From a virus, in the IMG/VR virus record IMGVR_UViG_3300037493_002946, positions 1 through 51,975 of that record: 51,975 nt of DNA; one strand, written 5' to 3'. Below are positions 1 to 51,975 of the stretch, piece by piece; the first letter of the stretch is position 1, and every line of letters starts with the position of its first letter. The position numbers and the translations under genes were made by a program. The notes beneath the pieces were generated by a model, which was not told the origin of the DNA, made no database searches, and was given only the letters and a program-made list of their open reading frames with translations.

Positions 1-155
1 CAAGAGTATAAATTTAACTCTTGAAAAGTAAACTATAAAAATGAAAGGTACGGGAGAACCAAAGTCAATACAATTGGTTAACTAGTACGATTTTATCCTG
101 AATTTTAGATCGTGCCGAGCCAGATATCAGACCTTACAATCTTGTAAGGTAGTAT
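1..155. ncRNA. Possible structured RNA: four consecutive hairpins
   Basis: Four inverted repeats follow one another: 1-7 with 17-23 (CAAGAGT/ACTCTTG), 57-62 with 74-79 (AACCAA/TTGGTT), 85-91 with 109-115 (GTACGAT/ATCGTGC, one wobble), and 131-139 with 142-150 (ACCTTACAA/TTGTAAGGT). There is no open frame. The density of stems suggests a structured RNA or its 3' part, since the window begins at the first stem. It does not resemble a tRNA and I do not recognise a known riboswitch. It could also be DNA-level palindromes. Confidence 0.35.
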
Positions 156-206
156 ATACTGTAATGATTCGACCTTGACTCATTGTATATTATATGAGCG
201 TGTATT

Positions 207-240
207 GTACTAATTGTATCATTGTATCATTGTATAGTAC
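207..240. repeat. Three tandem 8-nt repeats flanked by an inverted repeat
   Basis: ATTGTATC occurs at 213-220 and 221-228 and as ATTGTATA at 229-236. The block is bounded by GTACTA (207-212) and its inverse TAGTAC (235-240). Such small iterons in a non-coding AT-rich region are typical of sites bound by a replication initiator or repressor; that role is inference. Confidence 0.5.
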
Positions 241-640
241 TATCATATAAAATATATAATGTCAATACCGATATGTTTTTACTACTTGACAAATATATAC
301 TTTTACTTTTGTTAAGATTATACTACTCCTATATATCATACCTGAATAGTCTTATTCAAATAAGAGTATTTAGAGTATTATTATCTTATTAGTAGTGGGG
401 TTATTTGGATAATTTAGGTAGGAATTATCGTAATTAGACCTAGTAGTTACTATACTCACACATGTTTTTTATACAAAAAAAGATAACAGAATATATGATA
501 TAAACTAAAGTGTTGGCAAGATTACGAGAGGAATATTTGAGATTGTAAAATAGATTTCCCCGAATATGTTTGAACATTGTTTAGATTGTAATAGGTGAGC
601 AGTAAAATATTTTGTCAGTAAGAAAAAAAAAAGAGAGAGT

Positions 641-694
641 AATTTTTTAAAATTTAATTTTTAAAAAATTGATAACAAATATTTTTTAAAATTT
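641..694. repeat. AT-rich inverted repeat plus a third direct copy
   Basis: AATTTTTTAAAA (641-652) is matched by its exact inverse TTTTAAAAAATT (659-670). A further copy of ATTTTTTAAAATTT lies at 681-694. A near-pure A/T stretch of this kind could melt easily and serve as a DNA unwinding element, but it could also be compositional noise in an AT-rich genome. Confidence 0.4.
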
Positions 695-953
695 CAGTAA
701 AACAATTTGAATAGGTGGAACTCAGTATAAAAAATTAGTTGGCGAGATTTTATAAAATATCATCTAAAATTGTATTAGCCAGCAGAATATAATACCTCGA
801 TATATGATATTAAAAACAATGGATTTATTTTTTGTTTTGATTGTAATTTTTTTATTACTGTTAGAATATATGTCATTAAGTCCAGATTCATAGAGATTGT
901 TGTTTTTACTGGTATTTGAGCCTATCTTTATGGTTGTCAGACAACTTAAATAG

Positions 954-990
954 AAATACCCTATAAGTTGTTTAGACTTATAGGGTATTT
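954..990. other. Perfect 15-bp hairpin, no U-tract
   Basis: AAATACCCTATAAGT (954-968) pairs perfectly with ACTTATAGGGTATTT (976-990) around a 7-nt loop. On neither strand is it followed by a U-run, so it is not a classical intrinsic terminator. It lies downstream of the leftward gene at 1107-2444. A shorter palindrome GTTGTC-A-GACAAC precedes it near 934-946. It could be a terminator, an RNA processing site or an operator. Confidence 0.5.
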
Positions 991-1071
991 GAGGGTAGTT
1001 ATATAATATAAATGTCTTTCTATAAGGACGACCCCCCCTTTAATGACATATTTTATGATATATATTTTTTT

Positions 1072-1106
1072 TTCTACTATACTTTTTTTAAAAAAACATA
1101 GTAGAA
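1072..1106 (-). terminator. Inverted repeat at the 3' end of the leftward gene
   Basis: TTCTACTAT (1072-1080) pairs with ATAGTAGAA (1098-1106), and T7/A7 runs face each other in between (1083-1096). It directly abuts the stop codon of the leftward gene, where a terminator would be expected. After the stem the leftward RNA is A-rich, not U-rich, so intrinsic termination is uncertain. Confidence 0.35.
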
Positions 1107-2444
1107 TTATTCTTCGTAGTCGAAGTCAGAGTATTCCTGTGAGTTTATCGGGTTATTGTTGAGGTAATTGACGAGGATATTCCTCATTCTCTCTGAAGGC
1201 AGGTACAAAGTAATCGGCTTGTCGTCTCTGATGGAAGACCTCCAGAGCCACTGTAACAAATCACTGAGGGCGTAAAGGTCGTTGTTTACAATGATATTCT
1301 TTTGGCGAAAGAATTCAACGTAGAATTGATTTGGATATCTATTTATCATGAAGGCAACCACATCCCTCTCTCTGTATTCGTTTGTCGCTCTGGTGGTAAA
1401 GGAAAGAAATGTTTTATTTGTTGCCAATGGTGATTTCAATTTCTTTTGATAATCTTTGAATGTAGTCCACAATCTTTTTTCAGATTTAGATGGGGCAACA
1501 TATCTAAAGAAGTTGATTAGATTCAGATTCAATTTTTTCAAAACTGTTGGATTGTTTTTATACCAATTCATTGAAAGTGATGTTGAAGTTCTTCTGCCTC
1601 TCAAATCCGAAGTTATGTCTCCAATTTTATTTAGTCTTTCATCATCAACAATTCTTATTAGATTTCTGGCTTTCTTTTTGAATTCCAATTCATAATCGTT
1701 GTCTATTGTTTTTACTGCAACATAAATATTGCCTTTCTTTTCAATATGAAGAGTGTCATATTTCAATCCGAAATAGTCATAATAGTAATGTTGGAATTGG
1801 GATTTGAAAAGATATGTTAGAATGTAGCATTCTTTGAATATTCCCTCAGTAAATAACTCATATGGGAAAGTCCACATGAACAGGCTATTTCTTACGAGAT
1901 ACAGCATATTCCTTCTGATGAGTGTGTATAGGGGCTGATATTTATTACCGACCTTCCTATCATCATCCACCCACTCAACAAGATAATCGCTATTTACTTT
2001 GATATAGTTTTCAGACTTTAGCCATTCAATATCATCTCTGGTTAGTCTTTCTTGTTCATCCTGAGACTTGGTATCCGAATTATTATACAGGGTATACTTA
2101 TTGACGACCTGGAACGATTCATCTAATATGAGGGTATAATTGTTATTCCTGAGAGCGGTAATAAGTTCATCTGTAATCTTCTGTAACAGGGCGTGTGTAG
2201 AGCATATGTTTCTACCCTCAGATACTAATTGAATTAAGTGGTTTATCTTTGTCTCTGTCCCCGCTCTATAAGATGGTTCTATGAAATTCTTATTGGGGCA
2301 GGATTTTATAAACCTTTCCACTTCAGTTAATAATGGGGTGATTACGAAAAATCTATCATCATTAGATGATTTGTTTATAAGGTCAATTGCAAAACTTGTC
2401 TTTCCAGAACCAGGGGGTGAATCGAAAACTTTGATATGAGCCAT
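1107..2444 (-). CDS. P-loop ATPase / helicase-like protein
   Basis: A 445-residue protein and the only leftward gene in the window. A Walker A motif (PPGSGKTS, residues 10-17) is followed by ITPLLTEVERF (about 35-45, like helicase motif Ia), STHALL (82-87) and a Walker B of DEAD-type form, LILDESF (105-111). This layout fits superfamily 1/2 helicase-like phage ATPases; the C-terminal part is not recognisable, so helicase activity is inferred. The ATG at 2444 follows GGAGGT (2457-2462) and a consensus promoter (2489-2517), divergent from the rightward genes. It may act in early DNA metabolism. Confidence is good for the ATPase fold and lower for the function. Confidence 0.75.
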   Translation of the reverse strand: MAHIKVFDSPPGSGKTSFAIDLINKSSNDDRFFVITPLLTEVERFIKSCPNKNFIEPSYRAGTETKINHLIQLVSEGRNICSTHALLQKITDELITALRNNNYTLILDESFQVVNKYTLYNNSDTKSQDEQERLTRDDIEWLKSENYIKVNSDYLVEWVDDDRKVGNKYQPLYTLIRRNMLYLVRNSLFMWTFPYELFTEGIFKECYILTYLFKSQFQHYYYDYFGLKYDTLHIEKKGNIYVAVKTIDNDYELEFKKKARNLIRIVDDERLNKIGDITSDLRGRRTSTSLSMNWYKNNPTVLKKLNLNLINFFRYVAPSKSEKRLWTTFKDYQKKLKSPLATNKTFLSFTTRATNEYRERDVVAFMINRYPNQFYVEFFRQKNIIVNNDLYALSDLLQWLWRSSIRDDKPITLYLPSERMRNILVNYLNNNPINSQEYSDFDYEE

Positions 2445-2488
2445 TTTTATAAAGATACCTCCAAATTTTTTACTATCCGATATCCATA

Positions 2489-2517
2489 ATTATATCATAT
2501 ACGACAAAATCTGTCAA
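2489..2517 (-). promoter_or_regulatory. Consensus sigma70-type promoter, leftward
   Basis: Read on the minus strand, TTGACA (2512-2517) and TATAAT (2489-2494) are separated by exactly 17 nt. It drives the leftward ATPase gene and lies about 20 nt from the rightward promoter. It would be read by the host vegetative polymerase. Confidence 0.85.
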
Positions 2518-2534
2518 ATTGATATGAATACGAT

Positions 2535-2563
2535 TTGACTTTTATTTCAAGGTATGTTATAAT
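2535..2563 (+). promoter_or_regulatory. Consensus sigma70-type promoter, rightward
   Basis: TTGACT (2535-2540), a 17-nt spacer and TATAAT (2558-2563) preceded by TG one base upstream (extended -10). It precedes the rightward gene set starting at 2597 and probably serves early expression by the host polymerase. Confidence 0.87.
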
Positions 2564-2596
2564 TATGCAATTCTAATTCAATTTCAAGAGGTGATT

Positions 2597-3061
2597 ATGG
2601 CTGAATTTATTATGATTAGCGATAACGAAGCATATTATGAACGAGAAAGGCTTTATCCTCATATTCCAGTTGATAAAGATATAGATAGCTGGATATGCCG
2701 TAAAGTATTCTTCGGTAAGAACATAGTAGTCAAAGGAGATAACTCCCTTGTCGATAACCAATGTTCTACCGAGAAGAAGATTTGGAATAAAGCCAAGAAA
2801 ACTAAGTGGGCTAAGTTTTTTGTTCCAGTATTGGATAAAGGTAAGTTCGCCTACGATTGTGACACATGGAGATATGTGGTAGTTCCTAAGATTGAGTTTG
2901 ATTATAGTTATCTCATCTTAGACCATCCAGATATAGAAGACTTTAGGAAGTGTATAGATAAGTTTGACCTGATGGATATAGATATTGAGTTTCAAAGAAA
3001 TTGTGCAGTAAGTAAAGATGGGAGATTGTTGATGTTTGATTATGGGATGACAAATAAATGA
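2597..3061 (+). CDS. Possible protein-kinase-fold phage protein
   Basis: A 154-residue protein, first gene behind the rightward promoter; ATG 2597 is preferred because AGAGGTG lies just upstream, although an in-frame GTG exists at 2591. The C-terminal segment DIDIEFQRNCAV followed by LLMFDYGM resembles the catalytic loop (D...N) and DFG-like metal site of small kinase-fold proteins seen in phages. The middle has KIWNKAKKTKWAKFFVPVLD. The spacing between D and N is one longer than in true kinases and no HRD is present, so it may be degenerate. It overlaps the next gene by 4 nt, implying coupled translation. Confidence 0.6.
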   Translation: MAEFIMISDNEAYYERERLYPHIPVDKDIDSWICRKVFFGKNIVVKGDNSLVDNQCSTEKKIWNKAKKTKWAKFFVPVLDKGKFAYDCDTWRYVVVPKIEFDYSYLILDHPDIEDFRKCIDKFDLMDIDIEFQRNCAVSKDGRLLMFDYGMTNK

Positions 3062-3657
3062 TTACACAACTAGACGAAAATGGTGAGTTAGTGCGGCACT
3101 TTGATAATGCAGAAGAGATGTTCAAGATATTCAACGAGGAATTCAAAGTTGAACATCCCTTCTTCTACTGGTTTGATGAATTCTGGTATAGGAATATAGA
3201 TGCCGAACTATTTGGATATGCTCCACATGTCTTACTGCAAGAACCATGGGTTATTTTAGATTCTGTGTGGGATGAAGTTAGATGGGCTTATCAGAGGGTA
3301 AGTAAAGGATATGACGATAGAGCCACATGGGGCATTGGATATTGGTTGGGAAAGTATGTTCCAAAAATTTTAGGGGAGATGAAAGGAAGTAAAGTTGGTA
3401 TACCTATGACATTTTTTGATGATACTGAAAATACAGAATACTCTGACGCTGAAGAAGACACAGCTGCAAAAAGATATGACGAAGTAATTATGGACTTGAA
3501 GAAAGCCTTTGAAGAAATGGTTGAGATGGAAGAATATAAGTTCGATTGGGAAAATAAGACTAGAGAAGAAAATCTTGAAGAATATAATATCAAGATGAAA
3601 TCAATCAAGGATAGGATGAAGAAGCTGATTGATTATTATTGGGAATTGGGAGATTAA
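3058..3657 (+). CDS. Conserved phage protein, function unknown
   Basis: A 199-residue acidic protein starting with ATG inside the stop of its neighbour (ATGA overlap). It is rich in Trp in its first half (WFDEFWY, WDEVRWAYQRV, GYDDRATWGIGYWL) and ends in a charged, probably helical tail (about 140-199). The pattern WDE.RWAYQRV..GYDDRATWG resembles an uncharacterised family common in large phages; this is family recollection, not a search result. There is no signal peptide or membrane segment. Its place in the early cluster suggests takeover or regulatory functions, but none can be named. Confidence 0.75.
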   Translation: MITQLDENGELVRHFDNAEEMFKIFNEEFKVEHPFFYWFDEFWYRNIDAELFGYAPHVLLQEPWVILDSVWDEVRWAYQRVSKGYDDRATWGIGYWLGKYVPKILGEMKGSKVGIPMTFFDDTENTEYSDAEEDTAAKRYDEVIMDLKKAFEEMVEMEEYKFDWENKTREENLEEYNIKMKSIKDRMKKLIDYYWELGD

Positions 3658-3661
3658 ATAC

Positions 3662-4039
3662 ATGAGATTATTGATAGCAGGAAGTAAGGATTTTGGTGAT
3701 TATAATATGTTCTCAAGAATGATGTTGGAAATTATAGCGAAGTGGCAGTATGATAATGCTCTTCCTTTGAGTAAATTAGATATGGTTTGTGACTCCAAGG
3801 ATTCCATATGTAAGATGGTTAGCCAATTTTGTGTTGAGAATAAAATTAGATTTAAAGTTTATCCTTCAGAATGGAGAAAATATTTATTTGAATATGTGGA
3901 AGAAACTAAAGAGTGTTCTTTGATTGTATTCAGAACCAAGATTTCAAAGGACACCGATGGAATTATTAAATCTTGTGAGAAAGAAGATATTCCATCGATT
4001 ATTTTTACAATTGATAGAGGAGAAAAAAAAGATGACTAA
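3662..4039 (+). CDS. SLOG-family (YspA-like) nucleotide-binding protein
   Basis: A 125-residue protein. The start at ATG 3662 gives MRLLIAGSKDFGDYNMF, the typical opening of small SLOG/DprA-like Rossmann proteins (LxIxGSRxFxDY). The upstream in-frame start at 3629 would lengthen it into the previous gene and has no better ribosome site; GGGAG lies before 3662. Further blocks include CDSKDSICKMVSQFC and SLIVFRTKISKDTDGIIKSC, consistent with a strand and helix array that binds a nucleotide or related ligand. Phage members have no settled role. The 3' end overlaps the next start by 8 nt. Confidence 0.65.
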   Translation: MRLLIAGSKDFGDYNMFSRMMLEIIAKWQYDNALPLSKLDMVCDSKDSICKMVSQFCVENKIRFKVYPSEWRKYLFEYVEETKECSLIVFRTKISKDTDGIIKSCEKEDIPSIIFTIDRGEKKDD

Positions 4040-4268
4040 AATTAATAATATAAATGTAGATAGGTTAGATGACAATATATGTTGGACTTCCGAGGAGTCA
4101 GATGAATTTTGGGAACAACTTGTAGAAGATATGGAAAACGAAGGATATAATCACAACAATGGTGAATATTACTGGACAGAATTTTCACATTATAAGTATG
4201 ACCATCCTACTGATTGGTTTTATGATATTGAGGATGAGGAAAGCGAATTGTACTTATATATCGATTAA
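4032..4268 (+). CDS. Small acidic protein, unknown
   Basis: A 78-residue protein read from ATG 4032, with AGAGGAG about 10 nt upstream and an 8-nt overlap with the preceding gene. It is very acidic and aromatic (DEFWEQLVEDMENEGY, YDIEDEESELYLYID), with no recognisable domain and no membrane segment. Small acidic early phage proteins often mimic nucleic acid or bind host enzymes, but nothing specific supports that here. A longer in-frame start near 3924 would be buried in the previous gene and is less likely. Confidence 0.6.
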   Translation: MTKINNINVDRLDDNICWTSEESDEFWEQLVEDMENEGYNHNNGEYYWTEFSHYKYDHPTDWFYDIEDEESELYLYID

Positions 4269-4283
4269 CGAAGGGTGTAAATC

Positions 4284-4328
4284 ATGACGAAGCACATAGA
4301 AGATTTTTGGAATAAACAAAGTATATAA
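4284..4328 (+). CDS. Possible 14-residue peptide
   Basis: ATG 4284 with GAAGGGTG upstream opens a 14-codon frame (MTKHIEDFWNKQSI) between two genes. It may be a leader peptide or a chance frame; the only support is the ribosome-site-like sequence. Confidence 0.25.
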   Translation: MTKHIEDFWNKQSI

Positions 4329-4341
4329 TCAAGGAGACATA

Positions 4342-5334
4342 TTGAATAAAAATAAAAAGAGTTTTTATATTGTTTTAATTTGTTTATTTTTGTTTTTGTT
4401 TTTTAGGTTTTGGAATCCTTCATCAGATGTGGCTGTTCCTGATAACAAGGTTGTTGTAAACACCCTTGTTCCAACTTATACTATTGAGTCACCTGTTGTT
4501 ATGGATGAAGGAATTGTGGATGAAACAATTCTTGCCACCCAAGATAAAGAGGTATTGGGATTTGATAAACTCTACTTTCATTATCTAACGGATGATGGGA
4601 TAAGTGAGGATGACAAGAAGCTTTTGTTCTTGAATTATTATAAACCATCTCCCAAGATGTTTACTGCTCACGGTACTCTTTATGGGAGCGAAGATTCAAG
4701 TTATGTTGAATTAGCTTTTTACGGTGAGGTGGTTAGACAGCAAATGTGGAGAGGGTTTGTTCTAACAGGAAGTGGAATGTATGGGTATCAAGATGTTTTA
4801 GGGGTATTTGATAACCTATTGGATAAGCAAGGTTCGGAGATGTATATATATTATGCTGACCTTATTAGGGATAGTGCAAATCAACCTATTCCAGTTAGCT
4901 ACGAACAACTGAACGGAAATCAGAAAAGATTATATGATATTACTACCGTGAGAAGTTGGGAGATTGCTGATAAATTTATCGTTCCAATTGAAGTTCAATC
5001 TCAACAAACAGAGACAGAGACTCTCTTGTCTAATAAATATATTGGATTTGTCTCTACCAAGTCACCCAACGATATAGGGAGAAGGTTTCTAATATACAAA
5101 GGCTCGGATTTTGCGGGAGTGGTGTTGGTTACTGGTTGTGCTAAACAATCTGATTGGACAGGTGTGGGATTAACAACTACTGAAACTTTCAGATATTATA
5201 ATAACCCTTTGATTGTTAGAGTAAGTGGTGATGGCTCTCAATGGGGGTTTGATTTTACGAATGACTTGTATATTTTTTTTGGTGGTACTGGTGGTGCTAC
5301 TGAGCCAGTTTTAGCAATTGACCCTGATTTATAA
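4342..5334 (+). CDS. Membrane-anchored exported protein
   Basis: A 330-residue protein starting with TTG (4342) after AAGGAG. The N-terminus (MNKNKKS, then a hydrophobic stretch at about 8-23 ending FRFW) is a signal anchor or signal peptide without a clear cleavage or lipobox site. The rest is predicted extracytoplasmic and beta-rich, ending in a Gly/Thr-rich segment (FFGGTGGATEP). I recognise no family. It pairs with the next membrane protein and lies just upstream of the RNA polymerase-like gene. Superinfection exclusion or another envelope function is possible but unsupported. Confidence 0.65.
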   Translation: MNKNKKSFYIVLICLFLFLFFRFWNPSSDVAVPDNKVVVNTLVPTYTIESPVVMDEGIVDETILATQDKEVLGFDKLYFHYLTDDGISEDDKKLLFLNYYKPSPKMFTAHGTLYGSEDSSYVELAFYGEVVRQQMWRGFVLTGSGMYGYQDVLGVFDNLLDKQGSEMYIYYADLIRDSANQPIPVSYEQLNGNQKRLYDITTVRSWEIADKFIVPIEVQSQQTETETLLSNKYIGFVSTKSPNDIGRRFLIYKGSDFAGVVLVTGCAKQSDWTGVGLTTTETFRYYNNPLIVRVSGDGSQWGFDFTNDLYIFFGGTGGATEPVLAIDPDL

Positions 5335-5360
5335 TATTATTCTAAAGGAGAATAAATAAT

Positions 5361-6167
5361 TTGAATAAACATTTTGATTGGGATAAAACGATAGATAACA
5401 TTCAGTTTGGTATGCTTTGGTTTATTGTGGCTATTTTAGTTGTGTGTGTTTCGGTTTTGATTTTATTTGATATTTTAGCTGGTGCTGGTGTTATGACGTA
5501 CTTGACCAATGAGAACGTGGTAGCTTCGGTTTTTATTTCTCTGGCTACATCTGGACTTTTGATTTCACTCATGGTATTAGTATATAGTGCAAGCTCAAAC
5601 ACCAATAAGAAAACGGTCTCAGTAGGAAAGATGATTGGAGTTATAGCTTTTGGCGTTTATTGTTTAGATGTTTACTTTGACTCCATGACAGCAGACTATT
5701 TGAGATTTGACCAAATTATGGTCTTGAAAGATATTCCAAATTATCCAGTACATTTATTATTTAGAATTCTTATTGGTGGTATTTCTACTGTTGGTGAAGC
5801 TCTTGCTATGTCTATTATTTTAGGGATGCCAATTCTAAAGGAAATTATTAATAAGGCTATTCCTGAAAGCATGAGAACTTCTGGTGGTCAGAATGACAAT
5901 GGGAATAATAATAACAACAATAATCAAAATAACAACCGTCCTCAAAATAATCAAGGGGGTAATAACAATAATCCTCAGAGAAATAATATGCCTCAACAGA
6001 CTTCCAATCTGACAGCAAGACTTCCTCAACAGCAAAGTCAAAGAACTCAAGAATTTAGACCCGCTCCAAAACCTTCGGAACAAAGAGAACCAACTTATCA
6101 TCCAATGAACGAAATGACAAAAATGAGTTCAGAAGAAATTGCTAGATATGAAAGAATGAGAGAATAA
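5361..6167 (+). CDS. Polytopic membrane protein with Asn/Gln-rich tail
   Basis: A 268-residue protein starting with TTG after AAAGGAG. Four hydrophobic segments are visible at about 17-42, 50-74, 88-106 and 128-156. They are followed by a low-complexity, cytoplasm-sized tail (about 175-245) dominated by Asn, Gln and Pro, including a run of seven Asn. The tail is encoded by AAT/AAC repeats. No known family is recognised. The disordered tail could act as a tether or assembly platform; it could instead have expanded by repeat slippage. It is co-directional with the genes on both sides. Confidence 0.65.
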   Translation: MNKHFDWDKTIDNIQFGMLWFIVAILVVCVSVLILFDILAGAGVMTYLTNENVVASVFISLATSGLLISLMVLVYSASSNTNKKTVSVGKMIGVIAFGVYCLDVYFDSMTADYLRFDQIMVLKDIPNYPVHLLFRILIGGISTVGEALAMSIILGMPILKEIINKAIPESMRTSGGQNDNGNNNNNNNQNNNRPQNNQGGNNNNPQRNNMPQQTSNLTARLPQQQSQRTQEFRPAPKPSEQREPTYHPMNEMTKMSSEEIARYERMRE

Positions 6168-6184
6168 AAATTCAGGAGATTGTA

Positions 6185-8830
6185 TTGAAGAAACTTCAAC
6201 AATTTTATATTTTTAGTTTTTCAAGCCAATATCTAAAGAAGCACAATTATAAAATAAAAGATATGGATTTGAATACAGCTAGAAAAAATAACTTCGTTAT
6301 ATCGGTATCAAAATCTCAACTCCTCGATACTATTATAGATATTGTTCGAGGAGGAGAGTTTTCTCAAAACGACCTAGAACGAATTTGGAGAAAGAGGACT
6401 TCTCTAAAAAGGAAGAAGAAAACACCAGAGTCTTATAAGACTCTGGTGGAACTTACTTCTCAAATAGATTCCTTATTGTTTGTTCCAGAACTAATTAGCG
6501 TAACGTTTGAACATGTTGCCCACTATAGAAAAATTGTAAAAGATGGGCTATCTATCAATGGTGAGAAATATGTTCGCCTTATGGCTGGAGCGGGACAACT
6601 CAGAAGAAAAACTGTGTTGTTTGTAAAATCATCACTAAGCGATAAGCTATTCTCCATATTTGAAAACGGTGTAGATAAGTCTAAAGAAATCAGTATGAGT
6701 AAGTTTGGTGCTTACACTGGACTATATTCTTCAGCAGGAAGAAAGGTTAGAACTCCAAGATATATTGTTATCAAAGACAAAGAGATAACCCGTAAAGATG
6801 ATTTAGTTCATTTTGTAAATTCAGATAATACCGTTGAAGAAAAAACTATGGACGTAACTTTGAATGTATTCGATGGTATGGGTTTGATTAGTATGGATAT
6901 GGCTAAGGAATGGCGGGAAGATTTAGGATTAGATTATGATGCTGTTCAGTTCATTATTCGTGCGCCATATATCAAAGGCTTATTGGTTTCTTTCCCCTTC
7001 AAGACTTTTGCACAAGAGAACAATATCAGCACTATCACAGACATATATGGAACTATACATAATATAGATGATGTGGATGTTATTCTTACTGAGAGTCAAT
7101 TCAAGATGAGTTCTTATTATTCCTCACTGGAAGAACACAAATCTAACTCAGTAAAAAATAAATTGAATTGGTATATTACAAGAACTAATCCCAAAAAAGA
7201 AAAATCTAACATATGGACTTCTTACCAGTATATTCAAGTTTGTAAAAACTCAATAAACATTGAGAATTTAGTTAAGGATACTCTGGAATATTTTGAGGAT
7301 GTTTCTTCTTTAGATGCTGATAAGTCTCTTATTTATTTTACTGGAGATACCGATACAGATAATATAGAGTTCTCTAGAATTGATAATTATCATCTAAAGT
7401 TATTGTCTCTGGATAAGAGAGTTATACGAGACCCATATATCAGAAAGCATATTGTAAATACCCTCAATAAAAAAATAAAAGAAAGTTATAGCGGTAAGAT
7501 AATGATTGATGGTCACTATAGTTTTATGATGGCTGACCCTTATGCTTTATCTCAACATGCTTTTGGAATTGAGGTTTCTGGTATCTTGAAAGAAGGAGAG
7601 TTCTTTAGTCAATATTGGAATGATAAAGATATCAAAAGAGTTTCTGCTGGCAGAAGTCCTTTAACTTGGAGGTCTGAATTATGCACTCTGGACTTTATAA
7701 GTAATCAAGAATCGAAGAAGTGGCTATCTCACCTGACTAGTGGAGTTGTTCTAAATATCTTTGGTAATGATATTATGAAGTTTGCCGATTCTGATTATGA
7801 TGGAGATATGATTTGGACATCTAGCAATGAGGAAATAATCAATAACACTTATGGTGGCATTCCCGTAACCTATGATAAAAGAAAAGTTCCCAAAACATCT
7901 TTTGATTATTCGGTTCTTCCAAAAATAGAGGAGAAGTCATTTGGTACTAAGATTGGGCTTATAACCAACTTTTCGACCACTCTTTCGGCATTACTCCCTT
8001 TTTATACCGAGGGTAGTAAACAGTATCAAGAAATAATGAATAGACTTATTGTGTGTCGAAAGTTACAGGGAGAATCTATCGATTCTGTTAAGGGACTAGA
8101 GATAAGTGAATTACCTAAATGGTCTAAAAATATAAAAGATAACGAACTTCACAACGAGTTACTTCTAAAGAAGAGACCTTTTTTTATGCGATATCTTTAT
8201 CAGTATAAAAATAAGGAATTCGTAAAACATCATAAAATATACAATGTTTATTCTTGGGTAAAATTTGGATTGTCAATTGATGATTTACTTTTGATTTCTA
8301 ATCCGACAGAAGAACAGTCCGTTGTCATTTTGAAATACGATAGATACTCTCCCCTTATTCTTTCTTCCGATTCCGTAATGGAACGTCTATCGAGATACAT
8401 GGTTGAAAAAGTAAAAGAAATTAAAGTTGAATCTAGAAAAAATGAATTCGATTACTCTGTATATATGAATAAGAGAATTGGTGAAGATGATTCTCTAAAA
8501 GAACCCCTTCTTAAGTTGATACGAGAATATAATAAGATAAAAAAGAATTTATACCGCTCAGACGACTTCGAAAATAAACAACAAGTATTTGAATACATAA
8601 AGGGAAAAGTATTTGAGATTAGCTATGATTTAGATATGCTTACAAATATGGTTGTTGTTCTTTGCTATAGAGACGGAAAAAACGAAAATTTCCTACACGA
8701 CATCTTTGAAGATGGTGTTATGAATAATGTTATGAGAAATAAACGAACCTTTAGATTTCCAGTTGAAGATATCAATGGAGAAGTAGAATTTTGTTACAAG
8801 AAGTATTCTATAAAAAACTTTGATTTGTAG
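6185..8830 (+). CDS. YonO-like single-chain RNA polymerase (two-barrel type)
   Basis: An 881-residue protein; TTG start after CAGGAG. The key evidence is FADSDYDGDMIW (533-544), the metal-binding DxDGD signature of double-psi beta-barrel polymerases (D537, D539, D541). It is preceded by GRSPLT (489-494) at the place of the NRAPTLH motif of beta-prime, and by GHYSFMMADPYALSQHAFG (before 470). A basic AGAGQLRRKTVLF block (134-146) may belong to the first barrel. Length and layout match phage YonO (SP-beta) and QDE-1-related enzymes, which carry both barrels on one chain. It is probably a DNA-directed RNA polymerase for later phage genes. A degenerate polymerase cannot be excluded. Confidence 0.78.
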   Translation: MKKLQQFYIFSFSSQYLKKHNYKIKDMDLNTARKNNFVISVSKSQLLDTIIDIVRGGEFSQNDLERIWRKRTSLKRKKKTPESYKTLVELTSQIDSLLFVPELISVTFEHVAHYRKIVKDGLSINGEKYVRLMAGAGQLRRKTVLFVKSSLSDKLFSIFENGVDKSKEISMSKFGAYTGLYSSAGRKVRTPRYIVIKDKEITRKDDLVHFVNSDNTVEEKTMDVTLNVFDGMGLISMDMAKEWREDLGLDYDAVQFIIRAPYIKGLLVSFPFKTFAQENNISTITDIYGTIHNIDDVDVILTESQFKMSSYYSSLEEHKSNSVKNKLNWYITRTNPKKEKSNIWTSYQYIQVCKNSINIENLVKDTLEYFEDVSSLDADKSLIYFTGDTDTDNIEFSRIDNYHLKLLSLDKRVIRDPYIRKHIVNTLNKKIKESYSGKIMIDGHYSFMMADPYALSQHAFGIEVSGILKEGEFFSQYWNDKDIKRVSAGRSPLTWRSELCTLDFISNQESKKWLSHLTSGVVLNIFGNDIMKFADSDYDGDMIWTSSNEEIINNTYGGIPVTYDKRKVPKTSFDYSVLPKIEEKSFGTKIGLITNFSTTLSALLPFYTEGSKQYQEIMNRLIVCRKLQGESIDSVKGLEISELPKWSKNIKDNELHNELLLKKRPFFMRYLYQYKNKEFVKHHKIYNVYSWVKFGLSIDDLLLISNPTEEQSVVILKYDRYSPLILSSDSVMERLSRYMVEKVKEIKVESRKNEFDYSVYMNKRIGEDDSLKEPLLKLIREYNKIKKNLYRSDDFENKQQVFEYIKGKVFEISYDLDMLTNMVVVLCYRDGKNENFLHDIFEDGVMNNVMRNKRTFRFPVEDINGEVEFCYKKYSIKNFDL

Positions 8831-8838
8831 GAGGAATA

Positions 8839-9588
8839 TTGTCTGAAGAAAAATCTAAAAAGATTATCATAGATGAAGAACAAGAGGTTCTTCGCATTCT
8901 TACTAATCCAGAAAAAGAATTTAATTATAAGTCTATTTATCTTTTAGCAAAATACTATTACTCTTTAGGTCTGCCTAAAAAACTTGTCAGAAAGAATATC
9001 TTAGATTATCTAGATAAGATAGAGTTTCATAATGAAGTATTTTATGATAAAGACTTAGATAAGATATTGAACACAAGCCAACTCTATCAACTAAAAAGAG
9101 CAGATTTACACGTAGGGATAACAAAGAGCGAGATTGAAATACTTCGGCATTTATCTCATAAAGATTACCGAGTAGCTCTGTACATTCTGTTCTTGGGAAA
9201 GATAGATAAATATCAATCTCTAAAAAAGAATGAGACAAAGGTAAAGAGTTTCAAAACTTTCTTAAATCACAGTATAAAAACTTGTGCGTATAACGCTGGC
9301 ATAAGTCTTTCCGAAAAAGAATCCTTATTATTAGGTCACAGATTGTGTTTAGCTGGAGTGATTGAACCTACTTTTATTGAGGATACTTTTGTAATTTCTT
9401 GTGCTGATTATTCCGATAAGAAGATAGCGTTTATAATAGATGGTAAAAAAGATTTCCTCTCTCAAATAAATTACTACTGTGTTTCGTGCGGTAAAGAAAC
9501 AAAGAAGAATAAGCATGATTATTGTGTAGAATGCTATAAAGGTGTTAGAAATGAGCAGAAGAGATTGTGGTGGAAAAATAGAAAATAA
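8839..9588 (+). CDS. Zinc-ribbon protein downstream of the RNA polymerase
   Basis: A 249-residue basic protein with TTG start after AGGAGGAA, 8 nt behind the polymerase-like gene. The C-terminus carries a four-cysteine zinc ribbon, YYCVSCGKE...HDYCVECY (about 212-233), followed by a basic tail. The N-terminal part is helical (YKSIYLLAKYYYSLGLPKK). Tight linkage with the RNA polymerase gene suggests a nucleic-acid-binding partner such as a primase-like, helicase-loader or transcription accessory factor; none of these is shown. It overlaps the longest possible reading of the next frame but not its preferred start. Confidence 0.65.
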   Translation: MSEEKSKKIIIDEEQEVLRILTNPEKEFNYKSIYLLAKYYYSLGLPKKLVRKNILDYLDKIEFHNEVFYDKDLDKILNTSQLYQLKRADLHVGITKSEIEILRHLSHKDYRVALYILFLGKIDKYQSLKKNETKVKSFKTFLNHSIKTCAYNAGISLSEKESLLLGHRLCLAGVIEPTFIEDTFVISCADYSDKKIAFIIDGKKDFLSQINYYCVSCGKETKKNKHDYCVECYKGVRNEQKRLWWKNRK

Positions 9589-9616
9589 ATCGCCTAAGAA
9601 TTTGGAGAATAAGGAA

Positions 9617-10573
9617 ATGTATAAAAAAGATATTAGCGGAATGATTTTTGGAAATTTCAAAGTTATAAAAAGAGTTCCAACTCCAGAAAAGTATGTCGGA
9701 AAAATAAGGGCGAGTTTTTGGTTGTGTTCTTGTTTATTTAATAATTGCGGAAAAGAGGTTATATTAAGTCGGGCTTGGTTGGCTACAGGGAGAGTTAAAA
9801 CTTGCGGATGCGGTCAGTATATAAGGAAAAGTCTTGTGGGAGAACGCTTCGGTAGACTAACGGTAATTCAAAGAGTGGAAAACTATGTTTTTCCTTCGGG
9901 GAAAAAAACCACTCAGTGGCTTTGTTTATGCGATTGCGGAAACTATGTCAAAAGAAGAACAAAGGTTTTAAAAGATAAAGGATTAAGTTCTTGCGGTTGT
10001 TACAATGAAGAACGTTTAAGGTCTGGAATTGGAATAACTCCTTTTTATGATTTGAGTGGAAGAAGATTTGGAAGACTTTTGGTTATAGAAAGACACGACC
10101 AAAACAATAATGGAAATATTGTTTTGTGGAATTGTCAATGTGATTGTGGAGAGATAACTACCTGCACAGGAGTTTCTTTAAAAAAAGGAGACACAAAATC
10201 CTGTGGTTGTTTAAAGGGAACAAATCAATCTTGGGTAGCTTTAGAACTTAAAAAATATTGCATAGAAAAATATTCCGCCATTCCCGAATACAATATTTTA
10301 ATAAATCCAGAAACGGGACATTTTCTACCCTATGATATATATTTACCAAATGAAAATATCTTTGTAGAAGTTAATGGAAAGCAACATTATGAGCCAATAA
10401 AGGCATATTTCCTAACTGATGATGACTTTAAATATCAAAAGAAAAAAGACAGAATAAAAAAGAAATTCGCAAAAAATAATGGCTTTTATATAGAAATAGA
10501 CTTGAGAAAAATAAAAACATTAGAAAAGGCTGTTTTGTTTTTAGAGAAACAAATAAGTCTACTAGACTTTTAG
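9617..10573 (+). CDS. Free-standing homing-type endonuclease, Vsr-like fold
   Basis: 318 residues from ATG 9617; the longer GTG frame (9542) would sit inside the upstream gene without a ribosome site. Three repeats of FGxLxVIxR...W.C.CDCG...SCGC (about 13-65, 75-130, 145-200) form zinc-binding DNA-recognition modules. The C-terminus (LPYDIYLPNENIFVEVNGKQHY, then RIKKKFAKNNGFYIEIDL) matches the Vsr-like/EDxHD nuclease core of phage homing enzymes: acidic residue, E-x-NGKQHY, and late Lys. It lies between the zinc-ribbon gene and PhoH and interrupts an otherwise tight operon, as expected of an invading element. AT-rich codon use (AAA, ATA) agrees with that. Confidence 0.75.
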   Translation: MYKKDISGMIFGNFKVIKRVPTPEKYVGKIRASFWLCSCLFNNCGKEVILSRAWLATGRVKTCGCGQYIRKSLVGERFGRLTVIQRVENYVFPSGKKTTQWLCLCDCGNYVKRRTKVLKDKGLSSCGCYNEERLRSGIGITPFYDLSGRRFGRLLVIERHDQNNNGNIVLWNCQCDCGEITTCTGVSLKKGDTKSCGCLKGTNQSWVALELKKYCIEKYSAIPEYNILINPETGHFLPYDIYLPNENIFVEVNGKQHYEPIKAYFLTDDDFKYQKKKDRIKKKFAKNNGFYIEIDLRKIKTLEKAVLFLEKQISLLDF

Positions 10574-10674
10574 ACCGCTGTGCATAGATTGGAATAGAGG
10601 GAGGGTATTTTCCTAACCTTATCTTTATTAATGCATGAAATGGGAGTTTTATTTTTGATTGTCGGAGGTGTGAT

Positions 10675-11484
10675 ATTTATACTGGAATTCGAGAGATAGA
10701 ACCAAGTGAGACTGAATTAGCACAATTCTACGAAGGTAAGATAAACTATGAGGTTTTGCCTAATCAGTATTTGGCAATCAAGAAGAACGGCGATTACATA
10801 GATAAATACAAAAGAACTAAAGACGATAAACTTGAAAAAGTAAAGTTTAAGATTATTGAAAGTTCCCTCATGGGAAAGGTCAAACCAAGAAATTTTAAGC
10901 AAGAGTTGTACTTCGACCTCCTTGCTTCAGATATCCCCCTGATTGCTGTTGGTGGCTTGGCTGGTTCGGGAAAAACATTTCTAACCACATGCTACGCACT
11001 ACAGGAACTATACAAGGGAACATATGATAAGATTGTGTTCATTAGAAACAATGTCTCTATTCAAAACGTTCCAGAACTAGGTATTCTTCCTGGTGATGAA
11101 AATCAAAAGCTTAGAGGATATTTTTCATACGTTAGTGACATACTAAACCCCTTCATGTTTGATTCTCTTATTCAACAGGGAAAAATTGAGATTTGCTGGC
11201 TAGGGGCAATGAGAGGCAGAAGTATTTCTAACAGCATTGTTATTTGTTCTGAAGCACAAAATCTAACTACCGAACTAGTTAAAATGATAATTACAAGAAT
11301 GGCTGAGGGTTCTAGATTATGTTTCGATTATGACTTAGAACAGATTGACCATAAAAACTTTTCTAAAGATAATGGTATGAGTACGATGATAAATTCTTTA
11401 CAAGGAAATAATTCATTTGGATTGGTGACTTTAGACATGGTTGAACGCAGCGAACTTGCCAAACTTGCCTCATTGATAAAATAA
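10675..11484 (+). CDS. phoH-like: PhoH-like ATPase, apparent ATT start
   Basis: A 269-residue PhoH-family ATPase/RNA-associated protein. The first ATG/GTG/TTG in frame (TTG 10756) has no ribosome site and cuts into homology: the 27 codons upstream encode YTGIREIEPSETELAQFYEG, typical of the N-terminus of phage PhoH proteins. A strong GGAGGTG (10664-10670) lies 5 nt before ATT at 10675, and a stop lies in frame at 10636, so initiation at ATT is the best reading. Walker A is AGSGKTF (96-102). The Walker B reads IVICSEAQNL, with Ser where PhoH proteins usually have Asp (DEAQN). RNN..I.NVPELGILPG is also typical. Confidence 0.85.
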   Translation: MYTGIREIEPSETELAQFYEGKINYEVLPNQYLAIKKNGDYIDKYKRTKDDKLEKVKFKIIESSLMGKVKPRNFKQELYFDLLASDIPLIAVGGLAGSGKTFLTTCYALQELYKGTYDKIVFIRNNVSIQNVPELGILPGDENQKLRGYFSYVSDILNPFMFDSLIQQGKIEICWLGAMRGRSISNSIVICSEAQNLTTELVKMIITRMAEGSRLCFDYDLEQIDHKNFSKDNGMSTMINSLQGNNSFGLVTLDMVERSELAKLASLIK

Positions 11485-11497
11485 ATAAGGAGAAGTG

Positions 11498-11830
11498 ATG
11501 GTAAACGTAAAAAAAGAAGGTGTGTTTTTGAACACCGATGACTTTGTAACTCTTTTAGCTCAAAGGGCTGGATTCACTAAAGGTGATGTTAAAGCTATTC
11601 TAAAAGAGATGCAAGGTGTTTTAGAAGAATGTGTGGTGAAAGGAATTGATGTAGACCTAAGAGGTATCTTACATCTAACCATAACAGATATGGAGTTCAC
11701 AAAAACTCCAGGAATTATTGCTTATAATGGAGACACAGAATTCAATAAAAATGGGAAAAGAATTAAGTATCGAGTTCCATTAAATTTCAAAACTCTACTC
11801 AGAGAAAGCAATAAGAAAGAAAAAGTATAA
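11498..11830 (+). CDS. HU/IHF-like DNA-binding protein
   Basis: 110 residues from ATG 11498; AAGGAG lies 5 nt upstream, whereas the GTG at 11495 is too close. The N-terminal helices (DDFVTLLAQRAGFTKGDVKAILKEMQGVLEEC) followed by the beta stretch VDLRGILHLTITD match the dimerisation core of HU/IHF proteins. A C-terminal strand pair around NGKRIKYRVPLNFK corresponds to the DNA-contacting arm end. The arm sequence is shortened and lacks the canonical RNP, so the DNA contacts may differ. It probably bends or compacts phage DNA. It is the last gene before a hairpin and a new promoter. Confidence 0.75.
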   Translation: MVNVKKEGVFLNTDDFVTLLAQRAGFTKGDVKAILKEMQGVLEECVVKGIDVDLRGILHLTITDMEFTKTPGIIAYNGDTEFNKNGKRIKYRVPLNFKTLLRESNKKEKV

Positions 11831-11835
11831 ATAAG

Positions 11836-11886
11836 ACTCCGCTATTTTTAGCGGGGTTATAATGTCCATAAGAGAGATTTTATGGA
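11836..11886 (+). terminator. Two hairpins after the HU-like gene
   Basis: ACTCCGCTA (11836-11844) pairs with TAGCGGGGT (11849-11857, one G-U) around a TTTT loop. A second stem, TCCATAA (11865-11871) with TTATGGA (11880-11886), follows. Position after a stop codon and before a consensus promoter fits transcription termination. The U-tract is poor (TATAATG follows the first stem), so termination efficiency is uncertain. Confidence 0.5.
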
Positions 11887-11906
11887 TATTCTAATCCCTG
11901 TAAAAA

Positions 11907-11935
11907 TTGACATCAATTAGGTAGTATGGTATAAT
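11907..11935 (+). promoter_or_regulatory. Consensus sigma70-type promoter
   Basis: TTGACA (11907-11912), a 17-nt spacer and TATAAT (11930-11935), with TGG directly before the -10 (extended -10). The block TATGGTATAATTAT also recurs at the promoter inside intron 1 (42780s). It precedes the metallophosphatase gene by 45 nt. Confidence 0.88.
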
Positions 11936-11980
11936 TATGTCAGTTATAAAAGTTTATTTTTGATATATAGGAGACGATAA

Positions 11981-13261
11981 ATGGATTTCCCCAAGTATGA
12001 AGCTATTTTGAAAATGAAAGAATCTGGAGTAAAGAATGTTTGGGTTATGCTATCAGAACAAACAGGAATCAATAAGGAGGTTCTTCGAGCTAAATTCAAT
12101 AGAGAAAAATCTCAACGAAATGCTTATGAGAGTCTTCTCGATGTTGAGAATATTGAAGATGAGGTTGAAGCCGAATCTGAACCAACATCTAAGATTGAAG
12201 AAAAGTATTCATACGATTCCAATGGAGATATTTCTGCGGTTAGTTCCCAAAGAATTATCGCTCTTTCTGATGAAGAAAAGAAATCTCCAGATTATGTTTT
12301 AGAGGCTCATGGATTTGACCCTAATTTGTGGGTTATTACAAATGCTATTAATAACTATTGGGGAAGTCCAAGACCAAAAGATGCTGGAACTAGAACTCTT
12401 TATCAGAGCAAGATTTCAATCAAGCCCAAGTCTGATAAGAAAGAAATTACTCAAGAAGATGTTTCGGCATGGTTTTCTGAAATTGGTATGATTAAGAAAT
12501 TAACCCATAATGGTATTATTCAAAAGAAACAAAATGGACTCGGAAAGATGCTTTTGATTCCTCTTGCTGATTTTCACTTTGGTAATAAGAATCCAAGTAG
12601 TCATATGAATGATATCCTTGCTTTCGTAATGGAAAAGTTTGAAACAGAATCTTATGATGATATTTATATTGTCAATATGGGTGATATTCTGCATGTCGAT
12701 GGATACTCTGGTCAAACAACCGCTGGAACTCAGGTGGGTGCTAGGGGTGCTTATTATGACATATGGAATGAGGCAGTTTCATCGATTATAGAATTGATTG
12801 GGTCTCTTAAGAAATTAGCCCCCGTTCATTTTTCAAGTATCTGCGGAAATCATGACAGAGTATCTTCTTTTACTGTGGCTAATGCTGTGGCATTATACTT
12901 CAATAACGATATGGATGTTAGTTTTGATGTATCCTTTGAGGAGAGAAAATACTTTACATATGGTTCATCAGTATTGGGGTTTCTACATGGTGATATTCCC
13001 GCTAAGAATGTTTCAACTCTCATTCAAAGAGAAGCTAGAGAAATGTATGGCAATAGTGAATATGCCTATCTCTTCTTGGGACATCTTCATCACATTTCAG
13101 TAAAAGATAATGATGGCGTGATTGTTTATCAACTACCTTCACCAACACCTACAGATGAATGGCACGAACAGCAAGCCTATACTGGTACTTGGAAAGGTAC
13201 TCAGTGTTTTGTTATTGACTCTGGATATGGCGTTCAAGAAATCTGGCACATTCAAGCATAA
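11981..13261 (+). CDS. Calcineurin-like metallophosphatase with HTH-like N-terminus
   Basis: 426 residues; ATG after AGGAGACG and a consensus promoter. All metallophosphoesterase motifs are present in order: DFHFG (D197, H199), GD (234-235), GNHD (289-292), HGD (336-338) and GHLH (367-370), so the dinuclear metal site should be intact. The first 45 residues (MKESGVKNVWVMLSEQTGINKEVLRAKF) look like a helix-turn-helix module, suggesting a nucleic-acid substrate. Phage relatives are often annotated as DNA repair exonuclease-like, but phosphatase or nuclease specificity cannot be decided. It is transcribed alone between its promoter and the terminator at 13302. Confidence 0.85.
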   Translation: MDFPKYEAILKMKESGVKNVWVMLSEQTGINKEVLRAKFNREKSQRNAYESLLDVENIEDEVEAESEPTSKIEEKYSYDSNGDISAVSSQRIIALSDEEKKSPDYVLEAHGFDPNLWVITNAINNYWGSPRPKDAGTRTLYQSKISIKPKSDKKEITQEDVSAWFSEIGMIKKLTHNGIIQKKQNGLGKMLLIPLADFHFGNKNPSSHMNDILAFVMEKFETESYDDIYIVNMGDILHVDGYSGQTTAGTQVGARGAYYDIWNEAVSSIIELIGSLKKLAPVHFSSICGNHDRVSSFTVANAVALYFNNDMDVSFDVSFEERKYFTYGSSVLGFLHGDIPAKNVSTLIQREAREMYGNSEYAYLFLGHLHHISVKDNDGVIVYQLPSPTPTDEWHEQQAYTGTWKGTQCFVIDSGYGVQEIWHIQA

Positions 13262-13301
13262 ATCTATTCGGGGATAGATAATAAAATATTTTATTGCTCG
13301 A

Positions 13302-13335
13302 CCCTCTCTCTGATTATAGGGGAGAGGGATTTTTT
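13302..13335 (+). terminator. Intrinsic terminator after the metallophosphatase gene
   Basis: CCCTCTC (13302-13308) pairs with GAGAGGG (13322-13328) and is followed by ATTTTTTAT. This is a classical GC-rich stem with a U-run, directly ahead of the tail-fibre genes. Confidence 0.88.
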
Positions 13336-13360
13336 ATATTAAAAGATACGGAGGTGGACA

Positions 13361-13690
13361 TTGACCGAATTAGAACAAAAACCTGCGGAATTAAATCTTA
13401 CGGTAAAAATGGGAGATGATTTCTCCTTCGATTTGACAGCCAACATGGATTTAACTGGATATACATATGGTGCAACAATAACGCCTTTGACGGTATCAGG
13501 AGCAACGGATGTTCCTTTTGTTATAACTGTCAATAATATTTCTGTCGGTGGATTACATTTCTATATTTCTAAGACAGCGATTGGAAATTTACCAATTTTG
13601 ATTAATAAACACAAGTGGAACTTTTGGTGGTCAACTGGTGGATTCAAAAGGACAATATTGGGTGGATACTTTAGCATAGAGGGAGTTTAA
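13361..13690 (+). CDS. Small baseplate/fibre-associated structural protein (BppU-like)
   Basis: A 109-residue beta-rich protein with TTG start after CGGAGGTG. MGDDFSFDLTANMDLTGYTYGATITP matches the N-terminal fold of upper-baseplate (BppU-like) proteins, in which a short beta domain precedes a fibre. The same pattern recurs in the partial gene at 51721 (GGSQYSIDFTVYQSDG...LGGATVYWVL). It lies 2 nt upstream of the large fibre gene and is probably an adaptor linking fibres to the tail. It could also be a fibre chaperone. Confidence 0.65.
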   Translation: MTELEQKPAELNLTVKMGDDFSFDLTANMDLTGYTYGATITPLTVSGATDVPFVITVNNISVGGLHFYISKTAIGNLPILINKHKWNFWWSTGGFKRTILGGYFSIEGV

Positions 13691-13692
13691 CT

Positions 13693-16600
13693 ATGGCAGG
13701 AAACAATATTACCGTAGATGTAACAATCAATGGTCAAACCATTGCTCTTCAAATCCCGCCCATCGTAGGAGTAGAAATAACTCCTAATCCGATTCCTTAT
13801 ATTCAGCAAACTTCGGACTGGAATTCAGTAATAGACCCAACAAGAATTTTAAACAAGCCAACAATTGTAAATCCACCCGCCCCCATTGATGCCAACGATT
13901 TTCAAGTATCAAATGGTCTTGGTGCGTGGGTTACAAAAACACTTGCTCAAGTAAAAGGAATTTTAGGACTTGGTACTGCCGCCTTTTTAAATGTTCCTGT
14001 TATCGGAAATGCGAGTTCAAGCGAAGTTGTAAAAGGGTCAGATACAAGATTGTCTGGAAATGTTCCTTTAACAAGAACAATTACAACAACAATTCCTCTG
14101 CTGATTGATAATCAGCCAAGTGCAGATTTATCAACAGACAGAACTCTTTCGATTCCAGCATCTACAGCAAGTGTAAACGGGTATGCAACATCAACTCAAA
14201 TAACAAAACTGGATGGTATTGCAACTGGAGCGGAAGTCAATGTTCAAAGCGATTGGGATGCTCTTTCTGGCGATGCCTTTATTCTTAATAAACCATCTAT
14301 CCCAACACAATACACGGACGAGTTGGCACAAGATGCGGTTGGTGGAATATTAACTAACACTGGAAACGTTCAATTTTCATATGACGATGCTACTCCAAAA
14401 ATTACAGCAAGCGTAGATATTTCTGGAAAACAAGATACTCTTCAAAGTGGAACAAATATTAAAACAATTAACTCGTCTTCTATTTTGGCGAGTGGAAATT
14501 TAAATCTTGAACCAAGTTTGGGATTCACTCCAGAGACTGTTTCAAATAAATCTACAACCACTTCACTCGGAACTTCAGACACATTATACCCAACTCAAAA
14601 TGCCGTTAAGCAATATGTTGACAGTATTGCTTCGGGTGTATTGAGTTATCGTGGTGCTTATGACGCTTCGACAAATCTCTTTCCCTCAACTGGAGGAAGT
14701 GGTGTGTTGGGAGCGATTATGAAAGGCAACATGTGGATTATTAGTGTTGCTGGTACATTGGGTGGTAATGTTGTTTTTGTCGGAGATTCTATTATCGCAA
14801 ACGTGGATACTCCGGGTCAAACTGCTGGAAATTGGAATATTATTTCTGGTGCTATTAGTTATACTCCAGAAGATGTTGCAAATAAAATTACATCTATTTC
14901 TGGTGCTTCTACAAATACACAATATCCTTCGGCTAAACTTGTTTATGACCAGTTGGCAACGAAACAACCAACGGGTTCTTATCTTGTTGCCTCTGATATT
15001 ACTGGTAAAGAAGATACTTCAAATAAAGTAACTTCTATTTCTGGAGCGTCAACAAACACAGAATATCCATCTGCCAAATTGGTTTATGACCAGTTAGCGG
15101 GGAAACAAGCAACTGGTGCGTATTTAACTGGAGTTACTACTGATTCTCCTTTATCTGGTGCTGGAACTTCTGGCTCTCATTTAACGATTGATTTATCAAG
15201 CAAACAAAATGCAGATGCAACATTGAGTGCCCTTGCGGGATTGGATGCAACGGCTGGATTTGTTAAGCAAACTGGTGCTGATACATTTACTAAAGATACA
15301 AATACATATCTAACTTCTTTATCTGGTGCTGTTCTTTTAGACCAGACAACTCCTCAAACAATAACAAACGGAAGACCTACTTTTTCACAAGGATTAAAAC
15401 TAGGAACTTCTCCTACAATTGGAGCATTTGAAGAAGGAAAGATTTATTATGATGTAATAAATAAGACTGTTTCTGCGATGATTGATAGTGACATAACTAT
15501 GCAAGTCGGGCAAGAAGAACTTACTCTCTGTTTCAATAACACTGGAACATTGATACCCAACGCTTCTCTTGTTTATATTATCGGTTCTCAAAATGATATG
15601 CCAACGATTGCTTTAGCTAAAGCCGATTCTAAATTGACTTATGTTCTAATAGGAATGACAACTCAAGACATAGCACACAATTCAAGCGGTTTTGTTACCA
15701 ACAGAGGTGTTGTTCATGATGTAAATACTCTTGGATATACTGAAGGTGATATTTTATATCTTAGTGATACTATCGCTGGAGCATATACAAATATTGAACC
15801 AACGGACGTAAATAGTTTTGTGGTTAGAATAGGAAGAGTTTTACTCGTTAGCGCAACAACTGGTTCTATTTATATAAGACAAATATATAATAATAGATTA
15901 GCCGATTTACAAGATGTTGCACTCATTTCTCCGCAGGTTGACCAAATATTAACTTGGAATGGAGTAGAATGGATTAATGGTAATCAACGTTCAATTTCTG
16001 CTGGTGCAGGAATTGCGTTCTATTTAGATTCAACCCCTGTTATTCCTCCGAGTGTTCAAGACTCTGGAATGGAATCACTCTTTAAAGCACCGAGTATAGG
16101 AACAGAAGAGATAGAAAGTGCAAATGCATCTTCTGGAACTGTTGTCTTGGATAGATATATTTTTGATTCTGCTTTAGGAAGAACCAAAATAGATGCGGGT
16201 GCTTGGGTGTTCAATACATTTGGTTATGTAAATAATCAAGCTGGCACTTCATCTATTCCTGTCTCTGTTTATAAAGTAATGACGGGAGTTGGAACTTTAA
16301 CGACAACTGGAACTATTGGTGCTACTACAAGAACTGCCACAATTTCTGGAGCAACACCTTTCTTAGCTGGAGATGCTAATGCGGATATTACATTATCTGG
16401 ATTAATACAAACATCAACAGCCATGCTTAGAATTACTGGCTTCACAAATACCTCTACTGTTACAGTTACAGTTCTTTCTGGATATTTAAATCAGTCAACT
16501 GTTGCTTATTCGATTCATAGATGGTTGTTTACAGATTCAACAACTGAAGTAAATAATGAGGCTGTTGGTCTTATAACTTCAAAAAGTATTCAACCCGAAT

Positions 16601-17328
16601 TTACTACCTCTTTGACCGATAAATTATCTATTGCTTATTTTGCAAGAAGTACTGCAAATAGAACTCTTTATCTTTATCATGGTGGTGTAAATTATTATAC
16701 CTATTTCGAGACTCCTCTTGCTGTCCTACATAATGAACTTGCGGGAATACAGGGTGGAGCAACCGATGAGAAATATCATTTATCGAGTGCAAAGTATACA
16801 GACCTTCAAAACACAACTGGCACAAATACGGGAGATGTAAGTTTAGGTACTGCAAGCGGATTAAGTTTAGGTGGTCAAGTATTATCTTTAGGAATTGCAT
16901 CTGCTGGTGTAACTGGTGCATTGTCTGGAACAGATTGGACTACTTTTAACAGTAAACAAAATGCTTTAGGGTATACTCCAGTAAATAAAGCGGGTGATAC
17001 CGTTTCTGGTAATCTTGCCATTACAGGATATATAACCATTGCGGGATTACGCAAGACCCCTGTAATTAAAACCTCTGCTTATACCGTTACAGTAAACGAT
17101 TCTGATGTTACTGGAAATAGTGCTACCCCCTTCAACATACAATTACTTCCCGCTACGGGAACTGGTGCAGTATATAATATTGCAAATGTTGGTAGTGGAA
17201 TTGTTACCGTTGTCGCAGATATATCTGGAACTCCCGATTTAATTAATGGTAGTGCTTCTCAGGCATTGGAACAAGGTGATTCAATAACAATAAAAGACGA
17301 ACTTACAAATATTTGGATTATCCAATAG
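13693..17328 (+). CDS. Large tail fibre / receptor-binding protein
   Basis: 1211 residues, Thr/Ser/Gly/Asn-rich and beta-structured, with the stalk repeats typical of phage fibres. The motif DWDALSGDAFILNKPSIPTQYTDE (near 191) is a common fibre block. A repeated unit ISGASTNTxYPSAKLVYDQLA occurs twice (near residues 400 and 445; DNA about 14890 and 15030), each followed by KQxTGxYL. The repeats suggest trimeric shaft modules. A central globular part (about 480-720) and a C-terminal Gly/Thr region ending in IWIIQ follow. No enzymatic motif is seen. It probably mediates adsorption. It is placed far from the Tal gene, on the other side of the head genes, as expected if the genome map is circular. 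Confidence 0.8.
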   Translation: MAGNNITVDVTINGQTIALQIPPIVGVEITPNPIPYIQQTSDWNSVIDPTRILNKPTIVNPPAPIDANDFQVSNGLGAWVTKTLAQVKGILGLGTAAFLNVPVIGNASSSEVVKGSDTRLSGNVPLTRTITTTIPLLIDNQPSADLSTDRTLSIPASTASVNGYATSTQITKLDGIATGAEVNVQSDWDALSGDAFILNKPSIPTQYTDELAQDAVGGILTNTGNVQFSYDDATPKITASVDISGKQDTLQSGTNIKTINSSSILASGNLNLEPSLGFTPETVSNKSTTTSLGTSDTLYPTQNAVKQYVDSIASGVLSYRGAYDASTNLFPSTGGSGVLGAIMKGNMWIISVAGTLGGNVVFVGDSIIANVDTPGQTAGNWNIISGAISYTPEDVANKITSISGASTNTQYPSAKLVYDQLATKQPTGSYLVASDITGKEDTSNKVTSISGASTNTEYPSAKLVYDQLAGKQATGAYLTGVTTDSPLSGAGTSGSHLTIDLSSKQNADATLSALAGLDATAGFVKQTGADTFTKDTNTYLTSLSGAVLLDQTTPQTITNGRPTFSQGLKLGTSPTIGAFEEGKIYYDVINKTVSAMIDSDITMQVGQEELTLCFNNTGTLIPNASLVYIIGSQNDMPTIALAKADSKLTYVLIGMTTQDIAHNSSGFVTNRGVVHDVNTLGYTEGDILYLSDTIAGAYTNIEPTDVNSFVVRIGRVLLVSATTGSIYIRQIYNNRLADLQDVALISPQVDQILTWNGVEWINGNQRSISAGAGIAFYLDSTPVIPPSVQDSGMESLFKAPSIGTEEIESANASSGTVVLDRYIFDSALGRTKIDAGAWVFNTFGYVNNQAGTSSIPVSVYKVMTGVGTLTTTGTIGATTRTATISGATPFLAGDANADITLSGLIQTSTAMLRITGFTNTSTVTVTVLSGYLNQSTVAYSIHRWLFTDSTTEVNNEAVGLITSKSIQPEFTTSLTDKLSIAYFARSTANRTLYLYHGGVNYYTYFETPLAVLHNELAGIQGGATDEKYHLSSAKYTDLQNTTGTNTGDVSLGTASGLSLGGQVLSLGIASAGVTGALSGTDWTTFNSKQNALGYTPVNKAGDTVSGNLAITGYITIAGLRKTPVIKTSAYTVTVNDSDVTGNSATPFNIQLLPATGTGAVYNIANVGSGIVTVVADISGTPDLINGSASQALEQGDSITIKDELTNIWIIQ

Positions 17329-17343
17329 AAAGGAGAATGATAG

Positions 17344-19497
17344 ATGACTTATTTTAAAGCCATACAAACACAGGCAAAATCAACAGGTTCATGGTATCCT
17401 CAAGTAGAGGATTCTCTAATCGCTAATCAAGAATCTGATGTTAGATTGGATACTGCTGGAAATTTAGTTACAAGGTCTGCCGTACTTACGGATGAAGGGT
17501 CAAATTTTCAGGTTTTTGCTGGAAATGCCCTACCTGCCGATTGGACATCAATCATTGGAACGGGTGCAAGTGTAACCGTTGCCAATTCAAAATGTAATAT
17601 AGTATCTGGAACAAATGCGGGAGCAAAGACCTCGATATATAGAATCGCTGATTATGCTCCTTTAACTTTTACCTATATACTTTCTGTATCTCAAAGAATT
17701 GCTAATCAGGATATTTATTTTGGTGGTGGAAATCATCCGACTGACGGAACTTTAGACACCATGTTTGCCAGATTTCATATGTATGGAACTGATAATACAA
17801 AAGTATCCTGTGAGATACAATCGTCTTCAGACACAGGTGGAAATGAAGGAACAAATATTCCCATCCTTCTTCCTGTTGGGTTAAATACTTCTCAGAGTCT
17901 TAATTATGTAGTAGGGATGGAGGGAGACAAAGTAGACTTTTATATTGGATTAAATCATGAATCTTTATATAAGGTTGCGACTTACTCAACACAAGTTCCT
18001 GACCCTTATACAACATTATACCAAAGAGTTAGCTTTGTAAATGGAACTACACCAGCAAGTACGACAACCCTCTCTATTGATACCATATCATCCCACAATA
18101 TGAATATATTGAATGTAACAGGAGAAATTACAGGAGAAGTGTCCATTAATCAAAAGATAGTGGCATCTGTTGTAAATAGTTCAATAACTAATTTAACAGC
18201 ATCCCCGACTGCGGGATATATCTTTGTTGGAACTGGTGAACCCTCATTGAGTAATGCTGTAATTCAAGTGTCTCTTAAAACAAACCAGAATTGTATTGTT
18301 TATGTTTCTCAATCTTCGGATGGTATAAATTGGGATGTATCAGACCAATTCTCATATAATAAAAGTTTACCGTTTGGGATTGATGTAAAGTCAGTAGCAT
18401 TATATTTTAGGGTGAGAGTAGAGAATCTTAGTACTTCTACTGCCACAACTTTCTTTAGGCTTCAAACTTTACTATGTCCAGTATCAGAACCTCTCCCTAG
18501 AGTTCTTTCGGATTTGGGAAATCTAAAAGTTGGTATTTATGAACTCGAAGACGAATTTGGGCAAAAGGGTCAATTTACTCAAATGAGAGACTTAAAAGTT
18601 GAACAAGCATATCGGTTAGTTGGAACAAGTTTTGGTTCTGCTATTGATACTGCCTTTTGGACTGCGACAAATAGCGGAACTGGTTCTGCCTCTGGTGTAG
18701 CAAATTCAATAGCCACTCTCTCTTCTGGAACAACTGTCGCGGGTTATGGAAACATTCAATCTGTTAGAGTAGGAAGATTTATTTTTGCTCACCCTCATTT
18801 ATATAGAAGTATCCATAGAGTAACCAACCTGTCTGTTGCTGGAAATATTAGAAGATGGGGTGCGTTTACGACTACGGGTGTAACAACTCCAGTAGACGGA
18901 TTCTATTTTGAGTTATCTGCGACAAACGTTTTAACTTGTGTATGCTGTAAAGCGGGAACACCGACACCCGTTGCAAGCGGTTCGTTTAATGGAAATGTAA
19001 ATGAGTTTATTATGAACACCAATGCCCACGCTTATGAAATTTCTTTCTTCCTCGGAAGTGCAATTTTCATGATTGACGGTGTTCTTCTACATACTACAAG
19101 ACCTACAACGGCGATGTTATCCAACAACTTTACCCTTCCTGTTACTACCACAACAATCAATACAGGAAGTGCTTCTGGAAATCTTGAAATGTGGGCTGGT
19201 ATCATACTGAGATTAGGTCGTGAAATTTCTGCTCCACAATATAGATATACGAGCGGTGTTCAAACCGCAGTTATTGCAAAGAGTGGAGCGGGGACATTGA
19301 GAAAAGTTATACTAGGCACAAATACTCCTTCCGGAACATTGATTCTATATGATGCTCTTACTGCGACAAATATCATAGCTACGTTTACATGGACGAACAA
19401 TGCAATTTCTTCCTCTCACATTTTGGATATTGATTTTTATACAGGATTAACATTCAGTGTGACAGGTGGTGGGGCGCAAACTTTAATATTCGAATAA
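17344..19497 (+). CDS. Tail/fibre-associated structural protein
   Basis: 717 residues, beta-rich, 15 nt behind the fibre gene with AAAGGAG before ATG. It begins MTYFKAIQTQAKSTGSWYP and contains a lectin-like middle (about 55-255) and a second globular half with VRVGRFIFAHPHLYRS and RRWGAFTTTG. The C-terminus (TLILYDALTATNIIATF ... LTFSVTGGGAQTLIFE) resembles short domains found at the ends of phage minor structural proteins. There is no hydrolase signature. It is probably part of the adsorption apparatus with the upstream fibre; which of the two contacts the receptor cannot be told. Confidence 0.7.
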   Translation: MTYFKAIQTQAKSTGSWYPQVEDSLIANQESDVRLDTAGNLVTRSAVLTDEGSNFQVFAGNALPADWTSIIGTGASVTVANSKCNIVSGTNAGAKTSIYRIADYAPLTFTYILSVSQRIANQDIYFGGGNHPTDGTLDTMFARFHMYGTDNTKVSCEIQSSSDTGGNEGTNIPILLPVGLNTSQSLNYVVGMEGDKVDFYIGLNHESLYKVATYSTQVPDPYTTLYQRVSFVNGTTPASTTTLSIDTISSHNMNILNVTGEITGEVSINQKIVASVVNSSITNLTASPTAGYIFVGTGEPSLSNAVIQVSLKTNQNCIVYVSQSSDGINWDVSDQFSYNKSLPFGIDVKSVALYFRVRVENLSTSTATTFFRLQTLLCPVSEPLPRVLSDLGNLKVGIYELEDEFGQKGQFTQMRDLKVEQAYRLVGTSFGSAIDTAFWTATNSGTGSASGVANSIATLSSGTTVAGYGNIQSVRVGRFIFAHPHLYRSIHRVTNLSVAGNIRRWGAFTTTGVTTPVDGFYFELSATNVLTCVCCKAGTPTPVASGSFNGNVNEFIMNTNAHAYEISFFLGSAIFMIDGVLLHTTRPTTAMLSNNFTLPVTTTTINTGSASGNLEMWAGIILRLGREISAPQYRYTSGVQTAVIAKSGAGTLRKVILGTNTPSGTLILYDALTATNIIATFTWTNNAISSSHILDIDFYTGLTFSVTGGGAQTLIFE

Positions 19498-19513
19498 ACA
19501 TAAAGAGGAATAA

Positions 19514-19888
19514 ATGAAATTAAATTTAGGACAAATCGTAAATTCAAAAGATGCTCTTCAAGAATTATTAAACGAAAAACTTCCAATAAAAATTGCTTTC
19601 AAGGTCAAAGAAATATTTGGAGCAATCGACCCCAAACTTGGTTATTATGAAGAAATGCGTTCAAAGCTAATCATGGGAGAATATGGGGAACAGGATGGAG
19701 ACTCTGGAAATTGGAAAGTTAAACAATCCAAAATGAAAGAATTCGTTGAAGAGTTGAAGAGTCTTATGTCCGTAGAATTAGATTTAGATATTACAAAAGT
19801 AAGATTACCCGAAAATATTTTAATGACCCCATCTAATGTATATTTGCTTGGATGGATGATTGATTTTGAGGATGAGGAAAATGGCTAA
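19514..19888 (+). CDS. Small phage protein of the fibre/lysis region
   Basis: 124 residues, ATG after AGAGG. LNLGQIVNSKDALQELLNEKLPIKIAFKV....DPKLGYYEEMRSKLIMGEYGE resembles a widespread family of small helical proteins encoded beside tail and lysis genes in Gram-positive phages (DUF1617-like in appearance). That assignment is from memory of the pattern. The last residues are acidic (DFEDEENG). The stop codon overlaps the start of the next gene by 8 nt, so the two are translationally coupled. Confidence 0.6.
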   Translation: MKLNLGQIVNSKDALQELLNEKLPIKIAFKVKEIFGAIDPKLGYYEEMRSKLIMGEYGEQDGDSGNWKVKQSKMKEFVEELKSLMSVELDLDITKVRLPENILMTPSNVYLLGWMIDFEDEENG

Positions 19889-20078
19889 AAGAAGTAAAAG
19901 AGGATTATCAAAAAAATGGTTGCCTAAAAATTCTGTTAGAATTATGGGTACAGAAGGTACAAGAGTGTGGAAATGGGAAGGACGAGAATATCCTACAATG
20001 AGGAGTCTTATCCTTAGAGGTAATCCAATTCCTGCTGTTGAACCAGACGTAGAAACATCTACTGAAATTAAAGAATAA
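19881..20078 (+). CDS. Small basic protein, unknown
   Basis: 65 residues from ATG 19881, which has GAGGATGAGG directly upstream and overlaps the previous gene by 8 nt; an in-frame TTG at 19860 is less likely. The N-terminus is strongly basic (MAKRSKRGLSKKW), followed by WKWEGREYPTMRSLILRGNPIPAVEPD. It resembles small XkdX-like or linker proteins only in position, not clearly in sequence. No function is assigned. Confidence 0.55.
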   Translation: MAKRSKRGLSKKWLPKNSVRIMGTEGTRVWKWEGREYPTMRSLILRGNPIPAVEPDVETSTEIKE

Positions 20079-20100
20079 CTAGTTAAAGGAGAAATATAAA

Positions 20101-20334
20101 ATGAATTTTGAATCTTTCACCAAGTGGTTCGCCACTTCCCCCATCGCCTCTTTCCTTCGTGTTTTTGTAGCAATGGTTATCTTTCAGGCAACTGAAGACT
20201 TTTCTAAATTTGGAGCTTTTGACTTCTCAAACCTTGAACGTTGGGCTGTTACAGCATTTGTTTCAGCAATTCCTACAATTCTGAGATGGCTGAATCCGAG
20301 TGACCCTGCTTTTGGAAATAACAAAGCAGGTTAA
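20101..20334 (+). CDS. Putative holin-like membrane protein
   Basis: 77 residues after AAAGGAG. Two hydrophobic segments are visible, about 15-33 (IASFLRVFVAMVIFQ) and 47-61 (RWAVTAFVSAIPTILRW), ending in WLNPSDPAFG. This short two-segment layout, with the RWLNP.DPxFG ending, is common in phage holin-like proteins of fibre/lysis regions. A partner endolysin is not visible in the window, which weakens the call. A membrane-bound structural accessory protein is the alternative. Confidence 0.55.
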   Translation: MNFESFTKWFATSPIASFLRVFVAMVIFQATEDFSKFGAFDFSNLERWAVTAFVSAIPTILRWLNPSDPAFGNNKAG

Positions 20335-20348
20335 TTTCTTATTATGTC

Positions 20349-20418
20349 AATTAGGTAAACTTCGGTTTACCTAATTACAAATGTAAACAAATATCTAAGT
20401 TTGTTTACATTTGTAATT
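20349..20418. other. Two overlapping perfect hairpins, the first with a UUCG loop
   Basis: AATTAGGTAAAC (20349-20360) and GTTTACCTAATT (20365-20376) form a 12-bp stem closed by C-TTCG-G. A 19-bp perfect inverted repeat, 20373-20391 with 20400-20418, follows and shares the AATT at 20373-20376, so both stems cannot be complete at once. No U-run follows. A weak TTGTTT-N16-TATAAT (20401-20428) overlaps the second arm. It separates the fibre/lysis genes from the packaging genes and is probably a transcription boundary or RNA processing signal. Confidence 0.6.
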
Positions 20419-20467
20419 AAAATATAATTGCATAAATAAGAAAATAATATTTATAAATGAGGAAAAA

Positions 20468-21430
20468 ATGGTAAGAAAAAGCAGAAGAACAAAATTAGAT
20501 AAGGTAGAATATTATTGTAGAAAATGTCAAATATACAAAGATGAAAAAGATTTTTTTGCCGCACTTGACGATTACTTAGATACTAATGGCAAGATGTCAG
20601 TGTGTAAAGATTGTTCTAATGAAATATATAATCTCGCTCTAAATGTTGAGATGGATATAAAGAAAGCGTTATTCAAAACATGCAAAATATTGAATATAGC
20701 ATTTATTCCAGAATGTATTGATTCTGCTTTACTTCAACTTGAAAATAAGAGTGAGGGAAAAGAGATTGATTTACAGAATGCTTTTGGATTATATAAATCA
20801 AAACTTGCTTCCTATTTTAGATTAGTTAAAAATGTTCCAAGAACTTTCGAATCCTATGGTATCGAGGTAAAATTTAATGAGGCTGACGCTAAGACCATCG
20901 AAGAAAATGAGGGACAAGATTTTTCCGAATACCTAAAAAACACATGGGGCGCAGGATTATCTATCTCTGATTATAACTTTCTTGAAAGTTCAATCGGAGA
21001 ATGGAAAAGAACTCATAAATGTGATACCAATTCAGAACTTGTTCTTATGCAGGAAATTTGTCATCTTCAATTGAACATTAGAAAAACAAGAGAACAAGCA
21101 ATGGATACAAAGACACTTGTAAAATCTCTACAAGAACTAATCAAGACATCTAATCTATCTCCTGCACAAGCCAATTTATCTAATGCTACTAAAGGAACTG
21201 AAGCGTTTGGAAATTGGATTAAGGATATCGAACAATTAGAACCTGCTGAATGGTGGGATAAAAATAGAAATGCTTTTGTCGATGTGGATAATCTAGCTCA
21301 ATACTTTGAGGATTTTATCACTCGACCAATTAAGAATTTTATTACCCGCTCAAGAGACTTTTCAATTAAATCTGGTGACAATATGATGGAAGTGGAGTTA
21401 AAAGAATCTGAAGAAGATGGAGATTCATAA
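20468..21430 (+). CDS. Probable terminase small subunit with N-terminal zinc finger
   Basis: 320 residues, ATG after GAGG. A C4 zinc finger is visible near the start, YYCRKCQIYKDEKDFF...MSVCKDCS (about 16-53), of the kind found in phage terminase small subunits and DNA-binding proteins. The rest is helical and charged. The stop overlaps the start of the large terminase gene (TAATG), which is the main argument for the role. It would recognise the packaging site and regulate TerL. No helix-turn-helix of the usual TerS type is evident, so the call rests on position and the zinc finger. Confidence 0.65.
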   Translation: MVRKSRRTKLDKVEYYCRKCQIYKDEKDFFAALDDYLDTNGKMSVCKDCSNEIYNLALNVEMDIKKALFKTCKILNIAFIPECIDSALLQLENKSEGKEIDLQNAFGLYKSKLASYFRLVKNVPRTFESYGIEVKFNEADAKTIEENEGQDFSEYLKNTWGAGLSISDYNFLESSIGEWKRTHKCDTNSELVLMQEICHLQLNIRKTREQAMDTKTLVKSLQELIKTSNLSPAQANLSNATKGTEAFGNWIKDIEQLEPAEWWDKNRNAFVDVDNLAQYFEDFITRPIKNFITRSRDFSIKSGDNMMEVELKESEEDGDS

Positions 21431-23235
21431 TGGCTAAAGCTACTCCTACTAATGACCAGACCAGACGCTCAAGAAGTCAAAATCAATTTCTTAGACCTAA
21501 GACAATGGTTAAGGAAAAAGAACTTTCCGCAGACAAAAAGAAAAGACTTATTTCTTGGGTTACTTTCTATAGATTAAACACTCACAGGTTTATCCAACAT
21601 TATTTTGGAGTGAAGCTATATCCTTTTCAGATTCTATGGGTTTGGGCTATGGGAGTCAAGGACAGCTTTTTTACTGTTGCTTCTAGAAGTATTGGCAAGT
21701 CTTGGCTGATAGGTCTATACGCTGTTGCTAGATGTGTATTATATCCCAATAGTAAAGTAGTTATTGTATCTTCAACCATCAAACAAGCCTCCATTATTAT
21801 CGAGGAAAAGATTCAAGGTCTATATAATGACTTCCCAAATATTCAAAGAGAAATAGCCAGTATTGTTAGTGGAATGAATAAAAACGAGGTTGCGTTTTAT
21901 AATGGCAGTATCATTAAGGTAGTTGCGAGTCGTGATTCGGCTCGCGGCAGCCGCGCCACGTTCATCATCGTAGAAGAAAGCAGACTTGTTGATAAGACCA
22001 TATTGGATGATGTTATCAGACCTTTTAGTTATATTCGCCCGACTCCTTACAATGCAGATAAGAAATTTGCTCATATACCTCCAGAGGAAGCTAAAGAGAT
22101 GCACATAACCTCCGCTCATTATACAAGTGGGTGGTGGTATCGTGAAACCCTGATTGCAATTAAGAATATGATATTAGGAAAGAATGTAGGATTTTTTGCT
22201 ACTGATTATCTTACTGCTGTATATCATAGAATTAAGACCACCAATCAGATTGAAAAAGATAAAGAAGTTATGAATGAATTAAGTTTTCAATTAGAATATC
22301 TAAATATTCCAATTGGTGAATCTGGAGATGCTTATTTCAAGTTAAAGATGTTGCAAAAAAATAGAGTTCTAAAAAAAGCATTCTATCCAGTAAAAAAAGA
22401 AGATTATGCCAGTAATAAAAAAGTGGTCTCATCTATGCCTAAAAACAATGATGAAATCAGAGTTTTATCAATTGATATGGCTACTCGCTCAGGTAAGGAA
22501 AATGACTTAACAATTATGTCATGCATTAAACTTATTCCAACTAGTAAGGGCTATGAACGTGAATTGGTTTATATGGAAAGCTTTAGTGGTAAGAACACTA
22601 TTTTACAGGCTTTGAGAGCTAAACAACTATGGTATGATTTTGAAGCAGATTATCTCGTCCTGGATTTGTTGAATGCCGGGGTGAGCTTGTATGACATGCT
22701 AGGAGCAGTAACAAAAGACGATGAGAGAGGAATTGAATATCCTCCTATGACAGTCATGCCTCACAGGTCTTTAGAAGATAAACTATACAATGAGCTTTTC
22801 GAAAGAACCACTGGTTTGAATGCTCTTCAAATAATTTATCCCATCGTTGGTTCTGCTCAATTAAACAGTAAAATTGCTGTAGAAATGAGAGACAAACTTC
22901 AAAAGAGAATGTTCTCATTTCTTGTTGATGAAAATCAAGCGGATGAATTTTTGGCTAAAAGCGTTAAGGGTTATATGGACGCTGAAGATAGCGTTACTAA
23001 AGCTAATGCCTTAGCTCCTTATGTTCAAACGAGTTTGTTGATTGGCGAATGTATCAATCTCTCAATGATGTTGGTATCTGGAAATATCAAATTAGTTGAA
23101 CCCGATGGTGGTCGCAAGGATAGATATAGTTCTTTAAGTTATGGCAATTGGTTTGTATCGTTGCTGGATGTAGAACTAATCAAAGAAACCGAATCGGATG
23201 AAAACGAGTGGCTGAACGTTACAGGGTTTTATTAG
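21430..23235 (+). CDS. terL: Terminase large subunit
   Basis: 601 residues. The ATPase motor shows an N-terminal adenine-type motif (YPFQILWVWAM, about 64-74), Walker A ASRSIGKSW (84-92) and Walker B TFIIVEES (177-184). The RNase H-like nuclease follows with LSIDMATRSGKENDLTIMS (D349 as first metal ligand) and VLDLLNAGVSLYD further on. It cuts and pumps DNA through the portal. No intron interrupts it. Odd point: codons around residues 167-177 are GC-rich, with CGC/CGT arginines and a perfect palindrome (21943-21955) in a gene otherwise using AGA. The start overlaps the small-subunit stop. Confidence 0.93.
   Translation: MAKATPTNDQTRRSRSQNQFLRPKTMVKEKELSADKKKRLISWVTFYRLNTHRFIQHYFGVKLYPFQILWVWAMGVKDSFFTVASRSIGKSWLIGLYAVARCVLYPNSKVVIVSSTIKQASIIIEEKIQGLYNDFPNIQREIASIVSGMNKNEVAFYNGSIIKVVASRDSARGSRATFIIVEESRLVDKTILDDVIRPFSYIRPTPYNADKKFAHIPPEEAKEMHITSAHYTSGWWYRETLIAIKNMILGKNVGFFATDYLTAVYHRIKTTNQIEKDKEVMNELSFQLEYLNIPIGESGDAYFKLKMLQKNRVLKKAFYPVKKEDYASNKKVVSSMPKNNDEIRVLSIDMATRSGKENDLTIMSCIKLIPTSKGYERELVYMESFSGKNTILQALRAKQLWYDFEADYLVLDLLNAGVSLYDMLGAVTKDDERGIEYPPMTVMPHRSLEDKLYNELFERTTGLNALQIIYPIVGSAQLNSKIAVEMRDKLQKRMFSFLVDENQADEFLAKSVKGYMDAEDSVTKANALAPYVQTSLLIGECINLSMMLVSGNIKLVEPDGGRKDRYSSLSYGNWFVSLLDVELIKETESDENEWLNVTGFY
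21943..21955. repeat. GC-rich palindrome inside terL
   Basis: CGCGGC-A-GCCGCG is a perfect 6-bp inverted repeat with a single central base, in the middle of a roughly 36-nt GC-rich patch (about 21925-21960) of a strongly AT-rich gene. It codes for the residues just before Walker B. It may mark a nuclease target or its recoded, resistant form. Confidence 0.5.
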
Positions 23236-23245
23236 AACGCGATTA

Positions 23246-23313
23246 TAAAGAGAGAAATAGGTTGGAATAATTACCCACCCGAAAAGTAAAGACTCCTTAC
23301 TTTTCTCTCTTTA
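23246..23313 (+). terminator. Large stem-loop after terL
   Basis: TAAAGAGAGAAA (23246-23257) pairs perfectly with TTTCTCTCTTTA (23302-23313). Inside, AAAAGTAA (23282-23289) pairs with TTACTTTT (23297-23304), overlapping the outer arm, so alternative folds compete. It lies between the terL stop and the start of the endonuclease gene. It may end terL transcripts or keep the nuclease gene poorly expressed. Confidence 0.45.
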
Positions 23314-23339
23314 CAATTCTTTGGAGTTCTGGAGAAAAA

Positions 23340-24281
23340 ATGGGAAAATATGCATCAAGTAAAGAGTTAAAAAAATTCATAAGTAGTTTCGGGTTCATAT
23401 ATATAAGAGATTTTTTTGATAAAAATAGAAAACGTTATATAGATTTTAAAGATACAGAAGGGTATTTATATTCTTCTTATGTTTATAGTTTAAAAAAATC
23501 TTTTATTCCATCAAAAATATCGGAGAGAAGTAAATTCTCCATAATAAACATAAAAAGATTTTTAAAAAATAATAATAAATCTTTTTATTTAAAAAGAAAT
23601 TTTAAAAATTATAAAGGTAGAAGCTTTAAAATTTCTTTTACATGTAAAAACTGTAAAGAAGATTTTGAATCAACTTGGTCTCAAGTGGAAAGAGGAGATG
23701 CTTGTCCTTATTGTTCTAACCACAGACCTACAAAAGAAAAAAACTTGCTTTCATTATACCCCATCGTTTGTCTGGATTGGGATTATAAAAAAAACAAAAA
23801 CATTTTACCTGAATCTATTCTGCCGCAACACAATAAGAAAGTTTTTTGGAAATGTCACGTTTGCCACCACGAGTGGTTCACCAGCCCAAACAGTAGGGTG
23901 GGTGGAGGAAGAGGGTGTCCAGAATGTGCGCCAAGTTCCAAGGGAGAGGTTTACATCTCTAAACTATTAAAAGATATGAACATAAAGTTTCTAAAACAAC
24001 ATAAATTTCCTAATTGTAAAAACAGGCTTTGTCTTATTTTTGATTTTTATCTTCCCGATTATAATATGTGTATTGAATATAATGGAAAGCAACATTATGA
24101 ACCCATAGAATTTTTTGGTGGAATAAAAACATTTAAAGAATTACAAATAAATGATAATATAAAAAAAGATTATTGTAAAAAAAATAAAATTGATTTATTG
24201 ATATTGTCTTACAAAGAAGATAAAAATATTGAAAAAATATTATCAAAAAATATAAATATAAAGGAGGTCTTATATGGCTAG
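23340..24281 (+). CDS. Free-standing homing-type endonuclease, Vsr-like fold
   Basis: 313 residues, ATG after GGAG. It has two zinc-ribbon modules, CKNCKEDFESTW...CPYC (about 102-123) and CHVCHHEWFTSP...CPEC (about 177-199). The C-terminal nuclease core reads LIFDFYLPDYNMCIEYNGKQHYEP, then KKDYCKKNKIDLLILSY, matching Vsr-like/EDxHD homing enzymes (D-x-x-L, E-x-NGKQH, late K). It sits between terL and the portal gene; its 3' end overlaps the portal start by 8 nt and holds the portal ribosome site, so it uses the junction without harming its neighbours. It is extremely A-rich and paralogous to the gene at 31257. Confidence 0.78.
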   Translation: MGKYASSKELKKFISSFGFIYIRDFFDKNRKRYIDFKDTEGYLYSSYVYSLKKSFIPSKISERSKFSIINIKRFLKNNNKSFYLKRNFKNYKGRSFKISFTCKNCKEDFESTWSQVERGDACPYCSNHRPTKEKNLLSLYPIVCLDWDYKKNKNILPESILPQHNKKVFWKCHVCHHEWFTSPNSRVGGGRGCPECAPSSKGEVYISKLLKDMNIKFLKQHKFPNCKNRLCLIFDFYLPDYNMCIEYNGKQHYEPIEFFGGIKTFKELQINDNIKKDYCKKNKIDLLILSYKEDKNIEKILSKNINIKEVLYG

Positions 24282-25848
24282 ACCAAAAAAAACCGTCCCT
24301 GCTGAAACAAAAAATGAAAAAGATTTTTTGTCAGAAGATAAAATATGGGATGTCCTTAAGTTTGCAGCAACCTACTACGACAGCTACTCTAATCCTTTGT
24401 TAATCAATAGCAGAATGAAAGATGTAAGTCTTTCACCTATGATTGCCACAGCCGATGCCGTAGAAAAAGCATTAGAAAATCCAAAGAACTCTGAAAGAGA
24501 ATTGGTTGGATTTAGTGAATTTACCGAATTAACCAGCATGATATATCGAAGAATTTTATTTTATCTTTCTGGAATGCTGTCTTTTGATTTGACCTATACT
24601 TGTAAAAACATTACAAAAGAGAGTGATTATAATTCTAAAGCATATAAAGATGATTTAAAAATTCTAACTGGATTTCTAGATTCTTTCAATGTGAAAAAAG
24701 AGTTCAAAACCGCCATTAGACAAATGGTTAGAAACGAAGTATTCTTTTCTATCTTACGAGCAGACGGAGAAAAATATACCCTTCAGGAATTACCGAAAGA
24801 CTATTGTCTTATTACTGGTAGATGGGATTATGGAATGCTTTTTGATTTTGATATGAATTGGTTTTTACAATCTGGTGTCGATATTAATATGTATCCTTCC
24901 GTATTTAAGAAGATGTATGAAAAAGCATTTATTAAAATTGACCCTAATTATAAACCATCTACTCCAGTAAATCAAAGAGATGATGCTTGGGTAAAATGGG
25001 TTCAAACTTCTCCTAAAGATGGTTTCTGGTCATTCAAGTTTAATCCTGAGTTGGCTACAAAGATTCCGTTCTTAGCTCCGCTTCTTCCCGATATGGTTAA
25101 TCAACCCCTTATTAGAAAATTACAGACTAATAGCTACATTGCAAGTGCAAGCAAACTATTGATTGGTAAAGTTCCACTATTGGATAAATCAGTTAAGGGT
25201 GCTTCTGTAAAAGATTCTGTGGCTATTAGTCCAGAGATGCTTGGTAAATTTTTAGCCCTGTTAAAAGCTGGATTATCAGATTCGGTAAAAGTTGGCGTAG
25301 CACCGTTGGAAGACATGAAGGGAATTTCATACCCCCTTGACTCCCCCTTCTACCAGGAATATCTAAAGACATCTTCATCGGCTTCTGGTATCAATTCAAG
25401 ATTGATTTATACATTAGACAAAAATAACGCTGTTGAATCTCAACTTTCAATTAATGTGGATGAGTTTCTAATGACGTATGTTTACCCTCAATTTGCAGAT
25501 TATCTTGATTATCATGTAAATGGTAGAACTAAGAAATTTAAGTTCCGATTCGAAATGGAAGGTACTGAGTTCTTTACTAATCGCAAAGAAAGATTTGATA
25601 CCCAAATGACTCTTTCAGACAAAGGAATTATCATGCCACAAAAGATAGCTGCCTCGATTGGTATGTTACCTCATATATTTATGAGACAACTTGAAGAAGG
25701 CAGAATGTCTGGATTTGTAGAGAAACTTACGCCTATTCAAACTAGTTTTACTATGGGTAAAGAGGATGCAGGTAGACCTAAAATGAAAGATAATAATCTC
25801 ACTGATAGTGCTGAACAAAAACGCGCAGACGGTGGGAGTGATGAATAA
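24274..25848 (+). CDS. Portal protein
   Basis: 524 residues. ATG follows AAGGAGGT located inside the upstream endonuclease gene. Length, position right after the terminase, and features such as FSEFTELTSMIYRRILFYLSGMLSFDL, a WDYGMLFDFDMNWF segment and a long helical region before a disordered C-terminus (KMKDNNLTDSAEQKRADGG) fit a siphovirus portal. Twelve copies would form the vertex channel through which TerL moves DNA. It has no recognised catalytic motif. The family is assigned mainly by gene order. Confidence 0.82.
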   Translation: MARPKKTVPAETKNEKDFLSEDKIWDVLKFAATYYDSYSNPLLINSRMKDVSLSPMIATADAVEKALENPKNSERELVGFSEFTELTSMIYRRILFYLSGMLSFDLTYTCKNITKESDYNSKAYKDDLKILTGFLDSFNVKKEFKTAIRQMVRNEVFFSILRADGEKYTLQELPKDYCLITGRWDYGMLFDFDMNWFLQSGVDINMYPSVFKKMYEKAFIKIDPNYKPSTPVNQRDDAWVKWVQTSPKDGFWSFKFNPELATKIPFLAPLLPDMVNQPLIRKLQTNSYIASASKLLIGKVPLLDKSVKGASVKDSVAISPEMLGKFLALLKAGLSDSVKVGVAPLEDMKGISYPLDSPFYQEYLKTSSSASGINSRLIYTLDKNNAVESQLSINVDEFLMTYVYPQFADYLDYHVNGRTKKFKFRFEMEGTEFFTNRKERFDTQMTLSDKGIIMPQKIAASIGMLPHIFMRQLEEGRMSGFVEKLTPIQTSFTMGKEDAGRPKMKDNNLTDSAEQKRADGGSDE

Positions 25849-25887
25849 AAATTAAATTAAATTAAACGTAAATAATAGGAGGAACAC

Positions 25888-26556
25888 ATGGCTTTACAAT
25901 TTATCACGAATGAAAGTGGATTTATTAATTATTTGGCTTTATCAACGGATATTGCCTCAAGTAAGATTCCTGGGGCTGTTCTTGTAGGAAGACTTGTTTT
26001 CTTAACTGATTCAGGCGTAACAAAAGTTATTCTACCAAACTTAGAGTTGGCTGATTTTGCCATGCCAACGGCATTTAGTGGAACTATCTCTGTGGGTGCA
26101 GTTTCAACAGGTATTTCTGCGGCAGGAGTTGATGGACTAGGTAATTTTATTTCCATTCTTTCTGCCCCAGGTTCGGTTAATGAAGCACCATTAGCTAGTT
26201 TCCCCTATGCATTCAATGGAACATCGTGGGATAAGGTTAGAATTGGTAAAATTAGCAAAGATGTTTCTGCTGTTACTGTAACTACAATTACGACATTGTG
26301 GACTCCCGCTTCTGGAAAGAAATTTCGATTAATGGGTGGAACGCTATCTTGTAGTACAGCGGTTTCTATTCTTTTTGAAGATAATATCGCTGGAGTAACA
26401 ATTTTTAGAACACCCAAATTACTTGTAGATACACCATATACATTTGAAGTAAATGGCGGTCAAGGTAAATTATCTGCCACTGCTGATAATATTTTGAAGG
26501 CTACTTCAAGTGCGGCTGGAGTAATTACTGGAACTTTGTGGGGAACTGAAGAATAA
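25888..26556 (+). CDS. Virion structural protein, head decoration or fibre type
   Basis: 222 residues, Ala/Gly/Thr/Val-rich beta protein, ATG after AGGAGG. It has a repetitive beta-sandwich-like composition (GTISVGAVSTGISAAGVDG; SAVTVTTITTLWTPASGKKFRLMGGTLS). It lies between portal and protease genes, where head-exterior or vertex proteins are often encoded. The C-terminal half resembles short domains on virion surface proteins that bind carbohydrate or decorate capsids; this is inference from composition. No signal peptide. Confidence 0.6.
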   Translation: MALQFITNESGFINYLALSTDIASSKIPGAVLVGRLVFLTDSGVTKVILPNLELADFAMPTAFSGTISVGAVSTGISAAGVDGLGNFISILSAPGSVNEAPLASFPYAFNGTSWDKVRIGKISKDVSAVTVTTITTLWTPASGKKFRLMGGTLSCSTAVSILFEDNIAGVTIFRTPKLLVDTPYTFEVNGGQGKLSATADNILKATSSAAGVITGTLWGTEE

Positions 26557-26566
26557 TAAAAAAACC

Positions 26567-26725
26567 ATGTATAAACATCTAAATAAATTTATTGATTATG
26601 TGATATCTTTTTTTTATATTATTTGGTTGATTATCCATTTTAGAAGAAATAATGATTGGATAAACAAACATTATATCGATGGAACAATAGGTGGAAAATG
26701 GATGAAGAAAAAGAATATAGATTAA
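26567..26725 (+). CDS. Possible 52-residue membrane peptide
   Basis: ATG 26567 opens a 52-codon frame with one strong hydrophobic segment (VISFFYIIWLIIHF, about 12-25) and a basic C-terminus. It overlaps the next gene by 28 nt. No ribosome site is visible upstream (AATAATAAAAAAACC), so expression is doubtful. Confidence 0.35.
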   Translation: MYKHLNKFIDYVISFFYIIWLIIHFRRNNDWINKHYIDGTIGGKWMKKKNID

Positions 26726-26907
26726 AAGTTATACAAGAATATATAAAAAATTATGTCAAGCCAAAGCGAGAGATAGATTTAAAATTTATTATATGTCCAA
26801 AATGTAACAAAAAATCCTTTAGGTTAGTTATTCCAGAAATCATAATGAATGGTTTAATTCTTTTGGAATGTAAAACAAAAGGTTGTAATGAAAGATGTTA
26901 TAAGTAA
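26698..26907 (+). CDS. Small zinc-finger protein
   Basis: 69 residues from ATG 26698, with AGGTGG close upstream (3-nt gap); an in-frame TTG at 26656 is possible but has no site. A C4 zinc finger is evident, IICPKCNKKSFRL...LLECKTKGCNERC (about 35-67), after a charged helical N-terminus. It lies among head genes and is more AT-rich than they are. It may be a small regulator or remnant; no function is assigned. Confidence 0.5.
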   Translation: MDEEKEYRLKVIQEYIKNYVKPKREIDLKFIICPKCNKKSFRLVIPEIIMNGLILLECKTKGCNERCYK

Positions 26908-26986
26908 AACATCCCGATTACGAGAAATTGGTGGTAATCTGTGGATTTAAGAAAATAAGTAAAAACCAGACACAAGGAGAAATAAA

Positions 26987-27640
26987 ATGGCTAGAATGAC
27001 AACAAAAATGATTACTGATTACAATCGTATGAATGAGGCTTCACGTAGAAGCGGTGGACTTGGAACACGTTTGGATGCTTTGGAATTTGGTAGTGTTGCA
27101 ACACCTTCCGCTGGAACAATTGCAAGCGGTGCTCTCGTTAAGTATTCTGTAGCTCCCGTAGTTGGCGATAACGTTAGAACTCTCGCCGCAACTCTGTTGG
27201 TACAGACTGTTACAAAGACAGTTACAACGGGAATTACAAATCCAGATTTTCCCCGAAATTTAACAGTCAAGGGCAACGATGCAAATGTAACTGGAAACGT
27301 TGTTATCAATGGTACAGATATTCTTAATGCGGTTCTCACAGAGACAATTGCTCTCAGTGGTGCAAGCGCCGTTGTTGGCACAAAGGCGTTCAAGACAATC
27401 ACAAGTATTGTGCTTCCTGCATATAATACTGCTGGAACTGAAAATGTTTCTGTTGGTGTTGGTGTAAAACTTGGTTTCCCCGTTCGCTTGTACAATATCA
27501 ATCAAAAAATCTATTCAAATTTTGATGCCGCCATTGATGCTGGAACGGTAACTGTGGGTTCTGGCGTTGCGTTATCACTATATGCAGTTGCGGGAACGAT
27601 GAATAATGCTAAGATTGTTGAACTCGGTTTCTTCGCTTAA
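26987..27640 (+). CDS. Head or vertex structural protein
   Basis: 217 residues after AAGGAGAAA. An N-terminal basic helical part (MARMTTKMITDYNRMNEASRRSGG) precedes a beta-rich, Ala/Val/Thr-dominated body. Codon use is less AT-rich than in neighbours and includes CGT/CGC, as in the capsid gene, suggesting an abundant virion protein such as a decoration or head-fibre protein. There is no recognisable catalytic motif. It is followed directly by a 17-bp perfect hairpin. Confidence 0.6.
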   Translation: MARMTTKMITDYNRMNEASRRSGGLGTRLDALEFGSVATPSAGTIASGALVKYSVAPVVGDNVRTLAATLLVQTVTKTVTTGITNPDFPRNLTVKGNDANVTGNVVINGTDILNAVLTETIALSGASAVVGTKAFKTITSIVLPAYNTAGTENVSVGVGVKLGFPVRLYNINQKIYSNFDAAIDAGTVTVGSGVALSLYAVAGTMNNAKIVELGFFA

Positions 27641-27653
27641 TAAATAAAAATAG

Positions 27654-27693
27654 TTACAATCATACTTATTTTATTGAATAAGTATGATTGTAA
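27654..27693. other. Perfect 17-bp hairpin without a U-tract
   Basis: TTACAATCATACTTATT (27654-27670) pairs with its exact inverse (27677-27693) around a TTATTG loop. What follows is AAAGAAA, so it is not a standard intrinsic terminator. It ends the gene before it and precedes a small leader frame. Confidence 0.6.
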
Positions 27694-27716
27694 AAAGAAA
27701 TAATCGAGAGGAAACT

Positions 27717-27809
27717 ATGAGATATTTTAATTTTAAAAATAAACCTGTCTCCGATAAAAATAATTTTATATTTTTAGGAGGTAATTTATGGCAGATGAGT
27801 ATAATTTAG
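27717..27809 (+). CDS. Possible 30-residue leader peptide
   Basis: ATG 27717 with GAGAGGAA upstream opens a 30-codon frame that runs through the ribosome site of the next gene and stops 22 nt inside it (27807-27809). Translation could open the next gene's start, but chance is not excluded. Confidence 0.35.
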   Translation: MRYFNFKNKPVSDKNNFIFLGGNLWQMSII

Positions 27810-28264
27810 ATTCTTCTGTTAATAGAAGAGACCCCCTCAGAAAAAGAAGAAAAATTGATACAGAAAATTCATCCGTACTACTTGATAGGATATCTTCATT
27901 AGAAGAAAGTCATAAGCTTATGGAAAAAACAATTACAAAAATTGATATAGTTGTTGAAAACTCTATTAGTCTAATAGAAAGATTTGAAAATACTTTAGAT
28001 AGAATGACAATGACGTTGGGAGAATTGAATACAACCATTGCTAAAATAAATGGAGATGTAAGAGAAAATACTAAAGATATCAATGGCATAAATAGTTCAA
28101 TTAACGAAGTAAAATCTACTATGAGAGTAATTGAAGATAGAGGAAAAATAGATTTTCTAGTAATAATTAAAGAAAATTTTGCCAAGGTGGTGTTGGGTGG
28201 TGGAGCATTGGGATTTATATTATATTACATAGACCATTTAATTGATTCGTGGTTATTGAAATAA
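27788..28264 (+). CDS. Coiled-coil protein with C-terminal membrane anchor (XhlA-like)
   Basis: 158 residues after TAGGAGG. A long heptad-patterned coiled coil spans about 30-125 (ISSLEESHKLMEKTITKID, then further heptads). A single hydrophobic segment (VVLGGGALGFILYYI, about 134-148) and a short tail follow. This layout matches XhlA-type proteins that act with holins in lysis in Bacillus phages. Its place among head genes is unusual for lysis, so it could instead tether or support assembly at the membrane. Confidence 0.6.
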   Translation: MADEYNLDSSVNRRDPLRKRRKIDTENSSVLLDRISSLEESHKLMEKTITKIDIVVENSISLIERFENTLDRMTMTLGELNTTIAKINGDVRENTKDINGINSSINEVKSTMRVIEDRGKIDFLVIIKENFAKVVLGGGALGFILYYIDHLIDSWLLK

Positions 28265-28312
28265 ATGAAAAAATTATTTTTTAAAAAATAATAGAAAGGA
28301 GAATAATAAAGT

Positions 28313-28810
28313 ATGTCAAGTTTAATTTCTGAACAAACAAATATCAAATTAGACGAACTGGTTACGATGTTTTTTGCTGGAAATAGATTAGCCGATAGGG
28401 GCATGAGTCAGTTAGATGTAAAATTTTGCATGAATAAAACTGCATCCATTTTACATCCCAAGATAGCTCACCTATTTCCTGCATTGGCTGATGTAGTTTC
28501 TGATTATCAATCGAGTAGAAACAATAAAACAGTTTATGGATTAACTCCTAGAGATGATACGGAATATTCAACCCCTATTGAATTTTTTGAAAATCTTTTA
28601 GATTTTATGATTGAGATTGAGGCATTTGTTTTTGAATGTTATGAAGTATCAAAAGAAGACAATGATTTTATGACAAAATCATTTCTTGAATCTTTTATTT
28701 TGAAACTAAATCCATTAACTAAACAGTGTTTACTCTTGGTTGATAAATGTAACTTATACAGTGACATGATGTTATTTGACAATAACATTGAGGATTTTAT
28801 AGTATTATAA
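28313..28810 (+). CDS. Possible ferritin-like (Dps-fold) helical protein
   Basis: 165 residues after AAAGGAG. The sequence is almost entirely helical. SEQTNIKLDELVTMFFAGNRLADRG and FFENLLDFMIEIEAFVFECYEV are consistent with a four-helix ferritin-like bundle. ExxH-type iron ligands are not clear, so metal storage is doubtful. Phage head modules sometimes carry such small helical proteins of unknown role. It is co-transcribed with the protease/scaffold gene downstream. The fold call is tentative; no function is assigned. Confidence 0.5.
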   Translation: MSSLISEQTNIKLDELVTMFFAGNRLADRGMSQLDVKFCMNKTASILHPKIAHLFPALADVVSDYQSSRNNKTVYGLTPRDDTEYSTPIEFFENLLDFMIEIEAFVFECYEVSKEDNDFMTKSFLESFILKLNPLTKQCLLLVDKCNLYSDMMLFDNNIEDFIVL

Positions 28811-28823
28811 GGATAGGAGAAAT

Positions 28824-29021
28824 ATGTACATCAGAGATTTACATAATACAAATATTCCAATATTTAAATGTAATTCAGTTATTGGAAATTGGCTCGTAAG
28901 AGAAAAGTCAATTCCTGTATTGAATAAAAATAAAAATGTATGGAGTTTTTCGAAAACATCTCTCCTTGAGGAAATTTTGGAAAGTATGCCTCTCTATTTA
29001 AAGGCATTGCAAATTTTTTAA
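28824..29021 (+). CDS. Small hypothetical protein
   Basis: 65 residues, ATG after GATAGGAG, 13 nt behind its neighbour. It contains IPIFKCNSVIGNWLVREKSIPVLNKNKNVWSFSKTSLLEEIL, with no known motif, membrane segment or signal. It sits 20 nt ahead of the protease/scaffold gene, so it is part of the head operon. A role in head assembly is possible but unsupported. Confidence 0.5.
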   Translation: MYIRDLHNTNIPIFKCNSVIGNWLVREKSIPVLNKNKNVWSFSKTSLLEEILESMPLYLKALQIF

Positions 29022-29041
29022 AAAGAGGAGGTGGATATTGA

Positions 29042-30691
29042 TTGACTAATAAAAAACTAAATTTTGCAATAGATAAATTTGAACTTATAAAAGATTCTGA
29101 AAATTCACAATTAGCAAAATTAAAAGTATTTGTGTGCCGCGAAGGGAATAATCTCCATAACCTCCCGATTTCTTGGGATACAATTAAAATGGCGGCAAAT
29201 ACTTTAGTGGGTAAGCCTATTCTTGTAAACTATATAGAAGCCAAGAATGACTTTGGGGGGCATGATATTACAGAATCTCCGGTGGGATGTTTCATTAGAG
29301 AATCTGATTTAGGGGAAGAGACAGATTCGGATGGAAATAGATGGCTTACTTCTATTGGATATATTTGGAAAAAATATTTTCCTGCTGTGTTTAATGTTCT
29401 TGAAAAAAACAATAACGAGACAAGTGTATCAATGGAGATTGAACTACTCGGTGATGACAATGATAATTCAATTAATACTTTTTCCTTTATGGGTTTAACC
29501 TTGTTGGGTAGAGATATACAACCAGCAATTCCTAATGCAAAAGCATTATTGAGTTTTTCATCTATGTTAAAAGAAACAGAAGAAATTATTGCAAAAAAAG
29601 ATTTTTCATCAAAGTATGAAGATATTGACTTTACAATTCCAGATAGTATTAAAAAAAATTCAAAGAAAGGTTTGAATTTATATAATAGTAAAAAAACTGG
29701 AGGCAATGGATTTCTATTATCCGTTGCTAGATATATTACTAATAATGTCGAAATTGAACCATCGAGGGTTAAGAAAATATATAAGGCATTGATTAGTAAA
29801 TCCAAACAAGATTTAAATAAAGATGGGGATAATTACATATCCTTTATGCTCTTGGGCGGAAAAGAAGGAATTAAGTTCTTTGAAGGACTTATTAATTTTA
29901 TGGAAGATTCTGATAAAACTCAGTTATCTCATTTCACTTTTAATGCCGATGATAAAGGCATAGAAACGGAGGAAAGTTTGAAGAAAAAAATTGTTCAAAT
30001 GGAAGCACCAGAAGAAGAAAAGCCAGTAGAAGAAAAAATGGCTGAAGAAGAAGCTCCCGCTGAGGCAAAGGAAGAGGAAAAACAGGAAGAGAAAATGTCC
30101 GAAACTCCTGAAGAAGAAAAAGCCGAACCCGCCGAAGAAGAAGCTAAAGAAACTCCAGAGGAAGAATCTAAAGAAGGCGAAGAAGAAGTTGCTATGTCTT
30201 TAGATATGTACGCTGATGTTTCAGCTTTGATGGCTCTACTTGGTAACGAAACCGAAGAATATAAGTCCATGTCGGCAGAATTTGCAAAACCCGAAAAAGA
30301 TTTTGCTAAGATTTCAGAAGGTCTTTATTTCTTATGCAAGAAATATGCTGAAAAATGCATGTCTATTGAAGAAGAAAATAAATCCAAAGAAGAAAAAATG
30401 TCGGCTCTTGAAAAATTTAAGGCTGATGCTGAAGAAAAGGAATTTAAGAATAAGGTGTATTCCATCTTAGAAGAAGTTAAGCCCTTTGTTTCAGAAAGTG
30501 ATTTAAATACCATGAAGGATAACTCCGCCAAGTTCTCGATTGACACAATCGATTCTTGGGAAAAGGAAGTTAAGTCTTCTTTGTTTACAATCCTGTCTAA
30601 AAAAGTTAATGAGGAAAAGCATGATAATATTATCAAAATGCAATTACCTTTTAATGAAGTTAAAAATAACACTCAAAAATATATTTGGTAA
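29042..30691 (+). CDS. Capsid maturation protease with fused scaffold-like region (XkdF-like)
   Basis: 549 residues; TTG 29042 after AGGAGGTGG. The N-terminal 190 residues form a protease-like domain (LVGKPILVNYIEAKNDFGGHDITESPVGCF ... ETSVSMEIEL), as in XkdF-type enzymes with His and Ser candidates. About 200-290 (IPDSIKKNSKKGLNLYN ... GFLLSVARYIT ... YISFMLLGGKEGIKFFE) matches a small domain that accompanies such proteases. About 320-385 is a Glu/Ala/Pro-rich acidic linker, then a helical, scaffold-like C-terminus. It would guide capsid assembly and be cleaved during maturation. It lies directly upstream of the decoration and capsid genes. Confidence 0.78.
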   Translation: MTNKKLNFAIDKFELIKDSENSQLAKLKVFVCREGNNLHNLPISWDTIKMAANTLVGKPILVNYIEAKNDFGGHDITESPVGCFIRESDLGEETDSDGNRWLTSIGYIWKKYFPAVFNVLEKNNNETSVSMEIELLGDDNDNSINTFSFMGLTLLGRDIQPAIPNAKALLSFSSMLKETEEIIAKKDFSSKYEDIDFTIPDSIKKNSKKGLNLYNSKKTGGNGFLLSVARYITNNVEIEPSRVKKIYKALISKSKQDLNKDGDNYISFMLLGGKEGIKFFEGLINFMEDSDKTQLSHFTFNADDKGIETEESLKKKIVQMEAPEEEKPVEEKMAEEEAPAEAKEEEKQEEKMSETPEEEKAEPAEEEAKETPEEESKEGEEEVAMSLDMYADVSALMALLGNETEEYKSMSAEFAKPEKDFAKISEGLYFLCKKYAEKCMSIEEENKSKEEKMSALEKFKADAEEKEFKNKVYSILEEVKPFVSESDLNTMKDNSAKFSIDTIDSWEKEVKSSLFTILSKKVNEEKHDNIIKMQLPFNEVKNNTQKYIW

Positions 30692-30708
30692 AAAGGAGAA
30701 AATAAAAT

Positions 30709-31257
30709 ATGGCGACTCATAATGTTTTAATTCAGAGAAAAGTGGCGGCTAAGAATATTGATTCATTCAATCGCTCTGCCGTTCATGCTACAGTTGATTT
30801 TGATAATGGTAATCTTTGCTCTTTGAGCGGTCTTTCGACCACCGATGGTGAAGGCGAAGTATTTAGCGCGGCTGTTCCTGCTACCGCCACTCTGTCTAAC
30901 AAACTTTGGATGGTTTATACACCCGAAGTTGTTGTGACCATTTCTGGTACTAAGAAATTCAAAGGTATCAATGTTGACCCACAGGATTTCTATGTTCCCG
31001 CTCTTTCGGTTATGGATGTGTTCAAACCCCAGGTCGGTGATATCATCACAATGACCGCTGATGGTTTGGCTACTGGTTCTGGTGCTGCCTCAGCTTTTGC
31101 TATTGCCGCCGATGGCGTTCAGAAACTCACTTGGGCTGCCGCTGCAATTTCTGGTCTTACCTTTGCTTATCTTGGCGCAGATTATATCTCGCTTGGCTCT
31201 GGTGCAATTAATTCTCAGCGCGTGGCTGCATATCGACTGGAGTGCGTTGTTGTTTAA
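30709..31257 (+). CDS. Capsid decoration / head protein
   Basis: 182 residues after AAAGGAG. A beta-rich protein with VLIQRKVAAKNIDSFNRSA at the start and an Ala/Gly-rich centre. Location between scaffold/protease and major capsid genes, and codon use enriched in GCC, ACC and CGC, fit a head decoration protein made in large amounts. The last codons overlap the next endonuclease gene (TAATG at 31255-31259). Confidence 0.68.
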   Translation: MATHNVLIQRKVAAKNIDSFNRSAVHATVDFDNGNLCSLSGLSTTDGEGEVFSAAVPATATLSNKLWMVYTPEVVVTISGTKKFKGINVDPQDFYVPALSVMDVFKPQVGDIITMTADGLATGSGAASAFAIAADGVQKLTWAAAAISGLTFAYLGADYISLGSGAINSQRVAAYRLECVVV

Positions 31258-32207
31258 TGGCTGAAAAAAACTCAAAGAAATATGTTAAAGAAGTTTTGAA
31301 AGAATTGGGATATATACTCATCTCAGATTATGAAGGAACAAAGAAAAGTATTATTTTTAAAGACAAAGAAGGCTATAAATATAGTTTAACTTTTGATGCT
31401 TTTTTAACTTCTAGAAGAAAGAAGGTTCATCCCTCTAAATTTTCAAAAAGAAACATATTCACTATTGAGAATATAAAGATGTGGATAAATAAAAATAAAA
31501 AATCATTTATATTAAATGAAAATAATGTTTTTATTTCTGCATCAAAAAGAAATCTTGTTTTTAATTGTTTAAACTGCCATAAAGATTTTTCTACTGCTTG
31601 GAATGATGTCCAACAAGGAAGAATTTGTCCTTATTGTACTATACATAATGCACACATAAACCACAGAATATCATTAGAAAAAGTCCAAAGTATATTTGAT
31701 GAAATGACAGTTTCTCCTCTCGATATTAATCAATTTTCGGGGTATGAAAAAAAGATGGATGTGATGTGTGATATTTGTGGGTATATATGGTCTTCAAAAT
31801 TTGGTAATATAAAATATGGATATGCTTGCCCAAAATGTAAATCCTCTAAGGGAGAAAAAAGAATTGAATCTTTTTTGATAGAAAATAAAATAAGATACAC
31901 TCCTCAAAAATCCTTTGAGGAGTGTAAGTATGATAAGAGACTTAGATTTGATTTTTATATTCCCTCATTAAATATTCTTATAGAATATAATGGAGGACAA
32001 CATTATTTTCCTGTGGATTTTTCTTATAGCGGAAATGAAAAAAAGGCAAACACCTCTTTCGAAAAAATAAGAGCAAGAGATAGAATAAAGTTAGATTATT
32101 GTAAATCTAACAGTATAAAATTATTGATTATATCGTATAAGGATTATATGAATATAGAAAAAATTCTAAATAAAGAAATCTTAACAAAAAATAAAATCGG
32201 AGGATAA
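31257..32207 (+). CDS. Free-standing homing-type endonuclease, Vsr-like fold
   Basis: 316 residues from ATG 31257, overlapping the stop of the decoration gene by one base; the in-frame GTG at 31242 would lie inside that gene. Two zinc ribbons are seen: CLNCHKDFSTAW...CPYC (about 106-128) and CDICGYIWSSKF...CPKC (about 168-190). The nuclease core LRFDFYIPSLNILIEYNGGQHYFP, then RIKLDYCKSNSIKLLIISY, is close to that at 23340, with G in place of K in NGKQH. The gene is far more A/T-rich than the decoration and capsid genes flanking it, a sign of insertion between them. Confidence 0.78.
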   Translation: MAEKNSKKYVKEVLKELGYILISDYEGTKKSIIFKDKEGYKYSLTFDAFLTSRRKKVHPSKFSKRNIFTIENIKMWINKNKKSFILNENNVFISASKRNLVFNCLNCHKDFSTAWNDVQQGRICPYCTIHNAHINHRISLEKVQSIFDEMTVSPLDINQFSGYEKKMDVMCDICGYIWSSKFGNIKYGYACPKCKSSKGEKRIESFLIENKIRYTPQKSFEECKYDKRLRFDFYIPSLNILIEYNGGQHYFPVDFSYSGNEKKANTSFEKIRARDRIKLDYCKSNSIKLLIISYKDYMNIEKILNKEILTKNKIGG

Positions 32208-32214
32208 TAACAAT

Positions 32215-33339
32215 ATGAATAGAATTCCTAGTAATGTTTTAAAATTTGCATCTGGTAATACTGACCTTTATATGAAGTTCAGTGATTATTGGAATCACTA
32301 TCGCTCAATCAATGGCGAAAAGAATCTTTCTTTCCAGACTACTCGCGTGGTAGATGGCAAGGAACAATCAATCTCTTTCTCGGAAAAAGAAGCGGAAATG
32401 AACAAGGCTCTTTTGGCTGAGGTTATGAAGTTTGCTGGTATTTCCAGCATGGCTGATTTTCCCGTTGAAACTTGGGCTAATCACCCTTCTTTAAAGTGGG
32501 CTGCGTTTTCAATCGTGAGTGCGCTTATTGATATGGTTCTTCCTGATTCTTTGATTCAGTCAACAGGTTTGTATGCTGATGTTCGTGCTATTGGTTTTGG
32601 TGACTCTGCTTCATTTGAAGTAAAGCCTCGTGACCTGTTCTTGGTTTCCAAGCATGGTCGCGCTCAGAGAACTGCTCAGGCTCAAAAGCAGTTCAACGGA
32701 ATGGTTACGATTGTTCCCGAATTGCGAGAAATGACCGTTGAGGTTGCTCTTTACAAGGTTCTGGCTGGAAAAGAATCTCTTGCTGATTTTACGGCTAAGG
32801 CTGTTCGTTCTATCGAAGTCGAAATGGCTCGTGATGTTTATACCACCTTCAATACCGCTATGGCGGCTTTGGACAACGCTGGTGATGATTTGCTTCGCGT
32901 TGCTGGCTATACTCAGAGCGACCTTATCTCTCTTGGTCAGAAAGTTTCAACTTGGAATGGTGGTCAGAAAGCCATGATTGTCGGTACTCAACTCGCCCTT
33001 CAGAATATTCTTCCCACTGATGCTAACTATCGTTATACTTTGGAAAGTGATTTCGTCAAAATTGGTTATGTTCAGAATGTTTTTGGTTTTGATGTGATGT
33101 TGCTCCCCCAAGTTGCCGATTATCGCACCCCGTTCAAGACTCTGCTTGACGACACAAAGATTTATATTGTGTCTCCTTCAGCTAATAAGTTGGTCAAACT
33201 TGTCATGGAAGGTTCAACGATGGCTAATGTTGATTCAACTTATGCCAATGCCAACCTCATGCAGGGTGCTACGTTTATGAAGAGTTGGGGGTCAGCTATT
33301 GCTACCAATTCTCTCGCCGCTGTAATTACCTTAGCTTAA
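32215..33339 (+). CDS. Major capsid protein
   Basis: 374 residues after CGGAGG. An HK97-fold-like layout: an N-terminal helical arm (about 1-110), then the shell domain with GFGDSASFEVKPRDLFLVSKHGRAQRT and PELREMTVEVALYKVLAGKESL, and a C-terminal region with YVQNVFGFDVMLLPQ and TKIYIVSPSANKLVKLVMEG. The last is typical of phage capsid proteins that present a late beta strand before the C-terminus. Codon use is the most GC-rich of the window, as expected for the most abundant protein. A strong terminator follows. An endonuclease gene sits just upstream. Confidence 0.88.
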   Translation: MNRIPSNVLKFASGNTDLYMKFSDYWNHYRSINGEKNLSFQTTRVVDGKEQSISFSEKEAEMNKALLAEVMKFAGISSMADFPVETWANHPSLKWAAFSIVSALIDMVLPDSLIQSTGLYADVRAIGFGDSASFEVKPRDLFLVSKHGRAQRTAQAQKQFNGMVTIVPELREMTVEVALYKVLAGKESLADFTAKAVRSIEVEMARDVYTTFNTAMAALDNAGDDLLRVAGYTQSDLISLGQKVSTWNGGQKAMIVGTQLALQNILPTDANYRYTLESDFVKIGYVQNVFGFDVMLLPQVADYRTPFKTLLDDTKIYIVSPSANKLVKLVMEGSTMANVDSTYANANLMQGATFMKSWGSAIATNSLAAVITLA

Positions 33340-33346
33340 TTTTATT

Positions 33347-33416
33347 AAAAATCTGGAGAATAGGGTCGCTCCCAAAAAGTATAATTCCTGAATACCTTTC
33401 TCCAGATTTTTATATT
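33347..33416 (+). terminator. Long terminator hairpin after the capsid gene
   Basis: AAAAATCTGGAGAA (33347-33360) pairs perfectly with TTCTCCAGATTTTT (33398-33411), with ATATTCT beyond. The 37-nt loop contains a small GGG/CCC stem (33363-33373). It probably limits read-through from the capsid gene and stabilises its 3' end. Confidence 0.75.
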
Positions 33417-33456
33417 CTCAGGAAATAATAATTATCAACATTAAAAAAGGAAAAAA

Positions 33457-33975
33457 ATGGCTAGACAATCTAAAACCACTGAAATTCAGGAGAGACCAAT
33501 TCTCGCTGATGAATTTATTGAAGTTGTTTCTCTTACTCCTTATAAATTAAATCTTTCTACCGAAACGGGAGGAAAAGGCAGAGTAGTTAAATTTGAAAAA
33601 TTTGGAGATACTAGAAGAATTTCATATAGCGATTTAGTCAGAGTTATTGATACAAATCAAAGTTTTCTAGAATCTGGATATTTTTATATTTTAGATGAGA
33701 GGGTTATTAAAAAGCATGGATTATCATATGCTTATGATGTAATTCTAACAAAAGAAAAATTAGAACAAGTTTTTAATTTAGGAACTAATTCAGTATCTCT
33801 TTATAAATCTGCTAACGAAGTTCAAAAGAAATTCATTCATCAAATCATTATCGATAAATTAATCAAAAATGAATCAGTTGACTTAAATTTGATTTCTCAA
33901 ATTGAAAAAATTGGTGGTGCTAATTTAATCCAATCAGCTAACGAAGCTAAAGAAATGATGGAAGTTGAAAAATAA
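33457..33975 (+). CDS. Head-connector region protein
   Basis: 172 residues after AAAAAAGG. An N-terminal beta part (LTPYKLNLSTETGGKGRVVKFEKFGDTRRISYSDLVRVI) suggests a small sheet domain, followed by helices (LEQVFNLGTNSVSLYKSANEVQKKFIHQIIIDKLI). It is the first gene after the capsid gene, where head completion proteins are normally encoded. I recognise no exact family. AT-rich codon use returns at this gene. Confidence 0.6.
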   Translation: MARQSKTTEIQERPILADEFIEVVSLTPYKLNLSTETGGKGRVVKFEKFGDTRRISYSDLVRVIDTNQSFLESGYFYILDERVIKKHGLSYAYDVILTKEKLEQVFNLGTNSVSLYKSANEVQKKFIHQIIIDKLIKNESVDLNLISQIEKIGGANLIQSANEAKEMMEVEK

Positions 33976-33996
33976 AATATATAAGGAGGTTCAAAA

Positions 33997-34461
33997 ATGA
34001 CGACATCATATACAGACATATTTGACCTCTTCATGTCTCAAATAGAAGACTATCGTCTTTTATCTTTATACAATGAAGATATTCTGAATGATACAACAAA
34101 TTTAAATACTTATCTGTTAGGATTTATGATACTTGCAATGCCTGAATTTTCTTCTTGCCTACAAGACTTAACTGATAGAAATGATACAACTATGGTTTTT
34201 AATTTTACGATGACCGATGAAAATAAAAAAATATTATCAAAATTGATGGTCAAGGAATGGATGGCTAAAGAGTTGAAAGACATTCTTCAGATGAGATGGA
34301 ATATCACCGACTCTGATTTTAAGCATTATAGTGAAGCCCAAAATACAAAAAGTAAACAGGATGTTCTCTCTGAATTAAGGGAGGAGTGTTCTCAATTACT
34401 TATTGACTACGGGTTAAAACATAATGATTGGACTGCCTGGACTCTTGGAAACTTTATGTAA
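33997..34461 (+). CDS. Head-tail connector protein
   Basis: 154 residues after AAGGAGG. All-helical (TDIFDLFMSQIEDYRLLSLY...; LSKLMVKEWMAKELKDILQMRW; DVLSELREECSQLLIDYG), resembling head-tail adaptor proteins of the gp6/gp15 type that form a ring under the portal. Position second after the capsid gene supports this. Ends 11 nt before the start of the next gene. The family is inferred. Confidence 0.62.
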   Translation: MTTSYTDIFDLFMSQIEDYRLLSLYNEDILNDTTNLNTYLLGFMILAMPEFSSCLQDLTDRNDTTMVFNFTMTDENKKILSKLMVKEWMAKELKDILQMRWNITDSDFKHYSEAQNTKSKQDVLSELREECSQLLIDYGLKHNDWTAWTLGNFM

Positions 34462-34472
34462 AGGAGACTTGT

Positions 34473-35756
34473 ATGACATATAGATTTTTAAATGCAGGTC
34501 TCTCTATGAATAAAAATCCAAAGGGAACTTTGATTTCCGACTTTCAAACGAATTTGGAAAAAGAGTTTTATGTCTCATCGGATTGGTTTACAATTCAAAA
34601 AGAATATCCTTATGGCTCAGAAGAATACGTTGACACAGATGTGAGAATCAATACCTTGTTTGAAGCTAAAACAGCAATGGCTATTGGAGATGACTTCAAG
34701 AAGTTGTTATTCAAAAGCCCCGCTGAAGCTGCAACACTAGGTCAATATTTTCAATTTGATAATAATTATTGGATTGTGTCAAACATAGAAAACATAAAAA
34801 ATCTTGCTTCTACTTGTGTTATTAGAAGATGTAACAATCTTTTAAGATGGAAAGACTTTGATACTGGTTTAGTTTATTCTCAACCATGTGTTATTGATTA
34901 TACCATCAAAGAAACCAGAGATTATAGTACGGGTGGAGCTTCACTTGTTCAACCGTCTGGATTTATGGAAATCTTTAGTCAATTTAACATTAGAAGTAAT
35001 AAGATAAGACCTAGCCGAAGGTTTATATTTGGCAATCAGAATAATTGGAACGCCTATAAAATTATGGGTGGTGGTATAAACAATTATAATAACTTATTTA
35101 CATCGGATATGAATAGTGTTGGCTTATTGAGATTATCTCTGCTGGCTAATCAATTGAACTCAGATACCGATGACCTTGTAAATGGAGTAGCTGACGCTGG
35201 AGAATACGCCTATACTTTGTCTCTTAATGTTTCTAATCTTTCTATGGCTCTTGGTGATATATATACTATCATCCCAACTGTGGAACTCAACGGTGGAAGT
35301 ATTACCAGAGCGGTTACATGGAGTTCCAGTAAAACAAATGTAGCCACAATTAGTTCTGGAGGCGTGATTACGCCTGTATCAGCGGGAACATCTACAATTA
35401 CATGTTCTCTTACTGATAATCCATCTATAACGGAAACATGTTCACTGACTGTTACTTCAACTCCTACAAATAACTATTCTGTTCTTGTATCGCCCTCCAT
35501 AGATTATGTCTATGAGGGAGAAGAGCAGGTTTTCACAACTAGTTTATATCTAAACGGTATTTTACAACCCGACACCTTCACATATTCCCTAAACACTAAT
35601 GGCGTTCCATCCAGTAATTATCAATATAATATTTTATCTGGAAACACCATATGGGTAAGAAATATAAAACGATATGACCAGAGTTCTCTTATCTTTACTG
35701 CAACTTCTGGAAGCACATCTATTCAAATGCCCATATTACTCAAGGGAGGTTGGTAA
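34473..35756 (+). CDS. Head closure/connector protein with Ig-like (BIG2) domain
   Basis: 427 residues from ATG 34473 (AAGGAG 6 nt upstream; a longer frame from 34428 would run over the previous stop). The first 230 residues look like a connector domain (GSEEYVDTDVRINTLFEAKTAM; QFDNNYWIVSNIENIKNL). A bacterial Ig-like BIG2 domain (about 245-325) follows: WSSSKTNVATISSGGVITPVSAGTSTITC. A further beta domain to the C-terminus may be another Ig-like fold. Ig-like domains on head-tail joint proteins are exposed and thought to bind glycans. The stop overlaps the next start (TAATG). Confidence 0.68.
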   Translation: MTYRFLNAGLSMNKNPKGTLISDFQTNLEKEFYVSSDWFTIQKEYPYGSEEYVDTDVRINTLFEAKTAMAIGDDFKKLLFKSPAEAATLGQYFQFDNNYWIVSNIENIKNLASTCVIRRCNNLLRWKDFDTGLVYSQPCVIDYTIKETRDYSTGGASLVQPSGFMEIFSQFNIRSNKIRPSRRFIFGNQNNWNAYKIMGGGINNYNNLFTSDMNSVGLLRLSLLANQLNSDTDDLVNGVADAGEYAYTLSLNVSNLSMALGDIYTIIPTVELNGGSITRAVTWSSSKTNVATISSGGVITPVSAGTSTITCSLTDNPSITETCSLTVTSTPTNNYSVLVSPSIDYVYEGEEQVFTTSLYLNGILQPDTFTYSLNTNGVPSSNYQYNILSGNTIWVRNIKRYDQSSLIFTATSGSTSIQMPILLKGGW

Positions 35757-36310
35757 TGTCAACTGGAGTAAATACTGATACCTATGCTTATTCAAAATTA
35801 ACTGGTTTCAAATTTTTTTCATATAATATCATCAATTATTTGATTGACAACAATGAGGAGATTTGGAAACTGTTATATTACAATGACATTGATGCTTGGG
35901 ATAAGACAAATACAAATATAGCCCAAAAGCGTTCTTTAATTTATGCTGGTCAACCAGACGAGACTTTGTATAGAGTCTTCATGGGGGAAAAACAAATCAA
36001 CGCCTGGATAAATGAAGCATGTATTCTTAGAATATTTCCGCATTCTGTAATTCCAGAAAACAGAACGGTCAATACTACCGTTATGGTTTTCGATGTTTAC
36101 TGTCATTACAGAATCAACACGATGTCTAATTATACAACCAGAATTGATAGTGTCGTGGAAGAATTAATTTCAACCTTAAACGGTTCTAATATTGGAGGAC
36201 TTGGAAGATTGACATTTAATGCCGCTATCGCAAAAGCCGACAAGGTTTACGAAAGTGGGCAAGCACCTTTTGGAGGGAAAAGAATAACGATGTCAACCAA
36301 GCAAAACTAG
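35756..36310 (+). CDS. Tail-completion / terminator-like protein
   Basis: 184 residues from ATG 35756, which shares the TAATG with the upstream stop and has AGGGAGG ahead. The alpha/beta pattern (RSLIYAGQPDETLYRVFMGEKQINAWINEACILRIFPHSVIPENRTV NTTVMVFDVYCHYRI) fits a tail terminator or head-tail joining protein. Gene order (connector, completion, tail tube) supports the role. It probably caps the tail tube and docks it to the head. The motif is not diagnostic. Confidence 0.62.
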   Translation: MSTGVNTDTYAYSKLTGFKFFSYNIINYLIDNNEEIWKLLYYNDIDAWDKTNTNIAQKRSLIYAGQPDETLYRVFMGEKQINAWINEACILRIFPHSVIPENRTVNTTVMVFDVYCHYRINTMSNYTTRIDSVVEELISTLNGSNIGGLGRLTFNAAIAKADKVYESGQAPFGGKRITMSTKQN

Positions 36311-37066
36311 ATGACAAACACACTGCAATTAAATAGTTTTATATTTGATGACCCTGTTGATTATAAGGGATTAAAAATATATCCAGTAAGATTGAAAGAT
36401 TATATTCATTTTAATTTTTCAGTTGAATGTTTATTGATAGATAAAAATAGTATACCTGACACCAATATAATATCAATGGGTTATATGGATTATTTATTAA
36501 AATATGCTACGGATGAAAATAGGCACATTCAAATGCTTGCTGGATTAATATATGTCTGTCTAAAGACAGATGTTGATAATATAAAATTTAAAATAGATGA
36601 AAACAATAAATATGTTTTATCTATACTAAATATTGAAATCACGAATGATGATTTTGAAGAAATAAAAAAAATAATATTGGAACAAAACTTAGTTGATGTT
36701 CCTGATTATAGCATTCAAAAAGAAATTAGAGATAAAATTGATGAAGGTAAAAAATTGAGAATTAAAATTGCCAAAAATAAACCAGCATCTTTTGAAGACC
36801 AAATCGTTTCTCTATCTATTGCTGGTGGCTTGCCATTGGAAAATATATATGAAATGACATATCGAAAATTTGTAAAATCAATTGGAAGAATGGATTTATT
36901 AATTCATTATAAGATTTTTTTGCAAAGCAGTATGTCTGGAATGGTTTCCTTCAAAGACAAATCGTTTATAAAGCATTGGCTCAATGATATTACTGAAACA
37001 GAAAATCCCGATATGATTGAATTGGATGCGATGAAGAAAAAAATTAGTTTCGAAGATAAAAAATAA
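36311..37066 (+). CDS. Tail-module protein, unknown
   Basis: 251 residues starting directly at the base after the preceding stop. It begins FIFDDPVDYKGLKIYPVRLKDYIHFNFSVECLL and continues with charged helices (EIRDKIDEGKKLRIKIAKNKPASFEDQIVSLSIAGGLPLENIYEMTYRKFVKSIGR). I do not recognise the family, but the arrangement resembles assembly chaperones, and the LPLENIYEMTYRKFVK helix recalls tail-chaperone-like folds. It sits directly before the tail tube gene. A role as an assembly factor is inferred. Confidence 0.5.
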   Translation: MTNTLQLNSFIFDDPVDYKGLKIYPVRLKDYIHFNFSVECLLIDKNSIPDTNIISMGYMDYLLKYATDENRHIQMLAGLIYVCLKTDVDNIKFKIDENNKYVLSILNIEITNDDFEEIKKIILEQNLVDVPDYSIQKEIRDKIDEGKKLRIKIAKNKPASFEDQIVSLSIAGGLPLENIYEMTYRKFVKSIGRMDLLIHYKIFLQSSMSGMVSFKDKSFIKHWLNDITETENPDMIELDAMKKKISFEDKK

Positions 37067-37080
37067 ACGGAGGATATTCT

Positions 37081-38106
37081 ATGAAGAAATTTTTAGTTTC
37101 TACAGCAGATGTTTATGGCTATGATTCCAATAGCAATTTGGTGATTGTTGGCAAGACTCTGCTAGATTCAAGCATTGAAACCACACTTGGTAATACCGAT
37201 GTTCGTGCGGGTCGTGGAAATCAATTGCAATATATCTATTACCACACCGCAGAAATGAATATTAATATTTCTGACGCTCAGTGGAATCTCGACTTCCTTT
37301 CAAAACAGGTTGGTCAAGATATTGTGACAGGCTCAAACGTGTATACCGAAGAAACCATTACCCTTGGTGCTTTGGGTGCTGGAACAGTTGCGGGAACTCC
37401 TCTCGCTGTTTCTGGCACAACTATTTATGGTTGGGTTACTCACGAAGATGGTGTTGTTGAGCGCGTTACCTTTAGTGGTAGCAATTTCACTTCGTCTCAC
37501 GGTGTTGCTACAGATGTGGTTTGTGTTCGCTATTATGCTTTGAATGCGGCTGCTCGTAGTCTCACAATTCCTTCTAACTTTGTTCCTAGCATCATTCGTT
37601 TGGTGATGGTCGCTCAGTTGGCTTCAAGTGATGCTTCAACCAATATCATTGGTGAAGTTCAAATCGAAGTCCCGAAGGGTTCTCTTACTGGCGCATTTAC
37701 AATTTCTTTGACTCCCGATGGCGTTGCTTCAACTCCTTTGGCTGTTAGAGCTTTGGCGGCAAATGAGGCGTGGGCTGGTTGTACAACTCAGGCTACTTAT
37801 GCCAAGATTGATGAAATTATCTACAATACCAATTGGTATGACAATGTTGTTGGTATCTCAATCGAAGGTGGAGATTTTAGTCTCACACATCCCTCAACCA
37901 AACAACTGATTGTTCGTGCCATTCCTCTAACTGGTGCTGCTTTCATTCCTCCCACAAGTGGATTAACTTTTTCTTCGGCTACGGTTGGTACTGCGACCAT
38001 TAGTGCAAGCGGTCTCGTTACTTCAGTTGCCGCTGGAACAAGCCTTTTGAAAGTTACTATTACTGCCAAAACAGCTATAGACGCTAACGTTGTAGTTACT
38101 GTATAA
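37081..38106 (+). CDS. Major tail tube protein with C-terminal Ig-like domain
   Basis: 341 residues after CGGAGG. The N-terminal two thirds (KFLVSTADVYGYDSNSNLVIVGKTLLDSSIETTLGNTDVRAGRGNQLQYIYYHTAEMNINISDAQW) match the beta-sandwich tube proteins of long-tailed phages. A BIG2-like module occupies about 275-341 (LTFSSATVGTATISASGLVTSVAAGTSLLKV). Codon use is relatively GC-rich, as in the capsid gene, so it is abundant. It polymerises around the tape measure. A strong terminator follows. Confidence 0.82.
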   Translation: MKKFLVSTADVYGYDSNSNLVIVGKTLLDSSIETTLGNTDVRAGRGNQLQYIYYHTAEMNINISDAQWNLDFLSKQVGQDIVTGSNVYTEETITLGALGAGTVAGTPLAVSGTTIYGWVTHEDGVVERVTFSGSNFTSSHGVATDVVCVRYYALNAAARSLTIPSNFVPSIIRLVMVAQLASSDASTNIIGEVQIEVPKGSLTGAFTISLTPDGVASTPLAVRALAANEAWAGCTTQATYAKIDEIIYNTNWYDNVVGISIEGGDFSLTHPSTKQLIVRAIPLTGAAFIPPTSGLTFSSATVGTATISASGLVTSVAAGTSLLKVTITAKTAIDANVVVTV

Positions 38107-38111
38107 TGAAT

Positions 38112-38158
38112 AAAAAATATGGAGAGTTTATAAAAAAGACTCTCCATATTTTTTTTAT
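38112..38158 (+). terminator. Strong intrinsic terminator after the tail tube gene
   Basis: A 16-bp perfect stem, 38112-38127 with 38139-38154, around an 11-nt loop; the 3' arm runs into an 8-nt T-run. It is a textbook bidirectional-type terminator placed 6 nt after the tail tube stop codon. Confidence 0.9.
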
Positions 38159-38184
38159 AGATTTACCGTATAGGGAGGGTATTG

Positions 38185-38403
38185 ATGAAAATAAATAAAC
38201 TTTTAAAAATAATTTTAGTTACACCAACATATATTGTCGTTGATAATAATGGTTGCAACGAAAGAATATCCATAAGAGATAGCAAATACAAAATCGGTGA
38301 TGTATATGAAACCGAAGAAATTGAAAAACAACCTGAACCTTTATTTAAAAAAAATAAATATACCAATAAAAATGACGATTTCGTACATTTGGACGAAAAA
38401 TAG
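38185..38403 (+). CDS. Small hypothetical protein
   Basis: 72 residues from ATG 38185 after GGGAGGGT (TTG at 38182 is too close). It begins KINKLLKIILVTPTYIVVDNNGCNERISIRD, possibly a beta domain, and ends in a charged, Lys/Asp-rich tail. It is isolated between two terminators in the tail module, so transcription depends on read-through or a local promoter not recognised here. No function assigned. Confidence 0.5.
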   Translation: MKINKLLKIILVTPTYIVVDNNGCNERISIRDSKYKIGDVYETEEIEKQPEPLFKKNKYTNKNDDFVHLDEK

Positions 38404-38442
38404 TACAAAAAGATATAAAAAAATAATATAAGTTGATAAAAC

Positions 38443-38464
38443 ACTCATTTCATGTGAGTTTTTT
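38443..38464 (+). terminator. Short intrinsic terminator
   Basis: ACTCAT (38443-38448) pairs with GTGAGT (38454-38459, one U-G) around a 5-nt loop and runs into T6. It lies between the small hypothetical gene and the tail chaperone gene. Confidence 0.65.
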
Positions 38465-38522
38465 GTCAATTTAAAAATAATTAATCATATAAAATATAAT
38501 ATTAATTTTTTGGAGAAAAAAA

Positions 38523-39086
38523 ATGGAAAAGAAGATTTTGGAACTTTCTGGCACTAAAACTGAATATGATACAATTACATTTCAAGACCAAGTAATAAAG
38601 ATAAAAAAGATACTTCCCCTTGAAGATGTAATACAATTGGTATCCACCTACCTTTCAGAATATTATTCCGAAAGCAATGATAAATCTCAAGTTATTTTTG
38701 CTGAGTATGGATTACAATCCACGACTTTTGAGGTTGCAACAGATTCAACTATTAAGGCTGATGAGTTTTTTGTTGTGGCATCAACTTCTTTATTTGAGGA
38801 TGTTATTTCAAAAATTACTAATTTTGAATTTGTAAAAATGATAATTGGTAAAACTATTGAAAAAATTGAAAGAGAGAATTCCTTAGAAAAAAGTATCGCC
38901 AAGGTTACTGAAAAAATTGTTGAGGCTATTCAGTCGTTTTCGGAAAAAGGTATTGATGCCGATATGCTTACTTCAATTCAGAACACAGTAAAAGAAATTG
39001 GAGCTATGGGAATCAAGGAAGAAATGCCAGTAAAAATAAAAAAAAGTAACGGTAAAAAGAAGTCGGACAACGGTTATGTCCAGTAA
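38523..39086 (+). CDS. Tail assembly chaperone (G-like)
   Basis: 187 residues, ATG after TTTGGAG. A mostly helical protein (ILPLEDVIQLVSTYLSEYYSE; FEDVISKITNFEFVKMIIGKTIEKIE), ending in a basic, Lys-rich tail. Position between tail tube and tape measure is where siphoviruses encode the chaperone pair G and G-T. An A8 run at 39038-39045 near the 3' end would permit a shift into the overlapping downstream frame. The chaperone would coat the tape measure before tube polymerisation. Confidence 0.68.
   Translation: MEKKILELSGTKTEYDTITFQDQVIKIKKILPLEDVIQLVSTYLSEYYSESNDKSQVIFAEYGLQSTTFEVATDSTIKADEFFVVASTSLFEDVISKITNFEFVKMIIGKTIEKIERENSLEKSIAKVTEKIVEAIQSFSEKGIDADMLTSIQNTVKEIGAMGIKEEMPVKIKKSNGKKKSDNGYVQ
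39038..39045 (+). promoter_or_regulatory. Candidate programmed frameshift site (A8)
   Basis: In the chaperone frame the run reads ATA AAA AAA AGT. A +1 or -2 shift continues GTA ACG GTA AAA... without a stop into the zinc-ribbon frame (39076-39294), giving a fusion of about 256 residues. The target frame has a stop immediately before the run (TAA 39037-39039), so it is open exactly from the run onward. A -1 shift would stop after one codon (AAG TAA). Confidence 0.55.
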
Positions 39087-39294
39087 AAATACCAAAGGAA
39101 AATTGAGAAAAATTTTAAATAAGGAATGTCCTGAATGTGAATCTGAAAATCTTCAACTAAGGGAATGTGAGGGACACTCGATAGAAGTTTGTCCCTCTTG
39201 TGGTTATGAGGAAGAGGATAAAACCCTTAATAAAAATAACATTAAGAAATTGAGGGAGGCTAAAAATGAAGAACTTGGGGTACGCCAAAAATAA
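39076..39294 (+). CDS. Zinc-ribbon protein, probable frameshift extension of the tail chaperone
   Basis: 72 residues if started at ATG 39076, which lacks a ribosome site and overlaps the chaperone gene by 11 nt. A zinc ribbon is clear: CPECESENLQL...EVCPSCGYEEED (about 18-46). The frame is open back to the A8 run (39040), so expression as a T-like extension of the chaperone by a +1 or -2 shift is more likely than separate translation. It ends in a basic, helical tail. A zinc ribbon in this place is unusual. Confidence 0.6.
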   Translation: MSSKNTKGKLRKILNKECPECESENLQLRECEGHSIEVCPSCGYEEEDKTLNKNNIKKLREAKNEELGVRQK

Positions 39295-39877
39295 ACAACA
39301 ATTGGTAGCCTATATAAACCAGGATATTGATAAAATTTTTGAAAGGGTTGGAGAAAAACTTTTAGAAGAATTGCAAAAACAAATTGTAAAAGATGTTTAT
39401 GGTGGTATCCCCCCAACTTATAATCAGCAATATTATGGCGGAAAATATGGAGATGAAAACACTGGATTCTATGAGCCAACATATGAATTTTTAGATGCCT
39501 GGAATTTTAGAACAGCAAAGAACGCTGGAAATCCAAAAATAACCGTATATTTTGTTCCATCTTCGTTGGATAAAAAAGCCCATCGGTCTATTGTGGGGAA
39601 AAAAGATGTCAGAAAAAATCTAGCCGATATTTTGAATAATGCATATAAAGGTGGAGATGACCCGACTGATAGAGGTGATGGATATACAAGCGATTTGCAA
39701 GTAGGCGGAGGAACAAATGGGATGACGGGCGAAGTTATAGAACCCACCCATGTTTCAAAATATAGAAAACCATATTGGACTAGATTTTTAAAAAAAATTA
39801 CAAGCAAATCTGGAAAATATAGTTTAAAACAAATGATAAAAGAAGAAGCTAAAAGACAAGGATTACAATTGAGGTAA
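39266..39877 (+). CDS. Tail-module structural or assembly protein
   Basis: 203 residues, ATG after GGGAGG, overlapping the previous frame by 29 nt. An N-terminal helix (INQDIDKIFERVGEKLLEELQKQIVKD) is followed by a Tyr/Gly-rich segment (PPTYNQQYYGGKYG) and a mixed C-terminus ending in basic helices. This organisation resembles phage HK97 gp10-like head-tail/minor tail proteins (EFLDAWNF ... RPYW-type block). The exact role is not known. It immediately precedes the resolvase gene. Confidence 0.58.
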   Translation: MKNLGYAKNKQQLVAYINQDIDKIFERVGEKLLEELQKQIVKDVYGGIPPTYNQQYYGGKYGDENTGFYEPTYEFLDAWNFRTAKNAGNPKITVYFVPSSLDKKAHRSIVGKKDVRKNLADILNNAYKGGDDPTDRGDGYTSDLQVGGGTNGMTGEVIEPTHVSKYRKPYWTRFLKKITSKSGKYSLKQMIKEEAKRQGLQLR

Positions 39878-39878
39878 A

Positions 39879-40358
39879 ATGTATATAATCACATTTGATT
39901 TAAGTTTGAATTCAACTGGATATTGTGTTTTTACTGATAAAGGAAAATTTATCGATAAGGGAACAATTGCTCCAAGTTTAGAGTTTGATATTCAAAATAA
40001 ATTAAAGTTTATAGCAGATAAGGTAAAAAAATTGAAAAGGAAATATGATATAAAATATATCATTATTGAACGCGGATTTTCACGTTTCAATGAAATTACA
40101 CAGAAATTATTTAGAGTTGTTGGACTTATAAATTATTTGTTTTACGATGTAGAACAAATTTATATTACTGCCAAATCAGTAAGAAAAATCATATGCGGTA
40201 ATGGAAATATAAAGAAAGAAGATTTTTTTATGTTTATAAAAGATAATAATAAAAAAATAAAATTCAATAATAATGATGAGGGGGATGCTTATGCTTTAGG
40301 CAAAGCATATTTTCTTCAACAAAAAGAGGTTATAAAAAATGGCAAGAAAAACATTTAA
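39879..40358 (+). CDS. RuvC-like Holliday junction resolvase
   Basis: 159 residues, ATG after GAGG. The RNase H-like fold shows all acidic residues of RuvC-type nucleases: D7 in FDLSLNSTGY, E64 in YIIIERGFS and the DEGDA cluster (D133, E134, D136) in the C-terminal helix. It should cut branched DNA with Mg2+, clearing recombination intermediates before packaging. Its location between tail genes is out of place for a DNA-processing enzyme. It overlaps the integrase gene by 20 nt, suggesting both arrived or are regulated together. Confidence 0.85.
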   Translation: MYIITFDLSLNSTGYCVFTDKGKFIDKGTIAPSLEFDIQNKLKFIADKVKKLKRKYDIKYIIIERGFSRFNEITQKLFRVVGLINYLFYDVEQIYITAKSVRKIICGNGNIKKEDFFMFIKDNNKKIKFNNNDEGDAYALGKAYFLQQKEVIKNGKKNI

Positions 40359-41361
40359 ACAAAAAATTGTAACAGATGAATTGATTGAAAAAATCAATTC
40401 AAAAAACAGAAAACTTATGGACGCTTTTTTAAAAGAAAAGAACACCCGCTCTTCGGATACCACCATTGAGGCTTACAGGAGTGATTTATATATTTTCTTT
40501 TGCTACAATGTTTTGTATAATGAAAATAAGTTTTTTATAGATATAAAAAAATTAGAATTTGCAGATTTCTTTTCTTATGTTACAAGTGAATTGCAATGGA
40601 AGTCGGCAAGATTCTCAAGGATGAGGGCGTGTTTATCTTCGCTATCTCAATTTATTGAGAAGTTTTATGATGATGAATATCCTATGTTCAAAAACACAAT
40701 ACTTAAGGTTGTAGAAAACATGCCTAAGAATGAAGCAAGAGAAAAAACAATTTTAAGTGAACCCGATATCAATAAATTATTGGGACATCTGAAAAATAAA
40801 GATACTCAGCAAGCATGTTGGCTTGCTTTGGCTTTTGCTTCAGGTGCAAGGTTTAGTGAACTCCTTCGTTTTACTGTTGATTTGATTGATGAAAATAGAA
40901 CCGCATTTGAAGGTATATTTTTAGAAACAACTAAGATGATGAAGACAAAAGGAAGAACTAAAACTGGTAAAATGATTTATAAATATATCGTCAAAGATAT
41001 TTTTTTACCATATTATAAATTATGGATTGAAGAACGTTCTGAGATTTTGAAATCTAATGATGTCAAAGAACATGGATATTTATTTGTAAAGAAAGATGGA
41101 ACTCCTGCTGTGGCTGGAACTGTTAGAAGTTGGATAACTGGAATGACTTCGTATATGGGAGTTGATATTTATCCCCATGCCTTTAGACATTCTATTACCA
41201 CTCATTTATCTACTGTTGGTTTACCTGACGCATTGATTCAGGAAATTATGGGCTGGAGCAACGCACTCATGGTCGCAGTTTATAATGATGTTACTGCTAA
41301 AGATAAAAAGTGGAGTGAATTGGATGGCTTCAGAAAAGATTTAGACGATAAAAAGATATAG
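40339..41361 (+). CDS. Tyrosine recombinase (integrase/Xer-like)
   Basis: 340 residues, ATG inside the 3' end of the resolvase gene. An N-terminal SAM-like core-binding domain (about 30-130) precedes the catalytic domain with R171 (SGARFSELLR), a K-containing beta-hairpin (about 200-210), H280-x-x-R283 (HAFRHSITTHL), W306 in place of the second His (GWSN) and nucleophile Y315 (VAVYNDVT). The catalytic set is complete. It could be a phage integrase or a genome-dimer/inversion recombinase. Placement within the tail module, away from any visible attachment site or repressor, is odd. Confidence 0.88.
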   Translation: MARKTFKQKIVTDELIEKINSKNRKLMDAFLKEKNTRSSDTTIEAYRSDLYIFFCYNVLYNENKFFIDIKKLEFADFFSYVTSELQWKSARFSRMRACLSSLSQFIEKFYDDEYPMFKNTILKVVENMPKNEAREKTILSEPDINKLLGHLKNKDTQQACWLALAFASGARFSELLRFTVDLIDENRTAFEGIFLETTKMMKTKGRTKTGKMIYKYIVKDIFLPYYKLWIEERSEILKSNDVKEHGYLFVKKDGTPAVAGTVRSWITGMTSYMGVDIYPHAFRHSITTHLSTVGLPDALIQEIMGWSNALMVAVYNDVTAKDKKWSELDGFRKDLDDKKI

Positions 41362-41366
41362 TAAAA

Positions 41367-41393
41367 TATCACCTCTTAGGTGATAAGGAGGTG
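41367..41393 (+). promoter_or_regulatory. Hairpin at the tape-measure ribosome site
   Basis: TATCACCT (41367-41374) pairs with AGGTGATA (41378-41385). Alternatively CACCTC (41370-41375) can pair with GAGGTG of the ribosome site (41388-41393). The two folds exclude each other, and only the second hides the site before ATG 41397. Confidence 0.45.
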
Positions 41394-41396
41394 TAA

Positions 41397-42715
41397 ATGG
41401 CAAACGATAATTTAAAGTTAATGATAGATGCTGTTGTCAATACTTTAAAAATTGATGGGGCTATGAAGAAATTTAGAGCAGAAAATTCTAAATTAAACAT
41501 AGAGATTAGTACACAAAATTTAACTAAACAACTTCAAGATGTAAAAACAAAATTAAAAGATGCTTTTAAGAACCTTTCTCCAGATATGGCTCAACAAGCC
41601 AAAGACCTTAGAAATAAAATTAACAAAGATGTTGGCAGTATCGCATCTCCTAAGTCTAGATGGGGAACGGAAGCTGTTGCGGGTGGATTATCAAGAATCA
41701 AAGAAAATACAAAAGCTCTTGAAGATTTATTAAATAAACAAAAACAAATCGATTTAGAAAAACAAAATGCTTTAAATAAACAAAAAAGTCAATTACAAGA
41801 AATTGAAGTAAAGAACGCAGAAAATGCTGAAACAGAGCGACAAAGAATTAAAGATATTGAAAACACAAGGGCTAACGCACAAAGAAATGAACTTGCTAGG
41901 ATACAAAAAAAGGCAGAAGCTCAACAAGAGGCATCTAGAAAATTAAGTGAAAAATATTGGGAAAATAGAGAAAAAGAAATAAAAAGAGACAAAAATATAG
42001 AAAATGATAGAGCTAACGCAACCAGAAACTATATAGACCAGCAAACAAAACTCGGAAATGCCGCCGCTCAAAAGGCAAAAGTATTCATGGCTGGAACGGG
42101 TAATTATGCTCCAACAGATTCTTTATCTGACGCAAAAAGAAAAGCTGAAGCCATTATAAGAATTAATAATTCTATGGCTAATATGTCTCCAGATAATATG
42201 TTTAAGGCTAATGCCAAAATAAAGACTCTTTCTGGTGAGATGGATGTTTTAGGTAAAAGTTTTAAAAAGACAACCACAGAATCGGATAATTTTATTCAAA
42301 AATTAGGAGCATCAGCAAAACAATTTGTATATTATCAGATTGCTATTAGAGGTATGTATGAAGCACTTAATCAGCTTAGATTAGGAATTCAATATATTAA
42401 AGATTTAGATAAGGAAATGACATCTATTCAATTGGTTACTGGTCAGAGTGATGAGTCACTTAATACTTTAGCTAAGTCTTATAACACTCTTGGTAAGGAA
42501 ATGGGTGTTTCTACTTTAGAGGTGGCTAAAGGGAGTCTCGAATTCATCAGGCAGGGTAAGACAGCAGAAGAAACCGCTACACTTATCAAGAATTCTACTC
42601 AGTTATCTAAGTTAGCTAATATGGATGCCGCCGCAAGTTCTGAAGCTTTAACTTCTATTATGAATGGTTTCAAGATGGAAGCGGAAGAAACTACTCAAGT
42701 TGTAGATAAGTTGGT
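41397..42715 (+). CDS. Tape measure exon 1
   Basis: 439 codons plus two bases. An N-terminal coiled coil (about 10-230, including a long Glu/Lys/Gln-rich stretch) is followed by the start of the TP901 domain (EMTSIQLVTGQSDESLNTLAKSYN). It ends at GTAGATAAGTTGGT. Reading on into the intron adds only a short unrelated tail before a stop at 42786-42788. Confidence 0.87.
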
Positions 42716-45700
42716 AAAATATTTGCCAAAACATATGGTGACATATGGGTATAATAATTATTGCATAAATTTATGTTTTATGGTATAATTATTCCTGAAG
42801 ATGACTATATCGGTCAAACTCAATTCGCATGAAGAGACCGAGGAAAGAGCTATTTTATATAATTTAAAAATGAGGCATAATGAATAGAAAAAGATGGACT
42901 GAAGAAGAAACTAAAAGGTTCAAGAAAATTTATTCTACAACATCTCAAGAAGAACTGTCTGTTATTTTTGAAAGAAGCGTTTCTTCTTTAGAAAGTAGAG
43001 CGTCTAAATTAGGACTTAAAAAATTAGTAAATAATGTTGGAAAAAGAATCTTTACTAAAAGAGAAATAAAAAAAATATTCAATATGGTAAAAATAAAAAG
43101 CGTTCCAGAAATAGCAAAGGAACTCAATCGAGAAAAAGAATCCATCTATATTCTTTTAAAAAGAAACAACGTAGAATATTTAAAATCTGATTTTTGGTGG
43201 AGTGAATTAGATACTCAAGTCTTAATTGACTATTACGAAGGTTCTTCAAAGGAATTTCTTGAAAAAAAATTAGATAAAAAATGGAAAACCATTAGTAAAA
43301 AAGCAAGAACTTTAGGGCTGAAAAGGTATAGAAGCAATGGGGAAGTCTATGTCGCAAATGATTTAATTACTGAAGAAGAAAGAACCTTTATATTGGAAAA
43401 TTTTGAAAATATGACAATCACACAGATGACTCATACCATAAATAGAACTTGTTATTTGGTTGTAAAAGTTTGTAGAGATAATAATTTATCTGAATTTAAA
43501 ATGAGAAAAAATCCAGAAGATTTTACTAATGAATTTTTATTAGAAAAATTGAAAGAGCTTGGAAAAGAATTCGGAAGATGTCCAACAACGGGTGAAATTC
43601 AAAAAAGTAGAGACCTCCCTTCTATAGATACATACTATGATAGATTTGGAACTTTTTCTAATGCTTGTGAAATGGCTGGATTTGTTTTCAATAGTGGGAC
43701 GTATGGTATAGGTTGTTATTCTAAAAACGGAGATAAATGTTTATCAATAAGAGAACAAATCATAACTAATTTTTTAATAGATAATCGTGTAGCATATGAA
43801 AAAGAAAAATATTATCATGAAATTATAGATACTCTAAATGAAAATATAGTTATGGACTGGTATCTGGAAGATTTTCATACCGTTGTTGAATTTTTTGGGT
43901 TGAATAATAAAGAATACAACAAAAAAACAAAAAGAAAAATAAAATTATGTAAAAACAATGAAATAAACATTATTGCAATTTACGAAAAAGACATGTCGAA
44001 ACTAGGTGAAATATTTAAAAATTATATAAAATAGCAATCCCTACAGACTGCGGGGGGTATATAGAGATATGTACCCTGAAGTCATCCTCTCTTTATAAGA
44101 GAAGAATATACAGTCGGAACAATGGCATGAGCGAACATGTGTAAACCATTGAGTTAAGAAGAAATTCTTAACCGCCACAAATATTTGTGGTTATAATAGG
44201 CGTTATCCCTAAAAGTAACAGTTGGAGTATTGATAACATTGCGGCGACCTCAGCAGCTAAAAAATTTGGCTGAACATATAGTAATATATGGATAATCATA
44301 AATGATTATTAGAAGATAACTATATCGGTTAAAATCTATTCGCACAGATAAGACCGAGGTAACATGTGAAAGCATGACACCCTAACGACTACAGGGAATG
44401 TGTGGTAACATATATTCTGAAGTTATCCCCTCTTTTTAAGAGGTGAATATTTAGTCTGAACAGTATGTATGCATAAAGATACTGAAGATGGATGAAAGTC
44501 CATCTCGCTTTTATATACTATATAAAAGTCATAAAAGTAACAGATTGGAATTAGCAAAAGCAATGCAATATACGGCATCAGCCGCACAAATTACTGGTAT
44601 AGACTTTGACCACCTCGCTGCGTACATTGGGACAATCTCAAGTGTAACTCGACTCTCGGCGGAGTCTATCGGACAAAGCATAATTTTTTTTGATAATCGT
44701 GCTTTTGTGGCATAATACATAAACCACATTATAAAATTTCTTCTGATTAATGGGGAAAGTCTATATAAAAATAGATAACCCTCAACAAGCAAGGATTATT
44801 CCTGTGCAGTTGCAACGACTAAGTGAAGAAACTCCATTTTTTATGGAGAAGCGATAGTCTAAACTACAAGTATATATAAAGTTGTAGAGAAGAGGTCAAG
44901 TGTAAAGACACTTTTAGAAGCACCTTTTCCGCTTGATTATATAAATTAATCAAGTCATAAAAGTAATAGAGTGGAAGACCATTATGCTCAGAATGACCGC
45001 AATCAAAAACATGGATGCGTTTGATTCTGAAGGCGAGGCAGTAAATAAAGTAGAAGATTCTCTTAAGAATGTAGGTGTACAATTAAGAGATAGCAATGGA
45101 AAATTTAGAGAATTGCAAGATGTTATAGATGAACTTGCTGGAAAGTGGAGTACGTTAAATAAAGAAGACCAGTTATTTATTGCTCAACAAATAGGCGGTA
45201 AAATGAATGCCGCAACTCATGGTAACATGAGGATTGATTATTACAATTGTTATATTCAATCGGATGGATACTATATCGGTCAAAGTCTAATCGCATAGAT
45301 AAGACCGAGGTAACATGTGAAAGCATGACACCCTAACGACTACAGGGAATGTGTGGTAACATATATTCTGAAGTACCTTTCCAAAATAATTTTGGAAAAA
45401 TATATAGTCTGAACTGCAAATATATACTGCGAAAATATTGAAATTGCAGACATAGGAAGAAACTCCTATGCGCCACATTGATTTGTGGTCACGTTTCATT
45501 GGCTTATGAAACAAAGTAACAGAAATGGTTCGGCAAGCCGATAAGTTACTCGCCCTCCTAGGAAATGAAGCAGAAATAAGAAAACAACTAAACGCAGAAA
45601 AAGCATCAGGCGGATTAGCAGATGAAAGATATTTAATATATCTTGAATCTGTTGAAGCTGCTCAAAATAAAATGACAGCATCTTGGGAAAAGATGATTTC

Positions 45701-48047
45701 ATCTTCTGCCTCTGAGAAATTGATAACTGGTTTATATGAAACGGGGGCAGCAATATTGGATATTGTTACCGCCGTAGGGGGATTAGCCCCAATCCTAATA
45801 ACGGCAGGATTGGCGTATGCCGCATTTGCATCAGAAATAAGTTTATCTTCTGTGATTGCAACCTTGTCGGTTGTCACCTTGCAGGGCGGAGTTGCCGCCC
45901 TAGGTGCTGAAATCTTGGCGTTAATGGCTACAAATCCTGTGGGATGGGCAATTTTAGCGGTTGGTGCAATTGTCATGATTGCAAACGCCATTCCTACTGC
46001 TCAAGAAAGATTGGATAAACTAAATGAATCCATAGCGGAGCATGAAAAGACAATCTCCTCATTGAAAGATAAATCTAATCAAATAACTTCTCTTGGGGTA
46101 GAGTATCAAAAACTAAAAAAAGAAGTTGATAAAACAGGGGTTTCATCCCAAGCGTTTTTAGATGTTCAAAATAAACTGCATGAACTAGTACCCTCTCTTA
46201 CTGGTAAATTTGACGCATATGGAAACTATATTTTAAATACCAGTCAAAATATGGATACCCTTAATACTTCTACTCAAAAGCAAATTGAGTTAGAAGAAAA
46301 ATTGATGCAGATTGAATTAGATAAATCTGCAAAAAAAAGTGCAAAAAGTTTAAAGACCTTGTATAACGTTGCACAAAATGAGGGAATAACCGCTGGCGGG
46401 ACAACCATATACCTACCAGAAGAACAACAATTAAAAAATGAACTCGCTTATATTAAAGCCCTAGAATCAGAAAAATCCAGATTTAGAAAAATGGGTGATG
46501 ATGCCCAACAGGAATATATTGCTGAACTAACTGGAAGCGATATTCAAAAAGTTTTCCTAGACATAATTGATGAAATTATGGACAAGGCTAAAGACATAGT
46601 TGAACAATCTCCACCAATAAAAATACCAGTAACATTATCATTAAAAGAACAAAAAGATAAATTATTTGAAGACCTTATAGCTAATCAAGATTTTAGTAAA
46701 TTGACATCTGAAATTGTTGATATGCTCAAAAGAATTGCAAACGCTAAAAAAGACGCTCTTCAAAAAGAATTGAAAGACTTAAAAGATAAAGATGATAAAA
46801 TTAAAGAGAGTTATAAACTTCAAATAGAAAAAATTAAAGAAGTGAATGACGAGAAAAAGAGAGCATTAGAAGCGGAAGCAAAAGCCCAAAATGAACTTTA
46901 TGATTCTCAAAAGAAGGCAATCGAAGAACAACTAAAAGCATACGAGAGAATAATTGACTTCCAGAAAGAATCCATTCGGTTAAAGAAAGAGGAAGAAGAT
47001 TTCAATAATGCAAGAGCAGAAAAAGAAAAGGCTCTTGTGGATATATTAAATCAAATTTCAGTATTGAGTCTTGATACAAGTGAAGAAGCTATTGCACAAA
47101 GATTGACTCTTGAGGCAGAGGCATCTCAAATGATTCAAGAACTTGCTCAAAGTGATGCAGATAGAGCATACGAATTACAGATGCAAGCACTTGACGCAGA
47201 GCAACAAGCGGCTCAAGAAAGTGCAGATATTCAATTATCCGAGATTGAACAATCTCAGGCTCAATACGAAAGGGAGTCGGAATTAAGACAACAATCACTC
47301 GAAGAAGAAGTTATTTCTTCCGAGAAAAGATATGAAATAATCACGAAAGGTCTTGATGATTCTTATGCCGCAAAAGAAAAATCTTTGAATGAACAAATTT
47401 CTCTCGTAGATGATTATCTTGAAAAAGAAGGAAATCTAAGAAGAGAAGCAATGGATATTGTTTTGGCTCAAAATGATTCGACTCTAAAACAATTGACTGA
47501 ATGGAATAGAGAGTATGGAACAGGAATAGATAATGATATTACTAAAATGTGGGAAGCGGCTACATTGGCAGTTGAAGATTATACTAAAGCATTATTTGCG
47601 GCTTCACAAATCCCGTTCCCGTCTGGAGACCCTTCCCAAAACTCCGAGTATGTTGATGTTTATAATGGTAGAAATAATCCCAATGTTTTATACGCAGGAA
47701 GACACAGCGGGGTAAAATCTGGATTTGTTGGAAATCAACCAAAATTAAAATCTAATGAAGAATTTGCAAAACTTCTAGATGGAGAACTGGTTGTCAATTC
47801 AAAACAAATGGATACATTTATGAAAAATTTATCTCCTGCAACAATGAATTCTAATCCATCGTCATCATCAAGTAATTTTGCTGGCGGTGTGAGCATGGGA
47901 AATCTTATGAACATTGTTGTAAATGGTTCATTAGATAAAACAATATTACCATCAATAAAAAATATTGCAGACCAAGTATTAGATGAATTAAACAAAGCAT
48001 TGCTAATTAGAGGTTCTAATAGAACAGCAAACTTATTTGGTAATTAA
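41397..48047 (+). CDS. Tape measure protein, five exons split by four group I introns
   Basis: The spliced gene joins 41397-42715, 44225-44258, 44548-44681, 44974-45199 and 45528-48047, giving 1410 residues in one frame. Joined junctions read DKLV/SIDNIAATSAA/ELAKAM, GQSM/KTIMLRM and QQIGG/VRQADKLL, restoring a continuous TP901-type tape-measure domain (about 330-650). Coiled coils flank it, and a hydrophobic segment follows in exon 5. The protein sets tail length and may help DNA enter the cell. Each junction has a 5' exon ending in U and an intron ending in G. Without splicing every exon before the last would end in a stop. ATG follows AAGGAGGTG. Confidence 0.88.
42761..42789 (+). promoter_or_regulatory. 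Promoter inside intron 1
   Basis: TTGCAT (42761-42766), a 17-nt spacer and TATAAT (42784-42789) with TGG before the -10. The -10 context TATGGTATAATTAT is identical to that of the promoter at 11907-11935. It would express the endonuclease independently of late transcription. Confidence 0.65.
42880..44034 (+). CDS. Intron-encoded homing endonuclease (EDxHD/Vsr-like) with SANT-like repeats
   Basis: 384 residues, ATG after GAGG. The N-terminus carries SANT/Myb-like or helix-turn-helix DNA-binding repeats (RWTEEETKRFKKIYSTTSQEELSVIF; a second near residue 105, WWSELDTQVLIDYYEG). The C-terminus has the nuclease core of the I-Bth0305I type: REQIITNFLIDNRVAYEKEK, IVMDWYLEDFHTVVEFFGL, and TKRKIKLCKNNEINIIAIYEKDM. 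It would cut intronless tape-measure alleles and promote intron spread. Its DNA-binding part differs from the zinc-ribbon enzymes elsewhere in the window. The frame is complete, so it may be active. Confidence 0.82.
   Translation: MNRKRWTEEETKRFKKIYSTTSQEELSVIFERSVSSLESRASKLGLKKLVNNVGKRIFTKREIKKIFNMVKIKSVPEIAKELNREKESIYILLKRNNVEYLKSDFWWSELDTQVLIDYYEGSSKEFLEKKLDKKWKTISKKARTLGLKRYRSNGEVYVANDLITEEERTFILENFENMTITQMTHTINRTCYLVVKVCRDNNLSEFKMRKNPEDFTNEFLLEKLKELGKEFGRCPTTGEIQKSRDLPSIDTYYDRFGTFSNACEMAGFVFNSGTYGIGCYSKNGDKCLSIREQIITNFLIDNRVAYEKEKYYHEIIDTLNENIVMDWYLEDFHTVVEFFGLNNKEYNKKTKRKIKLCKNNEINIIAIYEKDMSKLGEIFKNYIK
44225..44258 (+). CDS. Tape measure exon 2, 34-nt micro-exon
   Basis: Encodes SIDNIAATSAA with one shared base at its 5' end (GT + G). 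It begins right after intron 1 (ending TTG) and ends GCAGCT before intron 2. The translated piece matches the conserved stretch expected between DKLV and ELAKAM in tape-measure proteins. Confidence 0.85.
44259..44547 (+). ncRNA. Group I intron 2 (289 nt, no endonuclease)
   Basis: P1: CAGCT (44254-44258) with GGCTG (44268-44272), U-G at the splice site. P7: GACTA (44387-44391) with TAGTC (44452-44456). It ends AAAGTAACAGATTG. Its core 44346-44423 is identical over 78 nt to that of intron 4. It is compact and ORF-less, so mobility would depend on an endonuclease in trans. Confidence 0.86.
44346..44423 (+). repeat. 78-nt direct repeat, copy in intron 2
   Basis: Identical to 45297-45374 in intron 4, from AGATAAGACCGAGG to TCTGAAGT. 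It spans the central catalytic core including the 5' strand of P7. Sequences outside diverge. Confidence 0.85.
44548..44681 (+). CDS. Tape measure exon 3
   Basis: 134 nt encoding ELAKAMQYTASAAQITG...TISSVTRLSAESIGQS plus AT of the next codon, which is completed by G of exon 4 to Met. This is the most conserved block of TP901 tape measures. Reading on into intron 3 adds a short chance tail. Confidence 0.85.
44682..44973 (+). ncRNA. Group I intron 3 (292 nt, distinct lineage)
   Basis: P1: AAAGCAT (44675-44681) with GTGCTTT (44699-44705), U-G at the splice site. The R-like element TTGCAACGACTAAGTG and S-like GCGATAGTCTAA give P7 44817-44821 with 44855-44859. Unlike introns 1, 2 and 4 it lacks the TATCGGT...GACCGAGG block, but shares the 3' end AAAGTAATAGAGTG. 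No coding capacity. Confidence 0.84.
44974..45199 (+). CDS. Tape measure exon 4
   Basis: 226 nt encoding KTIMLRMTAIKNMDAFDSEG...LQDVIDELAGKWSTLNKEDQLFIAQQIGG. It ends GGCGGT with a complete codon. The unspliced frame would continue with KMNAATHGN and stop in the intron. Confidence 0.85.
45200..45527 (+). ncRNA. Group I intron 4 (328 nt, no endonuclease)
   Basis: P1: GCGGT (45195-45199) with GCCGC (45209-45213), U-G at the splice site. P7: GACTA (45338-45342) with TAGTC (45405-45409). It ends CAAAGTAACAGAAATG. A 3' domain GAAGAAACTCCTATGCGCCAC resembles GAAGAAATTCTTAACCGCCAC of intron 1, while its core is shared with intron 2, so it looks like a mosaic or intermediate of the two. Confidence 0.86.
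45297..45374 (+). repeat. 78-nt direct repeat, copy in intron 4
   Basis: Identical to 44346-44423 in intron 2. Recombination between the copies would delete exons 3 and 4 together with intron 3. Confidence 0.85.
45528..48047 (+). CDS. Tape measure exon 5
   Basis: 839 codons and a stop. VRQADKLLALLGNEAEIRKQ completes the TP901 domain. Hydrophobic helices follow (about 45740-46010; APILITAGLAYAAF, NPVGWAILAVGAIVMIANAIP), then long coiled coils (about 46700-47450). The C-terminus YAGRHSGVKSGFVGNQPK...EFAKLLDGELVVN is typical of tape-measure ends. Confidence 0.88.
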   Translation, partial: VRQADKLLALLGNEAEIRKQLNAEKASGGLADERYLIYLESVEAAQNKMTASWEKMISSSASEKLITGLYETGAAILDIVTAVGGLAPILITAGLAYAAFASEISLSSVIATLSVVTLQGGVAALGAEILALMATNPVGWAILAVGAIVMIANAIPTAQERLDKLNESIAEHEKTISSLKDKSNQITSLGVEYQKLKKEVDKTGVSSQAFLDVQNKLHELVPSLTGKFDAYGNYILNTSQNMDTLNTSTQKQIELEEKLMQIELDKSAKKSAKSLKTLYNVAQNEGITAGGTTIYLPEEQQLKNELAYIKALESEKSRFRKMGDDAQQEYIAELTGSDIQKVFLDIIDEIMDKAKDIVEQSPPIKIPVTLSLKEQKDKLFEDLIANQDFSKLTSEIVDMLKRIANAKKDALQKELKDLKDKDDKIKESYKLQIEKIKEVNDEKKRALEAEAKAQNELYDSQKKAIEEQLKAYERIIDFQKESIRLKKEEEDFNNARAEKEKALVDILNQISVLSLDTSEEAIAQRLTLEAEASQMIQELAQSDADRAYELQMQALDAEQQAAQESADIQLSEIEQSQAQYERESELRQQSLEEEVISSEKRYEIITKGLDDSYAAKEKSLNEQISLVDDYLEKEGNLRREAMDIVLAQNDSTLKQLTEWNREYGTGIDNDITKMWEAATLAVEDYTKALFAASQIPFPSGDPSQNSEYVDVYNGRNNPNVLYAGRHSGVKSGFVGNQPKLKSNEEFAKLLDGELVVNSKQMDTFMKNLSPATMNSNPSSSSSNFAGGVSMGNLMNIVVNGSLDKTILPSIKNIADQVLDELNKALLIRGSNRTANLFGN

Positions 48048-48055
48048 TACATAAA

Positions 48056-48101
48056 GAATAAGACTACCCGTATATTTATATATGTATGGGTAGTCTTATT
48101 C
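48056..48101. other. Perfect 14-bp hairpin between tape measure and Dit
   Basis: GAATAAGACTACCC (48056-48069) pairs with GGGTAGTCTTATTC (48088-48101); the 18-nt loop is itself AT-rich and partly palindromic. No U-run follows (ATAAAATAAAG). It resembles the hairpins at 954 and 27654. Confidence 0.6.
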
Positions 48102-48126
48102 ATAAAATAAAGAAAGGAGTAAAAAC

Positions 48127-48933
48127 ATGGCATTTTATGCTAGTTCGTTTCAGTTCGATGGAATCCCATCCGAAACTTTTGGATTACTGATAAGCGAAAT
48201 AGATGGTTCAGCAGTTGATTCCAGTATGGGGTCAAGTTCTATGGACATTTTAAATCAAAAGATTTATCGAAAAAGTACTCCTTATTTGTACGGTATGACC
48301 CCTTCTCAAAATCTTAGTTTTGAAATATCAGCAAACACACAGCACAGCGATGAAATTGACGCTGAAGATTTTCAGCTTATTCAAGCATGGTTATTCTCAC
48401 CAAGAACCTATCGCAAATTACTAATTATGCAACCAGATATGGAATCTGTTTATTTTAATTGCATCTTCAATAATCCAAAAATAAATAGGGTTGGAAATAA
48501 AATAGTTGGTTTTACTGCTACGATAGAATGTAATTCTCCCTATGCGTGGAACTATCCCAAAACAACAACCTATACTTATTCTGTTCCAACAGTAGACAAC
48601 AGTGTTATTTTTTATAATAGTTCAGACGATAAGGGTGCTTATCTATACCCAACCTGCGCTATAACAATGAACTCTTTCGGTGGATATATAACCATAACAA
48701 ATTCCTCTGATACTAATCGGGTATTCTCAATTATAACATTATCAGCGGGAGAAGTCATAACTATAGATTCATCCAATCAAACAATGTCGTCTTCTTTGGG
48801 ATTAAAAAGAATGGCTAATTTTAATAAAAAATTCCTTAGATTTATTCCGGGAGTTAATAACATTAGAATACAGGGTAATATTGCATCTCTTGCAATAACA
48901 GTTCAGACAATCGCCAAAAAACTTGGAGGTTAA
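48127..48933 (+). CDS. Distal tail protein (Dit)
   Basis: 268 residues after AAAGGAG. The N-terminal half (FQFDGIPSETFGLLISEIDGSAVDSSMG ... QNLSFEISANT ... WLFSPRTYRKLLIMQPD) matches the Dit/SPP1 gp19.1-like family, with the typical R-x-LxI-x-P block and NRVGNKIVGFTATIEC. The second half is a beta domain. Dit forms the hexameric hub at the tail tip. Its position right after the tape measure and before Tal is standard for Gram-positive siphoviruses. Confidence 0.86.
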   Translation: MAFYASSFQFDGIPSETFGLLISEIDGSAVDSSMGSSSMDILNQKIYRKSTPYLYGMTPSQNLSFEISANTQHSDEIDAEDFQLIQAWLFSPRTYRKLLIMQPDMESVYFNCIFNNPKINRVGNKIVGFTATIECNSPYAWNYPKTTTYTYSVPTVDNSVIFYNSSDDKGAYLYPTCAITMNSFGGYITITNSSDTNRVFSIITLSAGEVITIDSSNQTMSSSLGLKRMANFNKKFLRFIPGVNNIRIQGNIASLAITVQTIAKKLGG

Positions 48934-48945
48934 AAGGAGGCTCAC

Positions 48946-51702
48946 ATGATTAAATATTTTGATTCTTTTGGGCAACCAGAACTCCCCCACTTGACACTGT
49001 GTAATCCAGACAAGAGTGAATTATACTCTCTCGGATTAGCTTATAAAACAAATATAACCCTCAGATATAATGCAATCAGTGAATTCAAATTTATATTCCC
49101 AAAATCAATAGATGGGGGAATAACAAATCTTGAAGCGTATGAACAGGTAAAAAATAAGAAACTCGTTCTAGTAGAAGGGTATGGATATTATGTAATAAAC
49201 GATGCATCCGAATCTATGGATGGTTCTATTCCAATAAAAAACGTATCGTGTAATTCTTTAGAATATGAATTAATATCAAAAAGAATAACTGGATATGGTG
49301 GAACAGTAAAACTATATGATACAATTTCTCCTACTGGAACTTTACTTTACGATATGATTCAACTTGCTCCAAATTGGAGTGTCGGAACTATTGATGCAAG
49401 TCTGGAACTTTTATACAGAACGTTCAATGTTGCCGACACAAATATATATGGATTTTTGGCAGGAGAGGTATCTTCGGCTTTTGAATGTATTTTTATATTT
49501 GATACAAACAACAGAACAATCTCTGCGGTTGCAAACGCAAACGCAACATCTCAGAGTGATATATTTTTAAGTTTTGATAACCTTATAGATAAGGCAGAAT
49601 TATCAGAAAAAACGGATGAGATTACAACATCCCTTTCTGTTTATGGTGGTGGGAATTTAAATATCAGAGCAGTAAATCCTTTAGGTACAGACAAGATATA
49701 TGACTTTTCATATTACATGTCCACAGATTGGATGAGTTCTGGTTTAATAACCGCCATAACAACTTGGGAAGCATTGATTGCATCAAATCAATCTACTTAT
49801 GCCTCTTTGTTATCATTACTTATTACTTATAATACTGAATTAATATCTTTGCAATCTGTTCTCGCAACCTATAATAACGAATACTTAGTATTACAAGGTC
49901 TTCAAAAAGTAAGAATTCAAGGTGCGTTACCTTATACAGATATAACAGCACAAATGGTCGCAAAACAATTACAGATAGACACTCAAAATACATTAATATT
50001 AAATAAACAAACACAAATATCTAATGTAACAGCTGACATACAGGAAATAAATACTCTTGTTAGTTTTGCTAATAATTTTACTGCCCCTCAATTACTTGAA
50101 TTAAATAATTTTATTTATGAAAATACATATCAAAATGAAAACATAATTCAAACAGATTTGATGACAGTTGTTGACATTCAAAACGCTCAACAGGCTCTTT
50201 ATAATCAAGCCATAAATGTTCTAGGAAGAGTCTCTCAACCTAGATATGAAATAAGTTTTCAAGCTGTTAATTATTTAGACTTACCAGAATTTGCTGTTTT
50301 CACAAACCAAACAGAATTAGGTTCAACCTTTTTTGTCGAGTTGAGTGATACTCAGCAGGTAGAAACAGTACTATTGGAAATAAATATGACCTTTGATAAT
50401 CCATCGGATTTCTCAATGACCTTTAGTAATAGATTGAGATTAGATAATGGTAAATTTGTTTATTCTGACTTGTTTGGTAATGTAGTCAAGATGGGTTCTA
50501 ATGTTTCATTCAATAATTTACTGTGGAGCAATTGGAATACTACTTATAAAGATGATGTTTCATTATTTATTACTTCGGCATTGGATACTACTACAAACAA
50601 TTTGATTAGTAATTCCAATCAAGAAATTTTAATCAATCAAAATGGGTTGAGAGGAAGAACTATTATTCCGGGGACTTCTGCTTATAAACAAACTCAAGTA
50701 TGGTTAACCAGTAGTGTTCTGGCTTTTAGTAATGATGGATTTGTTACAAGCAAAGTTGCTTTAGGGGAGGTCACTCCCGGAGTATTTGGATTAGTTGCGG
50801 ACTCTGTTTATGGTGTTTTACTAGCGGGTAGTTCATTAAAGATTACCAACAATCCGGATGATGCCAACAGCAACTTTATTCTTGACGCAACTGGAGCAAC
50901 CTTAAAGAATGCTAAATTTTCTATTATTGGAAATAATGCAAAGATACTGATGGACATCAACAGTTCAGATAGCAAAATTTTTAAGATTCAAAAGATTGTA
51001 AGTGGAACTCCCGTAGATAAATTTGTAGTAAATAGTGCTGGAGATGTTACGTTTTCTGGAGCGTTATCTGGTGCTACTGGCACATTTTCTGGTTCATTAT
51101 CTGCCGCCACTGGAAGTTTTAGTGGTGCGGTTACTGCAACGAGTGGAGCAATAGGTAGTTTGGTAATTAACAGTAATGGATTAAGAACTACTTCTGGAAC
51201 ATATTACCTTAACGGAAATGGTAATATGAATTGGGGAGCATTGAATATTACTGGAGGTATAAGTACTTTTACTGGAACTATTTCAGCCAATAAATTACTC
51301 GGTGCTGTAAGTTATACACAATTAACTGATATTCCATTCAGTAAAATGTTGAGTGGTACTGCATCAACTGGAACAATTTTAGGATGGACAGGGGGAGTTC
51401 AAATTGGTTCTTTTTCTAGCGGGAGTTCTTGGGTTCATGCTACAAGAATAGAACTATCTAGTACAAATTGTTTTATTAATTTAGAGGAATTTAGTGCCTA
51501 TCTATTTGCGCCCCAAAATTTAGAACTTTCGGCAGATAATTATATTTATTTATATAGTCCGAATTTTATTATTATACAGTCGGATATTCTTACTAGAACC
51601 AAAAATGGACTTGACGAGGGTTTTGGAGGGACAATAACAATTAATCCAAATTCTTATACTCATTTTAAATTCATAAATGGAATTTTGGTAGATTGGTATT
51701 AA
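48946..51702 (+). CDS. Tail-associated Tal-like protein with fibre-like C-terminus
   Basis: 918 residues after AAAGGAGG. The first 380 residues fit the Tal/gp27-like hub domain (LGLAYKTNITLRYNAISEFKFIFP; VEGYGYYVINDASESMDGSIPIKNVSC). A long helical insert (about 265-400) follows, then a beta region and Gly/Ser/Thr repeats (SGALSGATGTFSGSLSAATG, near 700-725) leading to a fibre-like C-terminus. No lysozyme or peptidase motif is visible. It closes the tail tip and probably carries fibres. The gene ends 18 nt before the next start. Confidence 0.8.
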   Translation: MIKYFDSFGQPELPHLTLCNPDKSELYSLGLAYKTNITLRYNAISEFKFIFPKSIDGGITNLEAYEQVKNKKLVLVEGYGYYVINDASESMDGSIPIKNVSCNSLEYELISKRITGYGGTVKLYDTISPTGTLLYDMIQLAPNWSVGTIDASLELLYRTFNVADTNIYGFLAGEVSSAFECIFIFDTNNRTISAVANANATSQSDIFLSFDNLIDKAELSEKTDEITTSLSVYGGGNLNIRAVNPLGTDKIYDFSYYMSTDWMSSGLITAITTWEALIASNQSTYASLLSLLITYNTELISLQSVLATYNNEYLVLQGLQKVRIQGALPYTDITAQMVAKQLQIDTQNTLILNKQTQISNVTADIQEINTLVSFANNFTAPQLLELNNFIYENTYQNENIIQTDLMTVVDIQNAQQALYNQAINVLGRVSQPRYEISFQAVNYLDLPEFAVFTNQTELGSTFFVELSDTQQVETVLLEINMTFDNPSDFSMTFSNRLRLDNGKFVYSDLFGNVVKMGSNVSFNNLLWSNWNTTYKDDVSLFITSALDTTTNNLISNSNQEILINQNGLRGRTIIPGTSAYKQTQVWLTSSVLAFSNDGFVTSKVALGEVTPGVFGLVADSVYGVLLAGSSLKITNNPDDANSNFILDATGATLKNAKFSIIGNNAKILMDINSSDSKIFKIQKIVSGTPVDKFVVNSAGDVTFSGALSGATGTFSGSLSAATGSFSGAVTATSGAIGSLVINSNGLRTTSGTYYLNGNGNMNWGALNITGGISTFTGTISANKLLGAVSYTQLTDIPFSKMLSGTASTGTILGWTGGVQIGSFSSGSSWVHATRIELSSTNCFINLEEFSAYLFAPQNLELSADNYIYLYSPNFIIIQSDILTRTKNGLDEGFGGTITINPNSYTHFKFINGILVDWY

Positions 51703-51720
51703 AAGGAGGTTAAATAAATA

Positions 51721-51975
51721 ATGTCATATACATCATTCACAAACATAAATTCTCTCGAAGAATTTTCATTTGTAGGGGGAAGTCAATATTCAATTGACTT
51801 TACGGTATATCAATCTGATGGTATAAATCCTATGAATTTAGGTGGTGCTACGGTTTATTGGGTTCTAGCACCATATGGTCAACCAGATTATACTGTTTTA
51901 CAAATTACGGCAACTATTACTGGAACAAATACTTTTACAGTAACAATACCTTCGGCATCTACTGAAAGTCTATCT
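51721..51975 (+). CDS. Baseplate/fibre protein, BppU-like N-terminus, cut by the window end
   Basis: At least 85 codons from ATG 51721 after AAAGGAGG; the frame is open at the right edge. It begins with GGSQYSIDFTVYQSDGINPMNLGGATVYWVLAPYG, the same short beta fold as the 109-residue protein at 13361. It is probably the upper baseplate protein that links Tal to receptor-binding fibres. Confidence 0.65.
   Translation, partial: MSYTSFTNINSLEEFSFVGGSQYSIDFTVYQSDGINPMNLGGATVYWVLAPYGQPDYTVLQITATITGTNTFTVTIPSASTESLS

What the first reader, a model, noticed from the sequence alone, without database searches (positions are those of the whole stretch)
41397..48047. Tape-measure gene split by four group I introns
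Seen directly: four insertions each break the frame, each 5' exon ends in U pairing with an internal guide by a U-G wobble (guides at 42725, 44268, 44699, 45209), each intron ends in G, each has a GACTR/YAGTC P7, and all five exons join into one 1410-residue frame. P7 of intron 1 (GACTG/CAGTC) is a compensatory change relative to the others. Known phage introns usually number one to three per gene; four within about 2.8 kb of one late structural gene looks exceptional.
Basis: partly seen in the sequence, partly recalled or inferred. Interest (0 to 1): 0.95.

Follow-up and report, generated by a model that had tools for sequence, protein, structure and literature searches.

The report
Phage tail-ruler gene with four introns
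A virus of bacteria carries four self-splicing RNA inserts (group I introns) in the gene for its tail-length ruler protein; the inserts are real, three of them sit at exactly the spots that introns use in other phages, and they go one beyond the best proven case, which has three.

Summary
Four insertions (42716-44224, 44259-44547, 44682-44973, 45200-45527) interrupt the tape-measure gene 41397-48047. Removing them gives one 1410-residue frame, which aligns without a gap to an uninterrupted homologue across all four junctions (62% identity over 340 residues; IMG/VR contigs L001/L002). A covariance model built only from other phages' tape-measure introns finds exactly these four and nothing else in 52 kb; intron 1 appears as two weak halves around its endonuclease gene. 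Rfam RF00028 misses all four, but it also passes only one of three proven introns in phage ICP1.

What is new is modest. ICP1's tape-measure transcript is already proven to have three introns. I found another four-intron case (L071), a probable one (L089), and many phages using exactly the window's sites 2, 3 and 4. Introns 2 and 4 share a 105-nt core at 96% identity inside dissimilar flanks, which suggests core exchange between introns of one gene. Intron 1 carries a homing-endonuclease gene whose nuclease domain is predicted to resemble I-Bth0305I. Splicing itself is inferred; no RNA data were available.

The parts
41397..42715 (+). Exon 1 of the tape-measure gene (1319 nt, starts ATG)
   Evidence: PF10145 PhageMin_Tail E=3.1e-11; joined frame
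42716..44224 (+). Intron 1 (1509 nt), group I, with an endonuclease gene in the P6 region; P7 = 44046-44050 / 44111-44115 (GACTG/CAGTC); guide G 42725
   Evidence: P1 5 pairs, P10 7 pairs; model R2 hits 42797-42904 (E 0.038) and 44018-44120 (E 0.029); absent from homologue L001
42880..44034 (+). Homing-endonuclease gene (384 aa): N-terminal helix-turn-helix/Myb-like and homing-endonuclease repeat, C-terminal Vsr-like nuclease
   Evidence: PF18780 HNH_repeat 1.1e-13; C-domain model pLDDT 88, best PDB match 3r3p I-Bth0305I; relatives in contigs L059, L047, L033, L073, L016
44225..44258 (+). Exon 2 (34 nt, about 11 codons)
   Evidence: Joined frame; matches the uninterrupted homologue
44259..44547 (+). 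Intron 2 (289 nt), group I, no ORF; P7 = 44387-44391 / 44452-44456; guide G 44268
   Evidence: R2 E=1.4e-5; fold z=-7.0; P1 5, P10 5 pairs; same insertion site as L021
44548..44681 (+). Exon 3 (134 nt)
44682..44973 (+). Intron 3 (292 nt), group I, second lineage, without the extra hairpin between P7 and P3'; P7 = 44817-44821 / 44855-44859; guide G 44699
   Evidence: R1 E=1.7e-19, R2 E=3.9e-6; covariation in A5; same site as 7 other loci
44974..45199 (+). Exon 4 (226 nt)
45200..45527 (+). Intron 4 (328 nt), group I, no ORF; core 101/105 identical to intron 2; P7 = 45338-45342 / 45405-45409; guide G 45209
   Evidence: R2 E=6.9e-5; fold z=-6.5; P1 5, P10 5 pairs; same site as 6 other loci; identity to intron 2
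45528..48047 (+). Exon 5 of the tape-measure gene (2520 nt, to the stop)

Best explanation
The window is part of a tailed-phage genome whose tape-measure gene holds four group I introns. In the transcript each intron folds into a ribozyme. An external guanosine bound at P7 cuts after the U of the U.G pair in P1, the freed exon attacks after the intron's last G, and four such reactions join five exons into one mRNA for a 1410-residue tape-measure protein. Intron 1 also encodes a homing endonuclease that would cut intron-less alleles at or near its insertion site and so copy the intron; introns 2-4 have no endonuclease and are inherited passively or moved by other endonucleases. Shown here: the insertions, exact junctions, ribozyme core with covariation, empty sites in a homologue, reuse of the same sites in other phages. 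Inferred from established group I biochemistry: actual splicing, the joined protein, and endonuclease activity.
For: Gap-free homologue across all junctions. P1 and P10 pairing at exactly the frame-restoring sites; among candidate intron-final Gs within 15 nt the chosen G gives the longest P10 in all four (shuffles). Window-free models: R1 finds intron 3, and the only five R2 hits are the four introns. R2 also finds, at E=2e-10, an intron (L039 site 4) that was not in its training set and that RF00028 recognises above its cut-off at 72.9 bits, which ties the models to the Rfam family. Covariation: 19 of 29 pairs (A5, includes intron 3) and 10 of 20 (A7, relatives) have double changes, with no shuffle reaching the covariation score. 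Splicing of a three-intron tape-measure transcript is proven in ICP1.
Against: No RNA or protein data. RF00028 finds none of the four. The R2 hits of intron 1 are weak (E 0.03-0.04) because the endonuclease gene splits the core. P3 of intron 4 has a mismatch and P10 of intron 3 only 2 pairs, so one or both could splice poorly.
Confidence: 0.93

Rival explanations
1. The four insertions are group I introns by descent, but one or more no longer splices efficiently, so the tape-measure protein is made only in part, as fragments or as shortened forms by exon skipping.
For: Intron 4 P3 mismatch and intron 3 short P10; exon 2 is only 34 nt. Skipping exons 2+3 (168 nt) or 3+4 (360 nt) would keep the frame (lengths).
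Against: The tape-measure protein is required for tail assembly in long-tailed phages (general knowledge); all exon reading frames are intact and all four P1, P7 and 3' splice sites are well formed; the exons that could be skipped encode the most conserved part of the protein.
Confidence: 0.06
2. The tape-measure gene is a broken pseudogene or an assembly artefact.
For: Raw ORF calls give several fragments; the record is a metagenomic contig.
Against: Every insertion has a ribozyme core and precise splice sites, and its removal restores the frame exactly; related insertions sit at the same sites in independent contigs and near site 1 in a named phage.
Confidence: 0.01
3. The insertions are other elements such as inteins, group II introns or insertion sequences.
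For: All of these can interrupt phage genes.
Against: Stop codons inside, no intein, reverse transcriptase or transposase domain in the intron 1 ORF, sizes of 289-328 nt for the other three, and group I P1, P3, P7 and P10 present.
Confidence: 0.005

Closest known systems
Vibrio phage ICP1 tape-measure gene (PMC10448857)
   Same: Same gene; several group I introns, some with endonuclease genes; splicing proven by RNA-seq and RT-PCR
   Different: Three introns and four exons; HNH-3 endonucleases; the protein is too distant to compare insertion sites
Bastillevirinae group I introns (PMC11878797)
   Same: Phage group I introns, mostly IA-like, up to three per gene, several proven to splice
   Different: In DNA polymerase, terminase, thymidylate synthase and ribonucleotide reductase genes; none reported in the tape-measure gene
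Staphylococcus phage Twort orf142 (Landthaler and Shub 1999; title as cited, gene name recalled)
   Same: One phage gene with three group I introns
   Different: Other gene, three introns, exon skipping reported
I-Bth0305I homing endonuclease (PDB 3r3p)
   Same: Best PDB fold match for the nuclease domain of the intron 1 endonuclease
   Different: 13% identity; N-terminal DNA-binding part not compared; catalytic residues not tested

Membership tests
Group I intron | 5' exon ends in U paired with a G in the internal guide (P1) | tested here: met
   All four, 5-7 pairs
Group I intron | Intron ends in G; 3' exon start can pair as P10 | tested here: met
   All end in G; P10 7, 5, 2 and 5 pairs; P10 is not required in every group I intron
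Group I intron | P7 and P3 pseudoknot with P4-P6 and P8 | tested here: met
   Covariation including P7 in A5 with intron 3; for introns 1, 2, 4 through model R2 and by sequence; intron 4 P3 has one mismatch
Group I intron | Match to Rfam RF00028 above its cut-off | tested here: not met
   No match even at E 10. This is a property of one library model, not a defining feature of the class: proven ICP1 introns also score 38.9 and 28.9 against a cut-off of 50
Group I intron | Self-splicing with guanosine | not testable with these tools
   Needs RNA
Group IA subgroup | Extra pairings (P7.1/P7.2) between P7 and P3' | tested here: inconclusive
   Introns 1, 2, 4 have a 60-62 nt P7-P7' interval with a hairpin; intron 3 has 33 nt without it; no subgroup models on hand
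Mobile (homing) group I intron | Encoded endonuclease | tested here: met
   Intron 1 only: PF18780 and Vsr-like nuclease fold; activity not tested
EDxHD / Vsr-like homing endonuclease | Fold of I-Bth0305I | tested here: met
   Foldseek prob 1.00, E=6.5e-3, TM 0.56/0.64 on a predicted model
EDxHD / Vsr-like homing endonuclease | Catalytic EDxHD residues | not tested
   Residues were not superposed on 3r3p

The most novel reading that the evidence does not exclude
The tape-measure domain is a shared landing ground for group I introns across unrelated phages, where introns of different lineages settle at the same codons and then exchange their catalytic cores inside one gene while keeping their own guide sequences, so one gene accumulates four or more introns. 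Skipping exon pairs that keep the frame could even give shorter rulers.
Probability: 0.35. Interest if true: 0.6.

Novelty: new member of a known kind. Interest (0 to 1): 0.43.

Why it matters
It extends the proven record of three introns in one phage tape-measure gene (ICP1) to a predicted four. It shows that fragmented tape-measure annotations in viral contigs can hide intron-split genes that Rfam misses. The reuse of the same insertion codons in many phages and the near-identical core in two different introns give a concrete system for studying how group I introns spread and recombine.

Tried and rejected
RF00028 at gathering score and at E up to 10: no hit in the window. DNA similarity of the gene and of intron 4 to phage records: none. 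The 21-base intron 2/4 core pattern in IMG/VR: none. Relatives of the full endonuclease by the search for related loci: none; a single-sequence model of it was useless (pLDDT 35). The homologue alignment A2 was too diverse for a collection scan. No close relative of the tape-measure protein in genome contigs. The tape-measure profile does not align ICP1's protein well enough to compare sites. Sequence search of the nuclease domain in PDB gave only chance hits; the fold search was needed. Placing the intron ends at '..CAG' broke the frame; the 3' ends that fit the frame, the homologue and P10 are '..TG'. Considered and rejected: pseudogene, assembly artefact, intein, group II intron, insertion sequence.

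Full report
OBSERVATION. The window is an IMG/VR virus record of 51,975 bases, classed linear. Between 41397 and 48047 the tape-measure reading frame is broken four times. All four introns end in TG and all 3' exons start with G.

INDEPENDENT PROOF OF THE JUNCTIONS. Two IMG/VR contigs (L001, L002) encode an uninterrupted homologue. The joined window protein aligns with it from residue 213 to its end at 46% identity, and over residues 321-660, which contain all four junctions, at 62% identity without a single gap. The empty sites are shown base by base. A separate script that maximised the fit to a profile of the domain plus P1 and a 3' motif recovered introns 3 and 4 exactly. It merged 1 and 2 because exon 2 is only 34 nt.

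RIBOZYME EVIDENCE. P1 has 5, 5, 7, 5 pairs and P10 has 7, 5, 2, 5; the chosen 3' G gives the longest P10 among candidate Gs within 15 nt for every intron, and shuffled guides rarely match the sums. Introns 2, 4 and 3 fold far better than shuffles. RF00028 finds none of them. As a yardstick, in ICP1, whose three tape-measure introns are proven, RF00028 gives 77.9, 38.9 and 28.9 bits against a cut-off of 50, and the Bastillevirinae survey also calls that model incomplete. I therefore built models from other phages' tape-measure introns, leaving the window out. R1 (A6, 7 introns) finds intron 3 at E=1.7e-19. R2 (A7, 8 introns, endonuclease genes removed) gives five hits in the window up to E 10, all in the four introns: 3 (3.9e-6), 2 (1.4e-5), 4 (6.9e-5), 1 in two halves (0.029 and 0.038). 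R2 also finds, at E=2e-10, the L039 site-4 intron, which was not in its training set and which RF00028 recognises at 72.9 bits. Compensatory changes are abundant: 19 of 29 pairs in A5, P7 included, and 10 of 20 in A7; no shuffle reached the covariation score and slid structures scored far lower. Part of that signal arises because the structures were derived from the same sequences.

SURROUNDINGS AND RELATIVES. The gene lies between a tyrosine-recombinase-like gene and a Dit-like tail gene in a tail module. A 21-base P9 element of intron 3 occurs in 79 IMG/VR stretches, and in somewhat under half of them the tape-measure domain is present, mostly split. Insertion sites coincide: window site 2 equals that of L021; site 3 equals those of L011, L024, L031, L051, L057, L074, L082; site 4 equals those of L030, L039, L042, L047, L059, L082; site 1 lies two codons upstream of the site used in L007 (Microcystis phage MaeS), L025, L039, L059. 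These loci were found through one intron family, so they do not estimate how common such introns are. L071 has its tape-measure domain in five pieces with a ribozyme core in each of the four gaps, three of them above the RF00028 cut-off. L089 (same contig as L021) has four cores among its pieces and probably four introns, two of them separated by a very short exon. Geobacillus virus E3, annotated with N- and C-terminal tape-measure genes, has a 304-nt insertion there.

EVOLUTION. Introns 1, 2 and 4 are one lineage; intron 3 is another. Introns 2 and 4 share 101 of 105 bases in the core but only about a quarter to 60% in the flanks; the P9 region of intron 4 resembles intron 1, and the 3' end of intron 2 resembles intron 3. 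Exchange of cores between introns of one gene is the simplest reading; duplication followed by replacement of the guide cannot be excluded.

ENDONUCLEASE. The intron 1 ORF has helix-turn-helix/Myb-like matches below cut-off and a homing-endonuclease repeat, and a C-terminal domain whose relatives lie in other contigs of the intron set, several of them inside tape-measure introns (L059, L047, L033; also L073, L016). The model of that domain (pLDDT 88) best matches the I-Bth0305I catalytic domain.

KNOWN WORK. The ICP1 tape-measure transcript has four exons and three introns, shown by RNA-seq and RT-PCR (PMC10448857). Up to three introns per gene are known in Bastillevirinae (PMC11878797) and in Twort (title cited there). 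I found no paper reporting four in one phage gene, but the library searched holds open-access papers only.

VERDICT. Real, correctly interpreted, a new member of a known kind with one intron more than the proven tape-measure record. RNA evidence is missing.

Noticed in passing
L071, tape-measure region on the minus strand: A second viral contig with four group I introns in the tape-measure gene, three above the RF00028 cut-off.
   Followed up: partly
L089 2284-5751: Tape-measure gene with four ribozyme cores; two may flank an exon of only a few codons.
   Followed up: partly
window 44315-44467 and 45259-45416: Introns 2 and 4 share a 105-nt core at 96% identity inside dissimilar flanks: probable core exchange.
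   Followed up: partly
window 6185-8827: 881-aa protein matches PF05183 RdRP (2e-19); possibly a YonO-like single-chain RNA polymerase of the phage (recalled, not tested).
   Followed up: no
window 9542-10570, 23340-24278, 31242-32204: ORFs near essential genes, not in an R2-type intron: two match HNH-endonuclease PHROGs; 23340-24278, between terminase and portal, has mainly a DUF4379 zinc-finger match.
   Followed up: no
window 39879-41361: A RuvC-like gene and a tyrosine recombinase gene sit inside the tail module directly before the tape-measure gene, an odd place for an integrase.
   Followed up: no
L003 3319-3622 (Geobacillus virus E3): A predicted 304-nt intron lies between the annotated N- and C-terminal tape-measure genes of a named phage.
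   Followed up: partly
L092 38500-43800 (ICP1): RF00028 passes only one of three experimentally proven introns, a measure of how many phage introns Rfam can miss.
   Followed up: yes
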